This document shows, piece by piece, positions 1 through 63,048 of a DNA stretch of 63,048 nucleotides. Location of the stretch: assembly GCA_030429665.1 (NCBI GenBank), contig JAUIEZ010000010.1:1-63048 (forward strand), written 5' to 3'. Position 1 is the stretch's first letter. Each line of letters begins with the position of its first letter. The notes beneath the pieces were generated by a model. That model was not told the origin of the DNA, searched no databases, and saw only the letters and a list, made by a program, of their open reading frames with translations. The position numbers and the translations under genes are program-made. The DNA is from Gammaproteobacteria bacterium (lineage in GTDB: Bacteria; Pseudomonadota; Gammaproteobacteria; Arenicellales; CAJQKF01).

Positions 1-860
1 ATCGGCGCCGAAGGCCTCGGCGGCCTTCGCGGTGAGCTCCGCGCGCACCTCGGGGGTGAGCGAGATGTCGCGCATGTCGCGCCACCAGTCCTCCACCGCG
101 GGTCCGAAGTGGTCCAGGAAGTTGGCCATGCCGCCGGGGCCGCCGGCCAGCGCGCACAGGCGCATGGGGCCCATGACCCCCCAGCGAAGGCCCGGCCCGT
201 ACACGATGGATTCGTCGAGTTCCCCGGTGGTGGCGATGTCGTCGTTGAGCGCGTGCAGGATCTCGCGCCACATGGCCTCCTGCAGCCTGTCGGCGATGTG
301 GCCGGGCACCTCGCGGCGCACCATGAGCGCGTGCATGCCGATGGATTCGTAGAACGAGCGCGCGGCCTGCTTCGTATCCTCCGCGGTTTGTTTGCCGCCG
401 ACGATTTCCACCAGCGGACACAGGTAGACGGGATTGAACGGGTGGCCGACGACGAAGCGTTCCGGGCGGGTCATCCCGGCCTGCAGTTCGCTGGGCATGA
501 ATCCCGACGTGCTCGAGGCGATGATCACGTCGGCGCCGGCGATCGCCGAAACCTCGGCGAACACCGATTGCTTGATGTCCAGCACCTCGGGCACGCTTTC
601 CTGGATGAAGTCGGCCGTCCTCGCCATGTCGCGTATCGACGTGGTGAACGACAGCGTACCCTTGGGCGGCGTCGGCACGTCGGCGGTGAGGGCGTCCAGC
701 GAGGGCAGTGCGTTCTCCACCGAGCCGCGAATCCAGGCCTCCATGGCGGGATTAGTGTCCGCGGCGACGACGTCGATGCCGCAGTGCAGGGCGCGCGCGG
801 CCCAGCCGCTGCCGATGACGCCGGTGCCCAGCAGGCCGAGAGTCCTGATTTCGCGCATGG
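1..860 (-). CDS. L-carnitine dehydrogenase (3-hydroxyacyl-CoA dehydrogenase fold), 3' end outside window
   Basis: The protein would oxidise L-carnitine to 3-dehydrocarnitine with NAD+, the first step of aerobic carnitine breakdown. The translation starts MREIRTLGLLGTGVIGSGW, an N-terminal Rossmann GxGxxG site, followed by a conserved family block reading ASSTSGFMPSEL and then VGHPFNPVYLCPLVE and GPGLRW. These stretches match the carnitine 3-dehydrogenase branch better than ordinary 3-hydroxybutyryl-CoA dehydrogenases. About 286 codons are visible and the stop lies beyond base 1. The ATG at 858-860 has a GGAG about 10 bases upstream. It sits 51 bp downstream of the acyl-CoA dehydrogenase on the same strand, so co-transcription is likely. 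A general 3-hydroxyacyl-CoA dehydrogenase is the alternative. Confidence 0.8.
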
Positions 861-911
861 AATGTGATCTCCGTTGTCGGACGGTGAAGCGGTCGATGCC
901 GCGTGGCGGGT

Positions 912-2075
912 TCAACAGCCGAGCGGCCGAAGCAGCTCCCGGGAAATGATGTGACGCTGGATCTCCGAGGTGCCGTCCCAGATGCGCTCGATGCGCGCGT
1001 CGCGCCAGATGCGCTCCAGCGGCAAATCTTCCATGACGCCCATGCCGCCGATGGTCTGAATGCACTGGTCCGCCACCCGCGCCAGCATCTCCGAGCAGTA
1101 CAGCTTGGCCATGGCGCAGTCGCCCGGGGTAACGGTGCCGCGGTCGATCTTCCACGCCGTCTCGAGCAGGATGAGGTTGGCAAGCCTGATCTCGAGCGCC
1201 ATGTCCGCGAGCGGGAACGACACGCCCTGGAAGCGCCCGATTTTCTGTCCGAACTGTTCGCGTTCGGCGGCATAGTGCAAGGCGATGTCGTATGCCCGCT
1301 CGGCGCGCGCCACGCAGGTTGCCGCGACGGTCAGACGGGTGGGGCCGAGCCATTCGTTGACCAGCGCGAAGCCGTCTCCCTCCTCGCCCATGATGCGCCA
1401 GTTCGGGATGCGAGCGTTGTCGAAGCGAAGGATGTTGTTGGGATAGCCGCGGTGGGAGACGTTGCGGTAGCCGGGCAGCACTTCGACGCCGGGGTCGGCG
1501 AAGTCCACCAGGAAGGCCGATATGCGCTTGCGCGCGCCGCGGCCGGCATCCTCCTCGCCGGTGGCCGCGAACAGCACGCAATAGTCGGATACTTCTGCCT
1601 GGGAGATGAAGTGCTTGGTACCGTTGATCACCCAGTCGTCGCCGTCGCGCACGGCGCGGCACTGCATGCCCCGCAGGTCCGAGCCGGCGCCGGGTTCGGT
1701 CATGGCGATACAGTCGCGCTTCTCTCCACGCATGGTGGGCTCGAGAAACGCGCCGACCTGCTCCCCCTTGCAAGCGGCGAGTATGTTCAGCGGGCGGTGC
1801 GCGCATTCGGCCAGCGCCAGCGACGTGCGCCCCAGTTCCTTTTCGACCAGCGTCACCGATACCGCGTCGAGGCCGCCGCCGCCGACGCTTTCGGGCATGT
1901 TGCAGGCGTACAGCCCCAGCGCCATGGATTTCCGTTTCAGCGCCGCCGCCAGTTCGGGCGGCGTGCGGCCCGTGGATTCCAGCATTTCCTCGTGCGGCAG
2001 CATTTCGCGCTCGACGAACTGACGCGTCGTTTCGATGAGCAGGCGCTGCTCGTCGCTTGGCTCGAAATCGATCAC
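912..2075 (-). CDS. acyl-CoA dehydrogenase
   Basis: This FAD-dependent enzyme would introduce an alpha,beta double bond into an acyl-CoA and pass electrons to ETF. The 387-residue product has the family layout: an N-terminal helical domain, the FAD-binding block MTEPGAGSDLRGMQ, a central beta domain, and a C-terminal helical domain with QTIGGMGVMEDLPLER and IWDGTSEIQRHI. The start is taken as the GTG at 2073-2075, giving VIDFEPSDEQ, because GGAG lies about 7 bases upstream and the longer ATG frame would run through the palindrome at 2105-2128. The catalytic-base position of MCAD-type enzymes (Glu in EGT) is Asp here (residue 367). Its place beside carnitine dehydrogenase suggests a carnitine- or gamma-butyrobetaine-derived substrate, which is inference. 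Confidence 0.88.
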   Translation of the reverse strand: MIDFEPSDEQRLLIETTRQFVEREMLPHEEMLESTGRTPPELAAALKRKSMALGLYACNMPESVGGGGLDAVSVTLVEKELGRTSLALAECAHRPLNILAACKGEQVGAFLEPTMRGEKRDCIAMTEPGAGSDLRGMQCRAVRDGDDWVINGTKHFISQAEVSDYCVLFAATGEEDAGRGARKRISAFLVDFADPGVEVLPGYRNVSHRGYPNNILRFDNARIPNWRIMGEEGDGFALVNEWLGPTRLTVAATCVARAERAYDIALHYAAEREQFGQKIGRFQGVSFPLADMALEIRLANLILLETAWKIDRGTVTPGDCAMAKLYCSEMLARVADQCIQTIGGMGVMEDLPLERIWRDARIERIWDGTSEIQRHIISRELLRPLGC

Positions 2076-2104
2076 GGACGGTCTCCGGGTGGACTGAGAT
2101 GGCT

Positions 2105-2128
2105 TAAATATAATGGCCGTTATATTTA
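2105..2128. promoter_or_regulatory. 24-bp palindrome, probable operator
   Basis: Two perfectly complementary 9-base arms, TAAATATAA and TTATATTTA, flank the 6-base centre tggccg. The AT-rich arms stand out in GC-rich surroundings. The element lies 30-53 bp upstream of the GTG start of the acyl-CoA dehydrogenase, where a promoter or operator would be. A GntR/FCD regulator is encoded just upstream on the same strand, so it is the natural candidate ligand, although FCD operators are usually shorter (TNGTNNNACNA-like). Function is inferred from symmetry and position only. Confidence 0.6.
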
Positions 2129-2240
2129 GATGTCCACCGTCGCGGTGATCGTCCAAACGGGCGTCGACGCGCCAGGCTTCAACCGGATGACCGCGCCCGG
2201 TAAACCGGCGGTCGTCAATCGGTGTCGTCGCGGGAACGGA

Positions 2241-2978
2241 CTAACCGGCGTCGTCTTCGACGTGTTCGCCAATGAGCTGGCGCAGCAGCACCAGCACGGT
2301 GAATATGTGGTTGCGATGAATCAAGCCGACTGCCCTGAGATCGCCGCGAATCATCGCCTGGCGTACCTGGTCGATCTCGTCGGAGAGCTCCGAGACGGCG
2401 CGGCCCCACGTGATTCGCGGGAGGATCTGGAACCAGATGCGCGCGGTCTGGAAGAACAACTGGTCGGACATCTCGCGCAGCGGCCGGTTGCGCACGATGG
2501 AGAAGATGTTCGAGTGCATCTCGATATTGATTTCGCCGAAAGCCCGAATGTCGGTTTCGGTTCCGAGGCCCGCGCAACGTTTGACCAGCGTGTCGAGCGA
2601 CGCGATGACCTCCGGGGGCGGCGCGACCGGGTTCGAATCTCCGATCGCTTCGGCCAGCACGGCGCGAACGTAGTAAATGTCGATCAGGTCGGTATTGTTG
2701 AGCGTGGTCACGGTGGTGCCGACGCCCTGGCGGCTCTCCACCAGGCCATCCGTCGCCAGGCGGCTGAGCACGTGACGGATCGGCGTGCGGCTGACCTCGA
2801 ACCGGTCGGCCAGGTCCTGCTCGCGGATCACCGCGCCCGGGGGCATGTCGAGCAGGCAGATCTGGCGACGCAGCGCCTGATAGATCCGCTCGATGCGCGC
2901 CTGGGGCTTGGTGAGCCGGGGCGCGGATTTTCGTTTCTTTCTCGCGGGTGTGCCCGCGAGCCGATCTTCTTCTACCAC
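2241..2978 (-). CDS. GntR family transcriptional regulator, FCD subfamily
   Basis: This is a 245-residue DNA-binding regulator. After a basic N-terminal tail rich in Lys and Arg, a winged helix-turn-helix covers roughly residues 28-95, with the GntR signature REQDLADRFEVSRTPIRHVL and the wing LVESRQGVGTTV. An all-helical FCD ligand-binding domain follows, with the typical acid/His pattern around DIYYVRAVLAE and EINIEMHSNIF. FCD regulators usually sense small carboxylates and control the adjacent catabolic operon. It precedes the acyl-CoA dehydrogenase and carnitine dehydrogenase genes on the same strand, with the palindrome at 2105-2128 between, so it probably controls them. The ligand cannot be read from the sequence. 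Confidence 0.88.
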   Translation of the reverse strand: MVEEDRLAGTPARKKRKSAPRLTKPQARIERIYQALRRQICLLDMPPGAVIREQDLADRFEVSRTPIRHVLSRLATDGLVESRQGVGTTVTTLNNTDLIDIYYVRAVLAEAIGDSNPVAPPPEVIASLDTLVKRCAGLGTETDIRAFGEINIEMHSNIFSIVRNRPLREMSDQLFFQTARIWFQILPRITWGRAVSELSDEIDQVRQAMIRGDLRAVGLIHRNHIFTVLVLLRQLIGEHVEDDAG

Positions 2979-3546
2979 TGGCGGGGCACTATTGACGAGG
3001 TGGACTGACCATCCGACGTATCGACATTACCCGAAGACCGCCGGTAATTGAAGCGGCAATTGTCGCCGCGGGCGTCCGTGCCTCCATGAGGATGCGTCGC
3101 AGCCCCGATCTTGTTGCTTCCCCGTTCAAACCGTCAAGTACCGGCCGTGCAGGGCGGGCATTTCGCGCCGTGGCATTCGGCAATTCGTCAGGTAACATTG
3201 TCACATGCACCAGGATTCGGAATCACGCGGGCGCCGGCTGTTTCGAGACCGTGACGGCGCGCTGTCTTGTGGCGGCGCCCTCGCTTGCGCCGTCATTCTT
3301 CCCGCGCTGCAACGGCCCATGACCGGCAACGGCCCCGACAGCGTGATCCCGCTGGCGAGCCGGGTACGCATCGAGAATCGCGGACGCGCGCGGCGAATCG
3401 TCAAGTGGAACGACGCCGGGACGGCCCGGCCGCGGGCGAGGGATTCCTGCGAGCGGCGCGCGCCGGCATGGTTTCCGGCGGTCACGCCGCTTTCTCCCTG
3501 ACCTCGTTCTGACCGAATTTCGCCCCGTCTGGACAAACGCTGACCC
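2979..3546. other. 568-bp intergenic region, no supported gene
   Basis: This stretch separates the start of the minus-strand GntR gene from the plus-strand sbcD gene, so it should carry promoters for both. Open frames of about 100 codons exist on both strands (for example 3205-3501), but their translations are Arg/Ala/Pro-rich with no family resemblance and look like GC-rich chance frames. I saw no tRNA, hairpin terminator or convincing -35/-10 pair. Confidence 0.6.
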
Positions 3547-4680
3547 ATGCGCATCCTGCACACGGCGGACTGGCATCTCGGCCGCCAGTTCCACAACGTC
3601 TCGCTTCTCGACGACCAGGCGCACCTGCTCGACCAGGTGGTCGACATCGCCCGGCGCGAATCCGTCGATGTCGTGGTGATCGCCGGCGACGTCTACGATC
3701 GCTCGGTGCCGCCGGCCGCCGCCACCACGTTGCTCGACGATGTCCTGAACCGGCTGATCGCCGATCCGCCTATCGACGTGATCATCATCCCCGGCAATCA
3801 CGACGGCGCCGAACGCCTGGGCTTCGGCGCCCGCGCGCTGGCCAGGAGCGGTATCCACATCAGGCATCGTTTCGACCCCGAGCCGCTGCTGCTCCGCGAC
3901 GAATACGGACCGGTGGCGTTTCACTGTCTGCCGTACGCCGATCCGGCCGCGGTCGACGGGTGGCTGGGTACGGCGTGCACCAGCCACGACGAGGCCATGG
4001 CGGCATTGATCGCCGAAATATCGGCCGTACCGGCCCGCGCGCAGCGCCGGGTCCTGGTCGCCCACTGCTTCGTCAGCGGCGGCAACTCCCGGGAATCGGA
4101 GCGGCCGCTGTCCGTGGGCGGCGCGGAAATGGTGTCCGGCGCGCACTTCGAACCGTTCCACTACACCGCCCTGGGACACCTGCACAATGCGCAGTCGTTC
4201 GCGGGTGGCCGCGTGCGCTACCCGGGATCGCTGATGAAGTACTCGTTCTCCGAGGCCGAGGATGCCAAGGCGGTGCTCCGGGTCGACCTGGATGCCGGCG
4301 GCGGCGTGCGCGTCGAGCCGGTACCGCTGACCCCGCGCCGCGACCTTCGCGTGTTGTCCGGGCTTCTCGACGACCTGCTGGCCGCTGGCGTCGACGACCC
4401 GCGCCGGGACGACTACCTGCTGGTGCGCCTCGACGACACCCGCGCCATTCTCGACGTCATGGCGCGGCTGCGCGCCGTTTACCCCAACGTACTCCACGTC
4501 GAACGCCCGGCGCTGGCCCGCGCCGGTGAACGCCGTGCTCCCGAGGCGCACGGCCGCATCGGCGAGATGCCCCTGTTCGAGGATTTCTGGCGCCAGGTCA
4601 CCGGCGACGAGCTGGATGAGGAACGCCGGGCCATCGTGGCCGCCGCGCTCGACGCGCTGCGGCACGACGCGCGGGACTGA
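3547..4680 (+). CDS. sbcD: exonuclease SbcCD, nuclease subunit SbcD
   Basis: SbcD is the Mre11-type metallophosphoesterase subunit of SbcCD, which trims hairpins and protein-blocked DNA ends. The 377-residue product starts MRILHTADWHLGRQ, supplying the metal ligands Asp8 and His10. The other phosphoesterase motifs follow in order: VIAGDVYDR (Asp48), IPGNHDGAERLG, a VAHCFVSGG segment and ALGHLHNAQ. The C-terminal third is the SbcC-contacting cap. sbcC starts 3 bases after the stop, the usual sbcDC order. No strong ribosome-binding site precedes the ATG, but the first residues fit the family start exactly. Confidence 0.95.
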   Translation: MRILHTADWHLGRQFHNVSLLDDQAHLLDQVVDIARRESVDVVVIAGDVYDRSVPPAAATTLLDDVLNRLIADPPIDVIIIPGNHDGAERLGFGARALARSGIHIRHRFDPEPLLLRDEYGPVAFHCLPYADPAAVDGWLGTACTSHDEAMAALIAEISAVPARAQRRVLVAHCFVSGGNSRESERPLSVGGAEMVSGAHFEPFHYTALGHLHNAQSFAGGRVRYPGSLMKYSFSEAEDAKAVLRVDLDAGGGVRVEPVPLTPRRDLRVLSGLLDDLLAAGVDDPRRDDYLLVRLDDTRAILDVMARLRAVYPNVLHVERPALARAGERRAPEAHGRIGEMPLFEDFWRQVTGDELDEERRAIVAAALDALRHDARD

Positions 4681-4683
4681 TCC

Positions 4684-7600
4684 ATGCGGCCGATCGTGTT
4701 GAGGCTGATCGCCTTCGGGCCGTTCGCCGGCGAGGAGATCGTTGATTTCACCGCGCTCGGCGAGGCGCCGCTGTTCCTCATCGACGGCCCGACGGGCGCC
4801 GGCAAGACCATGCTGCTGGATGCCATTTGCTTCGCCCTGTACGGCGAAAGCACGGGTAACGAGCGCAAGGCCGTGGAGCTGCGCTGCGACCGAGCGGACC
4901 CTGCCGTGGCGACGCGCGTCGAACTCGTCTTTTCCCTGGGCGAGCATCGCTACCGCGTGGAGCGCGTACCCCAGCAGACGCTTCCCAAGCAGCGGGGAGA
5001 GGGCTTCACGACGCGGCCGGGCAGGGCGAACCTGTGGCGCGGCCCCGCCGACGGGGAGGTGCTGGTTGCCGAGCGACGCGCCACCGAGGTAACCGACGCC
5101 GTCATCGGCCTCACCGGCTTGTCCGCCGAACAGTTTCGACAGGTCATGGTGCTGCCCCAGGGTCGATTTCGCGAACTGCTCCTGGCCGAGTCGAAGCAGC
5201 GCGAGGAAATATTCGAGCAATTGTTCTCAACCGGTATCTACCGCCGCCTGCAGGAGCACTTGACGGCCGGCGCGGGCGAATTACGCCGGCGGCACGAAGA
5301 TCTCAGGCAGAAGATCGTCGGTGCCCTGTCGGGACAGGGGTTCGAGTCGGGCGAAGCGCTCGACGCCGCCATCGGCGAGACCGCTGCGTCGCTCGAGGCG
5401 CTCGACCGCCGACACGACGCGGCGCGGACGGCCCTCGCGCAATCACAGGATGCGTTGAACGCCGCGCGCCAGCGCGAGGCCGCCCACGCCTCTCTCGATG
5501 CGGCGGAAAAACGCTTCGCCGAACTCGACGCGTATCGCCCCGCCCACGAGGCGCAATCCCGCGTTATCGACGCGGCCGACGCGGCCGCGCGAATCGCCGC
5601 CGTGCATGATCGATTGCTCGAGCGCGAGAAGGAGCAGGTCCGGGCGCACGCCGCGCATCGCGAAGCGGTGCGCGATTGCGAGTCGGCCGAGGCGGCGCTC
5701 CGCGATGCCCGCGAACGGGTGGACGCGGCACGCGCCGATGCGGGCCGCCTCGACGATCTCGCCGCCGAGCTGCGCGCGCTGGAGGGGCACCGGCGTCGGG
5801 TCGAGTCGCTCGAATCGAAGCGACGCGAGCTGGCCGACGTCGACGTATCGCTCGGTGACGCCGGGCGTTTGTGCGAGAGCTTGCGCGGCGAAATGCAGGC
5901 GACCATCGATCGGCGCGAGTCGCTGCGCGCCGAGATCGGGGAACAGGTCGAGTCCCTGGCGCGACGCGGAACGGTAGCGGCCGAGCGTGACCGCTGCCGG
6001 GAGCGGCTCGAGCGGTGGCAGGCGCTTCGGCGGCGCGAGGCATCGCTCGTCGACGATGAACGAGCCGCGTCCGCGATTGCCGACGAGGTCCGGGCGGGCG
6101 GCGAGGCGCTGTCCGCGGCAAGAACCGAGCGTGAGCGCGTAGAGGCGCGGCGCGAGGCGTCCGCCGCGGCGCTGTTGGCGGGCACGCTGGTGGACGGCCG
6201 CCCGTGTCCCGTATGCGGCAGCGTCGAACATCCGCAACCGGCGCGCGTCGAAGGCGGCGTTACCGGCGACGAGGAAGTGCGGCAAGCGCGCGGCGCCGAG
6301 GAGCACGCGCGCTCCGTGCTGGGCGACGCCGAGTCGCGGCTGGCGGCGGCGCGCGCATCGCTGTCGGCCGCCCGCGCGCACGTCGAATCGCTCAAGACCG
6401 ACGTCGGCGACGCCGACGGCGGGTCGCTGGCCGCGCAACTGGCCGGGCTCGACGAGCAACTCGGCGAACTCGATGCCCGGCAGGCGGCGTTGGAGCGAGC
6501 ACGCGCGTCGGTGACCGACGTCGCGGCCCGCTGCGAGTCGTTGCAGGCCGACCTGACCCGGGCCGAGGGCGACCTCGCCGCGCTGGTCGGGCGCCGAACC
6601 CGCCTGGAGGCCGAGATCGAGACCATCGAGACGGAACTGCCCGAGTCGCTGCGTGCCGCGGGCGCCCTCGCGGCCCGTCGCGCCGAGGCCACGCGCCTGC
6701 ACGACGCCATGCGCGCCGAGCGCGACGCCGCCGAGACGGACCACAATCGGCGCGTCGCCGAGCTTTCCGCCGCCCGGGAGCGCGTGGCCGGCCAGGCGGC
6801 AAACCTGTCCCGTGCCGACGAGGCGTTGGCACGCGCGTCGACGGAATGGTCCGCTGCCCTCGCTGCCAGCCGCTTCGCCGACCTCGCGGCCTTCGAGGCG
6901 GCGCGCCTGGGAACCGATGCGCTCGAACGCATGCGCCGGGAAAGCCAAGCCTTCGCGGACCGTCACCGCGACGCGTCCCGGGAACTGGAGCGCGCCCGGG
7001 AGGCCGTGGCGGAGCTGGCGCGGCCGGACCTGTCGGAGTTCGAAGCCGCGCAAGCGCAGGCGAGCGAGGCGGCCGAGGCAGCCGCGGAAGCGCTTCATCG
7101 TGCCCGTGAGCGGCACGATTCGCTTGTGTCGCTTCGACGAAACGTGGCCGGCCTGTCGGAACAGGCCGAAGCGACGCACGCCCATTACGGGGTTGCCGGC
7201 CGCCTCGCCGCGGTGGCCGCCGGCGACAATGCCCTCAACGTGAACCTGCAGCGCTTCGTGCTCGGCGCGCTGCTCGACGACGTGCTGGTGCAAGCCAGCC
7301 ACCGACTGTCGTCGATGAGCCGCGGGCGATACCGGCTGTATCGCCGCGACGAACCCGTCGACGGCCGTCGCCAGTCTGGCCTTGACCTGGAAGTGGATGA
7401 CGCCTATACCGGCAAGCGGCGACCCGCCGCGACGCTTTCGGGGGGCGAGAGCTTCATGGCCGCGCTATCGCTGGCGCTGGGCCTGTCCGATGTCGTGCAG
7501 GCCCATGCCGGCGGCATTCGCCTCGATGCGCTGTTCGTCGACGAGGGTTTCGGCAGTCTCGACGCCGAGTCGCTGCAATTGGCCATGGACACCCTCGTGG

Positions 7601-7752
7601 AACTGCGCGCTGGCGGCCGCATGATCGGCGTGATCTCGCACGTGGGCGACCTGCGCGAGTGGATCGATCGGCGCATCGACGTCGTCCCCGGCACCCAGGG
7701 CAGCCGGACGCGAATCGTCGCGCCGGGTGTGGCGCGAGCGGCGGCGTCGTAG
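4684..7752 (+). CDS. sbcC: exonuclease SbcCD, ATPase subunit SbcC
   Basis: SbcC is the Rad50-like ATPase that bridges DNA ends and drives the SbcD nuclease. The 1022-residue protein has a Walker A loop GPTGAGKT at residues 35-42 and a long Ala/Arg/Glu-rich coiled coil. A zinc hook, CPVC at 508-511, lies almost exactly at the midpoint. A second coiled coil follows, then the ABC signature LSGGE at 918-922 and Walker B LFVDEGFGSLD around 950-960. Length and symmetry are as expected for the family. It is translationally close to sbcD (3-bp gap). The coiled-coil coding DNA produces very long antisense open frames that are artefacts. Confidence 0.96.
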   Translation: MRPIVLRLIAFGPFAGEEIVDFTALGEAPLFLIDGPTGAGKTMLLDAICFALYGESTGNERKAVELRCDRADPAVATRVELVFSLGEHRYRVERVPQQTLPKQRGEGFTTRPGRANLWRGPADGEVLVAERRATEVTDAVIGLTGLSAEQFRQVMVLPQGRFRELLLAESKQREEIFEQLFSTGIYRRLQEHLTAGAGELRRRHEDLRQKIVGALSGQGFESGEALDAAIGETAASLEALDRRHDAARTALAQSQDALNAARQREAAHASLDAAEKRFAELDAYRPAHEAQSRVIDAADAAARIAAVHDRLLEREKEQVRAHAAHREAVRDCESAEAALRDARERVDAARADAGRLDDLAAELRALEGHRRRVESLESKRRELADVDVSLGDAGRLCESLRGEMQATIDRRESLRAEIGEQVESLARRGTVAAERDRCRERLERWQALRRREASLVDDERAASAIADEVRAGGEALSAARTERERVEARREASAAALLAGTLVDGRPCPVCGSVEHPQPARVEGGVTGDEEVRQARGAEEHARSVLGDAESRLAAARASLSAARAHVESLKTDVGDADGGSLAAQLAGLDEQLGELDARQAALERARASVTDVAARCESLQADLTRAEGDLAALVGRRTRLEAEIETIETELPESLRAAGALAARRAEATRLHDAMRAERDAAETDHNRRVAELSAARERVAGQAANLSRADEALARASTEWSAALAASRFADLAAFEAARLGTDALERMRRESQAFADRHRDASRELERAREAVAELARPDLSEFEAAQAQASEAAEAAAEALHRARERHDSLVSLRRNVAGLSEQAEATHAHYGVAGRLAAVAAGDNALNVNLQRFVLGALLDDVLVQASHRLSSMSRGRYRLYRRDEPVDGRRQSGLDLEVDDAYTGKRRPAATLSGGESFMAALSLALGLSDVVQAHAGGIRLDALFVDEGFGSLDAESLQLAMDTLVELRAGGRMIGVISHVGDLREWIDRRIDVVPGTQGSRTRIVAPGVARAAAS

Positions 7753-7858
7753 GCAAATCATCGCGCGTGCTGATACAGTGCGCTGCAATCCGCCGGTCCG
7801 CGCCCTGCACCCGGCGGGACGAAACCCAACCCAACCGACGACGTTCAAGGACTTCGAC

Positions 7859-8581
7859 ATGCCCGAATCGAGACGACAACTGGCCACGACGCTTACCGAG
7901 ACCCTGGGCCTGGCGCACCCGCCGCTGGCGATCGTTTTCTCCGACGAGCCGATCGAAGGCGTCCGATCCTTCGACGCGCCGATGCCCCCGCCCACCGACG
8001 ACGGTCGCACCGGGCGCGTCGCCGCCGGTTGCGTGTTCTGGATGCGCGCGGCGGACGGCATGTTCTCCACCGTGGCCGAGGATCACGCCAACTGCAGCGT
8101 CGGCAGCGTCACCCACGGCTTCAAGACCTTGGGCGACGTCGCGGACAGCGCCGACGTCGGCGCCATCGTGGAGGCGGGCTGGGTGAGTCCCGACGTGTTC
8201 CCCGAGATCCCGGCGCTGTCTCGCGCCTATCGTTATGTCACCTATGGCCCGCTGGCCGACTGTCCGGTGGAGCCCGACGTGGTGTTTCTGCGCCTCAACG
8301 CCAAGCAGGCCATGGTGATGTCCGACGCCGTGGCGGGCCTGAGATTCGAAGGCAAGCCGCAGTGCCACATCGTTCCCATTGCCAAGGAGTACGGACAAGT
8401 GGCGATTAGTGTCGGCTGCATGTTGAGCCGCGTGAGAACCGGTATGGCCAACTCCGAAATGACGTGCGCGATTCCCGGCGGCCGGTTCGCGGATGTCGTG
8501 GCGCAGGTGGCTTCCACGGCGGCGGTCGATGCGACCGTGGCGGGCTACGCGGCGGAAGATTCGAAGCGCTTCCGCGCCTGA
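7859..8581 (+). CDS. DUF169 family protein
   Basis: This 240-residue soluble protein belongs to the DUF169 (COG2043) family of unknown biochemical role. Visible features are the N-terminal segment HPPLAIVFSDEP and a Cys-bearing block, GCVFWMRAADGMFSTV, followed by HANCSVGSVTHG. The C-terminal half carries VEPDVVFLRLNAKQAMVM and a further Cys pair region around ISVGCMLSR and EMTCAIPGG. The conserved cysteines suggest metal or cofactor binding, which is inference. The start is set at ATG 7859 (MPESRRQ) because the upstream extension is Arg/Pro-rich non-family sequence. It follows sbcC by about 106 bp and is convergent with the MFS gene. Confidence 0.75.
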   Translation: MPESRRQLATTLTETLGLAHPPLAIVFSDEPIEGVRSFDAPMPPPTDDGRTGRVAAGCVFWMRAADGMFSTVAEDHANCSVGSVTHGFKTLGDVADSADVGAIVEAGWVSPDVFPEIPALSRAYRYVTYGPLADCPVEPDVVFLRLNAKQAMVMSDAVAGLRFEGKPQCHIVPIAKEYGQVAISVGCMLSRVRTGMANSEMTCAIPGGRFADVVAQVASTAAVDATVAGYAAEDSKRFRA

Positions 8582-8599
8582 CGTCGCGCGGCGGCCAGC

Positions 8600-9910
8600 T
8601 TAGCCCGACACGTTGTCGAGCCGCGCGGCATAGGCGGCGGCAAGCAGCGAGGTGGCGCCCAGCAGGCCGATCACGGCCGCCGCGCCGAGGGCGTCCCCGA
8701 GCACGCCAACCAGTCCGGCGAGGAGCATGGCCGCGCCGATCACGGTATTGCTGACCGCGACCAGCATGGCGCGGTTGCCGCTCTCGGCCATGTCCACCAG
8801 GTACACCTTGCGGCCGAGCCGCACGCCGCCGTGGGCCAGCGTGAGCAAGCCGAACAACACCGCGTGAGTCGTACCGTGCCCGAGCAGTTCCGGGCGCCAT
8901 GTCGCCATCGCCCAGGTGGCGCCGCCGAGCACGGCGGACAGCAGCGCCGACAGCGCCATGGCGGCGCGCGACGACCGGTCCGCAAGTCGTCCCCACGCCG
9001 GCGCGCCGATGCTGCCGGCAATGCCGCCGGCAATGACCAGCAGGCCGAGGTCGGTGACGCCGCCGCCGCGTTGCTGGGCGAGAAGCACGTAAAAGGGCGG
9101 TGCGAGCGCCACGCTGAGCAGCAGCGCGCGGGCGATGAGATAGTGACGAAAGCGCGCGTCGTCGCGTACCAGGTGTAGCCCTTCGCGCGCCGCGTCCAGC
9201 GCATTGCCGCCGCCCTCGGTGGCGCCGGGTCGCTCGGCGATCGACCGGATGAATCCGATGGCCGGCAGCCACAGGATCGCGCCGGCCGCCAGCAATACTG
9301 CCACCACCATCGCGCCCTGGCCGGCGTCGCGCCATAGTCCCAGCAACAGGCCCACGACGAGCGTGGCGCCACCGGCGATCCCGGTGGCGAGACCCATGAG
9401 ATTGCCGCGACGGGTCTTGGACACGGTCTTTCCCAGCACGTCCTTTGCCGCCACCGAGCAGATGCCGCGCGCCAGCGAGTAGACCACCAGTGTGGCGACC
9501 AATGCCCAGCCCGCGGCCGTGCCGGTCAGGGACATCGCGGCCAACGCCATCAGCGCCAGCGCCGCGGACGACAGCCACGCACCTGTCATCCAGGCAGTCT
9601 TGCGCAGCGCCATGGCGCGAACCCGGGCGGCCACCGCCAACTGCGGCAGCAGCACGCCGGCCTCGCGAATCGGCACCAGGAAGCCGGTGAAGGCGGCCGG
9701 CACCCCGAGCGCTCCCATCAACCACGGCAGCACCAACCGGGCGCTGGAGAGCTCGTCGGCGATCTTGTTGAGCACGTTGGCGCCGAGGTAGGCGAAGAAG
9801 TTGCGCGGCTGGTCGTTGCAGGACGCCTCGGGGATGTCCTTGCAAACGCGCGTGTCCTCGTCGCCGGTTACCAGGTCGTAAAGGCTTTCAAGTCGGTCAC
9901 GGTGATACAT
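8600..9910 (-). CDS. MFS transporter
   Basis: This is a 436-residue polytopic membrane protein of the major facilitator superfamily. About 10-12 hydrophobic segments are separated by short basic loops such as SKTRRGN and RLADRSSR. The N-terminal 40 residues are polar and carry two cysteines (RVCKDIPEASCND), an unusual cytoplasmic extension before the first helix. The start is taken at ATG 9908-9910 (MYHRDRLESL). The longer frame would extend over the intergenic region shared with the divergent oxyR gene. The substrate cannot be predicted. Sharing a 105-bp divergent promoter region with oxyR suggests possible OxyR control. Confidence 0.75.
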   Translation of the reverse strand: MYHRDRLESLYDLVTGDEDTRVCKDIPEASCNDQPRNFFAYLGANVLNKIADELSSARLVLPWLMGALGVPAAFTGFLVPIREAGVLLPQLAVAARVRAMALRKTAWMTGAWLSSAALALMALAAMSLTGTAAGWALVATLVVYSLARGICSVAAKDVLGKTVSKTRRGNLMGLATGIAGGATLVVGLLLGLWRDAGQGAMVVAVLLAAGAILWLPAIGFIRSIAERPGATEGGGNALDAAREGLHLVRDDARFRHYLIARALLLSVALAPPFYVLLAQQRGGGVTDLGLLVIAGGIAGSIGAPAWGRLADRSSRAAMALSALLSAVLGGATWAMATWRPELLGHGTTHAVLFGLLTLAHGGVRLGRKVYLVDMAESGNRAMLVAVSNTVIGAAMLLAGLVGVLGDALGAAAVIGLLGATSLLAAAYAARLDNVSG

Positions 9911-9958
9911 GTTGATTGACGAGGCGGTGCCGCCGGCGGTTGCCGGTGGATGGTTAAA

Positions 9959-9976
9959 ATAGTTAAATCGCCCTAT
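9959..9976. promoter_or_regulatory. candidate OxyR/LysR-type binding site
   Basis: An ATAG and a CTAT tetranucleotide in inverted orientation (9959-9962 and 9973-9976) lie in an AT-rich patch between the divergent MFS and oxyR starts. OxyR recognises ATAG/CTAT elements, but usually with 7-base spacing, whereas this spacing is 10. The call therefore rests mainly on position and is tentative. Confidence 0.3.
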
Positions 9977-10015
9977 TGTTCCCTTACACATCGGAAAAAA
10001 CAATCAAGGAGCGAC

Positions 10016-10987
10016 GTGAACCTGCGAGATCTCAAATACGTGCTCGCCGTAGCCGAAACACGCCACTTCGGGCGCGCCGCCCAACGCTGTTTCGTATCCC
10101 AGCCCACGTTGAGCGGGCAGATCAAGAAGCTGGAGGAGGAGTTGGGGGTGGTGTTGTTCGAGCGAACCAAGCGCTCGGTGGAGATCACGCCGATCGGCGA
10201 GCAGATCCTTGCCCACGCCCGGGCCATGCTGGAACAGGCCGAGGCGATCACCGACCTGGCGCGCTCCCACCACGATCCGCTGCAGGGGGCGCTGCGCGTC
10301 GGCGCGATCCCGACCTTGAGCCCGTACCTGATGCCGCTGATACTGGCGCCGCTCAAGGCGCGCTACCCGCAAATGCGGCTGATCCTGTCGGAGGAACTGA
10401 CCGACGCCTTGCTGGCGCGGCTGGCACGCCACGAGATCGACGCCGCGCTGATCGCGACACCGGTGGATCCCGGGGACTTCGAATCGGTGGATCTGTTCGA
10501 CGAACCATTCTGGCTCGCCCACCCGGTGGATCACCCGCTCTACGACAAGATGGACGTTACGCTCGCCGACATCGACAAGCGTGAGTTGCTACTGCTGTCC
10601 GAGGGGCATTGCCTCGCCGACCAGGTGATGGACGTGTGCCGGATGCAGGACCGCATGGAGCAGGGGGACGGGGCGGATTTTCATGCCGCGAGCCTGCAGA
10701 CCGTGTTGCAGCTGGTCGGCGCCGGGTTCGGCTGCACGCTGGTGCCCGCGCTTGCCGTGCGCGGACCATGGATGACCGACAGCGGCATCGTCGCCCGCGA
10801 ACTGGACGGCAGGAGCGCGGGCCGCACCGTTCGCATGGTGTTTCGCAAGAGCTTTCCGCGGCGCGCGGCGTTGGACGCGTTCGCGGCGATCGTTCTCAAA
10901 GCGCTGCCGAACACGGTCACGCGATTGGATGCCGCCGCCACCCGGCGCCCTCGCCCGGGCCGGCGAGGGCGCGTACGTGCGGGGTAG
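10016..10987 (+). CDS. oxyR: peroxide-sensing LysR regulator OxyR
   Basis: OxyR activates peroxide defence genes after intramolecular disulfide formation. The 323-residue product starts at GTG 10016, preceded by AAGGAG five bases upstream, and reads VNLRDLKYVLAVAETRHFGR, the OxyR-type helix-turn-helix. The redox segment is GHCLADQVMDVC: from this start the two cysteines fall at residues 199 and 208, the positions of the sensing pair in E. coli OxyR. The regulatory domain also keeps HAASLQTVLQLVGAGFG and LVPALAV. The C-terminus ends in an Arg/Pro/Gly-rich tail encoded by a strong inverted repeat. The gene is divergent from the MFS gene. Confidence 0.95.
   Translation: MNLRDLKYVLAVAETRHFGRAAQRCFVSQPTLSGQIKKLEEELGVVLFERTKRSVEITPIGEQILAHARAMLEQAEAITDLARSHHDPLQGALRVGAIPTLSPYLMPLILAPLKARYPQMRLILSEELTDALLARLARHEIDAALIATPVDPGDFESVDLFDEPFWLAHPVDHPLYDKMDVTLADIDKRELLLLSEGHCLADQVMDVCRMQDRMEQGDGADFHAASLQTVLQLVGAGFGCTLVPALAVRGPWMTDSGIVARELDGRSAGRTVRMVFRKSFPRRAALDAFAAIVLKALPNTVTRLDAAATRRPRPGRRGRVRAG
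10945..10972. repeat. perfect 11-bp inverted repeat at the oxyR 3' end
   Basis: Arms GCGCCCTCGCC (10945-10955) and GGCGAGGGCGC (10962-10972) are perfectly complementary around a 6-base loop. The hairpin lies inside the last codons of oxyR, just before the convergent DUF1127 gene. There is no T-run on either side, so it is not a canonical intrinsic terminator. It may help termination or block read-through between the converging genes. Confidence 0.5.
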
Positions 10988-11218
10988 TCACGGCCGCCAG
11001 AATGGCTTGACCGATTCGTTCTCGGCGTCCACGCGGTCGATGCCGAGGTCCGCGAGCTGGGCGTCGCTCAAAAAGCCGAGCTCGCGCCGGGTGCGGGAGC
11101 GCATGCGATAAACGGACAGGCGCCCGACCAGGGCGCGGTAGGCGAGAATCCATTCAGCGCGCCAGTTCGTCGGTTTTTGCACGACACTTCGATAATCTTC
11201 ACACGCATAAGATTTCAT
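10988..11218 (-). CDS. DUF1127 small protein
   Basis: This is a 76-residue basic protein whose C-terminal half, RRELGFLSDAQLADLGIDRV followed by PFWRP, is the DUF1127 (YjiS-like) motif. Members are small Arg-rich proteins, and some in alphaproteobacteria have been linked to RNA turnover or to phosphate and carbon metabolism. The role here is unknown. The ATG at 11216-11218 has AAGGGGA upstream. It abuts the oxyR stop in convergent orientation. A second DUF1127 gene lies at 53466-53693. Confidence 0.85.
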   Translation of the reverse strand: MKSYACEDYRSVVQKPTNWRAEWILAYRALVGRLSVYRMRSRTRRELGFLSDAQLADLGIDRVDAENESVKPFWRP

Positions 11219-11358
11219 TATTTCATCCCCTTCGCTAGAATGAACTTTCCGTTGCGGGTATTCGTCCGTTGGTCTGATCGACAGGTGCGCATTCTGATCC
11301 GGAATCGTTGTCTCGACAAACGCTGATTTCTCATATTTATCATTAGAAATAGTTATTC

Positions 11359-12264
11359 ATGAGGCGTCGACTTCCAACCCTGAACGGGCTCCGGGCATTC
11401 GAGGCCGCCGCGCGATACCTCAGTTTTACGCGGGCCGCGCAGGCGCTGTTCGTGTCCCAGGCCGCGGTCAGTCACCAGATCAAGGGGCTCGAGGAGCAAC
11501 TCGGCGTTTCGCTTTTCCGTCGCCAGACCCGCGCCCTGGAGCTGACCGATGCCGGGCGTCGCCTGTATCCCAAGGTGCAGCAGGCTTTCGACCTGCTCGA
11601 GGAAGGCGTGCGCGATGCCAAGACGCGCGCCGAGCGCCAGGGCCTGACGATCTCCGTGCTGCCGTCGTTCGCATCGGGCTGGCTGGTGCGGCGACTGGGC
11701 CGTTTTACGGCAGCGCACCCCGCGATCCAGGTGCGGCTCAACCCGACCATCCAGCTCGCCGACTTCATCACCGACGACATCGATATCGGCATACGCTACG
11801 GTCTCGGCAATTATCCGGACCTGCACGTGCAACACCTCATGAACGAGGACCTGTTCCCGGTTTGCTCGCCGCCAATGGCGCGCTCCCTAAACGGCCCCGA
11901 AGACCTGGCGCGCGTCACCTTGCTGCATGACGACGGCCACGGCCAGTGGAGCACGTGGCTGGAGGCGCTCGGCGTCACGGAGGTGGACGTCAGCAGCGGG
12001 CCGGTCTACACCGACTCGAACATGGTGATCCAGGCCGCCATCGAGGGGCACGGCGTGGCGCTGGCACGCAGCGGCCTTTGCCGCGACGCGCTCGCCGACG
12101 GGCGCCTGGTGCAGCCCTTCGAGTACTCGATGCCGTCGCAGTTCGCCTATTACCTGGTCTACCCGAAGGCGTACGCGCAGCGGCCCGAGGTGATCGCCTT
12201 CGGTCGCTGGCTACTGGAGGAAATCGAGCGGGACGCAGCCGATATGCCGGAAGCGACGGCGTGA
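11359..12264 (+). CDS. LysR family regulator, GcvA-like
   Basis: This 301-residue regulator has an N-terminal helix-turn-helix beginning MRRRLPTLNGLRAFEAAARY and continuing SFTRAAQALFVSQAAVSHQI, diagnostic of the GcvA/AmpR branch of LysR proteins. The effector domain contains PSFASGWLVRRLGRF and IGIRYGLGNYPDL, also typical of that branch. GcvA controls glycine cleavage in E. coli, but most paralogues regulate neighbouring genes. No glycine-cleavage gene is visible here. Its stop overlaps the GTG start of the following MFS gene by four bases, so the two are translationally coupled and the regulator probably controls that carrier. Confidence 0.88.
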   Translation: MRRRLPTLNGLRAFEAAARYLSFTRAAQALFVSQAAVSHQIKGLEEQLGVSLFRRQTRALELTDAGRRLYPKVQQAFDLLEEGVRDAKTRAERQGLTISVLPSFASGWLVRRLGRFTAAHPAIQVRLNPTIQLADFITDDIDIGIRYGLGNYPDLHVQHLMNEDLFPVCSPPMARSLNGPEDLARVTLLHDDGHGQWSTWLEALGVTEVDVSSGPVYTDSNMVIQAAIEGHGVALARSGLCRDALADGRLVQPFEYSMPSQFAYYLVYPKAYAQRPEVIAFGRWLLEEIERDAADMPEATA

Positions 12265-13448
12265 TCGCGCCGTTCGAAGGCACGATGCTCCGCGTGGTAG
12301 CGCCGCTGGCACTCGCCGAAACGTTGATCTGGGCGGTGACGTTCTACATGTTCCCGGCCATGCTGCCTGCCTGGGAGGCCGACCTCGGCTGGGACAAGAC
12401 CACGCTGTCCGGTGCCTTCACCGTCGCGCTCCTTCTGTCGGCGTTCTTCGCCCCCGTGGCGGGCCGGCTGATCGACCGGCATCACGGTCGCGTCACCATG
12501 GCGGCCAGCGTGCTGCTTGCCTGCCTGATGTTGTTGCTGTTGTCCCATGCCCGCACGCCGGTGACCTTCTACCTCGCCTGGGCGGGCCTGGGCGTCGCGA
12601 TGGGCGGCGCTTTGTACGAGGCGTGCTTCGCCTTCGTCACGCGCCTGCTCGGCGATCGCGCGCGGCCTGCCATCACGGCCATCACCCTGGTGGCGGGGCT
12701 TGCCGGCACGGTGTCGTTCCCGCTCACTCACTGGCTGAACGGCGTGCTCGGCTGGCGCGATACCCTGCTGGTATACGCGGCCATTGCCCTGGTGGTGGTG
12801 ATGCCGCTCGTGTTGTCGGTGCCGGGCGCGCCGCGACGCGATGCCAGGGAGCATGCGACGGCGTCCGGCTACAGCCTGAGGGACGCGTTGGCCTCGCCGC
12901 TGTTCTGGTTGCTGGCGGTGGGTTTTGCGTTGGTGGCGCTGGAGCACGGCATCGTCATCACCCACCTGCTGCCGATCCTGCACGATCGCGGCTTGTCGGA
13001 GACCGCGGCGGTCACCGCCGCGTCGCTGATCGGACCGATGCAGGTGGCGGGCCGCCTGGGCATGGTCGCCGTTCAGAGTCGTATCGGCGTCATCGCCATC
13101 GCGATGCTGTCGGTGGGGTGCCTCGCAGGCGCCGCGGCGAGTCTGTACCTGGCCGCGGCCGTGGCCGTCTTCGCCGCTCCGTTCGTATTGCTGCAGGGAG
13201 CGGGCAACGGTGTCGTCAGTATCGTGCGGCCGGTGCTCACGGCCGAGTGCATGGGCTACGAACACTTCGGCGCCATCTCGGGAGTCATCGGCATGATGTT
13301 CATGGCCATGCTAGCCATCGCGCCCTCGGTGGCGTCGATCCTGTGGCGTGCCGGCGGCTACGACCTGGTCATCGGGTTCGCAGCGTGCTGCTGTGCCGTA
13401 TCATTGCTGTGCCTGGCGCGGGTGTCGTCGCTGCGCCGTCATCGCTGA
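12261..13448 (+). CDS. MFS transporter coupled to the GcvA-like regulator
   Basis: This is a 395-residue carrier with about 12 hydrophobic segments. The loop after helix 2 reads GRLIDRHHGR, a variant of the MFS motif A. The GTG at 12261 overlaps the regulator stop (GTGA) and has GGAAG 7 bases upstream. An internal ATG at 12285 is an alternative start. The second half contains EHGIVITHLLPILHDRGLSE and an AGNGVVSIVRP segment typical of carboxylate/aromatic-acid type MFS proteins, but the substrate is not recognisable. It ends 51 bp before a beta-hydroxyacid dehydrogenase gene that may belong to the same transcript. Confidence 0.82.
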   Translation: MIAPFEGTMLRVVAPLALAETLIWAVTFYMFPAMLPAWEADLGWDKTTLSGAFTVALLLSAFFAPVAGRLIDRHHGRVTMAASVLLACLMLLLLSHARTPVTFYLAWAGLGVAMGGALYEACFAFVTRLLGDRARPAITAITLVAGLAGTVSFPLTHWLNGVLGWRDTLLVYAAIALVVVMPLVLSVPGAPRRDAREHATASGYSLRDALASPLFWLLAVGFALVALEHGIVITHLLPILHDRGLSETAAVTAASLIGPMQVAGRLGMVAVQSRIGVIAIAMLSVGCLAGAAASLYLAAAVAVFAAPFVLLQGAGNGVVSIVRPVLTAECMGYEHFGAISGVIGMMFMAMLAIAPSVASILWRAGGYDLVIGFAACCCAVSLLCLARVSSLRRHR

Positions 13449-13499
13449 TCCAACCATTCGTCAAAATACATCGCGGCCGGCGCCGCGCGGGAGGAGATC

Positions 13500-14468
13500 A
13501 TGAAAGTCGGGTTCATCGGACTTGGCAACGTCGGCGGCAAGCTGGCCGCTAACCTGGTGCGCAGCGGTGTCGACACCGTGGTGCGAGACATCGACCAAGG
13601 CGCCGCCAGGGGGCTCCTCGAGGCCGGCGCCGACTGGGCCGACAGTCCTGCCGAGTTGGCGTCGCGCGTGGACGTCGTCATTACTTGTCTGCCCAATCCC
13701 GCGGCCAGCGCAGCGGTGCTCGAAGCACCCGACGGTGTGCTCGCCGGCCTTCGTCCCGGCGCCATCTGGGCGGAGATGAGCACCACCGACGCGGCCGAGG
13801 TTCGACGGCTCGGCGAACTCGTCGAGGCGCGGCAGGCCGACGCCATGGACTGCCCGGTTTCCGGCGGCTGCCACCGCGCCGCCACCGGCAACATCTCGAT
13901 CCTGGCGGGAAGCAGGCGCGACGTGTTCGAACGCATGCTGCCGCTGCTCACGGTGCTCGGCCAGCGTGTACTGCACACCGGCGAACTGGGCTCGGCGTCG
14001 AAACTCAAGGTGCTCACCAACTATCTTGCCACCGCCAACCTGGTAAGCTTGTGCGAAGCCATGGTCACGGCAAAGGCCGCGGGACTCGACGCGGCCACCA
14101 CCTTCGAGGCCATCCGCATATCCAGCGGCAACTCGTTCGTTCACGAGACCGAAAGTCGCGTCATTCTCGGCGGCAGCCGCGACATCAATTTCACGATGGA
14201 GCTCGTGCTGAAGGATATCGGCTTGTTCCAGGCCATGGCCGAGGCCGCCGACGTGCCGCTGGAAATCTCTCCGCTGTTGATCAGGGTGTTCGAGGACGGA
14301 CGCGCGCGATACGGCGGGAACGAATGGTCGCCCAACATCATTCGGCGCCTGGAAGAGGCGACTGGCGTCCAGGTGCTCGCGGAAGGGTTCCCGGAGCAGA
14401 TCGTCGACGACGAGCCGGCGACGACCGGCTACGAGGTCACGACGGGCGGTTCGAATCCGGCGCGATGA
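13500..14468 (+). CDS. NAD(P)-dependent beta-hydroxyacid dehydrogenase family protein
   Basis: This 322-residue oxidoreductase belongs to the 3-hydroxyisobutyrate dehydrogenase family. The N-terminus MKVGFIGLGNVGGKLAANLV is the Rossmann dinucleotide site. The substrate motif DCPVSGGCHRAATGNISILA and the catalytic-Lys segment SASKLKVLTNYL follow. It would oxidise or reduce a short beta-hydroxyacid such as hydroxyisobutyrate, tartronate semialdehyde or a related compound; the exact substrate cannot be told. A strong GGAGGAG lies just before the ATG. The C-terminal tail of about 30 residues past the catalytic domain is acidic and unusual. It follows the regulator-MFS pair on the same strand. Confidence 0.85.
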   Translation: MKVGFIGLGNVGGKLAANLVRSGVDTVVRDIDQGAARGLLEAGADWADSPAELASRVDVVITCLPNPAASAAVLEAPDGVLAGLRPGAIWAEMSTTDAAEVRRLGELVEARQADAMDCPVSGGCHRAATGNISILAGSRRDVFERMLPLLTVLGQRVLHTGELGSASKLKVLTNYLATANLVSLCEAMVTAKAAGLDAATTFEAIRISSGNSFVHETESRVILGGSRDINFTMELVLKDIGLFQAMAEAADVPLEISPLLIRVFEDGRARYGGNEWSPNIIRRLEEATGVQVLAEGFPEQIVDDEPATTGYEVTTGGSNPAR

Positions 14469-14694
14469 GAGCCGCCGGGCATGGCGGTTCGTCCGACCGT
14501 TGCCCGCCGTCCGATTACGCGGAATAACACGGTTGATTCTCGGGTTTCTGGAATAGCATCGCGGAGTTGACCTAGAATCGGTACGCAGGTTTCCCAGGGC
14601 CGAGAACGGCAGCGTGCCGACATCGTATGAAATGTGACGACCGAGGAAATCTCTCTGCGCGCCAGCCGAGCGAACGATCGCGTTCGACGGGATA

Positions 14695-15876
14695 ATGACA
14701 CTGCTCCAAATCGCCGCGTGTGTCTGGCTTGCCTACTTGCTACTGCGGTTGCTGCAAGTTTCGAAAATCCTGCAAGTCAAACGTTCCTACACGATCGGCC
14801 TGCCCGCGAGCGACCAGTTGCCTGCGGGTTCGCCCTCGGTCGAGGTGATCGTGCCCGCCCGCAACGAACAGGAGAACATCAGCGCCTGCCTGCTGGCCAT
14901 CCTTGCCCAGGACTATCCGAACTTCACCGTGACCGTGGTGAACGACCGCAGCGACGACGACACGGAGCGGATTGCGACATCGCTCGCAAGCAACGACCAG
15001 CGGTTGCGGATCCACCGAATCGAAACGCTGCCCGATGGCTGGACCGGCAAGGCTCACGCCATGTGGTCGGCGGCGAGCGACAGCAAGGCCGAGTGGCTTC
15101 TGTTCGTCGATGCCGATGTCATCATCGCCGAATCGGCCATTCGTGCCACGCTCCTTCAGTGTGAACGCAGGCGCGTCAGGATCCTGACGTTGTTCGGACG
15201 AATACCGAGCGACGTGTTCCTGTTGTCGATCACCATGCCGTTTCTCGGCGCGTTATTGGCCTTCTGGTTTCAACCCCACCGTATCAACAACCCCCAACTG
15301 CGTGAAGAGGGTTTCGTCAACGGCCAGTTTCTACTGATAGAGCGAAAAACCTACGAGAACCTCGATGGACATCGAAGCGTTCGCGATTTTCTGATCGAGG
15401 ACGTTCCTTTCGGCGAACGGGCGAAACGCGCCGGCGAACCCATCTTCGTTGGAATTGCGCCGGAGCTCGTGACGGTGACCATGTACCGCGACGTCCGCGG
15501 CATGACGAAGGGTTGGGCCAGGATCTATGCCGGCGCTTTGAGAAGTCGGTTTCGTATCGGCGTTTCGGCGCTGTTGACCGCCGTGGGATTCCTGCCCTAC
15601 GTGGTTGCGGTCGTGATCGCGATACGGTATCGGCTTGACTACCCGGCCATGTTGTTTGGCGCATTGAGTGGCGTGCACCTGTTCATCGGCACGGTTGCCA
15701 ACTGGCATGTCTGGGACACCGCCGGTTGCAAAAAACGGGATTTGTGGTTCTACCCCGTGAGCCTTGGGGTCGGTCTTTGGATACTCGCGCTGGCGTGGCG
15801 GGTGCTAGACAACGGGGTGATGGATTGGCGGGGCACCCGATACCGGGCAACGCGAAACGGACGCATTGGCGGGTGA
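14695..15876 (+). CDS. membrane-associated family 2 glycosyltransferase (HpnB/CrtQ-like)
   Basis: This 393-residue protein has one N-terminal hydrophobic segment and a GT2 catalytic domain with VIVPARNEQENI, VVNDRSDDDT, PDGWTGKAHAM and the DxD-type metal site VDADV. Two or three C-terminal transmembrane helices follow (residues about 290-370). The order resembles hopanoid-associated HpnB and carotenoid glycosyltransferases, so a lipid acceptor at the inner membrane is likely. The motif IEDVPFGERAKRAG corresponds to the acceptor-site ED region. The gene is visibly less GC-rich than its surroundings and is followed by a sulfotransferase. Acceptor and sugar are unknown. Confidence 0.75.
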   Translation: MTLLQIAACVWLAYLLLRLLQVSKILQVKRSYTIGLPASDQLPAGSPSVEVIVPARNEQENISACLLAILAQDYPNFTVTVVNDRSDDDTERIATSLASNDQRLRIHRIETLPDGWTGKAHAMWSAASDSKAEWLLFVDADVIIAESAIRATLLQCERRRVRILTLFGRIPSDVFLLSITMPFLGALLAFWFQPHRINNPQLREEGFVNGQFLLIERKTYENLDGHRSVRDFLIEDVPFGERAKRAGEPIFVGIAPELVTVTMYRDVRGMTKGWARIYAGALRSRFRIGVSALLTAVGFLPYVVAVVIAIRYRLDYPAMLFGALSGVHLFIGTVANWHVWDTAGCKKRDLWFYPVSLGVGLWILALAWRVLDNGVMDWRGTRYRATRNGRIGG

Positions 15877-15949
15877 ATCGCCGACCGGAAAGGACGCATG
15901 TCGGGTTACCGTGGACTCACTGCCGCGGCGTAACCGACGGGAGGGGAAG

Positions 15950-16819
15950 GTGACGCCGGTTTTTTGCATGTCCAATGGACGCTCCGGAACGAAGTACCTG
16001 AAGCGATTGCTGCAAGCCAACCTCGACAATGCCCACTGCATCCACGAGCCGAACCTGAGCCTATGGAATCCATCGATGTTCGGACCGTCGATCAGTGACC
16101 GGCTGAACGATCCCGCTGCCCTTGAAAAAGTATTTCGCCGCAAACGCCGCTGGATTGAAAGTTGCCGCCGGGAGTTCTACGTCGAGACGAGCCATGCGTT
16201 CCTCAAGTCGTTCGCCTGGTGCGCGGTCGCGGCGTATCCGCATCTGAAGCTGATCCACCTTGTGCGAAATCCCATCGCCACCGCGAGGAGCGAAGCGAAC
16301 AGGCAACTGGCGACGGACATGGTGCGGCTGCCGGCGCGTTATGTGAGAAACCCCGATAGCTCGCGGTTCTTCCGTTGGGCCCTTACCGGTAAAGAGGAGA
16401 TTTTCAAGCATTTTCCGCCCGGCGAGCTGACGCTGTTTCAGCGTTACGTGGTCCAATGGGTGGAAATCGAAAACCGCGCCATGGCGTTCCTCGACGAACA
16501 CGGCAAGCACGAGGACTGCGCGACGCTCCACACGCCGAACGATTACTATGATGCCGATCGCCTGGGCGCGCTTTTCGAGAAGCTCGAACTGAAGAGAAAG
16601 CCCGGCCCGGTGCGCGCGCCGCGATCGTTCAGTCCGTTAAAAATAAGAAAAAGATTCCTGGATCAGAACCAGACGCCCGGATTTCCGACTGTTGTCGGTG
16701 ACGGGGAACGCCGCGAGTTCGATCACGTGATTCGGCGGCTACCGGCATCGTACCTCGAGATATTCAAGCGCGAGCGGTATGCGACGATGCCGTGGAGCGG
16801 CCTGTTGTCGCCGGGTTAG
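15950..16819 (+). CDS. sulfotransferase family protein
   Basis: The 289-residue protein resembles PAPS-dependent sulfotransferases. Near the N-terminus the phosphosulfate loop reads CMSNGRSGTKYLKRLL, and the 3'-phosphate-binding region reads LIHLVRNPIATARSEANRQL. The GTG at 15950 is chosen because GGGAGG lies five bases upstream. A TTG at 15866 overlapping the glycosyltransferase gene would add 28 poorly conserved residues. The gene lies 73 bp after the glycosyltransferase on the same strand and shares its lower GC, so the pair may build a sulfated glycoconjugate. That pairing is inference, and the acceptor is not known. Confidence 0.7.
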   Translation: MTPVFCMSNGRSGTKYLKRLLQANLDNAHCIHEPNLSLWNPSMFGPSISDRLNDPAALEKVFRRKRRWIESCRREFYVETSHAFLKSFAWCAVAAYPHLKLIHLVRNPIATARSEANRQLATDMVRLPARYVRNPDSSRFFRWALTGKEEIFKHFPPGELTLFQRYVVQWVEIENRAMAFLDEHGKHEDCATLHTPNDYYDADRLGALFEKLELKRKPGPVRAPRSFSPLKIRKRFLDQNQTPGFPTVVGDGERREFDHVIRRLPASYLEIFKRERYATMPWSGLLSPG

Positions 16820-16825
16820 TCATTG

Positions 16826-16848
16826 CCGGACAACGTGACGTCGTCCGG
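16826..16848. terminator. hairpin between convergent genes
   Basis: Arms CCGGACAACG and CGTCGTCCGG pair with one mismatch around the loop tga. The hairpin sits in the 38-bp gap between the sulfotransferase stop and the convergent DUF302 stop. No T-run follows on either strand, so this is a weak candidate for a bidirectional terminator. Confidence 0.35.
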
Positions 16849-16857
16849 TATGACCCG

Positions 16858-17310
16858 TCATTCGCCGATGGCGGCGCCGGCGAAGTTCGACAGGGCGGAT
16901 GAAATGCGATCGAACACCTCGTCGCAGCCGTCGACCTGGTGTCGTTTCTTCACGTACTCGGGATCATTGTAGGCAATTCGCACGATTCCGGACTTGTCTT
17001 CCCAGATCAGCATTTTCTGGGGCAGGTCGATCGCCGCGGCTCGTTGGCACTGCATCACGGGCGTGCCGACTTTCGGGTTGCCGAAAATGAGCTGCACCGT
17101 TGGCGACAATTCGAGGCCCACGGTTTTCGCCCCCTTCGCGTGATCGATACGGGCGAATACCGTCATCCCCTTGTCCTCGAGCGTTTGCTCGAGCCGGTCG
17201 GCGGTGGTTGCCACGTCGTGGGGGCTTTCGAGCGTAACCAGCCCGTCGCTTTCCGCCAGCACATGCGTGGAGACTGCAAACAGGAGCATTGCCGGGAGAA
17301 GTGTTTTCAT
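16858..17310 (-). CDS. secreted DUF302 protein
   Basis: This 150-residue protein has a cleavable signal peptide (MKTLLPAMLLFAVSTHVLA) followed by a DUF302 domain. The domain core includes TVFARIDHAKGAK, PTVQLIFGNPKVGTPVMQ and LPQKMLIWED, all family hallmarks. DUF302 proteins are small periplasmic or cytoplasmic alpha/beta proteins of unknown role. The start is the ATG at 17308-17310 with AAGGA eight bases upstream; the longer frame would place nine polar residues before the signal peptide. Two cysteines (MQCQRA and DGCDE) could form a disulfide. Confidence 0.85.
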   Translation of the reverse strand: MKTLLPAMLLFAVSTHVLAESDGLVTLESPHDVATTADRLEQTLEDKGMTVFARIDHAKGAKTVGLELSPTVQLIFGNPKVGTPVMQCQRAAAIDLPQKMLIWEDKSGIVRIAYNDPEYVKKRHQVDGCDEVFDRISSALSNFAGAAIGE

Positions 17311-17421
17311 CAGGTTTATCCTTGGCGCGAGGTTCAACGGTTGCGTGCGCGACCGGCGACGCCTGCTAGTAGACAGTTCGCTTGCGCCGTAGTTCCTGTT
17401 GACGACCGACCCGGGGTCGTA

Positions 17422-18657
17422 TCAGCGAAAGCGTGAAGGCGCGTAGGGCGACAGGTCGACGTCGCTGGACTCGCCGGAGACGACACCGGCCAGGAGAATT
17501 CCCGTGATCGGGCCGAGCGACAAGCCGAGATGACCGTGCCCGGTTGCCAGCCAAAGATCGGGTTGGCCCGGGACTTCGCCGATGACCGGCAGGGTGTCCG
17601 GCGTTTGCGGGCGGTTGCCGAGCCAGGTGTCGCCCACCGGTTCGCCGATGGGAACGGCCTCGCGCGCCCGGGGCAGGGTGCGGGCGAGCTGCAGCGGCGT
17701 GGGCGGCGCGCCCAGCCGCGCCCACTCCACGCCGGTCGTGAGCCGGTAGCCCATTTCCATGGGCGCCAGCACGAAGCCGCACTCGATGTCGTGGATCGGA
17801 CGATTGAGCGGCACGGCGGGTGGTCGATAGTGCTGGTGATAGCCGCGTTCCGGGACCACCGGGAGGCGGTATCCGAGAGGCGCCAGCAACGCGGGAGTCC
17901 ATGCGCCGAGGGCTACGATCACGCGTGCGGCCGAAAACCGTCCGCGGTGCGTTTCCACCTGCCAGGTGTCGCCCACGCGCCGCAGGGCGCGAACTTCCGC
18001 GGTTTCGAGCCTTCCGCCCATGCCGCGAAAGAGTTCCGCGTATGCCGTGCCGAGTGCGCCCGGGTTGCTTACCGTGGCGGCCCCGGTGATCCAGCGACCA
18101 CCGGCGAATATCGGTGACAGGGCGGGTTCGAGCTCGGCGATGGCGGCGGGATCGAGTCGCGTGAATTCGACGCCATGCTCGGCAAGCAGTTGTTCGTCGT
18201 CCGCGCTACGGGCGAGCGCGCTGGCGCTGCGATAGAGCTTCAGCCAGCCGCGCCGTTTCACGAGATGCGAAACACCCGCTTCGTTCGCCAGCGCCACGTG
18301 GGTGGACACCGCGTGGTCCAGCAGGGCGCAGATGGCGCCCGCGTTCCGGGTGTATACGGGCTGTCGCGTGTTGGCGAGAAAACGCCGGAGGAACGGCGTC
18401 ATCCGCGGCAGGTGCCGGTAGTGCAGGTGAACGTCGGTGCCGCGATTGAGCAACAGGTGCGGCAACCGGCGCCAAATGTCCGGCGAGGCTTCCGGCTGGA
18501 TGGATCCTCCCGCCAGCACGCCGGCGTTGCCCCAGGAGGTCTCCCGGGCCGGGGCATTGCGATCCAACAAGGTGACTGTGTGTCCGCGACGGCGCAACTC
18601 GATGGCGCAGCATATGCCGACCATGCCGGCGCCGAGGACGACTACGTTCTGGCTCAT
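17422..18657 (-). CDS. FAD-dependent oxidoreductase, D-amino-acid dehydrogenase (DadA)-like
   Basis: This 411-residue flavoprotein begins VVVLGAGMVGICCAIELRRR, the FAD dinucleotide-binding site, and continues with ETSWGNAGVLAGGSIQPEA as in DadA-type enzymes. The C-terminal half has the DAO-fold segments PVVPERGYHQHY, YRLTTGVEWA and ATGHGHLGLSLGPITG. Such enzymes oxidise D-amino acids (or proline-like imino acids) to keto acids plus ammonia and feed electrons to quinones. It is divergent from the livGFHMK operon across a 219-bp region, so it may act on amino acids imported by that system. Exact substrate is unknown. Confidence 0.8.
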   Translation of the reverse strand: MSQNVVVLGAGMVGICCAIELRRRGHTVTLLDRNAPARETSWGNAGVLAGGSIQPEASPDIWRRLPHLLLNRGTDVHLHYRHLPRMTPFLRRFLANTRQPVYTRNAGAICALLDHAVSTHVALANEAGVSHLVKRRGWLKLYRSASALARSADDEQLLAEHGVEFTRLDPAAIAELEPALSPIFAGGRWITGAATVSNPGALGTAYAELFRGMGGRLETAEVRALRRVGDTWQVETHRGRFSAARVIVALGAWTPALLAPLGYRLPVVPERGYHQHYRPPAVPLNRPIHDIECGFVLAPMEMGYRLTTGVEWARLGAPPTPLQLARTLPRAREAVPIGEPVGDTWLGNRPQTPDTLPVIGEVPGQPDLWLATGHGHLGLSLGPITGILLAGVVSGESSDVDLSPYAPSRFR

Positions 18658-18876
18658 GTGTGCGTGAGTGTGCCGTCAGTCCGGGGGAGGAAACGTTCGC
18701 TTGCCGGCGCCAAGTGTAACCTCGCGCGCGCTCCCGTAGTACGGGTCGGCCGAATTCGATTGACGATGTCTGTTATGATTCGCGCCACAAGCGGCGCGCG
18801 CGGCTCGTGGCCACGTCGTGTGCAACGATACGTCTCACAGGGCGGATGTTCCATCGTCTCCTCGAAAATCCCGTCA

Positions 18877-19692
18877 ATGCCTAGCCAGTCCTCCGGCGCG
18901 TTGCTGGAGATATCCGATCTCAGCAAGTCCTTCGGCGGCGTACGCGCCGTGGACCATGCCACCTTCGATGTGCGCGAGGGCGGCATCACCGGCCTGATCG
19001 GCCCCAACGGCGCCGGAAAGACCACGCTGTTCAATCTCGTCGCCGGCACTTTCACGCCGGACGCGGGCCGGGTACGGTTCGCCGGAGAGGACATCACCGG
19101 CAAGCCGCCGCACGAACTGTTCGCGCGACGCCTGTTGCGCACTTTCCAGATTCCCCACGAGTTCTCCCGCCTGACGACGCGGGAGAACCTGATGATGGTG
19201 CCCGGCGACCAGGCCGGCGAGAACCTGTTCATCACCTGGTTCGGGCATGCCCGGGTTCGACGCCAGGAGGCGGAGGTCCGGGACCGCGCCGAGCGCGTGC
19301 TCGATTTTCTCGGCATGACCCACGTCGCCGACCATCCCGCCGGCAAGCTCTCCGGCGGGCAAAAGAAATTGCTCGAGATCGGCCGAACCATGATGGTCGA
19401 TGCGCGCATGGTGCTGCTCGACGAGGTTGGCGCCGGCGTCAATCGCACGCTGCTCTCGGAGATCGCCGGCAAGATCGAGCAGCTCAACGTCGAGCACGGC
19501 TACACATTCTGCCTGATCGAGCACGACATGGATCTCATCGCGCGCCTGTGCGAGACGGTCGTGGTCATGGCCGAGGGCACGGTGTTGACGGTGGGCACGC
19601 CCGGCGAAGTGACCCGTGACGAGCGCGTCATCGAAGCCTATCTCGGCGCTTCCGACGACGGCGTGCCGCGCCGACGAAGGAAACGTACATGA
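18877..19692 (+). CDS. livG: branched-chain amino acid ABC transporter ATP-binding protein LivG
   Basis: This is one of two cytoplasmic ATPases of a HAAT-type amino-acid importer. The 271-residue product carries Walker A GPNGAGKTT (from residue 42), the LivG-typical FARRLLRTFQIPHEF stretch, signature LSGGQKKLLEIGR and Walker B VLLDEVGAGVN. The residue after the Walker B acid pair is Val rather than the usual Pro. The start is ATG 18877 (MPSQSSGALLEISDL); the frame stays open for about 700 bases upstream, but that part overlaps the divergent flavoprotein gene and has no family match. It overlaps livF by four bases. Specificity for leucine-type or other amino acids or amides cannot be fixed. 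Confidence 0.9.
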   Translation: MPSQSSGALLEISDLSKSFGGVRAVDHATFDVREGGITGLIGPNGAGKTTLFNLVAGTFTPDAGRVRFAGEDITGKPPHELFARRLLRTFQIPHEFSRLTTRENLMMVPGDQAGENLFITWFGHARVRRQEAEVRDRAERVLDFLGMTHVADHPAGKLSGGQKKLLEIGRTMMVDARMVLLDEVGAGVNRTLLSEIAGKIEQLNVEHGYTFCLIEHDMDLIARLCETVVVMAEGTVLTVGTPGEVTRDERVIEAYLGASDDGVPRRRRKRT

Positions 19693-20402
19693 GTTTTCTC
19701 CTCGAGGCGCGCGGCATGGTGGCGGGCTACGGTGAGCTCACCATCCTTCACGGCTGCGACATCACCGTGGAGCCGGGGCGCATATCGGTCGTGGTCGGCG
19801 CCAACGGCGCCGGCAAGTCCACCGCCATGAAGGCAATATTCGGATTGCTGCCGCTTCGCGAGGGCCGCGTCGAGTTCGACGGCCGCGACGTGACGGGGTT
19901 CACTCCGCAGCAACTGGTCAAGGCCGGCATGGGATACGTACCCCAGGTCTCCAACGTGTTCCCGTCGTTGTCGGTGGAAGAGAACCTGGAGATGGGTGCC
20001 TTCCTGGCGCCGCAGAAGGTCGCGCCGGGCCTGGAACGCGTCTACGGGATTTTTCCGGTGCTGCGCGAGAAGCGGCGCCAGCCGGCCGGGCAGCTGTCCG
20101 GCGGGCAGCGCCAGATGGTGGCGGTGGGCCGCGCCCTGATGATGGATCCCAGGCTGCTGATGCTCGACGAACCCACCGCCGGCGTTTCGCCCAAGGTCAT
20201 GGGCGACATTTTCGATATTATCGAGAAGGTCAACGAATCCGATGTCGGCGTGTTGATGGTGGAGCAGAACGCGCGCCAGGCGCTTGCCATCGCCGACACC
20301 GGTTTCGTACTTCAAACCGGCACCAACCTGTACACCGACAGCGGCGAGGCGCTACTGGCCGACCCCGAAGTGGTGCGTTCCTTCCTGGGTGGCAAGACCT
20401 GA
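19689..20402 (+). CDS. livF: branched-chain amino acid ABC transporter ATP-binding protein LivF
   Basis: This is the second ATPase of the importer, 237 residues, the usual LivF length. Walker A reads GANGAGKSTAMKAIFG, the Q-loop region VPQVSNVFPSLSVEENLEMG, the signature LSGGQRQMVAVGRAL and Walker B LLMLDEPTAGVSP. The start ATG lies inside the last codons of livG (ATGA overlap) and the stop overlaps the livH start by one base, showing tight translational coupling. Confidence 0.93.
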   Translation: MSFLLEARGMVAGYGELTILHGCDITVEPGRISVVVGANGAGKSTAMKAIFGLLPLREGRVEFDGRDVTGFTPQQLVKAGMGYVPQVSNVFPSLSVEENLEMGAFLAPQKVAPGLERVYGIFPVLREKRRQPAGQLSGGQRQMVAVGRALMMDPRLLMLDEPTAGVSPKVMGDIFDIIEKVNESDVGVLMVEQNARQALAIADTGFVLQTGTNLYTDSGEALLADPEVVRSFLGGKT

Positions 20403-21457
20403 TGGAATTCGTCGACTGGCTCAATGCCTCCGTCTACCTGTTCAACAAGGGACTGCTGAACGCGGCCAAGATCGGCAGCATCTACGCGCTCGGTGCGGTC
20501 GGTATCACCCTCGTGTTCGGCATCCTGCGCTTCGCCCACTTCGCCCACGGCGACATGATGACTTTCGGCGCCATGGTCGCCCTGGGCGGCACCGTGCTGC
20601 TGCGCGAGGCCGGCATCAACCTGCACCCGGTGCCGACGGGCCTGCTGGCGCTGCCGCTCGCCGCCGCGGCGACGATCCTGCTGGCCATCTTCGTCGACAA
20701 GAACGTCTACGCGCATTTTCGCGCACGGCGCAGCCCGCCGGTCGTGTTCGTCATGACCTCGATCGGCGTCACTTTCGTACTGCAGGGCGTGGTGAGGCTC
20801 ATCGGCGGTACCGGCGACCGGCAGTTCTTCTTCGTCGTCGAGCATGCCGGGCAGCGCATCCGCGAGGACAAGGAACGCTGGATCGTCAACTTCCAGTGGC
20901 TGCGGGATCATTTTGAAGGCTTTCGGGAAAACCTGGTGATTACCGCGCCGCAGTTGTGGCTGTTCATTTTCACCGCCGTTGCCCTGGTGTGCCTGCACTA
21001 CTTTCTCACCCGCACGCGCACCGGCAAGGCCATGCGCGCGGTGTCCGACAACGAAGACCTCGCGCGCATCAGCGGCATCGACGTCGGCCGCATGGTCTCG
21101 GTTACCTGGATCATTGCCGCCACGCTGTGTGCGATCGCCGGCACGCTGCTCGCGATGGACACCCAGTACAAGCCCATCCTCGCGTTTTCCATCCTGCTGC
21201 CGATGTTCGCCGCGGCCATCATCGGCGGGATCGGCAAGCCGTTCGGCGCGGTGCTGGGCGGCTTCATCGTCGGCGCCGCGGAAACCTTTGCCGTGTTCGA
21301 CTGGCGACCCGTCGCGGGGCGGTTGTTCGAGAGCGTGGACATGACGCAGTCGATGGCGCTGGTGCCGGCGGAGTACAAGCTGGCCGTTCCCTTCGTGATC
21401 CTCGTGCTGGTGCTGGTATGGCGACCCACCGGCCTGTTCAAGGGGCAGGTGCTGTAA
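20402..21457 (+). CDS. livH: branched-chain amino acid ABC transporter permease LivH
   Basis: This 351-residue inner-membrane permease has about eight hydrophobic segments. It carries the LivH pattern ITLVFGILRFAHFAHGDMMT near the N-terminus, the cytoplasmic coupling segment MRAVSDNEDLARISGIDVGR, and the final TM block MFAAAIIGGIGKPFGAVLGG. A 50-residue polar loop (around residues 140-190) between membrane segments is longer than in E. coli LivH. It shares one base with livF and one with livM, so the genes are co-translated. Confidence 0.92.
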   Translation: MEFVDWLNASVYLFNKGLLNAAKIGSIYALGAVGITLVFGILRFAHFAHGDMMTFGAMVALGGTVLLREAGINLHPVPTGLLALPLAAAATILLAIFVDKNVYAHFRARRSPPVVFVMTSIGVTFVLQGVVRLIGGTGDRQFFFVVEHAGQRIREDKERWIVNFQWLRDHFEGFRENLVITAPQLWLFIFTAVALVCLHYFLTRTRTGKAMRAVSDNEDLARISGIDVGRMVSVTWIIAATLCAIAGTLLAMDTQYKPILAFSILLPMFAAAIIGGIGKPFGAVLGGFIVGAAETFAVFDWRPVAGRLFESVDMTQSMALVPAEYKLAVPFVILVLVLVWRPTGLFKGQVL

Positions 21458-22782
21458 TGAAAAGGACCACCATTGCGACGATGCTCGTCCTCGGGTTGTT
21501 CGCTGCCGCCTGGTTCCTGTTGAGTCCGGTCACGGCGCTGCTGTACCTGGCCACCGGTCTCGCCACCGCCGTGGTGGTGCTGGGCCTGAATATCCAGTGG
21601 GGTTACGCGGGCCTCTTCAATGCCGGCATTCTCGGCTTCGTGGCGCTCGGCGGCTATGCCGCCGTGATGATTTCCGTACCCTCCGTGCCGGCGGCGCTCG
21701 ACGCGGGCGGCGCGGGTCTGGCCATGGCCCTGGCGAAGGGGGCCGCGGCGCTCGTGTTGATCTGGGCTGCCGGCAAGGCCGTGGCCTGGCTGCCGCGCTC
21801 GGTGGTGAATACCGCACAACTGCTGCTGGCGCTGGCGGCCTACGTCTGGATCAAGCCCGAATTCCTTGCCGCCGTCGAGGCCATCGAGTCGGCGGAAACC
21901 GCCGACGTGACCATGAAGGGATTTATTGGCGGCATGGGTCTTCCGGTGCTGCTGGGCTGGGCGGTGGGCGGCGTGCTGGCCGGGTTGGTGGCGTGGTTCG
22001 TCGGCAAGGTCACCCTCGGTCTGCGTTCGGATTATCTCGCCATCGCCACGCTCGGTATCGCCGAGATCATCCGCACGTTCTTGCAGAACGCCGACTGGCT
22101 GACGCGAGGCACGCTGACCGTGTCGCCTATCGACTGGCCGGTGCCCGGACCGCGCGAGGTCAACGACTGGCTGGCGGCGCACGGCCCGGTGAATCTCGAG
22201 TGGCTTGGCATCGCCGCGGATCAGTCCGGCACGGCCATCGGCCGCATGATGTACATCATCGTCGCGGCGCTGATCCTGATCGCGCTGGTATTGATGATGG
22301 AACGGGCGCTCGCGTCGCCATGGGGCCGCATGATGCGCGCCATCCGCGACAATTACGATGCCGCGGCGGCCATGGGCAAGAACGTCGTGCGCCGCCAGCT
22401 CGAGGTCTTCGTTCTCGGCGCCATCCTGATGGGCATCGGCGGGGCCATGCTGACGAGCCTGGCCACGCTGTTCAACCCGTCCGCCTATCATCCCCCGCGC
22501 TACACGTTCCTGATATGGGCCATGCTCATCGTCGGCGGCAGCGGGAACAACCTGGGTGCGGTTTTCGGGGCGCTGTTCATCTACATGCTGTGGGAGATGT
22601 CCGAACCCATCGCGCAGTTCCTCTTCCTGGGTGGCGCCGACGCGCTGGCGGCCGTGTTTCCCGGTTGGGAACCGCCCGCCGACCTGGCCTCGCGGGCGTC
22701 CCAAATGCGTGTTATCGTAATCGGTATGGCGCTGATCATCACCATGCGCTACGCGCCGAAGGGCGTCATACCCGAACGTTGA
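21457..22782 (+). CDS. livM: branched-chain amino acid ABC transporter permease LivM
   Basis: This 441-residue permease pairs with LivH. Key segments are VLGLNIQWGYAGLFNAGILG at the N-terminus, the LRSDYLAIATLGIAEIIRTF block and the coupling helix MRAIRDNYDAAAAMGKNV. It starts at the ATG overlapping the livH stop (TAATG). It is longer than many LivM proteins because of an extra hydrophobic stretch at residues about 80-180, between the first TM group and the conserved core. It lies 79 bp before the binding-protein gene livK. Confidence 0.92.
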   Translation: MKRTTIATMLVLGLFAAAWFLLSPVTALLYLATGLATAVVVLGLNIQWGYAGLFNAGILGFVALGGYAAVMISVPSVPAALDAGGAGLAMALAKGAAALVLIWAAGKAVAWLPRSVVNTAQLLLALAAYVWIKPEFLAAVEAIESAETADVTMKGFIGGMGLPVLLGWAVGGVLAGLVAWFVGKVTLGLRSDYLAIATLGIAEIIRTFLQNADWLTRGTLTVSPIDWPVPGPREVNDWLAAHGPVNLEWLGIAADQSGTAIGRMMYIIVAALILIALVLMMERALASPWGRMMRAIRDNYDAAAAMGKNVVRRQLEVFVLGAILMGIGGAMLTSLATLFNPSAYHPPRYTFLIWAMLIVGGSGNNLGAVFGALFIYMLWEMSEPIAQFLFLGGADALAAVFPGWEPPADLASRASQMRVIVIGMALIITMRYAPKGVIPER

Positions 22783-22861
22783 AAACCCGGTTCGTGCCGA
22801 CGGGCCCTGGAGTCCGCGTCGGACCGTGCAAAGAATCCGAACCACGACAATGGAGGCACTC

Positions 22862-24052
22862 ATGAAGACGAAATCCCTGGTCCTGGCCATCGCCGGATCG
22901 GCGATACTGACCGGCTCGGCCATGGCGGACGTAAAGGTCGGTTCGCTGATGGGCTTCACCGGTCCCATCGAGTCATTGACCGGCGGCATTCACCGCGGCG
23001 CCGAAATCGCGGCCGAGGAGATCAACGCGGCGGGCGGCGTCGCCGGCGGCAACATGATCGAACTGGTTACCGGCGACACGACCTGCGGCGACGCGACCGC
23101 GGCAACGGCTGCTGCCGACCGACTGGTCAATGCCGAACAGGTGGCGGCTATCGTGGGGGCCTTGTGCTCCGGCGCCACTACCGCCGCCGCCAACAGCGCG
23201 GCCGTACCGTCGGGCGTCGTCATGGTTTCGCCGGCGTCGACCTCCCCGGCCATCACCGGACTGGACGACAACGACCTCGTTTTCCGCACCGCGCCTTCCG
23301 ATGCCCGCCAGGGCCAGGTACTGGCCCAGGTTCTTCGTGAACGCGGCGTGGAGTCGGTGGCGGTGACCTACGTGAACAACGACTACGGCAAGGGATTCAA
23401 CGACGCCTTCGCGGCGGCCTTCACCGATGCCGGCGGCACCGTGACGGGCAGCCAGGCCCACGAGGACGGCAAGGCCGACTACCGCGCGGAAATCGCCGCG
23501 CTCGCGGCCGGCGGCGCCGATACCCTGGTGGTGCTGGCGTACCTGGACGGGTCGGGACAAACCATCATCCGCCAGGCGGTCGAGGAGGGCGATTTCGCCA
23601 AGTTCGCCGGCGGCGACGGCATGGTGGGGCAGTCGCTGGCCGATGCCATCGGCGGCAGCCTGGAAGGCATGGTGGCAACGCAGCCTGGCGGCGACAGCGC
23701 CGGCGCCGACGCCTTCGCCAAGGTGGCCGAGGCCAACGGCCTCGAGCTCGACGGTCCGTTCCGGGCCGAGGCCTACGATGCGATGGCGCTCATCGCGCTC
23801 GCCATGCAGAAGAAGGGCAGCGTCGGTCGCGACGGCATGTCCGCGGCGGTGCGCGACGTGGCCAACGCCCCGGGCGAGGAGATTCTTCCCGGCGAACTGG
23901 GCAAGGCGCTCGAGATCCTGGCGGGCGGCGGAGACGTGAACTACCAGGGCGCCACGGGCGTGGAGTTCGACGACGCCGGTGATCCGCCCGGATCCTACCT
24001 CGTCATGGAAGTGAAGGACGGCAAGTTCGAGCAGCAGGCGGTCATCAAGTAG
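22862..24052 (+). CDS. livK: branched-chain amino acid-type substrate-binding protein LivK
   Basis: This 396-residue periplasmic binding protein delivers substrate to the LivHM permease. A Sec signal peptide MKTKSLVLAIAGSAILTGSAMA precedes a probable cleavage site after residue 22. The mature part begins VKVGSLMGFTGPIESLTGG, the normal start of the PBP type I fold, and contains ALCSGATTAAANSAAVPSGV, where ligand alpha-carboxylate contacts usually lie. The start is ATG 22862, with GGAGG upstream. It is the last gene of the operon, followed by a strong terminator. Being last, with its own Shine-Dalgarno after a 79-bp gap, it may be expressed separately. Confidence 0.9.
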   Translation: MKTKSLVLAIAGSAILTGSAMADVKVGSLMGFTGPIESLTGGIHRGAEIAAEEINAAGGVAGGNMIELVTGDTTCGDATAATAAADRLVNAEQVAAIVGALCSGATTAAANSAAVPSGVVMVSPASTSPAITGLDDNDLVFRTAPSDARQGQVLAQVLRERGVESVAVTYVNNDYGKGFNDAFAAAFTDAGGTVTGSQAHEDGKADYRAEIAALAAGGADTLVVLAYLDGSGQTIIRQAVEEGDFAKFAGGDGMVGQSLADAIGGSLEGMVATQPGGDSAGADAFAKVAEANGLELDGPFRAEAYDAMALIALAMQKKGSVGRDGMSAAVRDVANAPGEEILPGELGKALEILAGGGDVNYQGATGVEFDDAGDPPGSYLVMEVKDGKFEQQAVIK

Positions 24053-24077
24053 ATCCCCGGCCCTGTCGCCTGACGAG

Positions 24078-24108
24078 AAAGCCCGCGCTTCGGCGCGGGC
24101 TTTTTTTT
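24078..24108 (+). terminator. Rho-independent terminator of the liv operon
   Basis: A perfect 8-bp GC stem GCCCGCGC/GCGCGGGC closes a TTCG tetraloop and is followed by eight T residues. It lies 29 bp after the livK stop. Confidence 0.95.
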
Positions 24109-24231
24109 GACGCTCGGCACGCCACGCGGTAACTCGATGCCGTTCGAGCGGGTTGCTTCCTGTCGTACACTGTCGCGACGACGCGAACCGGCGCAGCGGC
24201 TGTGCCGGATGCCACCGGGAGGGGCCTTGCC

Positions 24232-26322
24232 ATGACCGTACCCAACTACACCCCGCTCGCCGCACTGCCCGCGGTCGTCCTGGACCTGGAAACCACGGGG
24301 CTCGACGTCAGGCGCGACCGCGTGGTCCAGGTCGGCGCCGTGTGCATGCGCGGCGCGCGCGTCGAGGACGCCCCACGCATCGACCGCCTGGTCAATCCGG
24401 GCGTGGCGATCGGTGTCGAGTCGACCCGGATCCACGGCATCACGGACGAGGCGGTCGCCGGCGCGGGCGGTTTCGTCGACGTCGCGGGCGAACTGCTGTC
24501 GCTGGTGGAAACGCGTGTCGTCCTCGGCCACCACATCGCCTTCGATCTGGCGGTACTGCGCCACGAGGCCGCGCGGCACGGCGTGCCGTGGGTGGAGCCG
24601 CGCAGCCTGGATCTCGCGACGTTGTGCGGTTCCCTCGAGCCGGGCCTGCCGGACCTTGGACTGGAAAGCCTGGCCGATTGGCTGGGCGTGAAGGTGTCCG
24701 GCCGGCACACGGCGATAGGCGACTGCCTGACCACGGCGGACGCGTTCGCCGTGCTGTACGAGCGACTGCGAGACGCCGACATCCGTACGTTGGGCGAGGC
24801 GCTGACCCTGTGCGAGCGGCGCGCGGACCTGGCGGAACGCCGCGAGCGCGCCGGTTGGAATGCCATACCCGGCGAGGCGGCGCCCGCGGCGCCGCGTCCC
24901 CTGGCGCGCCTGGATAGCTTCATCTACGTCAAGCGTATCGGAGACGTCATGCACGGTCCGCCGGTGCGTGTCGAATCCGCGGTCACGCTGCGCGAGGCCG
25001 CCGTGCGCATGGTGGAGCACAAGGTCGGTTCGCTGCTGATCGCGGGGAGCGACGACCGGCCCGCAGGCATCGTCACCGAGCGCGATTTGTTGCGCGCCGC
25101 CGCGCGCGGCGAACTCGACGCGGCGACGGTGGCCTCGGCCATGACCGCGCCGGTGCAAAGCATGGGCGTGGACGAACTGCTTTACCGCGCGCTGGGACGC
25201 ATGACACGAAAGTCGATTCGTCACCTGTGCGTCGTCGACGGCGACGGCCGCGCCGTGGGCATGGTTTCCCAGCGCGACCTGCTCGAGCATCGGGCGACGC
25301 GCGCGGCGGTGCTCGGCGACGCTATCGAAGAAGCCGCCGACGGCCCCGCGCTCGCCGCCGTGCATGGCGAACTGCCGGCGGTCGCCGGCGCATTGGCGGA
25401 CGATGGCCTGGGCGGACTGGAGGTGGCGCGTGTCATCTCCAACGAGATACGGGCATTGACCGCACGCGCCGCACTCATTACCGCCGAGCGGCTCGCCGCG
25501 AGCGACGAGGGACCGGCGCCGGCGCCCTGGTGCGTCATGGTGCTCGGCTCCGGCGGCCGCGGCGAGAGCCTGCTGTCGGCCGACCAGGACAATGCCCTGG
25601 TGCACGGCGGCACCGAAGCCGACGATGCCTGGTTTGCCGCGCTCGGGGAGGGTGTTGCCGATCTGCTCAACGTGGCCGGCATCCCGCTGTGCAACGGCGG
25701 CGTGATGGCGGCCCGACCGTCGTGGCGCGGAAACGCCGAACAATGGGAGGCGCGCATCGCCGGTTGGCTGCGGCACGCGCGGCCGGAGGACCTGTTGAAT
25801 GTCGACATCTTCTTCGACATGGTGTCCGTGGTCGGGGAAGCGGCGCTGGCGGACGACCTGCGCCGTCGCGGTGTTCGTGCCGCGGCCGGCAACGTATCGT
25901 TCATGGCGCTGCTGGCCGAATCGGTCTCGCGGCTGACGCCGTCACTGGGAATGTTCGGCCGACTACCGCTGGAGGAGGGCCGCGTGGATCTGAAGCGCCA
26001 CGGCCTGCTGCCGCTCGTCTCCATGGCGCGGGTCCTGGCCTTGCGTGTCGGGTCGACGGCGCGCGCCACACCGGACCGGCTGCAGGACGCCCTGAACGCG
26101 GGGCGGATCACGGAAGGCGACGGTCGTCGGCTGCTGCGCATTCACGCCGAACTGATGTCGCTCGTCATGCGCCAGCAGGTCGCCGATCTGCACGAGGGCA
26201 TCAAGCCGTCGAGCAAGGTGTCGGTCAAGGATCTGCCGCGCGAGGCGCGTCGGTCGCTGGGCCACGATCTCAGGCACCTCGAGCAAATCCTCGGCCAGGT
26301 TCGCGCAGCGATTTCGGGTTAG
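24232..26322 (+). CDS. DnaQ-like exonuclease / CBS pair / DUF294 nucleotidyltransferase fusion
   Basis: This 696-residue protein joins three modules. Residues 10-180 form a DEDDh exonuclease: DLETTG with Asp18 and Glu20, GHHIAFD, and a final GRHTAIGDCLTTADAF. Residues about 230-350 hold two CBS motifs (IGDVMHGPPVRVESAVTLRE; VASAMTAPVQSMGVDELLYR), which usually bind adenine nucleotides. From about 436 comes a DUF294-type nucleotidyltransferase with LGSGGRGESLLSADQDNAL, and the C-terminus is its DUF294_C substrate domain. DUF294 proteins resemble GlnD-type uridylyltransferases. The start is ATG 24232 with GGGAGGGG upstream; ATG 24202 is an alternative. It converges on the symporter locus. CBS-DUF294 genes commonly accompany this symporter type, possibly controlling it. 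Confidence 0.88.
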   Translation: MTVPNYTPLAALPAVVLDLETTGLDVRRDRVVQVGAVCMRGARVEDAPRIDRLVNPGVAIGVESTRIHGITDEAVAGAGGFVDVAGELLSLVETRVVLGHHIAFDLAVLRHEAARHGVPWVEPRSLDLATLCGSLEPGLPDLGLESLADWLGVKVSGRHTAIGDCLTTADAFAVLYERLRDADIRTLGEALTLCERRADLAERRERAGWNAIPGEAAPAAPRPLARLDSFIYVKRIGDVMHGPPVRVESAVTLREAAVRMVEHKVGSLLIAGSDDRPAGIVTERDLLRAAARGELDAATVASAMTAPVQSMGVDELLYRALGRMTRKSIRHLCVVDGDGRAVGMVSQRDLLEHRATRAAVLGDAIEEAADGPALAAVHGELPAVAGALADDGLGGLEVARVISNEIRALTARAALITAERLAASDEGPAPAPWCVMVLGSGGRGESLLSADQDNALVHGGTEADDAWFAALGEGVADLLNVAGIPLCNGGVMAARPSWRGNAEQWEARIAGWLRHARPEDLLNVDIFFDMVSVVGEAALADDLRRRGVRAAAGNVSFMALLAESVSRLTPSLGMFGRLPLEEGRVDLKRHGLLPLVSMARVLALRVGSTARATPDRLQDALNAGRITEGDGRRLLRIHAELMSLVMRQQVADLHEGIKPSSKVSVKDLPREARRSLGHDLRHLEQILGQVRAAISG

Positions 26323-26326
26323 CGTC

Positions 26327-26689
26327 CTACAACCAGTCGACGATCGCTCCGACCATGCGTGCGACACCGTGGGCGAACTCGGTCTCGAGCGGGAAGGAGA
26401 GCATGCCCATCACCGAGTAGCCGAGCAGCCAGGGCATCACGTAGAAGCGAAGCATGTAGAAGAACCAGGCGACGTACAGCGGCACCAGCGGTTTGATCAG
26501 GAACCCGGGGGTGATCGGACGGAACACGCGGATCAACGGGTCGGTCGAGCGCACGAAAAAGCGCATGAAGAAAAACTTGCTGTCCTCGGGCAGGAATATG
26601 CCCATGCCGAAGCGGCCGATCAATGTCCACATGATCATGCCGAGCAGGTAATCGAGGACGATTACCCATGGGGGGAACGCTTCAAACAT
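26327..26689 (-). CDS. small YggT-like membrane protein
   Basis: This 120-residue protein has three or four hydrophobic stretches. The middle segment STDPLIRVFRPITPGFLIKP resembles YggT-family proteins, which carry a DP-(x)-R-x-P loop between membrane helices. The family is linked to cell division or osmotic tolerance in some bacteria, but the molecular role is unclear. Its stop lies 4 bp from the DnaQ-CBS gene stop (convergent). It is downstream of the symporter on the same strand but separated from it by a terminator, so part of its transcription may be read-through. Confidence 0.6.
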   Translation of the reverse strand: MFEAFPPWVIVLDYLLGMIMWTLIGRFGMGIFLPEDSKFFFMRFFVRSTDPLIRVFRPITPGFLIKPLVPLYVAWFFYMLRFYVMPWLLGYSVMGMLSFPLETEFAHGVARMVGAIVDWL

Positions 26690-26719
26690 CCTGTCGTCTT
26701 CGTTATCGAGAGTTCAACG

Positions 26720-26757
26720 CACAAAAAAGAACCGGGGCAGAGTCGCTCTGCCCCGGT
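26720..26757 (-). terminator. Rho-independent terminator after the symporter gene
   Basis: Twelve-base arms ACCGGGGCAGAG and CTCTGCCCCGGT are perfectly complementary around loop TCG (26731-26757). Read on the minus strand they are followed by a T-rich run (TTCTTTTTT). The stem lies 18 bp past the symporter stop codon. Confidence 0.93.
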
Positions 26758-26775
26758 GAAACGTGTCGGGTTACG

Positions 26776-28611
26776 TCAGTGCGACGAACCCAATATGGTT
26801 TCTCCTCTTGGTACCCGGATCTCGTCGACCATTGCCTGGGTCTCTGCATCCGGTTCCTTGGTCATCAACGTGACGACCACCATGGCGATCAGCGACACCG
26901 GCATGCCGATGATGCCGAAGCGCAGGTGATCGATGCCTATCCACGGCGTCATGCCGGCGAAATGCACCATGTACAGGTACCAGGTACCCGCTCCGAAGCC
27001 GGCGATCATGCCCGCCACCGCGCCCGCGGTATTGGCCCGCTTCCACCAGATGCCGAGCACGATGGGGAAGAACAGACCCGAACAGGCGAAGTCGAAGGCC
27101 CATGCCACCGCACCGAGGATGCTGGTCAGGCGCAGGCTCGCCACGAAGGCACCGGCGGCGCCGATGGCCAGCAGCAGTATGCGCGCCACGATGAGCCGGG
27201 TCCGGGTGTCCGCCTTGGGGTTGATGATCTTGTAGAACAGATCATGGGACAGGGCGTTGGCGATGGCCAGCAACAGGCCGTCCGCCGTCGACATGGCTGC
27301 CGCCATGCCGCCCGCGGCCACGAGGCCCGATATGACGTAGGGCAGCCCCGCGATCTCCGGTGTCGCCAGCACGACGATATCGCCGCGCATGAAGAACTCG
27401 TTGATCTGCAGGATGCCGTCGCCGTTGCTGTCAACAACCTTCAGGAACTCGACGTTCTGCCACTTCTGAATCCATTCCAGCGCCATCACGTCGTCTATCG
27501 ACTTGCCGATGATGCCGGTGGCCAGGTTGGGATCGAGCACCTGGAGCTTGGTGAACGTGGCGAGCGCCGGTGCGGTGAAATACAGCAGGAAGATGAAGAA
27601 CAGCGACCAGGCGACCGACTGGCGTGCCGCGCGCACCGACGGGGTCGTGAAGTAACGCATCAGGATGTGCGGCAGCGATGCCGTACCGGCCATCATGCAC
27701 AGCACCAGCGTGGCGAACTTCCAGTTCGACAGCCAGTCCGCTCCGGCAACCGAATGCGGAACGGTCAGCGCTGAAACGCCGGCGATGGCCTCCACGGGCT
27801 TGAGCGTGCCGACCTGGTGCATTGCCTCGAGGTCGGTAAGGCGGGAAACGGCGTCGCCGTATGCAAACTGCGGGATCACGCCGAAGCCCTGCGCGTTGGA
27901 CATCCAGATAACCGGTGCCAGGTAGGCGATGATGAGTACGATGTACTGTGCCACCTGGGTCCATGTCACCGCGCGCATGCCGCCGAGCATGGAACACAAC
28001 AGTATGCCCAACAGGCCGAACCACACGCCTACTTCAAAGGGAATCTGCAACGCCCGGGAGGCGATCGTGCCCGTGGCGTTGATTTGTGCCGTCACGTAAG
28101 TGAACGACGCCACCACCAGCACCACGATGGCGCAAAAACGAACGAACTTGCCGCCGCCATAGCGCGTGCCGATGAAGTCGGGCACGGTGTAGCAGCCGAA
28201 CTTTCGCAGGTAGGGCGCCATCAGCGAAGCCACCAGCACGTAACCGCCGGTCCATCCGACCACGAAGGCGAGATAACCGTAGCCGCCGAAGTAGATGCCG
28301 CCCGCCATGGCCACGAACGACGCGCCGGACATCCAGTCCGCCGCCGTCGCCATGCCGTTGAACACGGCCGGCACCTGGCGTCCCGCAACGTAGTAAGCGT
28401 CGACCTGCATGGTACGCGACAGCCAGCCGATGGCGGCGTAGATGACGACCGTGAAGGCGACGAAGAGAATACCGATCGTGTCCGCGGTTACTCCCATCTG
28501 TTCCAGAACCGCCATCAGACCGATGAACACCACGAATCCGCCGGTATACAGACCGTAGATCTTCGGAAGGTTCTCGATGAACGAGCCCTTCATTCCAAAC
28601 GATTGAGCCAT
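26776..28611 (-). CDS. sodium/solute symporter, large subunit (VC_2705/TIGR03648 type), with EF-hand loop
   Basis: This is a 611-residue polytopic transporter of the SSS family. The N-terminal region VDAYYVAGRQVPAVFNGMATA, followed by ADWMSGASFVAMAGGIYFGG, and GCYTVPDFIGTRYGG are typical of the two-component sodium/substrate symporters. It is longer than ordinary SSS proteins because of a hydrophilic insertion between TM segments. That insertion contains DSNGDGILQINE at residues 394-405, a textbook EF-hand calcium loop (Asp1, Asn3, Asp5, Gly6, Glu12). The small DUF4212 subunit lies 13 bp upstream. Acetate or another short organic acid is the usual guess for this family, but the substrate is not readable here. 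Confidence 0.88.
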   Translation of the reverse strand: MAQSFGMKGSFIENLPKIYGLYTGGFVVFIGLMAVLEQMGVTADTIGILFVAFTVVIYAAIGWLSRTMQVDAYYVAGRQVPAVFNGMATAADWMSGASFVAMAGGIYFGGYGYLAFVVGWTGGYVLVASLMAPYLRKFGCYTVPDFIGTRYGGGKFVRFCAIVVLVVASFTYVTAQINATGTIASRALQIPFEVGVWFGLLGILLCSMLGGMRAVTWTQVAQYIVLIIAYLAPVIWMSNAQGFGVIPQFAYGDAVSRLTDLEAMHQVGTLKPVEAIAGVSALTVPHSVAGADWLSNWKFATLVLCMMAGTASLPHILMRYFTTPSVRAARQSVAWSLFFIFLLYFTAPALATFTKLQVLDPNLATGIIGKSIDDVMALEWIQKWQNVEFLKVVDSNGDGILQINEFFMRGDIVVLATPEIAGLPYVISGLVAAGGMAAAMSTADGLLLAIANALSHDLFYKIINPKADTRTRLIVARILLLAIGAAGAFVASLRLTSILGAVAWAFDFACSGLFFPIVLGIWWKRANTAGAVAGMIAGFGAGTWYLYMVHFAGMTPWIGIDHLRFGIIGMPVSLIAMVVVTLMTKEPDAETQAMVDEIRVPRGETILGSSH

Positions 28612-28624
28612 TGTTCTTCCTCCC

Positions 28625-28888
28625 CTATTCGTCTTCGGCGACGCCGCATTCGACGTCGATCCTGTGCTGCTTCCAGGAGAACCAGAAGATCAACACGACG
28701 AATACGATGAGCGAGCCTTGAGCCGCCATGTAGTAACCGAGGGGAAAGTCGAGGAAGGAAAAGTTGTTGAGGGTGTTGGCGAACCAGTGGACGCCGAAGG
28801 AGAATATAAACCAGAGAATCAAGGTGGTGATCATCAGGCGCCTGGTTCGCTCCCAATGCACCTCTCTATTGGAACCCGTGGTGTTCAT
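28625..28888 (-). CDS. sodium/substrate symporter small subunit (DUF4212)
   Basis: This 87-residue protein has two membrane helices and the family pattern HWERTRRLMITTLILWFIFS, followed by FPLGYYMAAQGSLIVFVVLI. DUF4212 proteins are obligate small partners of the adjacent large symporter subunit. The ATG at 28886-28888 (MNTTGSN) is chosen over an upstream GTG because GGGAGG lies five bases before it. Confidence 0.9.
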   Translation of the reverse strand: MNTTGSNREVHWERTRRLMITTLILWFIFSFGVHWFANTLNNFSFLDFPLGYYMAAQGSLIVFVVLIFWFSWKQHRIDVECGVAEDE

Positions 28889-29168
28889 ACACACCTCCCG
28901 AAGTAGAGTTATCTAGTTATCATGCCAGGCAGGGGGAAGCACACTGCGCGACAGGCAAGCATGCTATCGCTACTTTTGTCAATTAGCAACATTTAATGAA
29001 CTTGGGTTCATCTTCCTTGCGGGACAGGCTCGTATACGCCGCGCAGCCTGTTCGATCGGCTCCGCCGATCGTCGCGAGATATGTCGTTCACCACGGAAGA
29101 CGAAACGCCGGCGGCCCGATTTTGCGGGCGCGGCAACGACAGAACACTTCGACGCTACAATACGCCAG

Positions 29169-29813
29169 GTGACCGTCATCGAATCCATTACGCGGGCACG
29201 ACGCTTCGTTTCCGACCTGGGACGGTACATGGGCATCGGTTCGGCCCGTTTCTCGCGAAGCGTCGACAGCGCCGAGAGCCTGACCGAATTCATCGAATCG
29301 CGGGCCAGCCACGTTGCCCAGACGGCACTCTACGGGTACCTGAAGACGCGCTCGGGCACGCGTTTTCCGCAGCTATTCGAGCACCCGGAGTTTCTCCGGT
29401 CCATCAATATCGCCAAATGGCAGGTGTGGGTGGCGTGCGTCGCGGACCTCGCGGTATACGCCGGCGGCCTTCTCTCGGCGCGAGGCGCCACGGACGGACG
29501 CGTCGAGGAGGTCATGCAGGCCGCCATCGGCGAGATATTCGATCGCGCGGGATCGCCGGACGAGGCCGGTGGAGATTACGCGGCCAGTGTCGACGCCGCG
29601 CGCGAGCGCATTGCCGCGTGTGTCTGGTCGAGCGTCGTCGACGACGAGTCCGCGTTCTCGCAAAGCCCTGCCGCGCTGGTGCGCTGGGCGCCCGTCGTCG
29701 ACGAACTCAAGCGTTTCGACGAGGAAATCGTTCGCAACTCCGTGCGCTTTCGCTGGATCGACGTGCGTCGCAGGCTGCGCCGGGTGCTCGACGCGTCGTT
29801 CGTGCTCGATTGA
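29169..29813 (+). CDS. conserved-looking hypothetical protein
   Basis: I do not recognise this 214-residue protein. It is soluble and rich in Arg, Asp, Ala and Ser, with a helical pattern throughout, for example SRASHVAQTALYGYLKTRSG and FLRSINIAKWQVWVACVADL. Its C-terminus reads RWIDVRRRLRRVLDASFVLD. Amino acid use looks like a real protein rather than a shadow frame, and no better frame overlaps it. The GTG at 29169 is the most upstream plausible start. It stands alone between the divergent symporter genes and the urea operon promoter, so context gives little clue. Confidence 0.6.
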   Translation: MTVIESITRARRFVSDLGRYMGIGSARFSRSVDSAESLTEFIESRASHVAQTALYGYLKTRSGTRFPQLFEHPEFLRSINIAKWQVWVACVADLAVYAGGLLSARGATDGRVEEVMQAAIGEIFDRAGSPDEAGGDYAASVDAARERIAACVWSSVVDDESAFSQSPAALVRWAPVVDELKRFDEEIVRNSVRFRWIDVRRRLRRVLDASFVLD

Positions 29814-29905
29814 GCGATTAACCCCCCTTAGCTGTGGGCGACGACATCGACCGGATTGACCGGCCACTCTCGATTGTCGGTTCGCACGGCGCATCGAATC
29901 CGGTC

Positions 29906-29960
29906 GTTGCACCAGGATGAATCATCGTGCTGGTGCAACGCACAGGAAATGGTGCGTTGC
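29906..29960. promoter_or_regulatory. overlapping inverted repeats, candidate NtrC enhancer
   Basis: A perfect inverted pair GTTGCACCAG (29906-29915) and CTGGTGCAAC (29930-29939) is followed by a second pair, GCAACGCAC (29935-29943) and GTGCGTTGC (29952-29960), which reuses the middle arm. The half-sites TGCACC and GGTGCA match NtrC half-sites, though the spacing is wider than the standard dyad. The block lies about 90-140 bp before the predicted start site of the sigma-54 promoter, where enhancers for that polymerase normally sit. Confidence 0.55.
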
Positions 29961-30019
29961 AACACGTCACTGTCGCAATCTTCCGACGAATTTCGTTGAA
30001 AATTGTGCACCGCCACAAG

Positions 30020-30036
30020 TTGGCACGGAGCTTGCT
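30020..30036 (+). promoter_or_regulatory. sigma-54 promoter of the urea operon
   Basis: TTGGCACGGAGCTTGCT matches the RpoN consensus TGGCACG-N4-TTGCW completely. GG at 30022-30023 and GC at 30034-30035 are 12 bp apart, as required. The predicted transcription start is near 30047, giving a leader of about 57 bases before urtA. Sigma-54 with NtrC commonly drives urea uptake and urease in proteobacteria. Confidence 0.85.
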
Positions 30037-30102
30037 CACGTATCTGGCGTAACGATCGACGTTACCGAAAACAATCCCATAAAACCAGATACGGAGTCAT
30101 AT

Positions 30103-31395
30103 ATGACGCGCATGAACGGATCCATCGGCATCGTTGCCGCGGCCTGCCTTGCCGCGACGTGGGGGCTGACCGCGCAAGCTCAGGACGACACCATAAAGGT
30201 TGGCGTGCTGCACTCGTTGTCGGGAACCATGGCAATCAGCGAGACGACCCTGAAGGATACGGTGCTGATGCTCGTGGAGGAGCAGAACAAGAAGGGGGGT
30301 GTGCTTGGCAAGCAGCTGGAGGCGGTCGTTGTCGACCCGGCCTCCGACTGGCCTCTGTTCGCCGAGAAGGCGCGCGAACTGATCGAGAAGGAGAAGGTCG
30401 ACGTGGTGTTCGGCTGCTGGACCTCTGTGTCCCGTAAGTCCGTGCTGCCGGTGTTCGAAGAACTCGACAGCATACTTTTCTACCCGGTCCAATACGAGGG
30501 CGAGGAGTCCTCCAAGAACGTTTTCTACACCGGTGCCGCGCCGAACCAGCAAGCGATTCCGGCGGTCGACTACCTGATGAACGAGATCGGCGTCGAGCGC
30601 TGGGTCCTGGCCGGCACGGACTACGTCTATCCGCGGACAACCAACAAGATCCTCGAGGCCTATCTCACGGCCAAGGGTGTTGCATCCGAGGACATCATGA
30701 TCAACTACACGCCATTCGGACATTCCGATTGGCAGAGTATCGTCGCCGAGATCAAGCAGTTCGGATCGACGGGCAAGAAGACCGCGGTGGTGTCGACCAT
30801 CAACGGCGATGCCAACGTGCCGTTCTACAAGGAACTCGGAAACCAGGAGATCTCCGCGGAGGATATCCCGGTGGTCGCGTTCTCGGTGGGTGAAGAGGAA
30901 CTGTCCGGCATCGATACCGCGCCGCTGGTGGGCCACCTGGCGGCATGGAACTATTTCATGAGCGTGCCCTCCGACGCCAACGACGAATTCATCGCCGCCT
31001 GGCACGAATTCATCGGCGATGAAGCGCGTGTCACCAACGACCCGATGGAAGCGCATTACATCGGCTTCAACATGTGGGTCGAGGCGGTGAACAAGGCGGG
31101 TACGACCGAGCCGTCCGTGGTGCAGGACGCACTCATCGGCGTCGCGGTCCCCAACCTGACCGGCGGCTACTCGTCAATGGCGCCGAATCATCACATCACC
31201 AAGCCCGTGCTGATCGGCGAGATCCAGGACGATGGGCAGTTCGCGGTCGTCTGGGAAACACCCGGTCTCGTGCTCGGCGACGAATGGTCGGATTACCTCG
31301 AAGGCTCCCGCGACCTGATCGCCGACTGGCGCGCGCCGCTGTCCTGCGGCAACTACAACGTGAAGACGGCCAAGTGCTCGGGCCAGAACTACTGA
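30103..31395 (+). CDS. urtA: urea ABC transporter substrate-binding protein UrtA
   Basis: UrtA is the periplasmic receptor of the high-affinity urea importer. The 430-residue precursor begins MTRMNGSIGIVAAACLAATW with signal cleavage likely after residue 26. The mature protein starts DTIKVGVLHSLSGTMAISET, the UrtA hallmark. Other family stretches are VVFGCWTSVSRKSVLPVFEE, LFYPVQYEGEESSKNVFYTG and YVYPRTTNKIL. The start is ATG 30103, with ACGGAG upstream and the predicted sigma-54 start site about 57 bases before it. An in-frame upstream extension crosses the promoter and is excluded. It is first in the urtABCDE-ureDABCEFG operon and separated from urtB by two terminators. Confidence 0.95.
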   Translation: MTRMNGSIGIVAAACLAATWGLTAQAQDDTIKVGVLHSLSGTMAISETTLKDTVLMLVEEQNKKGGVLGKQLEAVVVDPASDWPLFAEKARELIEKEKVDVVFGCWTSVSRKSVLPVFEELDSILFYPVQYEGEESSKNVFYTGAAPNQQAIPAVDYLMNEIGVERWVLAGTDYVYPRTTNKILEAYLTAKGVASEDIMINYTPFGHSDWQSIVAEIKQFGSTGKKTAVVSTINGDANVPFYKELGNQEISAEDIPVVAFSVGEEELSGIDTAPLVGHLAAWNYFMSVPSDANDEFIAAWHEFIGDEARVTNDPMEAHYIGFNMWVEAVNKAGTTEPSVVQDALIGVAVPNLTGGYSSMAPNHHITKPVLIGEIQDDGQFAVVWETPGLVLGDEWSDYLEGSRDLIADWRAPLSCGNYNVKTAKCSGQNY

Positions 31396-31447
31396 GCGGT
31401 GGCGATCGCTTGATCGACCATCGCGGACACGGACATAACTCGAAAGG

Positions 31448-31494
31448 CCTCCTGTGGTAGTTGGGGGCCGGCAACAAAGCCGGCCCCGTTTTTT
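31448..31494 (+). terminator. first of two tandem terminators between urtA and urtB
   Basis: The stem GGGGCCGGC/GCCGGCCCC (31464-31472 and 31479-31487) closes a 6-base loop and is followed by G and six T residues. It lies about 50 bp after urtA. It should stop much transcription, leaving urtA more abundant than the membrane and urease genes. Confidence 0.9.
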
Positions 31495-31546
31495 CCTGCC
31501 ACCCCTTTCGAGGTTAGACAGTCCTCCTGTGGTAGTTGGGGGCCGG
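31448..31546. repeat. 24-bp direct repeat preceding each tandem terminator
   Basis: The 24-base segments at 31448-31471 and 31523-31546 are identical and 75 bp apart. Each begins CCTCCTGTGGTAG and ends with the left arm of its terminator stem. The right arms and loops differ (6-base loop in copy one, TCCG in copy two). The pattern looks like a local duplication of a terminator cassette followed by drift of the loop. Confidence 0.95.
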
Positions 31547-31566
31547 TCCGCCGGCCCCGTTTTTTT
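31523..31566 (+). terminator. second tandem terminator before urtB
   Basis: The stem GGGGCCGG/CCGGCCCC (31539-31546 and 31551-31558) with loop TCCG is followed by seven T residues. It ends 17 bp before the urtB start, so the urtB ribosome-binding AAGGA lies just after the T-run. Downstream expression must come from read-through or antitermination, unless an unseen promoter exists. Confidence 0.9.
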
Positions 31567-31583
31567 AAGGACGACAAAAGAAC

Positions 31584-33191
31584 ATGTCTCATGCCATCCG
31601 GTGGATACTTGTCGTAACGTTCCTTCAACTGCTCACGGCCGTCGCGTTCGCACAGGAAGTCGACCCTCGCGCCGCGACGCTTTCTCGCCTGACCGAGAGA
31701 AGCTTCGACGTCAAGGAACGCGCCATCGACGAGTTGGCGACCTATCGTGACGATGTCACTCGGTCGATTCTTACCGCGATTCTGGCCGGTGAGCTGTACT
31801 ATACCAAGAATTCCGGTCAGATTGTCACGACCCGCGCGTCCGGCGGCGGTCTGGCTGCCTTCGATCCGCTCAGCGGCGACGAGGTCGGCCAGTTCGGCAA
31901 GCGTGATCTGCGCAAAATCACCATAAATAACAGCCTGCGATCGAAGCTGCGCGGATTGCTCGCCACCTTCGACCTTGCCGACCCGGATCCGGCGCGGCGC
32001 CTGGCCGCGGTCGAGGAGATGATCGACGGGATCGACGAGGAGACGGCCGGCACGTTGGCCAATCTCGTCGAGTCCGAGCCGGACGACACCGTCAGAACGG
32101 CCATGCTTCGGGCCATCGCCATGCAGTCCCTGGTGTCGGGAGATCGCGAACGGCAGATGAAAGCCGTATCCGTTCTAGAGGAAAGTCTCAACCCGGTGAT
32201 TCGCGGGCGGCTGGCATCGGTCGCCTCTTCCACCGACGACCCCGAGTTGCGCGAACGCGCCGAACTGGGAATCAAGCGAATAGATTCCAGGCTCTCCATG
32301 GTCCGCTTTGCCGAGACCGTGTTCTTCGGGTTGTCCGCGGGTTCGGTGCTCGTGCTGGCGGCGATCGGACTCGCCATCACCTTCGGGGTCATGGGGGTGA
32401 TCAACATGGCTCACGGTGAACTGATCATGCTCGGCGCCTACACCACCTACGTCGTGCAACAGACCATGCCCGCGAGCCCCGGCCTAGCGCTGGCCGCATC
32501 CATTCCGCTCGCCTTTCTCGTCTCCGGTCTGGCCGGCGTCGCGATCGAGCGCAGCGTGATACGGTTTCTCTACGGCCGCCCCCTGGAAACCCTGCTGGCG
32601 ACGTTCGGCGTCAGCCTGATCCTGCAGCAAGCCGTCAGATCGATCTTCTCGCCGCTCAACCGCTCGGTCGCCACGCCCGACTGGATGTCCGGATCGATCC
32701 AGTTGAACGAGGCGCTTTCGTTGACGATGAATCGACTGACCATCATCGTCTTCTGCCTCGTCGTGTTCGCGGCGTTGTCGCTGGTGCTCAGGCGCACCGC
32801 AATCGGTTTGCAGGTGCGTGCGGTGTCCCAGAACCGGGACATGGCCCGGGCCATGGGCGTGCCCTCATCGCGGGTCGATGCGCTCACCTTCGGGCTCGGG
32901 TCCGGTATCGCGGGCATCGCCGGCGTTGCCCTGAGCCAGTTGACCAACGTGGGTCCGAACCTGGGACAGTCGTACATCATCGATTCGTTCATGGTCGTGG
33001 TATTCGGCGGCGTCGGCAACCTGTGGGGCACGCTGGTGGGAGGCATGACCCTTGGCGTGCTGAACAAGTTCATGGAACCGTGGGCCGGCGCGGTACTGGC
33101 GAAGATATTCATCCTGGTGCTGCTGATCCTGTTCATCCAGAAAAGACCGCGTGGCTTGTTCCCGCAGCGTGGCCGGGCGGCGGAATCATGA
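31584..33191 (+). CDS. urtB: urea ABC transporter permease UrtB
   Basis: UrtB is one of two membrane permeases for urea. The 535-residue protein has a signal-like N-terminus (WILVVTFLQLLTAVAFAQ) and then about 220 residues of periplasmic helical-repeat sequence typical of UrtB. A LivH-like permease core follows, with VMGVINMAHGELIMLGAYTT, VRAVSQNRDMARAMGVPSSR and VVVFGGVGNLWGTLVGG. The long N-terminal region distinguishes UrtB from ordinary LivH permeases. The ATG lies immediately after the second terminator; its stop overlaps urtC by four bases. Confidence 0.95.
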   Translation: MSHAIRWILVVTFLQLLTAVAFAQEVDPRAATLSRLTERSFDVKERAIDELATYRDDVTRSILTAILAGELYYTKNSGQIVTTRASGGGLAAFDPLSGDEVGQFGKRDLRKITINNSLRSKLRGLLATFDLADPDPARRLAAVEEMIDGIDEETAGTLANLVESEPDDTVRTAMLRAIAMQSLVSGDRERQMKAVSVLEESLNPVIRGRLASVASSTDDPELRERAELGIKRIDSRLSMVRFAETVFFGLSAGSVLVLAAIGLAITFGVMGVINMAHGELIMLGAYTTYVVQQTMPASPGLALAASIPLAFLVSGLAGVAIERSVIRFLYGRPLETLLATFGVSLILQQAVRSIFSPLNRSVATPDWMSGSIQLNEALSLTMNRLTIIVFCLVVFAALSLVLRRTAIGLQVRAVSQNRDMARAMGVPSSRVDALTFGLGSGIAGIAGVALSQLTNVGPNLGQSYIIDSFMVVVFGGVGNLWGTLVGGMTLGVLNKFMEPWAGAVLAKIFILVLLILFIQKRPRGLFPQRGRAAES

Positions 33192-34282
33192 AGTCCGTCA
33201 TGAACCCGAGCCGATGGCTCGGCGCCGGGGATCGCGTGTTTATCGTGGTGCTGGTGGCAGCAGTCGTACTCGTCGTGCTCGGCAATGCCGTGGCGGCCGA
33301 GGGCAGCGCGATGCACGTGTCGACCTACACGCTGACCTTGCTCGGTAAGTACCTGTGCTACGCATTGTTGGCGGTGGCCGTGGATCTCGTGTGGGGTTAT
33401 GTCGGGATCCTGAGTCTCGGTCATGGCGCATTCTTCGCGCTGGGCGGTTATGCCATGGGCATGTACCTGATGCGGCAGATCGGCGAGCGCGGCGTCTACG
33501 GACATCCGGTGCTGCCGGATTTCATGGTGTTTCTGGACTGGGACGCCTTGCCGTGGTTCTGGTACGGCATGGACCACTTCGGCTTCGCCATGCTGATGGT
33601 GATGGTGGTGCCGGGACTGTTGGCATTCGTGTTCGGATACCTGACTTTCCGGTCGCGAGTCTCCGGCGTGTACCTGTCCATCATCACGCAGGCCATGACC
33701 TATGCGCTGATGCTGGCTTTCTTCCGCAACGAGATGGGATTCGGCGGTAACAACGGCCTGACTGACTTCAAGGACCTGCTCGGCTTCTCCCTGCAGTCGG
33801 ACAACGTACGTCTCGCCCTGTTCGTCACCTCGGCCGTGGCGTTGTTGCTGGGATTCCTGCTGTGCCGTTTCGTGGTGTCCACGCGCCTGGGACGCGTTTG
33901 CGCGGCGATTCGCGACGGCGAGGCACGGGTGCGTTTTCTCGGTTACCGCACCGAGAACGTGAAGCTGGTGATATTCACGTTGTCGGCGGTGTTGGCGGGA
34001 ATCGCCGGTGCGCTCTACGTGCCCCAGGTGGGCATCATCAACCCGAACGAGTTTTCGCCGCTGAACTCCATCGAGATCGTCGTCTGGGTGGCGCTGGGCG
34101 GCCGCGGCACCCTCTACGGCGCCGTGGTGGGCGCGCTCGTCGTGAACTACGCGAAAAGCTACTTCACCGCCGCCCTGCCCGAGATCTGGTTGTTCGCGCT
34201 CGGCGCCCTGTTCGTGCTCGTCACGGTGTTCCTGCCTCGCGGCGTGGCCGGCGTACTGCGCCGCCGGGGGGCGAAGTCATGA
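33188..34282 (+). CDS. urtC: urea ABC transporter permease UrtC
   Basis: UrtC is the second permease, 364 residues and LivM-like. Diagnostic stretches are VDLVWGYVGILSLGHGAFFA, LGGYAMGMYLMRQIG, FNNEMG-like FRNEMGFGGNNGLTDFKDLL and the coupling segment AAIRDGEARVRFLGYRTENV. The C-terminus LPEIWLFALGALFVLVTVFL is typical of UrtC. It starts in the urtB stop (ATGA) and ends in the urtD start (ATGA). Confidence 0.95.
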   Translation: MKSVMNPSRWLGAGDRVFIVVLVAAVVLVVLGNAVAAEGSAMHVSTYTLTLLGKYLCYALLAVAVDLVWGYVGILSLGHGAFFALGGYAMGMYLMRQIGERGVYGHPVLPDFMVFLDWDALPWFWYGMDHFGFAMLMVMVVPGLLAFVFGYLTFRSRVSGVYLSIITQAMTYALMLAFFRNEMGFGGNNGLTDFKDLLGFSLQSDNVRLALFVTSAVALLLGFLLCRFVVSTRLGRVCAAIRDGEARVRFLGYRTENVKLVIFTLSAVLAGIAGALYVPQVGIINPNEFSPLNSIEIVVWVALGGRGTLYGAVVGALVVNYAKSYFTAALPEIWLFALGALFVLVTVFLPRGVAGVLRRRGAKS

Positions 34283-35109
34283 AGATGGCGCGTGGATTTC
34301 AACGCTTCACGGACCGCAGTCAGGTGTTCACGTCGCTGGTGCCGGCCGAAGCGCGCCGACCGTCCAAGGATTGCGGCACGATCCTGTACATGGAAAGAGT
34401 CTCGGTGTCGTTCGACGGATTCAAGGCGATCAACGATCTCAACCTGTTCATCGACATGGGTGAGCTGCGCTGCATCATCGGTCCGAACGGCGCCGGAAAA
34501 ACCACCATGATGGACATCATTACCGGAAAGACGGCACCTGACACCGGGCGCGTTATCTTCGGCGAGCGCACCGACCTGCTGGCGCTGACCGAGCCGGACA
34601 TCGCACGCGCCGGCATCGGTCGCAAGTTCCAGAAACCCACCGTGTTCGAGCGGCACACGGTGTTCGAAAACCTTGAGCTATCCATGGCCGGTGACAAGCG
34701 CGCGTGGTCTCTGCTCGGCGCCGAACTGGACGACGCCGACCGCGACCGCATCATGGAGGTGATCGGCATTACCGGTCTCTCGGACGTGGTCGACCGCGAC
34801 GCGGGCGATTTGTCCCACGGGCAGAAGCAGTGGCTGGAGATCGGCATGCTGCTCATGCAGGATCCGCTGCTGCTGCTGGTGGACGAGCCGGTTGCCGGAA
34901 TGACCCACCAGGAGATGGACAAGACGGCCGAGCTGCTGACGTCGCTCGCCGGCCGTCACTCCGTTGTCGTGGTCGAGCACGACATGGACTTCGTGCGTTC
35001 CATCGCCCGCAAGGTCACGGTGCTGCACCAGGGGTCGGTGCTGGCCGAAGGCAACATGGAGCAGGTGCAGAACGACCCGCGAGTCATCGACGTTTACCTG
35101 GGCGGTTGA
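34279..35109 (+). CDS. urtD: urea ABC transporter ATP-binding protein UrtD
   Basis: UrtD is the first ATPase of the urea importer, 276 residues. After an N-terminal extension of about 40 residues the ABC domain begins LYMERVSVSFDGFKAINDLN. Walker A is GPNGAGKTTMMDIITGKT, the Q-loop region IGRKFQKPTVFERHTVFENL is UrtD-like, the signature is LSHGQKQWLEIGMLLMQ, and Walker B reads LLLLVDEPVAGMTH. The LSHGQ signature (His instead of the second Gly) is normal for UrtD. The start overlaps the urtC stop. Confidence 0.95.
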   Translation: MKMARGFQRFTDRSQVFTSLVPAEARRPSKDCGTILYMERVSVSFDGFKAINDLNLFIDMGELRCIIGPNGAGKTTMMDIITGKTAPDTGRVIFGERTDLLALTEPDIARAGIGRKFQKPTVFERHTVFENLELSMAGDKRAWSLLGAELDDADRDRIMEVIGITGLSDVVDRDAGDLSHGQKQWLEIGMLLMQDPLLLLVDEPVAGMTHQEMDKTAELLTSLAGRHSVVVVEHDMDFVRSIARKVTVLHQGSVLAEGNMEQVQNDPRVIDVYLGG

Positions 35110-35111
35110 AC

Positions 35112-35801
35112 ATGCTGGAAGTGCAAAAACTCAACCAGTTTTACGGGCAGAGTCACACCTTGCGTGACATCGACCTTCATGTCACCGAAGGATTGTGCAC
35201 CTGTGTCATGGGTCGAAACGGCGTGGGCAAGACCACGCTGCTGCGCGCCATCCTGGGCCTCGTGCCGACGCGATCCGGGGAAGTGCGCTTCCGTGACGGC
35301 GAGTTGACGGGCCCGGCGGAGCGGCGTTGTGCCCGCGGTATCGGCTACGTGCCCCAGGGTCGCCAGATTTTTCCTCTCCTGACCGTGGAAGAGAATCTCG
35401 CCATCGGCCTGACCACGCGGCCCCGGGGCAAGCGGCGACTGCCGTCGCTGATTCACGAACTGTTCCCGGTGCTCAAGGAGATGAAAAGCCGCCGCGGCGG
35501 CGATCTTTCCGGCGGTCAGCAGCAGCAACTCGCCATCGGCCGCGCCCTGGCGCTCGAGCCGGAACTTCTGATCCTCGACGAGCCCACCGAGGGCATTCAA
35601 CCGTCCGTGGTCTCGGAAATCGCCGACGTCGTGACTCGGCTCAAGGCGGCGGGGCTCACGGTATTGCTGGTGGAACAGAAGCTGCCGTTCGTGCGCAAGG
35701 TGGTGGACCGCTTCGCCATCATGGACCGCGGCAGTGTCATGGCCGCGGGTCCCGTCGACGAACTCGGGGATGATCTTATCCGCGAGTACCTGACGGTATG
35801 A
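35112..35801 (+). CDS. urtE: urea ABC transporter ATP-binding protein UrtE
   Basis: UrtE is the second ATPase, 229 residues. It opens MLEVQKLNQFYGQSHTLRDI and carries Walker A GRNGVGKTTLLRAILGLV, the Q-loop YVPQGRQIFPLLTVEENLAI, signature LSGGQQQQLAIGRAL and Walker B LLILDEPTEGIQPSVV. The MGRNGVGKTT and EGIQPS wording separates it from LivF. Two bases separate it from urtD, and its stop overlaps the ureD start by four bases, linking transporter and urease genes in one transcript. Confidence 0.95.
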   Translation: MLEVQKLNQFYGQSHTLRDIDLHVTEGLCTCVMGRNGVGKTTLLRAILGLVPTRSGEVRFRDGELTGPAERRCARGIGYVPQGRQIFPLLTVEENLAIGLTTRPRGKRRLPSLIHELFPVLKEMKSRRGGDLSGGQQQQLAIGRALALEPELLILDEPTEGIQPSVVSEIADVVTRLKAAGLTVLLVEQKLPFVRKVVDRFAIMDRGSVMAAGPVDELGDDLIREYLTV

Positions 35802-36646
35802 CGATATTGTCGCAGCTTGCGCCGGTGGCGGATTCGCCACGTCGGTGGCCCGCCAGTCTGTCCGCCGCGGTCGCGGCGCGCGACGGCACGACGCGCCTGG
35901 TCGAACGCAGGCAGCGTGGACCGTTGGCATTGCAGCGGCCGCTGTATCCCGAGGGCGGCGTGGCTCATCTCTACCTTCTCCATCCGCCGGGTGGCGTGGC
36001 CGGCGGCGACAGCCTGGACATCCGGCTACGCGCCTACGACGGCGGGGCCTGCCTGGTGACGACACCCGGCGCCACCAAGTTCTATCGCGGCAACGGCGTG
36101 AACGCCGCGCAGGCGCAGCACGTTCGCGTCGACGACGGCGTCGTGGAATGGTTTCCCCAGGAGAACATCTTCTTCGACGGCGCCCGCGTTCGTTTGGTTT
36201 CCGAGTTCCACGTCGCTGCAGGCGGCTGCCTGTTTGCCTGGGAGATCAATTGCTTCGGCCGGCCTGCCGCGGGCGAAAGATTTCTTCGCGGGTGCGTGGA
36301 GAGCGAACTTCGCGTCCACGGCGACAGCGGGCTGAGACTCGTCGAACGATTCGTGCTGGACCCGGCCGGCGGTCGCGGCATGGGCGCGGCGGCGATGCGC
36401 GGATTCAGTGTATCCGCGACCCTGCTGGCAATGCCGGCAAACGACGATGCGCTGCGGCTCGTTCGCGACTCGTTACAAGGCGCCGGCGTGCCGTGCGGCG
36501 CCACCTTGCTCGACGATTTGCTGGTGCTGCGCTGCCTGGGTGACGGCGCCGAGCCGGTGCGCCGCGTGCTGGCCGATGCGTGGCGGGCACTGCGCCCCGT
36601 GATGACCGGACGGGATGCCGCGACACCGCGAATCTGGCTGACCTGA
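35798..36646 (+). CDS. ureD: urease accessory protein UreD
   Basis: UreD is the chaperone that binds apo-urease and, with UreF and UreG, helps load nickel. The 282-residue product contains the family stretches [34 protein letters not shown] and [13 protein letters not shown], and then [18 protein letters not shown]. The C-terminus has the usual [16 protein letters not shown] ending. Its ATG overlaps the urtE stop. Confidence 0.94.
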
Positions 36647-36680
36647 ATCGACGCAAAAGACCAATCGACAGGAGGCAACC

Positions 36681-36983
36681 ATGGACTTGAGTCCCAGAGA
36701 GAAAGACAAGCTGATGTTGTTCACCGCGGCGCTGTTGGCCGAAAGGCGTCTCGCCCGCGGACTGAAGCTGAATTACCCCGAGGCGGTGGCGATGATCAGC
36801 GCCGCGATCCTGGAGGGAGCCCGCGACGGCCGCCCGGTGGCGGAGCTCATGGACTTCGGGCGCACCATTCTTCGTCGCGACGACGTGATGGACGGCGTGG
36901 CCGAGATGATCCACGACGTGCAGGTGGAGGCCACGTTTCCCGACGGCACCAAGCTGGTGACCGTCCACGATCCCATCAACTGA
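36681..36983 (+). CDS. ureA: urease gamma subunit UreA
   Basis: UreA is the small structural gamma subunit of urease, 100 residues, the normal size. It begins [20 protein letters not shown] and contains [38 protein letters not shown] and the end segment [23 protein letters not shown] lies just upstream of the ATG. It is separate from ureB, unlike the fused form of Helicobacter. Confidence 0.97.
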
Positions 36984-36998
36984 ATACCGGAGCAGGTC

Positions 36999-37316
36999 AT
37001 GATTCCAGGCGAAGTGATCGCTCGCGACGGCGAAATCGCCATCAACGAAAATCGCGCGACCGTGCTCGTGGAGGTTGCCAATACCGGCGATCGACCCATC
37101 CAGGTCGGATCCCACTTCCACTTCTACGAGACCAATGACGCGCTCGCCTTCGACCGCGAGGCCGCCTATGGCTTCCGGCTCAACATACCGTCGGGCACCG
37201 CGGTTCGCTTCGAACCGGGCCAGAGCCGCACCGTGGAGTTGGTGTCCTATGGCGGCGAGCGCGCGGTATACGGATTCAACGCCCGCGTCATGGGGCCGCT
37301 GGAGGACAGGTCATGA
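36999..37316 (+). CDS. ureB: urease beta subunit UreB
   Basis: UreB is the beta structural subunit, 105 residues. The sequence [39 protein letters not shown] and [19 protein letters not shown] is unmistakable for the family. It follows ureA by 15 bp with GGAG upstream, and overlaps the ureC start by four bases (ATGA). Confidence 0.97.
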
Positions 37317-39016
37317 GAACGATCTCGCGCAAGGCCTACGCGGAAATCTACGGTCCCACCACCGGCGACCGGGTGCGATTGGCGGACACGGACCTGATGA
37401 TCGAAGTGGAGCGCGACCACACGGTGTACGGGGACGAGGTCAAGTTCGGCGGGGGCAAGACGATCCGCGACGGCATGGGACAATCCCAACGCGTCGCCGC
37501 CGAGGTGGTCGACGTGGTCATCACCAACGCCCTGATCCTGGACCATTGGGGCGTGGTCAAGGCCGACATCGGCATCAAGGACGGTCGCATACACGCGATC
37601 GGCAAGGCCGGCAACCCGGATGTTCAGCCGGGCGTCGACATCGTCATCGGCGCCGCCACCGAGGCAATCGCGGCCGAGGGCATGATCGTCACCGCCGGCG
37701 CCATCGATGCCCACATTCACCTGATCTGTCCGCAACAGGTAGACGATGCGCTGATGTCCGGCGTGACCACCATGCTCGGCGGCGGCACCGGGCCGGCGAC
37801 GGGCACCAACGCGACGACGTGCACGCCGGGACCCTGGAACCTGCATCGCATGCTGCAGGCCGCGGAGGCGCTGCCGGTGAACATCGGCTTCCTCGGCAAG
37901 GGAAACGCGAGCGTGCCGGAACCGCTCGAGGAACAGATCGTCGCCGGCGCCATCGGCCTGAAGCTGCACGAGGACTGGGGCACCACGCCCGCTGCGATCG
38001 ACAACTGCCTCGACGTGGCCGAGCGTTTCGACGTGCAGGTCGCCATTCACACCGACACGCTCAACGAGTCGGGATTCGTCGAACATACACTCGCGGCCCT
38101 GCGCGACCGCACGATTCACACGTACCACACGGAAGGTGCCGGCGGCGGGCATGCGCCGGACATCATCCGCGCGTGCGGCCTGTCCAACGTGTTGCCGTCG
38201 AGCACCAACCCGACGCGGCCGTACACGGTCAACACGGTGGACGAGCACCTGGACATGCTGATGGTCTGCCATCATCTCGACCCGGGCATTGCCGAGGACG
38301 TGGCCTTTGCCGAATCGAGAATCCGCAAGGAGACCATTGCTGCCGAGGACATCCTGCACGATCTCGGCGCGTTCTCCATGATCGCCTCGGACAGCCAGGC
38401 CATGGGCCGGGTCGGAGAGGTCATCACCCGCACCTGGCAGACCGCGCACAAGATGAAGGTGCAGCGAGGCAGTCTTGGGCCCGATCCGGCGCACCACGAC
38501 AACTTCCGTGCCCGGCGCTACATTGCCAAGTACACCATCAACCCGGCGATTGCCCACGGTATTGCCCGAGAGGTCGGCTCCGTCGAGCCCGGCAAACTGG
38601 CGGACCTCGTGTTGTGGAAGCCGGCCTTTTTCGGCGTGAAGCCTCAACTCGTGATCAAGGGTGGCATGATCGTCGCTGCGCTGATGGGCGATCCCAACGC
38701 CTCGATCCCGACACCCCAGCCGGTGCACTACAGGCCCATGTTCGGCGCGCTGGGCCGGGCGCGAACCCACACCGCGGTGACGTTCGTGTCATCGGCGAGC
38801 GATACGGCGTTCATGCGCGGGACGCTGGGACTCGTCAGGCCGCTGGTTCCGGTCTGCAATACGCGATCGGTGAGAAAGGCCGACATGGTGCTCAACGACT
38901 ACCAACCCCGGGTGGATGTCGACCCCCAGACCTACGAGGTTCGCGCCGACGGCGAGTTGCTCCAGTGCGAGCCGGCCGCGGCGCTTCCCATGACACAACG
39001 CTACTTCCTGTTCTGA
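37313..39016 (+). CDS. ureC: urease alpha (catalytic) subunit UreC
   Basis: UreC hydrolyses urea to ammonia and carbamate with a dinickel centre. All catalytic residues are present at the standard Klebsiella numbering in this 567-residue protein: His134 and His136 ([11 protein letters not shown]), the carbamylated Lys217 and His219 ([12 protein letters not shown]), and the nickel-ligand histidine region [16 protein letters not shown]. The mobile flap has Cys319-His320 (MVCHHLD), and Asp360 is in [11 protein letters not shown]. The enzyme should be active once nickel is loaded. Start overlaps ureB; ureE starts two bases after the stop. Confidence 0.99.
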
Positions 39017-39018
39017 AC

Positions 39019-39522
39019 ATGCTCATTCTCACCAGGCCGAGAAGCGGTCACGATTACGTGTGTGGTCCCGTTCGCGGCGTGATCACGTTGACATACGAAC
39101 AGCGCACCCGCAGCCGCCTGCGCGCGCGTACCGACGACGACCGCGACGCCGCGCTGAACGTGGAGCGGGGCGGCATCTTGCGCGACGGCGATCGCCTGCG
39201 CAGTGCCGACGGGGAGATCATCCTCGTGCGCGCCGCAGCCGAATCGGTATCCGCCGTGTATTGCCATGACGCCCTCGCCCTCGCGCGTGTCTGCTACCAC
39301 CTCGGCAATCGCCACGTGGCGCTCGATATCCGCGAAGGCCGCGTGGCGTATCTCGCGGACCACGTTCTCGACGAAATGGTGCGCGGCCTGGACCTGGATC
39401 CGGTCGCCGAGCAGGCGCCATTCGAGCCGGAGGGGGGCGCCTACGGCGGTCATCATGCGCACCGCCACGACCACCACGACCCCGCCGGGGGCGAGCACCA
39501 TGCACACGCAATCGACCGCTGA
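39019..39522 (+). CDS. ureE: urease accessory nickel metallochaperone UreE
   Basis: UreE carries nickel to the urease activation complex. The 167-residue product has the peptide-binding N-terminal domain (RTRSRLRARTDDDRDAALNV, LRDGDRLRSADGEIILVRAA) and a C-terminal metal-binding domain with CYHLGNRHVALDI and DHVLDEMVRGL. Its tail is very His-rich (HHAHRHDHHD and GEHHAHAID), as in UreE proteins that bind several nickel ions. The start is ATG 39019 in the same frame as an open stretch that runs antisense-like through ureC. The 3' end overlaps ureF by 23 bp. Confidence 0.94.
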   Translation: MLILTRPRSGHDYVCGPVRGVITLTYEQRTRSRLRARTDDDRDAALNVERGGILRDGDRLRSADGEIILVRAAAESVSAVYCHDALALARVCYHLGNRHVALDIREGRVAYLADHVLDEMVRGLDLDPVAEQAPFEPEGGAYGGHHAHRHDHHDPAGGEHHAHAIDR

Positions 39523-40207
39523 CCCGGCGCCCGCCGCCCAGGAAGCATCGCTGGTACGGCTGTTTCAGCTAACCAGCCCGTCGCTGCCGGTCGGGGGCTT
39601 CAGTTACTCGCAGGGACTCGAGTACGCGGTCGAAAACGGCTGGGTGCATGACGCCGAGTCGTTCGCCGCGTGGCTGGACAGCATTGCCAGTGATTCGCTG
39701 GCGGGCCTGGAGATCCCGGTGCTGGCGCGGCTGCTCGACGCGATACATGCCGGGGATCCGGGCGAGTTCACGTGGTGGGTGGACCTGTTGTTCGCGTCCA
39801 GGGAAACCCGGGAGCTGCGCGAGGAGGAACGCAGTCGCGGTCGCGCGATGTTCCAGGTGCTGTCCGCGCTGGAAGTGCCGGTGGAGGCGGACTTTGCCGA
39901 CACCGTGAAGCGCTGCCAACTCGCCGGCTTCGCCTGGGCCGTCGCGAGGTGGAAAATTCCCATCGACCGGCTCGCGCTGGCCTACGCGTACGCATGGCTC
40001 GACAACGGCGTGACCGCGGGGATCAAGCTGATTCCGCTCGGTCAATCGAGCGGCCAGCGACTGCTCGCGCGCCTCGGTGCGACGCTGCCCGCCCGCGTGC
40101 TCGAAGCCGCGGAAGTGGCGGACGATCGAATCGGCGGTTCCACCCCCGCGCTGGCTATTGCCAGCAGCCTTCACGAAACCCAGTACACCCGATTGTTCAG
40201 ATCCTGA
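39500..40207 (+). CDS. ureF: urease accessory protein UreF
   Basis: UreF bridges UreD and the GTPase UreG in the activation complex. The 235-residue protein contains [20 protein letters not shown], the UreF signature, and then [38 protein letters not shown] and GQSSGQRLL. The start is ATG 39500, inside the His-rich 3' end of ureE. ureG follows after one base. Confidence 0.95.
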
Positions 40208-40208
40208 C

Positions 40209-40847
40209 ATGAATCCAATGCATTCCAATCCCCTGCGCGTCGGCGTCGGCGGTCCCGTCGGCTCCGGCAAGACCGCTCTCATCGACGCACTGTGCAAGCG
40301 CATGCGCGATCGCTTCGAGATCGCCGTGGTGACCAACGACATCTATACCCGCGAAGATGCCGACTTCCTGATACGCAGCGAGGCCCTCGATGCCGGCCGC
40401 ATCATGGGCGTGGAGACCGGCGGCTGCCCACACACGGCGATACGGGAGGACGCGTCCATGAACCTTGCCGCTATCGACGAGTTGGTGGCGCGATTCGATC
40501 CGCTGGACATGGTCATCGTCGAGAGCGGCGGAGATAACCTGAGCGCCACGTTCAGTCCGGAACTGGCGGACCTGACGATATACGTCATCGACGTTTGCGG
40601 CGGCGACAAGATTCCGCGAAAAGGCGGTCCCGGCATCACGCGCTCGGATCTCCTGGTAATCAACAAGATCGATCTTGCGGAGCACGTCGGTGCTTCGTTG
40701 CAGGTCATGGATCGGGATGCCCGGCGCATGCGCGGCGAAGCCCCTTTCGTGTTCACCAACGTGCGCGCCGGCGACGGCGTCGATGTCGTGGTTAACTTCA
40801 TCGTGCGGCAGGGCATGCTCGACGTCGCGGATGCGGCCACCGCCTGA
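40209..40847 (+). CDS. ureG: urease accessory GTPase UreG
   Basis: UreG is the SIMIBI-class GTPase that powers nickel insertion. The 212-residue product has its P-loop GGPVGSGKT at residues 14-22, the [15 protein letters not shown] block, the nickel-binding CPH motif in [31 protein letters not shown], and the guanine-specificity motif VINKIDLA. It is the last gene of the urea operon. No hairpin terminator is visible before the next promoter. Confidence 0.97.
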
Positions 40848-40880
40848 GGAGTGGTTCGTATCGGCCGAAAGCATCGCTTT

Positions 40881-40917
40881 GGTGCAATGGGCGGTCCGTT
40901 GTGCAGTCGTGGTGCGA
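40881..40917. promoter_or_regulatory. candidate activator sites upstream of the second sigma-54 promoter
   Basis: Three GTGC-containing motifs in direct orientation, GGTGCA at 40881, GTGCA at 40901 and GGTGCG at 40911, lie about 85-120 bp before the predicted start near 41002. They resemble the GGTGCA half-sites upstream of urtA and NtrC half-sites in general. No full dyad is formed, so the assignment is weak. Confidence 0.35.
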
Positions 40918-40975
40918 TCGCGTCGTTGTCAGCCCCGTTGGCGGCCCGAGCGGTGCCGGTGCGGCGCGCTCCGGG

Positions 40976-40991
40976 TGGCACGCAACTTGCT
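40976..40991 (+). promoter_or_regulatory. sigma-54 promoter of the glucosylglycerate genes
   Basis: TGGCACGCAACTTGCT is a complete match to the RpoN consensus TGGCACG-N4-TTGCW. GG at 40977-40978 and GC at 40989-40990 are 12 bp apart. The predicted start is near 41002, leaving about 37 bases before the phosphatase ATG at 41039 and ruling out the in-frame start at 40901. It is the second such promoter in the window. Confidence 0.82.
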
Positions 40992-41038
40992 GCCCCATTT
41001 GTGAACGTAACAGCGTCGCGATCCGCGCCCGAAGACCG

Positions 41039-41965
41039 ATGACTGCGAATTTCATGTCCATGACCCGAGCGAGCACGCGATATCCGCCCATCGGCATCGA
41101 GCGGGCGGTCGACGTGCTCGGCTTGGGCGCGGGGCCGCGACCGCGCTGGATCGTCGTGACCGACCTCGACGGAACGCTGCTCGACTCGCAAGACTACACC
41201 GCCACGCCGGCACTGCCGGTGCTGCGATCGCTCGCCAGGGCCGGTATCCCGGTGGTCCTGTCAACGAGCAAGACGCGCGTCGAGGTAGAGGCGGTTCGCG
41301 AAGAACTCGACAATCGCGATCCTTTCATCGTCGAGAACGGCGGCGCCATTTTCGCGCCGGAGCGGTTGTTCGAGGACCTGCCGTCAAAGTGGGAATGCAG
41401 GGACGGATACACCGCCCTGATCCTGGGCACCCCCTACGCGGACATTCGCGCGGTGCTCGGGACCTTGCGCGAGCGATACCGGTTCGAAGGTTTCGCGGAC
41501 ATCGACGAGGACAGGTTGCGGCGAATGACCGGTCTGTCCGCCCGGGACGCGGCCCGCGCCCGATGTCGCGAGTTCGGTGAACCAATCGTTTGGCGAGACG
41601 GTTCCGGCGCATTGACAAAGTTCACCGCCAAGCTCGCCGAACATGGGCTCACCGTCAAGCGCGGCGGTCGCTTCCTGCACGTGGACGGTGGATCGGACAA
41701 GGCGCGCGCATTGCGGTCATTGCGCGAGGAATACCAGAACCTGTGGCGTTGCCCGACTCGGGTCATCGCGCTTGGCGACAGCGACAACGATGCCGCCATG
41801 CTTTCGGCGGCCGACCTGGCGGTGCTCGTACCCTCGACGTTTCATTCGATGCCGGTGGTGGAGAATCCGTCGATCATGCTGGCGGCGGAGCCGGGGCCCG
41901 CGGGTTGGGCGGGCGTGATTGGCCCGCTGGTGGAAAGGTACCTGGAGCACGACGCGGATGGGTGA
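41039..41965 (+). CDS. glucosyl/mannosyl-3-phosphoglycerate phosphatase (HAD family)
   Basis: The enzyme would remove phosphate from glucosyl-3-phosphoglycerate to give the compatible solute glucosylglycerate. The 308-residue protein is a Cof/MPGP-type HAD phosphatase with the nucleophile motif DLDGTLLD (from residue 42), a Ser/Thr motif VVLSTSKTR, FIVENGGAIF, a cap domain, and the acidic metal motif ALGDSDNDAAML. By similarity it is in the mannosyl-3-phosphoglycerate phosphatase family, which includes enzymes acting on the glucosyl form; the GT81 synthase next door favours glucose. The start is ATG 41039; ATG 41054 is possible. It overlaps the synthase gene by eight bases. Confidence 0.85.
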   Translation: MTANFMSMTRASTRYPPIGIERAVDVLGLGAGPRPRWIVVTDLDGTLLDSQDYTATPALPVLRSLARAGIPVVLSTSKTRVEVEAVREELDNRDPFIVENGGAIFAPERLFEDLPSKWECRDGYTALILGTPYADIRAVLGTLRERYRFEGFADIDEDRLRRMTGLSARDAARARCREFGEPIVWRDGSGALTKFTAKLAEHGLTVKRGGRFLHVDGGSDKARALRSLREEYQNLWRCPTRVIALGDSDNDAAMLSAADLAVLVPSTFHSMPVVENPSIMLAAEPGPAGWAGVIGPLVERYLEHDADG

Positions 41966-43184
41966 CTTTTACCAGAACGGGATCATTACCACGCTGCACA
42001 ACCTTTCCGATCGACCGCTGCCGGACATCGAACGCGAGCTACGTGATTTCTCCCGGGAAAGGCCCATTGCGCTGGTGCTCCCCGCGCTGTTCTCCGAGTT
42101 GCAGGCCGAGGCGCTGCCCCACATTGTCTCCTGCCTGGCCGAAGTGGACTACGTCGGCGAGATCATCATCGGATTGGATCGAGCCTCGGCGGAAGACTAC
42201 CAGGCGGCGCTGGAGTTCTTCGCCCGATTGCCGCAGCCGCATCGCGTACTGTGGAACGACGGCCCGCGGCTGCGCGGCGTGGACGAAGCGCTGCAGCGCG
42301 AATCTCTCGCGCCGCGCGAGATGGGAAAGGGGCGCAACGTCTGGTATTGCCTTGGCTACGTGCTTGCCGCCGGAAACGCCGAGGCCATCGCGCTGCACGA
42401 CTGCGACATTCGAACCTACGACCGGTCCCTGTTGGCGCGCCTGGTCTATCCTGTCGCCAATCCGTCGTTCAGCTACGAGTTTTGCAAGGGCTTCTACGCC
42501 CGCGTCGCCGACGGAAAGATAAACGGTCGGGTCAGCCGATTGCTGATGACGCCGCTGTTGAGGTCCCTGAAGAAGATATTCGGCCATCTCGAGTACCTGG
42601 AGTACCTGGACAGCTACCGCTACCCCCTCGCGGGAGAGTTCTCGATGCGCCGGGACGTCATCAAGGATCTTCGCATTCCCAGTGACTGGGGGCTGGAGAT
42701 CGGCGTGCTCTCGGAGGTGCATCGCAATTTCTCCACCAACAGGTTGTGCCAGGTCGACATCGCCGATCGTTACGATCACAAGCACCAGCCCTTGTCGCCG
42801 TTCAACGACGAAGGCGGTCTGTCGAAAATGTCGATCGACATACTCAAGGCCGTGTATCGCAAACTTGCCACCCACGGCGTGGTGCTGAGTCGCGAGACGT
42901 TTCGCTCGATCAAGGCCAGTTACTTCAGGATCGCCCTCGATTTCATCGAGACCTATCACAACGACGCGTTGATCAACGGGTTGCACCTGGATATCCATCG
43001 CGAGGAACAGGCCGTCGAGTTGTTTGCCGGCAACATCATGAAGGCCGGTGACGCGTTCCTGGAGAACCCGATGGAAACGCCCTTCATCCCGAGCTGGAAC
43101 CGGGTAAGAAGCGCCATGCCCGATGTCTTTGATCGCATCCGGGACGCCGTGGACGAGGACCACGCCCAGTTCGGTACTGCCTGA
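41958..43184 (+). CDS. gpgS: glucosyl-3-phosphoglycerate synthase (GT81)
   Basis: This transferase would join glucose from a nucleotide sugar to 3-phosphoglycerate, the first step to glucosylglycerate. The 408-residue product starts [19 protein letters not shown] and has a retaining GT-A fold with [13 protein letters not shown], the [12 protein letters not shown] substrate loop and the metal-binding DCD at residues 148-150. [20 protein letters not shown] and [13 protein letters not shown] are further GT81 landmarks. The length fits bacterial and archaeal GpgS proteins. The ATG lies inside the phosphatase gene's last codons, and the phosphorylase gene follows after one base. Confidence 0.9.
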
Positions 43185-43185
43185 G

Positions 43186-44928
43186 ATGCCGGAGGAAAGC
43201 GCCCGGTCGGAACTACGGCACCGGCTGATCGCCCACCTGGCGGTCATCTACCCCGACGCGGACCACGAAACGCTCGCCACCCGCATCGTCGAGGCGATGC
43301 GACTCGATTCCGTCTCCTCGATTCCCGCCGCTCACCGCAACCATTGGGACCAGGGTGACATCATCCTGATTACCTACGGCGACACCATCAGCACGGACGG
43401 TGAGCATCCACTGTCGACGCTCAAATCGTTCATCGACGAGTGGCTGGCCGCGCTGGTGAACTGCGTCCACGTGCTGCCGTTCTTTCCGTGGAGCTCGGAC
43501 GACGGGTTCGCGGTGATCGACTACGTGAGCGTCAACGACCATATCGGCGACTGGGAAGACGTCGAGGCCATTTCCGGACGTTATCGGCTGATGGCGGACC
43601 TGGTGCTCAACCATTGCTCCAGCCGATCGGCCTGGTTCGAGAATTTCAAGCAGGACAGCGATCCTGGTCGGGACTACTTCCGGGTGCGACGGAGCGATGA
43701 CGACGTCTCCCGGGTGACACGCCCACGGTCCACGCCGCTTTTCACGCCGTTTCGCACGGTAAACGGCGACGTCGAGGTCTGGTGTACTTTCGGGCCCGAC
43801 CAGGTGGATTTCGATTTTTCCAATCCGTCGGTGCTGTTGGAGTTCGTTCGCATCGTGCGTTTCTACCTCGACCGCGGCGTTCGCATCTTTCGTCTCGACG
43901 CGGTGGCTTTTCTCTGGAAGGAGTCCGGCAGCGAATGCATCAACCTGCCCCAGACCCACGAGATCGTCCGGCTGCTTCGAACCCTGGTGGAATTCGCCGT
44001 CCACGACGCCATCCTGGTAACCGAGACCAACATCCCCAACCGCGAAAACCTGAGCTATTTCGGCAACGCCAACGAAGCTCACGCCATCTACAACTTCGCG
44101 CTGCCGCCGCTGCTGGTCAACACGCTGCTGACCGGCGATTGCCGCCACCTCAAATCCTGGTTGATGAGCATGCCGCCGGCGCAGAACGGCACCAGCTACC
44201 TGAACTTCATCGCCTCGCACGACGGCATCGGTCTGCGTCCGGCGGAGGGACTGCTCGACGAAGGAGAGATCGACGCGATGCTCGGCGCCATGCGCGACTT
44301 CGGCGGCCTGGTTTCCTGGCGTTCCGATGCGGACGGCAACGCGCGTCCCTACGAGATAAACATCAGTCTTTATGATGCCCTGGCCGGTACGCTGTCGGGC
44401 CGCGACGAATGGCAGGAGGAGCGCTTTATTTGCGCCCACGTGATCATGATGTCACTGGAAGGAATCCCCGCCTTCTACATTCATAGCCTGCTGGCCACCG
44501 GCAATGACCACGAAAGAGTGCGCCACAGCAATCACAACCGCCATATCAACCGGCGGCGGTATGATCGCGACGAACTGAACGCGATACTCGAAGCCGGTGG
44601 TGAACAACGCCGCGTGCTCGATCGCTTGCGCCGGCTGATCAGCACGCGTAAACGACAGGCGGCATTTCATCCGAATGCCACGCAGTTCACGCTGCACCTG
44701 GGCGAGGCGCTGTTCGCCTTTTGGCGCCAAAGCGTCGACCGGCGGCAGAGCATATTCTGCATCTTCAACGTGAGCGACCGGGTCCAGCCGTTGTTGTTGT
44801 CCGACGTCAACCTGGTTGGCACCGACGCCTGGCGCGACCTGATCGGCGGCGCGCTGTACACGGACCACCGCGAGCGTATCGACCTGGCGCCCTACCAGAG
44901 CTTGTGGATCAGCAACGTGGACGATTGA
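43186..44928 (+). CDS. GH13 glycoside phosphorylase, probably glucosylglycerate phosphorylase
   Basis: The enzyme would split glucosylglycerate with phosphate into glucose-1-phosphate and D-glycerate, recycling the solute. The 580-residue protein belongs to the sucrose-phosphorylase subfamily GH13_18. It keeps the family motifs [17 protein letters not shown], the nucleophile Asp238 in IFRLDAVAF, the acid/base Glu280 in VTETNIPN and the stabiliser Asp346 in [12 protein letters not shown]13_18 also contains sucrose and glucosylglycerol phosphorylases. Its place directly after the phosphatase and GpgS genes makes glucosylglycerate the best guess. The ATG at 43186 follows the synthase stop by one base. 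Confidence 0.82.
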
Positions 44929-44971
44929 TCGTCAATCGTGGGTGCGCGGACGGCCATCGGGGCCGCAGCGG

Positions 44972-46159
44972 TCAACGGGGCGGGGCGACTTCGCCCGCCA
45001 CCAGTGCACGGGTATGCCGGGCGACGACGAGTTCCTCGTTGGTGGGGACGGCCGCGATGGCGATGCGAGAACCGCGCGCGTCGAGTCGACCGGTTCCGCC
45101 GTCGTTGCTCGCGTGGTCGAGAACCGCCCCCAGCCAGTCCAACTCGTCGACGACCCGCGATCGTATCTCGGCCGAGCGTGCGCCGATGCCCCCGGTAAAC
45201 ACCAGCGCGTCCGCGCCGCCGAGCGCCGCGGTCAACGAACCGCATTCTCGCACGATGCGGTAGACGAACAGGTCGACGGCGAAGTGCGCGCGAGGCGCGT
45301 CACTGGCGAGCAAGGCGCGCATGTCGCGACTGACGCCCGATATGCCGGACAGGCCGCTGTCGTTGTAGAGCATGCGTTCGACACGGTCGGCGTCGCCGCC
45401 GTGATCGCGGATCAACTGCAGCACCAGTCCCGGGTCGAGCGCGCCGCAACGTGTGCCCATGATCAGACCGTCGAGGGTCGAGTATCCGAACGTCGTGGCC
45501 ACGCTGCGGTAGTCGCGCAGGGCGCACAGGCTCGCGCCGTTCCCGAGGTGGGCCACGATCACCCTGCCCGGCGCGAGTTCGCGGCCCAGGATGTCGTCGA
45601 GTCGGGACGCGATGTATTCGTAAGACAGGCCATGAAAGCCGTAGCGAATGTATCCGCGCTCGGTCAACTCCGCCGGCAGCCCGTACGTGCGGACGATTTC
45701 GCTCTGCGTGGCGTGAAACGCCGTATCGAAACAGGCTACCTGGGGCAGAGACGGTTCAAGCCGGCGCAGCACGTGGATCGCGTTGAGGTTGTGCGGCAGG
45801 TGAAGGGGAGCCAGCAGCACGAGTTCGTCCATGCGGGCCAGCGCGTCCTCGTCGACGCGCAGCGGCCGAGTAAAGGCGGTGCCGCCGTGCACGACGCGGT
45901 GCCCCGCGCCCGCCAGCCGCTCCGTCAGCTCCCGTTCGTGGAGCCAGTCGAGCAGCGCGGAAAGGGCTTCGAGCTGAAAATCGTCCCCGCCGAGGGTCGT
46001 GCGCCGTGACTCGCGCCCGTTTTCCTCGATGACGATATACGATCCATTGGCGCCCTGTTCGGCCGCGCCGCGAATGCGGCAGTCGAGGTCGGACAGCGTG
46101 AACAGCGCGAACTTCAGGCTCGATGAGCCGGCGTTGAGTACGAGCAGAAGATCTGACAC
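44972..46159 (-). CDS. ackA: acetate kinase
   Basis: AckA interconverts acetate plus ATP and acetyl phosphate. The 395-residue protein shows LLLVLNAGSSSLKFALF at the N-terminus, GHRVVHGGTAFTRPLRV, CFDTAFHATQ, RYGFHGLSYEYI, VIVAHLGNGASLCALRDYRS and VFTGGIGARSAEIRSRV, the standard ASKHA-kinase series. No phosphotransacetylase gene is in the window. It is convergent with the phosphorylase gene and the last gene of a minus-strand run behind the hydroxyacid dehydrogenase (84-bp gap). Confidence 0.95.
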   Translation of the reverse strand: MSDLLLVLNAGSSSLKFALFTLSDLDCRIRGAAEQGANGSYIVIEENGRESRRTTLGGDDFQLEALSALLDWLHERELTERLAGAGHRVVHGGTAFTRPLRVDEDALARMDELVLLAPLHLPHNLNAIHVLRRLEPSLPQVACFDTAFHATQSEIVRTYGLPAELTERGYIRYGFHGLSYEYIASRLDDILGRELAPGRVIVAHLGNGASLCALRDYRSVATTFGYSTLDGLIMGTRCGALDPGLVLQLIRDHGGDADRVERMLYNDSGLSGISGVSRDMRALLASDAPRAHFAVDLFVYRIVRECGSLTAALGGADALVFTGGIGARSAEIRSRVVDELDWLGAVLDHASNDGGTGRLDARGSRIAIAAVPTNEELVVARHTRALVAGEVAPPR

Positions 46160-46243
46160 GGGATTACGCGAAAAACTCTCTATGTGGGCGCGGCGGGTTC
46201 GCGGTGTGGGATACCACGCTACCGCACGGCCCGCCGGGTTGGC

Positions 46244-47218
46244 TTAGGCGACGCGGTCGCCGGGTTCGTCGCCGGCGAAAAAGGTGTCCAGGTTGTCGAG
46301 CGCGCGAAAACCCATGGCATCGCGAGTCTCGAAGGTGGCGCTGCCGATATGCGGCAGCATGAAGATGTTCTCGTGCTCGGCAAAGCGGGGATTGCCGCCC
46401 GGTTCGACCGCAAAGCAGTCGAGCCCGGCGGCGGCCACCTTGCCCGATTCGATTGCATCGAGCAGGGCATCCTCGTCGACCAGCGCGCCGCGGGCCGTAT
46501 TTACGAATACACAGCCGTCGGGCAGGCAGGCAAACGCCTCGGCATTCATGATGCCTCGGGTCGCCGGGGTCGCGGGACAGTGCATCGAAAGAAACTCGGA
46601 TACGCGAAGCAACGAATCGAGGGACTCGTGGTACGTCGCTCCGGCCTCCAGGTCCGCGGACAGACGGCTGCGGTTGTGGTAGTGCACTTCCATGCCGAAG
46701 CCGCGCGCCCGTTGGGCCATCACGCGCCCGACCTTGCCCATGCCGACGATGCCCAGGCGCTTGCCGGTGACCTGGCGCCCTACCATGAACGACGGACTCC
46801 ACGACGTCCAGCGGCCGTCTCGAACCAGTCGATCGCCCTCGGCAGCGCGTCGCGCCGCGCCGAGCAGCAGAAGCATGGCGATCTCGGCGGTGGCGTCGGA
46901 CAGGACGTCGGGGGTATTGGTCACCACGATGCCTCGAGCCTTCAGCGCGTCAAGATCGCAGTGATCGACGCCGACCGAGTGGTTTGCGATGATCTTCAGC
47001 CTAGGGTCGAGCCGCGCGACGACGTCGGCGGTGAACTGCTCGGAGTGACACGGCAGCATGGCGTCGACGCGCGCGCTCATGGCGACGATCTCGTCCGCGT
47101 TGTGCAAACGGTCTTCGGGATTGAGGATCACCTCGTAGTCGCGCGCCGCGCGTCGTTCCGTGTTAGCGGACAGCTTACGCGTAACCCACAGCACCGGACG
47201 CGTCTTCGTGTCGCTCAT
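46244..47218 (-). CDS. D-2-hydroxyacid dehydrogenase, glyoxylate/hydroxypyruvate reductase-like
   Basis: This 324-residue NAD(P)-dependent enzyme would reduce glyoxylate or hydroxypyruvate, or oxidise D-glycerate. The substrate domain has IIANHSVGVDHCDLDALKAR and VTNTPDVLSDATAEIAMLLL. The Rossmann domain reads RLGIVGMGKVGRVMAQRARG. The catalytic triad is visible as Arg in FVNTARGALVDE, Glu in FAVEPGGNP and His in LPHIGSAT. The motif set is closest to the GyaR/GhrB branch. Neighbouring pathways could supply substrates: glyoxylate from the ureidoglycolate-lyase-like enzyme or D-glycerate from glucosylglycerate phosphorolysis. Both links are inference. Confidence 0.88.
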   Translation of the reverse strand: MSDTKTRPVLWVTRKLSANTERRAARDYEVILNPEDRLHNADEIVAMSARVDAMLPCHSEQFTADVVARLDPRLKIIANHSVGVDHCDLDALKARGIVVTNTPDVLSDATAEIAMLLLLGAARRAAEGDRLVRDGRWTSWSPSFMVGRQVTGKRLGIVGMGKVGRVMAQRARGFGMEVHYHNRSRLSADLEAGATYHESLDSLLRVSEFLSMHCPATPATRGIMNAEAFACLPDGCVFVNTARGALVDEDALLDAIESGKVAAAGLDCFAVEPGGNPRFAEHENIFMLPHIGSATFETRDAMGFRALDNLDTFFAGDEPGDRVA

Positions 47219-47248
47219 CGATGAATTATTCCAGGTGGTCTTCGGTTT

Positions 47249-47449
47249 TCAATCGCGTCGGCGAATGCACTCGTCCCAGAAGTCGTACAGCACCATCGCC
47301 AACACCGCGATCACGATAATAGCGAACGGCAGTCCGCCCCAGAAACCGGCAAATCCGGATGAAATGCTGAGGGACAGCCCGATGACGAACGTCATCAGCG
47401 CCGCGATGCCGAGGACGGCGGTAACGATGCGCGTGATGTAAGAAACCAT
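47249..47449 (-). CDS. small two-helix membrane protein
   Basis: This 66-residue protein has two predicted membrane helices, IVTAVLGIAALMTFVIGLSL and WGGLPFAIIVIAVLAMVLYD, and a short charged tail DFWDECIRRRD. I do not recognise the family. It sits between the amidase (25-bp gap) and the hydroxyacid dehydrogenase (30-bp gap) on the same strand, so it is probably part of that operon. A role as a small transporter or envelope accessory is possible but unsupported. Confidence 0.6.
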   Translation of the reverse strand: MVSYITRIVTAVLGIAALMTFVIGLSLSISSGFAGFWGGLPFAIIVIAVLAMVLYDFWDECIRRRD

Positions 47450-47474
47450 GATCGTATTCCTCAGGTGCCGGGGC

Positions 47475-48815
47475 TTATTCGCGCAAGTGGTTCAACAACC
47501 AGCGCGCGGTGCGCAAAAGGCGGTGGTCGGCACCCGGTGCGCCGACCAGCTGTACGCCAATGGGCAGGTCTGATTCGCCGGCCAGCAATGGTAGCGAAAT
47601 GCAGGGCAGACCACAAAGCGTCCATATCACGCAGCACACCGGGTCGCCGGTGCCGGCTTCGACGGGCGGCGCCTCGCCCAGTGCCGACGGCGTGACGATG
47701 GCGTCGTAGTCGTGGAAGAATTGCCCGAACCACTCGATCGCGGCACTGCGTACGTCGAGGGCCTCGCGATACTCCGCCTCGCTTCTCCGTGCAGCGGCGT
47801 CGAGTCCTTGGCGCGTCGTCGCGCCGAGCTCGTCGGCGTGGTGTTCGCGCTCGTCGGCCAAGCAACGGTAAATTTCGTATTCGTAGATGACCTTGTGGCA
47901 TTCGATCAGCGCGGCGAACGATTGCGGCGAGGATATGCGCTCGGCATGCTCGCCGAGCGCGTCGAGCAGTTCGTCCGAGCCGTCGACGGCAGCCGTCGAG
48001 TAGCGCGACGCGTAGGGCATGTCGATCCACACGAAGTCGGGCTCCACGGGCGGTTCGGCAAGCCAGCCTTCCAGCATTCGCGGTCGCGGCGCCAGGTAGC
48101 TCTGGGGGTCGGCCGCATCGTAGCCGCCGAGTACGTCGGCGAGCAGCGCGACGTCTCCGAGGTCGTTTCCGAATACGCCGACCTGGTCCAGGGTCGGCGA
48201 CGTTTCGAACACGCCGCGCCGGGATACGATCCCGCTGCTCGGCTTGAATCCGTAAATACCGCAGTATGACGCCGGCCGGATCACCGATCCGCCCGTCTGG
48301 CTGCCGATCGACAGCGGTACGTGACCGGCTGCCACCGCCGCGGCCGAGCCGCTGGAAGAACCGCCGGGTGTGCGTGAGAGATCGTGCGGATTGCGCGTTG
48401 CCGCCGGCTCCATCCACGCCAGCTCGGTGCATACGGTCTTGCCCATGACCAGCGCGCCGGCTTCGCGTAGCCGTTCCACCACCGCCGCGTTCGTTTCGGG
48501 TCGGCGGCCGCGGTAGATGCTGCTGCCGCGTTCGGTCGGCATGTCGGCGGTGTCGATGTTGTCCTTCACGCCGACGGGAATCCCGTGCAGCTGTCCGGTC
48601 GGCCGGCCGCGGCGGCGCAATTCGTCGAGCGCGTTCGCCCCGGCTCGCACCGCGTCTCGGTCCAGGTAGGCCCATGCCGCGATTTCGTCCTCGGTGGAGT
48701 CGATGCGCTCGATACACGCGCCAGCGAGTTTCGCGGATGAGAGTGTGCCGCCGACAATTCGTTCCACGGACTCACGAACGCTCGGCGCGCCGGACGATTC
48801 CACATTCTCTGTCAT
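47475..48815 (-). CDS. amidase, amidase-signature family
   Basis: This 446-residue hydrolase has the complete Ser-cisSer-Lys triad: Lys84 in GIPVGVKDNIDTA, Ser153 in RTPGGSSSGSAAAV and nucleophile Ser177 in IGSQTGGSVIRPASYCG. The family hydrolyses amides, including ureides, and can be hard to assign; GatA is excluded by length and sequence. The C-terminal part contains CGLPCISLPLLAGESDLPIG, usual for AS enzymes. Its start lies three bases after the dctM stop, so it is co-transcribed with the TRAP transporter and probably acts on the imported compound or its product. Confidence 0.88.
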   Translation of the reverse strand: MTENVESSGAPSVRESVERIVGGTLSSAKLAGACIERIDSTEDEIAAWAYLDRDAVRAGANALDELRRRGRPTGQLHGIPVGVKDNIDTADMPTERGSSIYRGRRPETNAAVVERLREAGALVMGKTVCTELAWMEPAATRNPHDLSRTPGGSSSGSAAAVAAGHVPLSIGSQTGGSVIRPASYCGIYGFKPSSGIVSRRGVFETSPTLDQVGVFGNDLGDVALLADVLGGYDAADPQSYLAPRPRMLEGWLAEPPVEPDFVWIDMPYASRYSTAAVDGSDELLDALGEHAERISSPQSFAALIECHKVIYEYEIYRCLADEREHHADELGATTRQGLDAAARRSEAEYREALDVRSAAIEWFGQFFHDYDAIVTPSALGEAPPVEAGTGDPVCCVIWTLCGLPCISLPLLAGESDLPIGVQLVGAPGADHRLLRTARWLLNHLRE

Positions 48816-48818
48816 CGT

Positions 48819-50186
48819 CTATGGAACGTAAGGCCCGAACAACTGGTCCGGCAGCCACAGCGCGATGCCGGGGAAAAGGTACATCAGGACCATGCAGAAA
48901 ATGACGATGCCGAGGTAGGGAATGATGCCCTTGAAGATCTGCACCAGTTCGATCTGCTTGCGCAGCACGCCCTTGAGGTAGTAGGCAGACATGGCCATGG
49001 GCGGTGTGAGGAACGAGGTCTGCAGGTTGAGCGCGACCAGCATGGCGAAGAAATACGGGTTAACGCCGAACGTGTCGAGCATGGGCAGGAAGATCGGCAC
49101 GAAGATGATGAGGATTTCCGACCATTCCAGCGGCCAGCCGAGCAGGAAGATGATCAACTGTGCCAGGAGCAGGAACTGCCAGGGCTCCAGGTTCAGCGCC
49201 AGCACCCAGTGTTCGATGATGTCGTGACCGCCCAGGTAGGAGAACACCGAGGCGAAGGTCCAGGAACCGACGAACATCCAGCACACCATGGCGGTCGCCT
49301 TGGCGGTGAGAAATACCGATTCCTTGACTTTCTGCCAGGTCAGGGACCGGTAAAGTATCGCCAGCACCAGTCCGCCGAGGGCGCCCATGGCCGCCGCCTC
49401 GGCTGGCGTTGCCAGTCCGCCGAGAATCGAGCCCAGGACCAGCATGATCAACACGGTGAGGGGCACGAACGAGGTCAACAGGGCGATATAGATGTCCGAG
49501 TTCTTGTACTCCCGATCCTGCGGCGGCTTGGGAGCGATGCTCGGATTGATCCATACCCGGACGATGACGTAGACGATGTACAACCCCGCCAGGATCAGGC
49601 CCGGAAACATTGCTGCCGCGTAGAGCCGCAGCGGCGACAGCTCGGCGATTGCGGCGTAGACGATGAGCATGATCGACGGCGGAATCAAGATGCCAAGGGT
49701 GCCGCCCGCGCAGATGACGCCAGCGCTGAAATCCTTCCGGTAATTGGCTCTAGCCATGGCCGGAAACGCGAGCAGTCCCATGAGCGTGACCACCGCGCCG
49801 ACGATGCCGCTTGCCGTGGAGAACACGGCGCACGTGATCAGCGCCGCGATCGCCATGGAACCGGGCAGGTTGCGCGCGGCGAGTTGTAACGAACTGAATA
49901 GGCGATTGACGATGTTCGCACGCTCCACGACATACCCCATGAACAGGAACAGGGGTATCGCGACCAGCGTGTCGTTCTCCATCACCGAGTAGGTGTTCTG
50001 ATTGAGGAGATAGAAGATCCGGTTGTTGAAGGCGTCGGCGATCGTGGCGATCGAACCCGCCTCGAAGTATGCGTAGTATCCGAATCCCACGCCCATGGCG
50101 AGCAGCGTGAAGGCGATCGGGAATCCCAGCATCACCAGCACGATGAACAACGACAGCATGAGGATGGCGACTTCCGGGTTCGTCAC
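48819..50186 (-). CDS. dctM: TRAP transporter large permease, DctM type
   Basis: This 455-residue inner-membrane protein has about 12 hydrophobic segments. It contains typical DctM stretches MLGFPIAFTLLAMGVGFGYY, TLVAIPLFLFMGYVVERANI, GGTLGILIPPSIMLIVYAAI and TSFLTPPMAMSAYYLKGVL. It is the main translocation subunit of a TRAP system driven by the sodium gradient. It lies between dctQ (63-bp gap) and the amidase gene (3-bp gap). Confidence 0.94.
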   Translation of the reverse strand: MTNPEVAILMLSLFIVLVMLGFPIAFTLLAMGVGFGYYAYFEAGSIATIADAFNNRIFYLLNQNTYSVMENDTLVAIPLFLFMGYVVERANIVNRLFSSLQLAARNLPGSMAIAALITCAVFSTASGIVGAVVTLMGLLAFPAMARANYRKDFSAGVICAGGTLGILIPPSIMLIVYAAIAELSPLRLYAAAMFPGLILAGLYIVYVIVRVWINPSIAPKPPQDREYKNSDIYIALLTSFVPLTVLIMLVLGSILGGLATPAEAAAMGALGGLVLAILYRSLTWQKVKESVFLTAKATAMVCWMFVGSWTFASVFSYLGGHDIIEHWVLALNLEPWQFLLLAQLIIFLLGWPLEWSEILIIFVPIFLPMLDTFGVNPYFFAMLVALNLQTSFLTPPMAMSAYYLKGVLRKQIELVQIFKGIIPYLGIVIFCMVLMYLFPGIALWLPDQLFGPYVP

Positions 50187-50249
50187 GGTCGTGGTACCAG
50201 TCGATTGATCATTTTCGTGTGAGTCTGTACGGCGAATACCGGCGTCGGC

Positions 50250-50828
50250 TTATTCGACGCCGGTTCCGGTGCCCCCGCCCTCCAGCAGGCTCTGCTCCGT
50301 CTCGCGCACGTCCTTGAGGCGTTCCATCCAACGACCCTCGCGAATGGCCTTCCAGCAGCGCATGCATTCGGAGATGCCCTGCAGGATGAGCAGTCCGCCC
50401 GCGAGGGGAATGAGGGTCTTGAAAAAGTAGATCTGGATGCGCGCCGGGCTGTTCCAGCTGACTTCCTTGTAGCGCCACGAGTCCGCGGCAATCTCCGCGC
50501 CGAACCAGAAAAGCGCCAGCATGCCGGGAAAGAAGAAGACGAGGTACAGGATAAAGTCGATGGTCGCCTGCACCCGTACCGGGAAGAATCGATAGAGTAT
50601 ATCGCCGCGCACATGCGTGTCCTGGGCAAGCGCATAGGCGCCGGACATGAGAAACAGCGCGCCGTACATCTGCACCATCATGTCGAACGCCCATACCGTG
50701 GGCGCGTTGAACACGTAGCGTACGACGACCTCGTAGGAGACGGAGAAGGTCAGGATAAGGATGCACCAGCCGAACGCACGCCCGGTCCAGACGCTCAGGC
50801 TCTCGATGGCATAGATCAGCTTCTTCAC
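50250..50828 (-). CDS. dctQ: TRAP transporter small permease, DctQ type
   Basis: This 192-residue subunit has four hydrophobic segments and the DctQ core VVVRYVFNAPTVWAFDMMVQ, followed by YALAQDTHVRGDILYRFFPV. The GTG at 50826-50828 (reading MKKLIYAIESLSVW) is preferred over an upstream ATG at 50867, since family members start there and the longer frame would overlap the hairpin at 50863-50893. The C-terminal tail of about 30 residues is charged and cytoplasmic. Confidence 0.85.
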   Translation of the reverse strand: MKKLIYAIESLSVWTGRAFGWCILILTFSVSYEVVVRYVFNAPTVWAFDMMVQMYGALFLMSGAYALAQDTHVRGDILYRFFPVRVQATIDFILYLVFFFPGMLALFWFGAEIAADSWRYKEVSWNSPARIQIYFFKTLIPLAGGLLILQGISECMRCWKAIREGRWMERLKDVRETEQSLLEGGGTGTGVE

Positions 50829-50862
50829 CTGGCAATGCCCCGCAATTGCTGTTTCTTCAACG

Positions 50863-50893
50863 GGCACGGGGACCGCAAAACGGTCCCCGTGCC
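50863..50893. repeat. strong hairpin between dctP and dctQ
   Basis: Thirteen-base arms GGCACGGGGACCG and CGGTCCCCGTGCC are perfectly complementary around loop CAAAA. It lies between dctP (upstream on the minus strand) and dctQ. No T-run follows on the minus strand, so it is more likely a transcript-stabilising or partial-termination structure that raises dctP over dctQM. Confidence 0.75.
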
Positions 50894-50924
50894 TGGTCTA
50901 CACAACGTCCGGAAAATGTCCGAC

Positions 50925-52025
50925 TCAACCGTAGTAGTGCTTGTAAGCCAACTTGTAATCGGGTTGGTTCAGGTTGAGGTAGTTCATCACGGTTTTCGCG
51001 TAGGTCTTCTGCGAATCGATAACCTTGGCGAAGAACGAATCCTCGGCGGAGATGCGGTCGATGACCTTGTCCCAGGCAGCGAGCTGATCGGCCATGACGC
51101 CGTCCGGTGTGCGGTACACGTTGACGCCCTGTTCGGTTTGCAGCTTGACCAGGTCTTCCGAGTATCGTTTCGTGTTGTGCCAGTAGAAGTTAGAGTTCTC
51201 CGCCTCGGACGCGTACCGCAGAATCGCCTTGAGTTCGTCGGACAGGCTGTTGTACTTGTCCTTGTTGAAGGTAATCTCGAAGAACTCCTGGGACTGGTGA
51301 AAGCTCGCCAGGTGATAATGCTTGGACACGTCCTGCATACCGAAATCACGGTCCGACGTCGGGTTGTTGAACTCCGCCGCGTCGATCAATCCGGACTTCA
51401 TGGCGGGTTGAATCTCCCCACCCGGCAGTTGCACCACCGACATGCCCATCTCCAGCAGCACGTCCGCCGCCAGACCCACGGTGCGGTACTTCAGACCCTT
51501 CATCTGCGAAGCGTCTGTGATCTCCTCCTTGAACCAGCCGAGAGGCTGGGCCGGCATCGGGCTGTTGAAAAAACTCACGAGGTTCAGGCCCAGGTTTTCC
51601 ATCAGTTCGTTGAACAGTTCCATGCCGCCGCCGTAGTGAACCCAGCCGAGCACTTCCTGGCTTGACCAGCCGAAGCACGGTCCGGTGCCGAACAGTGACG
51701 CGACCGGCGACTTGGAGTACCAATAGGCCGGTACATAGTGGGCGGCGTCCAGCACGCCGCGATGGACGGCATCCTGCATCTGGCTCGTCTTGACCACCGA
51801 GTCGACCGGCAGCAATTCGATCTGCATCGCTCCGCCCGCCATGGCATTGACGCGGTCGACGTAGGACTGGGCGTTCTCGAGGAAGATGCCGCCACCCCAT
51901 GCCGCTTGCATTTTCAGCGTCACGGTTTGTGCGGTGGCTATTGCCGGGGCCGCCAGGCCGCCGGCGGCAGTGGCTGCTACGGCCGAGCCCTTGAGAAACT
52001 TGCGTCGGGATTTATCTGTTTTCAT
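50925..52025 (-). CDS. dctP: TRAP transporter substrate-binding protein, DctP type (TakP-like)
   Basis: This 366-residue periplasmic receptor has a twin-arginine signal (SRRKFLKGSA, Arg7-Arg8) with likely cleavage after residue 32, followed by QTVTLKMQAAWGGGIFLEN. The two ligand-contact regions are GLKYRTVGLAADVLLEMG (carboxylate-binding Arg) and IDAAEFNNPTSDRDFGM. The layout resembles TakP-type receptors for 2-oxo acids and other small carboxylates. The ATG has GGAGCGAGAG before it. It is the first gene of dctP-dctQ-dctM-amidase. The ligand is unknown; a carboxylate fits the motif. Confidence 0.92.
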   Translation of the reverse strand: MKTDKSRRKFLKGSAVAATAAGGLAAPAIATAQTVTLKMQAAWGGGIFLENAQSYVDRVNAMAGGAMQIELLPVDSVVKTSQMQDAVHRGVLDAAHYVPAYWYSKSPVASLFGTGPCFGWSSQEVLGWVHYGGGMELFNELMENLGLNLVSFFNSPMPAQPLGWFKEEITDASQMKGLKYRTVGLAADVLLEMGMSVVQLPGGEIQPAMKSGLIDAAEFNNPTSDRDFGMQDVSKHYHLASFHQSQEFFEITFNKDKYNSLSDELKAILRYASEAENSNFYWHNTKRYSEDLVKLQTEQGVNVYRTPDGVMADQLAAWDKVIDRISAEDSFFAKVIDSQKTYAKTVMNYLNLNQPDYKLAYKHYYG

Positions 52026-52622
52026 CTCTCGCTCCTAGTGATAGTTATATGGGCCGGAAACGGCCGGTTAGAGTACTCCACATTCTCGCGCAACGGCAAC
52101 AAAGGTCCCGCCCGGGATGAGCCGGTCGAAATATCGGAAATTAAGGCGCGCCACGGATCGTAAGGCTCGACCATCGCCCGGTATCCCTGTCTTTTTTGAC
52201 GCGTTTTAACCGACCGCGGCGCGGGCGACGGCCGATGCCTGAACGAAGCGCGATTCGTGCGTAAATTGTGCCGGCGTGCGAATCGGCGGCCGGCCCCGGG
52301 ATCGGTCGCCGCAGGCTGGTGATTGTCGGAAATCGTTTGTAAGTGCGCGGGTTTTTACGGTTAGATCGACCGCGTCCCAAGTCGTGCCGTCTTGCGTCAT
52401 GCCCGCCGGCGCAGGGATGCGTCCTCGCGGTCTTGTCGGGGGGAAGAAAGCCTTTAAGTCGATTGCGTCGCGCCTCGGGCCGCCCGAATCGCGGCTTTCT
52501 CGAAATCGGAATCGCGTGCCCGATTGCTGCCCTGCAATATCGTGACGTTAATCGCTTTTCGCGATTTTTTATTTCACCATGCGGAAATGCTTGGCAACGG
52601 TTCGGGCGTCGCGAAGTTTTTC
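52026..52622. other. 597-bp region between dctP and the lyase gene, no supported gene
   Basis: The region upstream of dctP should carry its promoter. Short frames exist (for example 52276-52545), but their products are Arg/Pro-rich with no family match. A GGCCG/CGGCC inverted pair near 52058-52071 could be an operator or hairpin. No insertion-sequence ends, tRNA or terminator stem with a T-run were seen. Confidence 0.5.
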
Positions 52623-53279
52623 TCAACCCTCCAGATCGGCTTGCAGCAGGCACCCGAACTCGCGCGGGAAATCCACCGAGACGCGCGCATGCACCGCGCC
52701 TTGCCGGTCGAAGAACCGCTGGCGGGTGCCCAGCGTGAACACGCCCTCGTGCCAGATGTCCGGATGGATATACAGGCCGCGGCTTCCGTCGAATCGAAGA
52801 CACACGAAGTCGGCGGGTGTCACGTCGTCGCCGGGCCGGGCCACGGGTACGACGAAGGGAACAGGCTCCAGCGGAAAGAACAACTGGCCGCCGTCGGGGT
52901 GATAATTCGCGTGCCACAACAGGATTTTTCCCGGCCGAGTGGGCGGGCCCTCGATGGCGTCGGCGGGTTCGCGTCCGTATCCCAGGATGTAATGGCCGCC
53001 CACCGCCTCGTTGCGACCGTAGAGAATGTCGCCGCGCCACTCGCTGTGAAAGACACCCTCGGTGGTGCCACCCTCGTCGCCCGAGTCGGGATCGACCGGT
53101 CGGGCGCCCCGGGCGGGCCATCGCACGATCTCTATTTCGACCTCGTCCGGGTCGTCGACCAGTCGTCCGTAAGGCGCGACGGATTCCTCGGTGGCGTCGA
53201 CGACAGCCATGTTTACGCAGGGCAACCCGCGCCCGATGGACGGATTGAGGTAGTCGGGAGCGGTGGCAATCTCTTGCAT
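52623..53279 (-). CDS. ureidoglycolate lyase-like cupin protein
   Basis: The 218-residue protein resembles the ureidoglycolate lyase family, which splits ureidoglycolate into urea and glyoxylate. The N-terminus MQEIATAPDYLNPSIGRGLP is followed by EESVAPYGRLVDDPDEVEIE, the usual SFAPFG-like opening. A cupin core follows with LLWHANYHPDGGQLFFPLEP, FVCLRFDGSRGLYIHPDIWH and FDRQGAVHARVSVDFPRE. Several conserved His and acidic residues fit the family. The start is ATG 53277-53279; a longer frame to 53348 has no family match. Similar cupin proteins of unknown substrate exist, so the reaction is moderately secure only. Confidence 0.6.
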   Translation of the reverse strand: MQEIATAPDYLNPSIGRGLPCVNMAVVDATEESVAPYGRLVDDPDEVEIEIVRWPARGARPVDPDSGDEGGTTEGVFHSEWRGDILYGRNEAVGGHYILGYGREPADAIEGPPTRPGKILLWHANYHPDGGQLFFPLEPVPFVVPVARPGDDVTPADFVCLRFDGSRGLYIHPDIWHEGVFTLGTRQRFFDRQGAVHARVSVDFPREFGCLLQADLEG

Positions 53280-53465
53280 GAGTCGATTCCAGGTTCGGGG
53301 CCGGCGCGGAGCCGACTGAAACATTCGAATGCATGAACGATTCTTCAACCATGCATGATGAAGTTTCGTTTGTGGTCGCGGAAACTCGTTTCTATATTAT
53401 GCCCAACCGCAAGGCGCGGTCTATTTAAACACGGCGCGAGCCGACAACCGTGATCGGAGTAGAAA

Positions 53466-53693
53466 ATGTCCTCCCTGTATGTGTTGTATGACAACCCGGA
53501 ACTGAACCTGCGTGCGCGCCGAGCGACCCCGCTGGTCCAGCTAATCAAGCGCCTGGTTGCCGACGTGCGGGCGTGGAACAAGGCCCGCCTGACCCGGGGT
53601 CAACTGGATCGCATGCCGGACTACATCCTGCGTGATGTCGGCATCGAGCGCGCCGAAATCGATTCCGTCGCCCGGACCATGGCGCGACGCTGA
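53466..53693 (+). CDS. DUF1127 small protein (second copy)
   Basis: This 75-residue basic protein has the DUF1127 C-terminal half: TRGQLDRMPDYILRDVGIER followed by AEIDSVARTMARR. The N-terminal half MSSLYVLYDNPELNLRARRA is not shared with the copy at 10988-11218, so the two are diverged paralogues. The ATG has CGGAG upstream. It stands alone and is followed by a strong terminator, so it forms a single-gene transcript. Confidence 0.85.
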   Translation: MSSLYVLYDNPELNLRARRATPLVQLIKRLVADVRAWNKARLTRGQLDRMPDYILRDVGIERAEIDSVARTMARR

Positions 53694-53718
53694 TCGACCG
53701 GTACCGAACCAGGAAAAA

Positions 53719-53743
53719 GGCGCGGCTTGCCGCGCCTTTTTTT
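53719..53743 (+). terminator. Rho-independent terminator after the DUF1127 gene
   Basis: The GGCGCGG/CCGCGCC stem closes a CTTG tetraloop and is followed by seven T residues, starting 25 bp after the stop codon. Confidence 0.93.
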
Positions 53744-53942
53744 GTGCCCGGTTGCGTCCCGTCGTTGCGAGGCGACGCCTGGCTTGCGGATCGTACCTGG
53801 ATTCACGGCGACGCGACAACGCAACGAATGCCCGTCCCGGGCAAGCGGCGGCGTCGGGCGCCCGGGCTTTCCCAGCCGCCCGCGAAAGCCGAAAACGAAC
53901 AGGCCCGAGCGACTTTCTGGCGCCGCCGGGCCGTCCGGCGTC

Positions 53943-56117
53943 CTAGCCGGCGGCCTTCGCCTGGGCGCGACGCGCGTAGAGGATGAACTCGGTGTAGCCG
54001 TTCGGCTGCTCGCGCCCCTTGAGCACGAGGTCAAGGGCCGCCTGGAATTCGACGCTGGCCTGCGGATCGTCGCTCATCGGCCGGTACGCCGGATCGCCGG
54101 CGTTCTGGCGGTCCACCACCGACGCCATGCGCAGCATGGCCTCGCGGACCCGCGCCTCGTCGAGCAGGCCGTGATGCAGCCAGTTGGCGATATGCTGGCT
54201 GGAAATTCGCAACGTGGCGCAGTCCTCCATCAGCCCGACGTTGTTGATGTCCGGCACCTTGGAGCAACCCACACCCTGGCCGACCCAGCGCGACACGTAG
54301 CCGAGAATGCCCTGCGCGTTGTTCTCCAGCTCGCGGTCGATGTCCGCGCTGGAGAGTTCGCGGCCCGGCTCCATCAGCGGCAGCGTCAGGATGTCGTCTA
54401 CCGGGGCCGGATCGCGGTCGGCGAGTCCCGCCTGTCGGGCGGCGACGTCCAGCATCAGGTAGTGGAGGGCGTGCAGGGTCGCGGCGGTGGGTGACGGTAC
54501 CCACGCGGTGGACGCCCCCGCGGCCGGATGTCCGATCTTGGCGTCCATCATTGCCGCCATCTCGTCGGGCATCGCCCACATGCCCTTGCCGATCTGCGCC
54601 ACGCCGCGCATGCCCGCCGCGAGCCCCGTGTCGACATTGGAATCCTCGTAGGCGGCAAGCCATTTCGCGCCTTTCATCTCGCCTTTCGGCAGTACCGGTC
54701 CCGCTTCCATGATGGTGTGGATCTCGTCGCCGGTACGGTCGAGAAAACCGGTGTTGATGAAGAACACGCGAGAAGCGGCGGCCGCGATGCAGTTATGCAA
54801 GTTGACCGACGTGCGGCGCTCCTCGTCCATGATGCCCATCTTGAGCGTGCCGGGCGCGATGTCCAGCGCCGATTCCACGCGCTCGAACAGCTCCACCGCC
54901 AGCTTCACCTCTGCGGATCCGTGCATTTTCGGCTTGACGATGTAAATCGAGCCGGCCCGCGAATTGGTGAATCGCCCGCGACCGAGCAGGTCGTGCTTCG
55001 CGGCCAGGGCGGTGACCATCGCGTCGAGAATCGTCTCGGCGACCGGTTCGCCGTCGAGCAGCACGGCATCGGTGAGCAGGTGCATGCCGGCGTTACGCAC
55101 CAGCATCAGGCTGCGACCCGGCAGCGTCAGCGTGTCCCCCGACGGCGTGGTGTAAACGCGGTCACCGGCGAGCGCGCGGTCGATCGTCTTTCCGCCTTTC
55201 TCGAACGATTCTGTCAACGTGCCCAGCATCAGACCGAGCCAGTTGCGATACCCTTTCAGCTTGTCCTCGCTGTCCACCGAGGCGACGGAGTCTTCCAGGT
55301 CCATGATGGTGGACAGGGCCGATTCGAGTTGTACGTCGGCGATGCCGGCGAGGTCGCGTCGACCGATCGGATTGTCGGTTCCGAAACGGATCTCAAGGTG
55401 TAGACCGTTTTTCGTCAACAACACCGAATCGGGATTTGCCGCGTCGCCGGTGTAGCCGGCGAGTTGGCCGTCCTCGAGCAGCGAGGCGGTCGAGCCGTCG
55501 CCGAAGCGCACGATGAGCGCGCCGTCGGTCACGGCGTACCCGGTTGCCCAATGATGGGTGCCTCGGGTCAGCGGGAAATGTCGGTCCAACAGGTCGCGGA
55601 CTCGTTGCACGACTTTCTCGCCGCGCACCGGGTTGTAGCCGCCCGGCTTGCCGCAGCCGTCGGATTCGTCGAGGACGTCGGTGCCGTAGAACGCGTCGTA
55701 CAGGCTTCCCCAGCGGGCGTTGGCGGCATTCAGCGCGTAGCGGGCGTTGTCCACCGGGACCACCAACTGGGGCCCGGCCACGCGGGAGATTTCGTCGTCG
55801 ATGCGGTCGGCCGAGACCGAGAAATCGGACACGCGAGGCTCGAGATAACCGATCTCCTCGAGGAATGACTTGTAGGCGCCGGCGTCATGCGCCGTGCCGC
55901 GACGGGAAACGTGCCACTCGTCGATACGCGACTGAATCGCGTCACGGGCATCGAGCAGTTCGCGATTGCGCGGGCCGAGTTCGGCGAGGATCGCGCCGAG
56001 CGCCGAGAAGAAGGTTTCGGCGTCCACGCCGCTGCCCGGCGTGAGTTCGTTCGTCACGAACGCGTCCAGCGCCGGATCGACATCGAGCTTGCCGCGGCGA
56101 ATGCGTTGCGAGGTCAT
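53943..56117 (-). CDS. glcB: malate synthase G
   Basis: GlcB condenses glyoxylate with acetyl-CoA to give malate. The 724-residue protein, the usual length for the G isoform, contains [40 protein letters not shown], the central [60 protein letters not shown] and [13 protein letters not shown]. The start is ATG 56115-56117 ([13 protein letters not shown]). The frame opens 23 codons further upstream but without family sequence. It stands alone. A metabolic link to the nearby ureidoglycolate-lyase-like gene through glyoxylate is plausible. Confidence 0.96.
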
Positions 56118-56391
56118 AGCGGGATTCCAAACTGTTTCTGAGAGGAGGGATTGTAAACGCGGAATTTCATGATGCGATGAACGCACCGTTCCGAGATGCG
56201 GTACCGCTCGATGCGGCGGTGGCCGGTGGCGTCGCGAGGAGAACTAGTATAACAGATTGATTTTAAGCAATTTTATTGCGCCGTCGAATGGAAATCGGGA
56301 TGCGTGAAACCGTGTTTCGAGACAGCCAGGCGATTTCGTATCGTGAAAAGTTGAAGCATGTATCCTGCGCGAGTATCGGCCGGCGCGATGC

Positions 56392-56919
56392 CTACCGTGT
56401 ATCGTCGCGATCCCGGTCGCCGTGACGCTTCAGGTCGGCGAAGGCGAAAAGCGCGAGGAGCACGGCAACGGCGGTGAGCGTGAACGAAAGCCCGACCAAC
56501 ACTTCCGCCATGGTGAATCCGAGCGGCAGATCCGGGGTGTAACCACAGGGTTCGTGGATCCTGAACAACCAGGGCATCCAGTCCTCGACGGCCAGCCAGG
56601 CAGGCAGACCGGAACGCATCTCGCAGCTGCCGAGCACCCACCCCCGCTCGGTACCCAGCAATTGCCAGGAGCGTTCGGCAAGGAACACCATGAGCGCGGC
56701 GGTCAGCAAATGTCCGGCGACGCGGGCCAAGCGGCAGCGTCTCAACGCCAGCGCGACGGCCGAGATGACAACGATCGCCGCGATGATCATGCGAACGTGT
56801 ATGCACAGCACGCAGGGGGCGTAATCGAGGATGTACTGGTAGTACAGGGCGACCGCGAGCAGGGCGATGCCGAGGATGATCAGGAAAACCCAGTAGTGCG
56901 GGCCGCGGGCGAGGGTCAT
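56392..56919 (-). CDS. dsbB: disulfide bond formation protein DsbB
   Basis: DsbB reoxidises DsbA and passes electrons to quinone in the inner membrane. The 175-residue protein has four transmembrane helices. Both essential cysteine pairs are present with spacing close to E. coli DsbB: Cys36-Cys39 in APCVLCIHVRM and Cys99/Cys125 in GSCEMRSG and HEPCGYTPDLPLG. The ATG at 56917-56919 is the natural start, just before the first helix. No DsbA gene is in the window. Confidence 0.94.
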   Translation of the reverse strand: MTLARGPHYWVFLIILGIALLAVALYYQYILDYAPCVLCIHVRMIIAAIVVISAVALALRRCRLARVAGHLLTAALMVFLAERSWQLLGTERGWVLGSCEMRSGLPAWLAVEDWMPWLFRIHEPCGYTPDLPLGFTMAEVLVGLSFTLTAVAVLLALFAFADLKRHGDRDRDDTR

Positions 56920-57141
56920 GAACGTTCCCTTGACGACTGTTTCGGTGATTCGCGGCGTGTGGGCGACCGGCGCCGCGATTCGGGCTTGCCGTGGAATTCT
57001 ACCGGGTCGGGAGCGTCGAACCGCGACCTTGCTCGAATTTCATGCCGCGGTGGGAGCGATCGCCGCCCGGTTCGGGCGGCTTGCACGTGTGGATGCGTCG
57101 GGCGGCCGCGCGCATGGCGTCGCGGCCGCGGCAATTTGCAT

Positions 57142-58518
57142 CTATAGCTTGCGATACACCGTCTCGACGGCCTTGGCGGCGGCGGCCACGATCGTGTCCG
57201 CCTCTTCCGGCGTCAGGCACAGGGGTGGCGCGAAGCCGAGGATGTCGCCCTGGGGCATGGCTCGGCCGATTACGCCGTTCTCGAGCAACGAAGCGGCGAC
57301 CTGCGGGCCCACCTTGCGCGCCGGATCGAACAGCTTGCGCTCGGCCTTGTCCTCGACGAACTCGACCGCGGCAATCAAGCCCTCTCCGCGCACGTCGCCG
57401 ACCATCGGATGATCGTCGAGCGCTGACCGGAGCGCGTCGTTGAAATACTTGCCGGTCTCCCTGGCATTGTCCACCAGCGAGAGCTTGTCGATGACCTCGA
57501 GGTTGGCGACCCCGGCGGCCGCGCATAGCGGATGAGCCGAGTAGGTCCAGCCGTGGCCGATGGGTCCGAGCTGGTTGGCGCCTTGTTCGAGCGCTTCCCA
57601 GAGGCGATCGTGCACGATGACGCCGGATAGTGGCGCGTAGGCACTGGTCAGGCCCTTGGCGACGGTGATCAGGTCGGGGTCCATGCCGTAGTGGTCCGAG
57701 CCGAACATCGACCCGAGTCGGCCGAAGCCGGTGACGACCTCGTCGGCGATGAGCAGTATGTCGTATTCCTTGAGGACGGCGCCGATCGCCTCCCAGTAAC
57801 CCTTGGGCGGCGGAACGATCCCCCCGGTGCCGAGCATCGGCTCGCCGATGAATGCGGCCACCGTGTCGGGTCCTTCCTCCTCGATCAACTTGCGCAAATT
57901 GTCGGCGCACTGCCTGGAAAACTGCTCCTCGCTCTGGTCGCCGTCGGCGCGGCGGAAGTAATAGGGCGCGTCGGTGTGCAGCACGGGCGGACGCGGCAGG
58001 TCGAAGGCCTTGTGAAACAGGTCGAGGCCGGTGAGGCTGCCGCTCATGATCCCGGAACCGTGATAACCGCGCCACCGCGAGATGATCTTTTTCTTTTCCG
58101 GTCGGCCGAGGATGTTGTTGTAATACCAGACCAGCTTCAGGTTGGTCTCGTTGGCGTCGGAGCCGGACAGGCCGAAGTAGGTGTGGTTGAAACCACGCGG
58201 CGCGCGGTCGGCAATCATCTTGGCCAGCGTGATGGACACCTCGGCGCCGTGTCCGACGTAGGCGTGGTAGTACGGCAGCGTGCGCGCCTGGGCGGCGATG
58301 GCCTCGGCGACCTCGCTGCGGCCATATCCCACGTTGACGCAGTACAGGCCGGCGAAGGCGTCCAGACTGCGCCCGCCTCGGGCGTCCTCGATGTATACGC
58401 CGCTGCCGCCGGTAATGATGCGGTTAGGCGACTCACCGTGGGCATGCTGCGCCATGTGGGTCGAGGGATGGAAGAAATGTGCGCGGTCCCACTGGTCGAG
58501 TTGTTGTCTCTCGGTCAT
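57142..58518 (-). CDS. class III aminotransferase, putrescine/GABA:pyruvate type
   Basis: This 458-residue PLP enzyme would transfer the terminal amino group of an omega-amine, such as putrescine or GABA, to pyruvate. The PLP site Lys288 lies in TVAKGLTSAYAPLSG. Other motifs are FHPSTHMAQHAHGESPNRII, RWRGYHGSGIMSGSLTGL, the Asp-containing IADEVVTGFGRLGSMFGSDH, and the N-terminal QAHTLP-like AQARTLPYYHAYVGHG. The pattern resembles SpuC-type putrescine-pyruvate transaminases; beta-alanine or GABA is possible. The following genes on the strand encode SSADH and an Lrp regulator, supporting a polyamine/GABA route. Confidence 0.88.
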   Translation of the reverse strand: MTERQQLDQWDRAHFFHPSTHMAQHAHGESPNRIITGGSGVYIEDARGGRSLDAFAGLYCVNVGYGRSEVAEAIAAQARTLPYYHAYVGHGAEVSITLAKMIADRAPRGFNHTYFGLSGSDANETNLKLVWYYNNILGRPEKKKIISRWRGYHGSGIMSGSLTGLDLFHKAFDLPRPPVLHTDAPYYFRRADGDQSEEQFSRQCADNLRKLIEEEGPDTVAAFIGEPMLGTGGIVPPPKGYWEAIGAVLKEYDILLIADEVVTGFGRLGSMFGSDHYGMDPDLITVAKGLTSAYAPLSGVIVHDRLWEALEQGANQLGPIGHGWTYSAHPLCAAAGVANLEVIDKLSLVDNARETGKYFNDALRSALDDHPMVGDVRGEGLIAAVEFVEDKAERKLFDPARKVGPQVAASLLENGVIGRAMPQGDILGFAPPLCLTPEEADTIVAAAAKAVETVYRKL

Positions 58519-58622
58519 GATCGTCGTCGTTCCGGTTTGGTTTCAGGTTCGTCTTCGTGGTGAATCCGGTTTCGCGAGTACACCTGGCCTGCTGCGCGAT
58601 ACCGGCGATTCGCGGCCCGCTC

Positions 58623-60122
58623 TCAGCCGCTGTGAATACAGGTGTATTTCAGTTCGGTGAAGGCTTCCATGCCGTGTCGCGACCCCTCGCGGCCGAGCCC
58701 CGACTGCTTGGTTCCGCCGAAGGGAATCGTCGGGCCGGTTATCTTGGCGCGATTGACCGCCACCATGCCATATTGCAAGGCGCGGGTCAGCCGGCTGATG
58801 CGCGGGTAATCGGCGGTGAACAGGTATGCCACGAGACCGTACTCGGAGTCGTTGGCTCGCGCGATCACTTCTTCCTCGGTATCGAAAGGCGCGATCGCGG
58901 CGACCGGCCCAAAGGTTTCCTCGGACATGATCAGCGCGTCCGCGGGCACGTCGGCCAGCACGGTGGGCTCGTAGAACAGGCTGCCCGGCGACAGCCGCTT
59001 GCCGCCGCATACCAGCCGGGCGCCGCGCGCCAGCGCATCGGCGACGTGTGATTCGCACTTCTGCACCGCGCCCTCGTGCATCAACGGTCCGATATCGGCG
59101 GCCTCGTTCAGTCCGTCGTCAACCTTGAGCGCCGCGGCGCCGGCCGCGAAGGCCTCGACGAACCGCCGGTAGGTGGATCGTTGTACGAACAGGCGGTTCG
59201 CGGCCAGGCAGTCCTGTCCCGAGGTCGCGAACTTGGCCGCCACCGCCTGCGTCACGCTGCGGTCGAAGTCGGCGTCGTCGAACACGACGAGCGGTGCGTG
59301 GCCGCCGAGTTCCATGATCATCGTCTTGACCGTGGCGGCACACTGTTCCAGCAACTTGCGTCCGATCTCCGTGGAGCCGGTGAAGCTCAGGGCGCGCACC
59401 CGGGTGTCCGAGCACATCTCCCCGACGATCTCGCGGGCGCTTCCCACGAGCATGTTGATCACGCCCCGGGGGAAGCCCGCCCGCGCGGCGAGTTCGGTCA
59501 GCGCCAAGGCCGACAGCGGCGTATGGCTCGACGGGTGGGCGACCACGGTGCACCCGGCGGCGAGCGCGGCGGCCGCCTTGCGCGTGAACATCGCGGCCGG
59601 GAAATTCCACGGCGTCACCAGCGCCACGATCCCGACGGGTTCCCGGGTAACGCGCATGTCGGCATCGGCAAACAGGCTGGTCACCGACTCGACGTCGAGG
59701 CGACGCGCCTGTTCGGCGTAGAACTGCATGAAGGACGCGGCGTAGTCGATCTCTCCACGGGCCTCCCGGATGGGTTTGCCTTGCTCGAGTGTCATGATCC
59801 GTGCCAGGTCCTCGCGGTTTTCGCCGATCAGGCGGAACCACGCCTCAAGCAGCGCGGCTCGGCGCGCGGGCGACTGGGCGGCCCACGCCGGCAGCGCGGT
59901 TGCCGCGGCGTCGATGGCCTCACGGGTGCCGTCGATGCCGACGGTCGCGATCTCGCACAACGTCGAGCCGTCGGCAGGATTGGTAACGGCGAGCGAACCT
60001 GTCGCCGCCGCCGGATTCCAGGCGCCGTCCACGTGGCTGCCGTAGTTCAGCAACCGACCGTCGTTGACGTGAACGTTCAATGCACTGTGCCGGCCATCGG
60101 ACCGGATTTTCGGAATCGCCAT
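58623..60122 (-). CDS. gabD: succinate-semialdehyde dehydrogenase family protein
   Basis: This 499-residue NAD(P)-dependent aldehyde dehydrogenase would oxidise succinate semialdehyde to succinate, finishing GABA breakdown. It carries TLEQGKPIREARGEIDYAAS, the NAD-binding PWNFPAAMFTRKAAAALAAG, the catalytic Glu in MELGGHAPLVVF and the catalytic Cys in TSGQDCLAANRLFV. The C-terminus FGGTKQSGLGREGSRHGMEA is strongly SSADH-like. AAGGAGGGG directly precedes the ATG. The gene lies upstream of the aminotransferase on the same strand. A semialdehyde other than succinic cannot be excluded. Confidence 0.88.
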   Translation of the reverse strand: MAIPKIRSDGRHSALNVHVNDGRLLNYGSHVDGAWNPAAATGSLAVTNPADGSTLCEIATVGIDGTREAIDAAATALPAWAAQSPARRAALLEAWFRLIGENREDLARIMTLEQGKPIREARGEIDYAASFMQFYAEQARRLDVESVTSLFADADMRVTREPVGIVALVTPWNFPAAMFTRKAAAALAAGCTVVAHPSSHTPLSALALTELAARAGFPRGVINMLVGSAREIVGEMCSDTRVRALSFTGSTEIGRKLLEQCAATVKTMIMELGGHAPLVVFDDADFDRSVTQAVAAKFATSGQDCLAANRLFVQRSTYRRFVEAFAAGAAALKVDDGLNEAADIGPLMHEGAVQKCESHVADALARGARLVCGGKRLSPGSLFYEPTVLADVPADALIMSEETFGPVAAIAPFDTEEEVIARANDSEYGLVAYLFTADYPRISRLTRALQYGMVAVNRAKITGPTIPFGGTKQSGLGREGSRHGMEAFTELKYTCIHSG

Positions 60123-60319
60123 GACCCCTCCTTGTAGCGAGAACTGGCATTGCCGGAAGGTGATTCGATCACCCCGGCAACAGGTGGTGGAACAGGCCCG
60201 GGCGGACCGGGTCCCGGGCCGGGTGCAACAGCATCGATGGTAAGACAGGAACCGCGAAAATCGGGGCTTTTCTGCCCGGTGGTGTTCAGTGCTTTTTTCT
60301 TTTTTAGAGGCGTGACGCG

Positions 60320-60357
60320 AAAAAAATCTCGCCGACCGCGAATTGGTCGGCCGAGAT
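60320..60357 (-). terminator. Rho-independent terminator after the Lrp-type gene
   Basis: Read on the minus strand, a stem of about 12 bp with one bulge (ATCTCGGCCGACC and GGTCGGCGAGAT) is followed by seven T residues. It begins directly at the regulator stop codon and separates it from the SSADH gene. Confidence 0.88.
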
Positions 60358-60358
60358 G

Positions 60359-60850
60359 TCAGTCGGCGTCGTCTTCACCGCCGGCCAGGGCGTAGAGTGG
60401 CAGTCCGGGCAACTGTTTGATGGGCTTGGTGACGATGTAGGTGAAATAGCGGTCGACGCCGAGATCCGCGTCGAGCAGCGCGTCGACGAGTTGCTGATAG
60501 TCGTCAATGTGCTTGACGATGGTTTTGAGCAGGTAGTCGATACCGCCGCCCAGCGACCAGCACTCGCGAATTTCCGGGATGTTCATCACCGCGGATTCGA
60601 ACTTGTGAAAGTCGTTCTTGCGGTGAGAAGCGAGACCGATCTCGGTGAACACGGTGACCGCCGGACCCAGCGCCCTGGGGCTGACGACGGCCTGGTAGGC
60701 CTCGATCACGCCCGCTTGCTCCAGGCGTTTGAGCCGCGTCCAGCAGGGCGTCGGCGACAGATTGACTTTCTCGGCGAGGGCCACCTTGGTGATGCGACCG
60801 TGTGTTTGCAGGATCGAAAGAATCTGCAAATCTGTCCTGTCGAGTTTCAT
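60359..60850 (-). CDS. Lrp/AsnC family transcriptional regulator
   Basis: This 163-residue regulator has an N-terminal helix-turn-helix, LDRTDLQILSILQTHGRITK followed by LAEKVNLSPTPCWTRLKRLE, and a C-terminal RAM domain with SLGGGIDYLLKTIV and YFTYIVTKPIKQ. The SPTPCWTRLKRLE recognition helix is typical of the branch that includes BkdR-type and GABA/amino-acid responsive regulators. It lies upstream of gabD and the aminotransferase on the same strand, with its own terminator, and probably controls them. Confidence 0.9.
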   Translation of the reverse strand: MKLDRTDLQILSILQTHGRITKVALAEKVNLSPTPCWTRLKRLEQAGVIEAYQAVVSPRALGPAVTVFTEIGLASHRKNDFHKFESAVMNIPEIRECWSLGGGIDYLLKTIVKHIDDYQQLVDALLDADLGVDRYFTYIVTKPIKQLPGLPLYALAGGEDDAD

Positions 60851-61758
60851 TCGCAGTGTCGCCGGGCGTGGCGCCGCCGGACCGATGCCAACGTGCGCCG
60901 CGTTAGAATGTCTCGCCGCGCATTTCCTGCTTCGCGGCGCGCGTCCGTTTCGTGCGGCGGAAGTTTACACTGTGCAACGCGCGACTGGTTGGAAGTCTCG
61001 CCGCCCGCCGCCCGTCGTCGCGATCCGGCGCGCCGACCGGTAGCGCACGGCGGTCCGGGTAATCGACGATGCCCGTCACCGTTCCCTGGCCGCGACCGAT
61101 CCGGCGGGTGACTCGGAAAGACGCAAACTTGTCGGAAGCCGCCGGTTTCCTGTCGCAACAGCGCCCGGGGTCCGGTCAGTCGATGGCCCCGAAGCACGCG
61201 CGCGCAACGCGGTCCGACCGCGGCAATCATGTGACGAACGGCGACCAGTTTGGTGCCGGTGGGCGAATCTCCGGCCATGGGCCGGTGGCTCACAGCCATC
61301 GTACTCGGAGTTTTGATTGAACGAACGGCAGTAACCGATAAACCCAAGATAAAACAACTCGTTAATTGACTAGCCAAGTATTGTGGCGAGACGAAGTCAA
61401 TGTAGTCCAACACGAGTGAATTTGCAATGAAGCACCGGCCGCGGACGTTTGGACGGTGTTCATAGACTGCGCTGTCCACCGCGCCGACTGCGACAAACGT
61501 CGCGGCAGCCGATGGTCAACCAGGCCGGTACGGCAACCGCCGCCATTCGCACGCGCTCCATGTGCGACCCGCGCGCGAAACGCGGGGCCGTTTAAACGCG
61601 TGCGAAATCGGCCGGGACCACGTTCAGATATAATCGAACGCCGGCTACGTGCGCCCGGTCCGGGCGATGGCGTGGGGCGTATCGCCGCTGCGCTACCGCG
61701 ACCGTGCCGAAATCCAACCGCGTCACGCGACGCCAACCCGCCAATGCGAGGCCGCGCA
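60851..61758. other. 908-bp intergenic region before the fumarase gene
   Basis: This divergent region between the Lrp-type gene and fumC is the longest non-coding stretch in the window. Frames of up to about 210 codons exist on the minus strand, but their products look random and Arg-rich. Seen: an ATTGACT/AGTCAAT inverted pair around 61364-61400, several AT-rich patches, and a TATAAT at 61629-61634 with no good -35 partner. No tRNA, small RNA or terminator could be supported. Confidence 0.5.
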
Positions 61759-63048
61759 ATGAGCGACGACGAGTCAACGCGCATCGAACGCGACAGCCTG
61801 GGGGAGGTAGCGGTACCGCGAGACGCGTTGTACGGTGCCCAGACCCAGCGTGCCGTTGACAACTTCCCGGTCAGCGGCACCCCCATGCCGGGCGAGTTCA
61901 TCCGTGCCGTGGCATTGATCAAGAAGGCGGCCGCGCGGGCAAACCGGGATCTCGGACTGCTCGACGGTCAACGTGCCGACGCCATCGTCGCGGCCGCTTC
62001 GTCGATCGTTGCCGGGGAGCATGCCGGGGCTTTCCCGGTGGACGTGTTCCAGACCGGTTCGGGCACCAGCACCAACATGAACGTCAACGAGGTCATCGCG
62101 CGCCTGGCGTCGCAAGCCTCGAGCATCGATGTGCACCCCAACGATCACGTGAATCGAGGGCAGAGCAGCAACGACGTCATTCCCACCGCCATCGGCGTGA
62201 GCACCTGCGTGGCCGTCGCCGGCGAGCTGCTGCCATCCCTGGTTCACTTGAAGGAAGTCATCGACGTGCGCGCGGTCGAGTTATCCGACGTCGTCAAGAC
62301 AGGTCGAACCCATCTCATGGACGCCATGCCGGTACGCCTGGACCAGGAACTGGGCGCATGGTCGAGCCAGGTGGCGGATGGCATCCAACGTATCGAGTCG
62401 TGTGTTCCGCGCCTCGCCGCGCTGGCGATCGGCGGTACCGCGGTAGGCAGCGGCATCAATGCGCATCCCGGCTTCGCGCCGCGCGTGGTCCGGTTGCTTT
62501 GCGAGGAGACGGGCATCGATTTTACCGAGGGCGACGATCATTTTCGCGACCTGGCCTGCCAGGACGGCGCCGTGGAGATGAGCGGTCATATCAACACGCT
62601 CGCGGTGTCGCTTGCCAAGATCTCGAACGACCTGCGGTGGATGAACAGTGGACCGCTTGCCGGGCTCGCCGAAATCGCGCTGCCGGCGCTGCAACCGGGA
62701 AGCAGTATCATGCCCGGAAAAGTCAATCCGGTCATCGCCGAATCGGTCGCCATGGCCTGTGCGCGGGTGATGGGCAGTCATACCACCATGACCATTGCCG
62801 GCGCGTCGGGGAACTTTCAGCTCAACGTCATGCTGCCGCTGGTCGCCGACACGCTGCTCGGCAGCATTCGCCTGATGAGCGGCGCCGCCCGTATTCTCGC
62901 CGACAAGGCCATCGCGGGTTTTACCGTCAATCGCGAGCGGATCGAGGCGCAGACGAAGGTCGCCCGGCGCCAGGCGGTGGGTCGCAAGGCAAAGCTCGAG
63001 AAGCGCGTGCCGCCGATCGTCGCGGGCGGGCTGAAGCGCGCCGCCGAG
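61759..63048 (+). CDS. fumC: class II fumarate hydratase (FumC family), 3' end outside window
   Basis: The enzyme would hydrate fumarate to malate. The first 430 codons are visible, starting MSDDESTRIERDSLGEVAVP. The family core is complete: FQTGSGTSTNMNVNEVIA, NDHVNRGQSSNDVIPTA, the catalytic TGRTHLMDAMPVRLDQE, and the signature GSSIMPGKVNPV. The domain continues through ASGNFQLNVMLPLVADTL and VNRERIEAQ. The next segment should carry a conserved LNPxIGY-type block, but reads TKVARRQAVGRKAKLEKRV instead. The reading frame stays open to the window edge. Argininosuccinate lyase and aspartase are excluded by the active-site wording. The altered tail may be real divergence or a sequence artefact. 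Confidence 0.85.
   Translation, partial: MSDDESTRIERDSLGEVAVPRDALYGAQTQRAVDNFPVSGTPMPGEFIRAVALIKKAAARANRDLGLLDGQRADAIVAAASSIVAGEHAGAFPVDVFQTGSGTSTNMNVNEVIARLASQASSIDVHPNDHVNRGQSSNDVIPTAIGVSTCVAVAGELLPSLVHLKEVIDVRAVELSDVVKTGRTHLMDAMPVRLDQELGAWSSQVADGIQRIESCVPRLAALAIGGTAVGSGINAHPGFAPRVVRLLCEETGIDFTEGDDHFRDLACQDGAVEMSGHINTLAVSLAKISNDLRWMNSGPLAGLAEIALPALQPGSSIMPGKVNPVIAESVAMACARVMGSHTTMTIAGASGNFQLNVMLPLVADTLLGSIRLMSGAARILADKAIAGFTVNRERIEAQTKVARRQAVGRKAKLEKRVPPIVAGGLKRAAE

Follow-up and report, generated by a model that had tools for sequence, protein, structure and literature searches.

A sigma-54 promoter with probable paired NtrC sites upstream of the urea transporter gene urtA in a draft gammaproteobacterial genome

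Analysis of a 63,048-nucleotide stretch of DNA, referred to below as the window, found upstream of urtA what is, judging from its sequence, a sigma-54 promoter of the NtrC type, a kind already described for urt genes. We consider it likely that this is a nitrogen-controlled urt-ure promoter at which two NtrC dimers would act on sigma-54 polymerase through DNA looping and ATP-driven opening. The window is one of the 245 contigs, C198, of a draft genome totalling 5.0 Mb. The gene after urtA scores above the UrtB family cut-off, genes for UreD and urease alpha follow downstream, and the intergenic stretch before urtA measures 289 bp (29814-30102). Among the best 80 of at least 596 UrtA matches, the four best named relatives belong to a Solemya symbiont, two Marinobacterium and one Vibrio, and matches further down the list come from other classes too. 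The features of the locus are collected in Table 1.

Table 1. Features of the urtA upstream region, in window coordinates
Feature	Sequence	Position	Strand	Evidence
urtA, urea ABC transporter substrate-binding protein		30103..31395	+	TIGR03407, 560.7 bits vs cut-off 492.75
Sigma-54 promoter (-24/-12)	TGGCACGGAGCTTGCT	30021..30036	+	12/12 scored letters, GG and GC at fixed spacing
Proposed NtrC site 1 (half-site A and weak partner)	TGCACCAGGATGAATCA	29908..29924, centre 29916	+	7/7 and 4/7 box letters, normal spacing
Proposed NtrC site 2 (half-site C)	CGCACAGGAAATGGTGCG	29939..29956, centre ~29948	+	outer half 6/7, 42 bp from A
Half-site B, extra half-site in spacer	TGGTGCA on + strand	29931..29937	-	7/7 letters
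Inverted repeat A/B		29905..29940	.	perfect 11-nt arms, 29905-29915 and 29930-29940
Near-palindrome B/C, 34 bp		29931..29964	.	arms 12/13 complementary; perfect 10-nt core, 29934-29943/29952-29961

A -24/-12 element before urtA had been claimed in a preliminary description of this DNA, and the claim is upheld. The element, TGGCACGGAGCTTGCT, ends 66 nt before the urtA ATG and carries every scored letter, while the runner-up in 29814-30102 scores 8 against its 12. A score of 12 is reached at two sites in the window with both strands scanned. At one mismatch or fewer the pattern matches twice in the window, with a shuffle mean of 1.58 and 47 of 100 shuffles reaching 2, and because this window-alone count is at the shuffle level, the sigma-54 case rests on position, on contrast within the genome, and on relatives. 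Genome-wide, TGGCACN5TTGCW has 11 sites, compared with 3 for the reversed pattern, and the genome encodes RpoN (TIGR02395, 440.8 bits vs cut-off 277.35). UrtA of this type occurs in 9 of 109 genomes of the same order, its own genome counted. Five of the eight other urtA promoters score at least 9/12 (L018, L196, L198-L200), with L198-L200 identical in the upstream sequence printed; no scored site lies before urtA in the remaining three (L019, L197, L201). In a narrower comparison, none of three genomes at genus and family level (G001-G003) showed a UrtA match at E 1e-100. Aligning four same-order upstream regions globally was not informative; two of the four, L019 and L020, lack a usable promoter.

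Deduced from the -12 element, transcription would start at about 30046-30047. A 9-nt perfect inverted repeat (30039-30047/30085-30093) spans this predicted start and ends beside the ribosome-binding site. A leader hairpin was considered and rejected, as RNA 30046-30120 gives z +0.93, with 168 of 200 shuffles equalling or bettering its fold. The sequence GTGCACCG, at 30005-30012 just 5' of the -24 element, is also found before the -24 element of the genome's own glnA, and might be a weak promoter-proximal NtrC site.

The second exact sigma-54 site in the window, TGGCACGCAACTTGCT at 40976-40991, has half-sites at 40880, 40899 and 40910. In this region (40880-44925) the site is followed by a gene for an MPGP-family phosphatase, above the TIGR01486 cut-off, and by GpgS-like and sucrose-phosphorylase-like genes, both below cut-off. 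The locus possibly represents nitrogen-regulated synthesis of glucosylglycerate.

Farther upstream of urtA, the NtrC-like half-sites claimed earlier are present, with complete agreement to the NtrC box in A and B and six letters of seven in C. Half-site A is TGCACCA at 29908, and site 1 can be read as TGCACCA-gga-TGAATCA, with an inner half of 4/7 letters (chance of at least 4, 0.07). Half-site C is TGGTGCG at 29950, and the inner half of site 2 has 0/7 letters at normal spacing, 4/7 with one extra bp. The partner of half-site B at normal spacing has 3/7 letters. Counted between starts, A and B are 23 bp apart and A and C 42 bp, a layout of 0/23/42. The published 17-bp NtrC box is given as TGCACCAnnnTGGTGCA in PMC8743547; the best normal-spacing site at urtA differs from it at 3 of 14 letters, all in one half, and no full normal NtrC dyad was found at urtA.

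Such dyads do occur elsewhere in this genome, which encodes both NtrC, with GAFTGA in its translation, and NtrB, each above its curated cut-off. Normal dyads TGCACAAGAATAGTGCA and CGCACTATTATAGTGCA, with centres 30 bp apart, precede glnA; another, TGCACCATGATGGTGCA, lies at the start of ntrB; and the amtB-type operon, whose sigma-54 site was read by eye, has two such sites 53 bp apart upstream. NtrC sites of this cell therefore follow TGCACCAnnnTGGTGCA. Probably another NtrC target is a polyamine-type ABC transporter (L209, L177; G000:C1), which combines an exact sigma-54 site with a pair of NtrC-like half-sites at a distance of 42 bp. Its promoter with the 42-bp pair is not conserved, a scored sigma-54 site being found in none of five orthologues (26 genomes; one orthologue from the same genus). 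The names glnA, amtB, polyamine-type transporter and, below, phasin-like gene are what we take these genes to be from their sequences.

How the half-sites are spaced in general was surveyed in urtA upstream regions and in promoters anchored on sigma-54 sites. The UrtA search gave 30 loci for 66 positive genomes among 369. Removal of the window, of L008 (same site), and of L021 (41% identity) from 116 UrtA-match loci left 113 upstream regions, which contain 220 half-sites, whereas shuffles average 94.3 and reach 122 at most; in this count, as in the spacing and triple scans below, shuffles keep base composition only. From 120 upstream regions (113 + 7), a requirement for a sigma-54 score of at least 9/12 and enough upstream sequence left 56, and dropping two duplicates gave a selected set of 54 urtA promoters, window included. 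At up to three mismatches, normal spacing (half-sites starting at a distance of 10 bp) is seen in 15 of the 54, other spacings in 0-7, with a shuffle value of 0.26. The second commonest spacing, in 7 promoters, is 42 bp.

We also searched 369 genomes of the same class for GCACCA...TGGTGC upstream of sigma-54 sites, over spacing ranges of 10-40 and 27-57 bp; the reversed-pattern control is zero in the rows listed for both searches. The 10-40 bp range returned 18 places, of which 12, counted by eye, begin with a normal dyad. Among the 18 places of the 27-57 bp range, nine have a spacing of 40-42 bp (P 1.6e-5 against an even spread, for a range chosen after the data were seen, with gene context unclear at several such places). 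At these nine, TGGTGCA is matched at a mean of 4.33/7 in the sequence 10 bp inward of the left half, compared with at most 2.89 at other offsets, and TGCACCA at a mean of 3.0/7 in the sequence 10 bp inward of the right half, compared with at most 2.44. These values come from the 27-57 bp search alone; the means of 4.77 and 3.62 from an earlier form of the test, on 13 promoters, were inflated, as four of the 13 came from the 10-40 bp search alone and three of those four are printed with a normal dyad. We read a half-site pair 40-42 bp apart as, probably, the outer halves belonging to two NtrC dimers spaced by 30-32 bp. Two further urtA promoters, L096 and L192, can be read as having a dyad widened by one bp, a spacing shown by none of the places parsed from the 10-40 and 27-57 bp searches. 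Layouts of half-sites differ among the urtA promoters of relatives.

Since the A-C distance of 42 bp falls in the 40-42 bp class, whose nine places have inner half-sites at the positions that two dimers would require, the enhancer likely consists of two NtrC dimers. From the observed sequence elements, their statistics, and the ntrC, ntrB and rpoN genes, we infer the binding, phosphorylation, activation, looping, transcription start and any role of half-site B set out here. Under nitrogen limitation NtrB would phosphorylate NtrC, and two NtrC dimers would occupy sites centred near 29916 and 29948 (about -131 and -99), the outer half of each site being strong and the inner half weak or shifted. 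With centres 32 bp apart, or three helical turns, the dimers would stand in helical phase and help to build an active NtrC oligomer, which would contact sigma-54 polymerase at 30021-30036 via DNA looping and use ATP to open the promoter. Half-site B, in the spacer, may serve NtrC as an auxiliary site or as a competing one. Dependence of an NtrC promoter on helical phase is cited for nifLA in PMC7408454.

The preliminary description had called the spacing of the half-sites unusual, with a possibly different activator or arrangement. The first point holds for A and B, whose 23 bp make no normal dyad, and fails for A, which has a weak partner at normal spacing, and for A and C, whose 42 bp belong to the commonest spacing class; for the same two reasons another activator, though possible, is not needed. 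The two-dimer reading thus likely resolves most of the spacing anomaly. Three things fall outside it: half-site B, the B/C palindrome beyond the half-sites, and the inner half of site 2, which fits only with one extra bp. Also weighing against the model as a whole are the variable half-site layouts of relatives, the three same-order urtA promoters with no scored sigma-54 site, and the polyamine-transporter promoter, whose orthologues do not conserve it.

The three arms forming two overlapping inverted repeats, also claimed earlier, are confirmed, with perfect cores of 11 and 10 nt and a middle arm common to both; imperfect arms extend to 16 nt (88%) and 13 nt (92%). Of 1000 shuffles of 29814-30102 that keep dinucleotides, ten have a best arm score of at least 11, and none has a pair of arms with scores of 9 or more and a middle arm in common. 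In part the repeats would arise from NtrC half-sites being inverted copies of each other. When A, B and C are kept fixed, in shuffles that keep base composition only, 294 of 20000 attain the A/B extension and 0 of 4000 the B/C perfect run; the half-sites nearly account for the A/B repeat, and the B/C repeat is longer than they account for. Conservation of the repeats, the expectation attached to the earlier claim, is not seen, as no examined relative has the same perfect arms. A further perfect inverted repeat of 10 nt (29848-29857/29897-29906) overlaps arm A by 2 bp with its right arm.

The length of the B/C run is a point in favor of a second regulator that, with NtrC at A, would bind the 34-bp palindrome or the CGTTGCAMCA arms and add a signal, for example as repressor or co-activator. 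A phasin-like gene (L233 1029-1049, G000:C87) has in its promoter region the 15-mer CGTGTTGCAACGCAC, the reverse complement of window 29952-29966, but this match, at E 1.98, is at chance level. We regard the second regulator as unlikely, considering that CGTTGCAMCA fails as a regulon motif, matching 30 times in the genome, including 3 times at this locus, while its reversed form matches 44 times, and that 29840-29970 has no genome match better than E 0.16, self and its own inverted repeat aside, which also led us to reject a repeat element.

A weak equivalent of half-site B lies at +23 in a single urtA promoter of the same order, L018, where half-sites stand at 0/23/41 with 1, 2 and 1 mismatches, against 0/23/42 in the window. 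In a scan for triples over the 54 promoters, at up to four mismatches, an offset of 23 is found in 5, window included, and other offsets in 0-3. At up to five mismatches offset 23 is found in 6 and offset 10 in 8; at up to six the counts are 8 for offset 23, 12 for offset 10, and 7 each for offsets 12 and 27, so that 23 is no longer distinct. Together, counterpart and scan are suggestive only. The 17-bp footprints of NtrC dimers on A and B would overlap by 4 bp. It is a quite improbable proposal that the 0/23/42 set forms a three-state enhancer, with dimers on A and B mutually exclusive and with B, or a second regulator bound to the 34-bp palindrome, tuning or braking urtA at high levels of phosphorylated NtrC.

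A different enhancer-binding protein might instead drive a real sigma-54 promoter at which the NtrC-like half-sites are incidental. The genome has at least six further long activator-like matches (C74, C69, C216, C145, C42, C220), and urtA, as noted, is without a full normal dyad; but the enrichment of half-sites, the peak at normal spacing and the 40-42 bp class, together with NtrC control of urt genes as published in PMC5343134 and PMC7801951, make this very improbable. Finally, that the arms serve as alternative hairpins, in read-through RNA from upstream or in extruded DNA, is extremely improbable. As DNA, 29900-29970 does fold better than 200 of 200 shuffles (z -4.90), and 29840-29975, folded as RNA, outdoes 199 of 200 (z -3.32), but any inverted repeat gives a good single-strand fold. 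The arms lie upstream of the predicted sigma-54 start, a scan of 29650-30200 found no sigma-70-type promoter, the sole terminator-like site (29971-29988) is at shuffle level, and Rfam has nothing matching 29800-30200 up to E 10.

In E. coli, the NtrC sites of glnA are 32 bp apart. The glnA enhancers of E. coli and of this genome (30 bp) resemble the arrangement proposed for urtA in having two NtrC sites about 30-32 bp apart; the genome's own glnA has two normal dyads, whereas each urtA site has one weak or shifted half. PMC7408454 and PMC3870243 describe the E. coli glnA enhancer as two NtrC sites upstream of a sigma-54 promoter. At E. coli glnAp2, according to PMC3870243, low-affinity governor sites may limit glnA at high phosphorylated NtrC. 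Like half-site B, these are extra weak NtrC sites beside the main two; unlike B, which lies between the two main sites, they are nearer the promoter. NtrC control of urt/ure operons in Proteobacteria has been published in PMC5343134 and, for P. putida, in PMC7801951. The present locus is like those operons in target genes and in class of regulator, and sigma-54 sites precede many of the surveyed urtA genes; it differs in its strong outer halves 42 bp apart, its extra half-site B, and the shifted inner half of site 2.

Taken alone, the urtA promoter is ordinary: it would put urea uptake, in what is probably a gammaproteobacterial species, under the general nitrogen circuit. The survey suggests a rule for reading such promoters, by which a pair of NtrC half-sites separated by 40-42 bp probably marks the outer halves of two dimers in phase.
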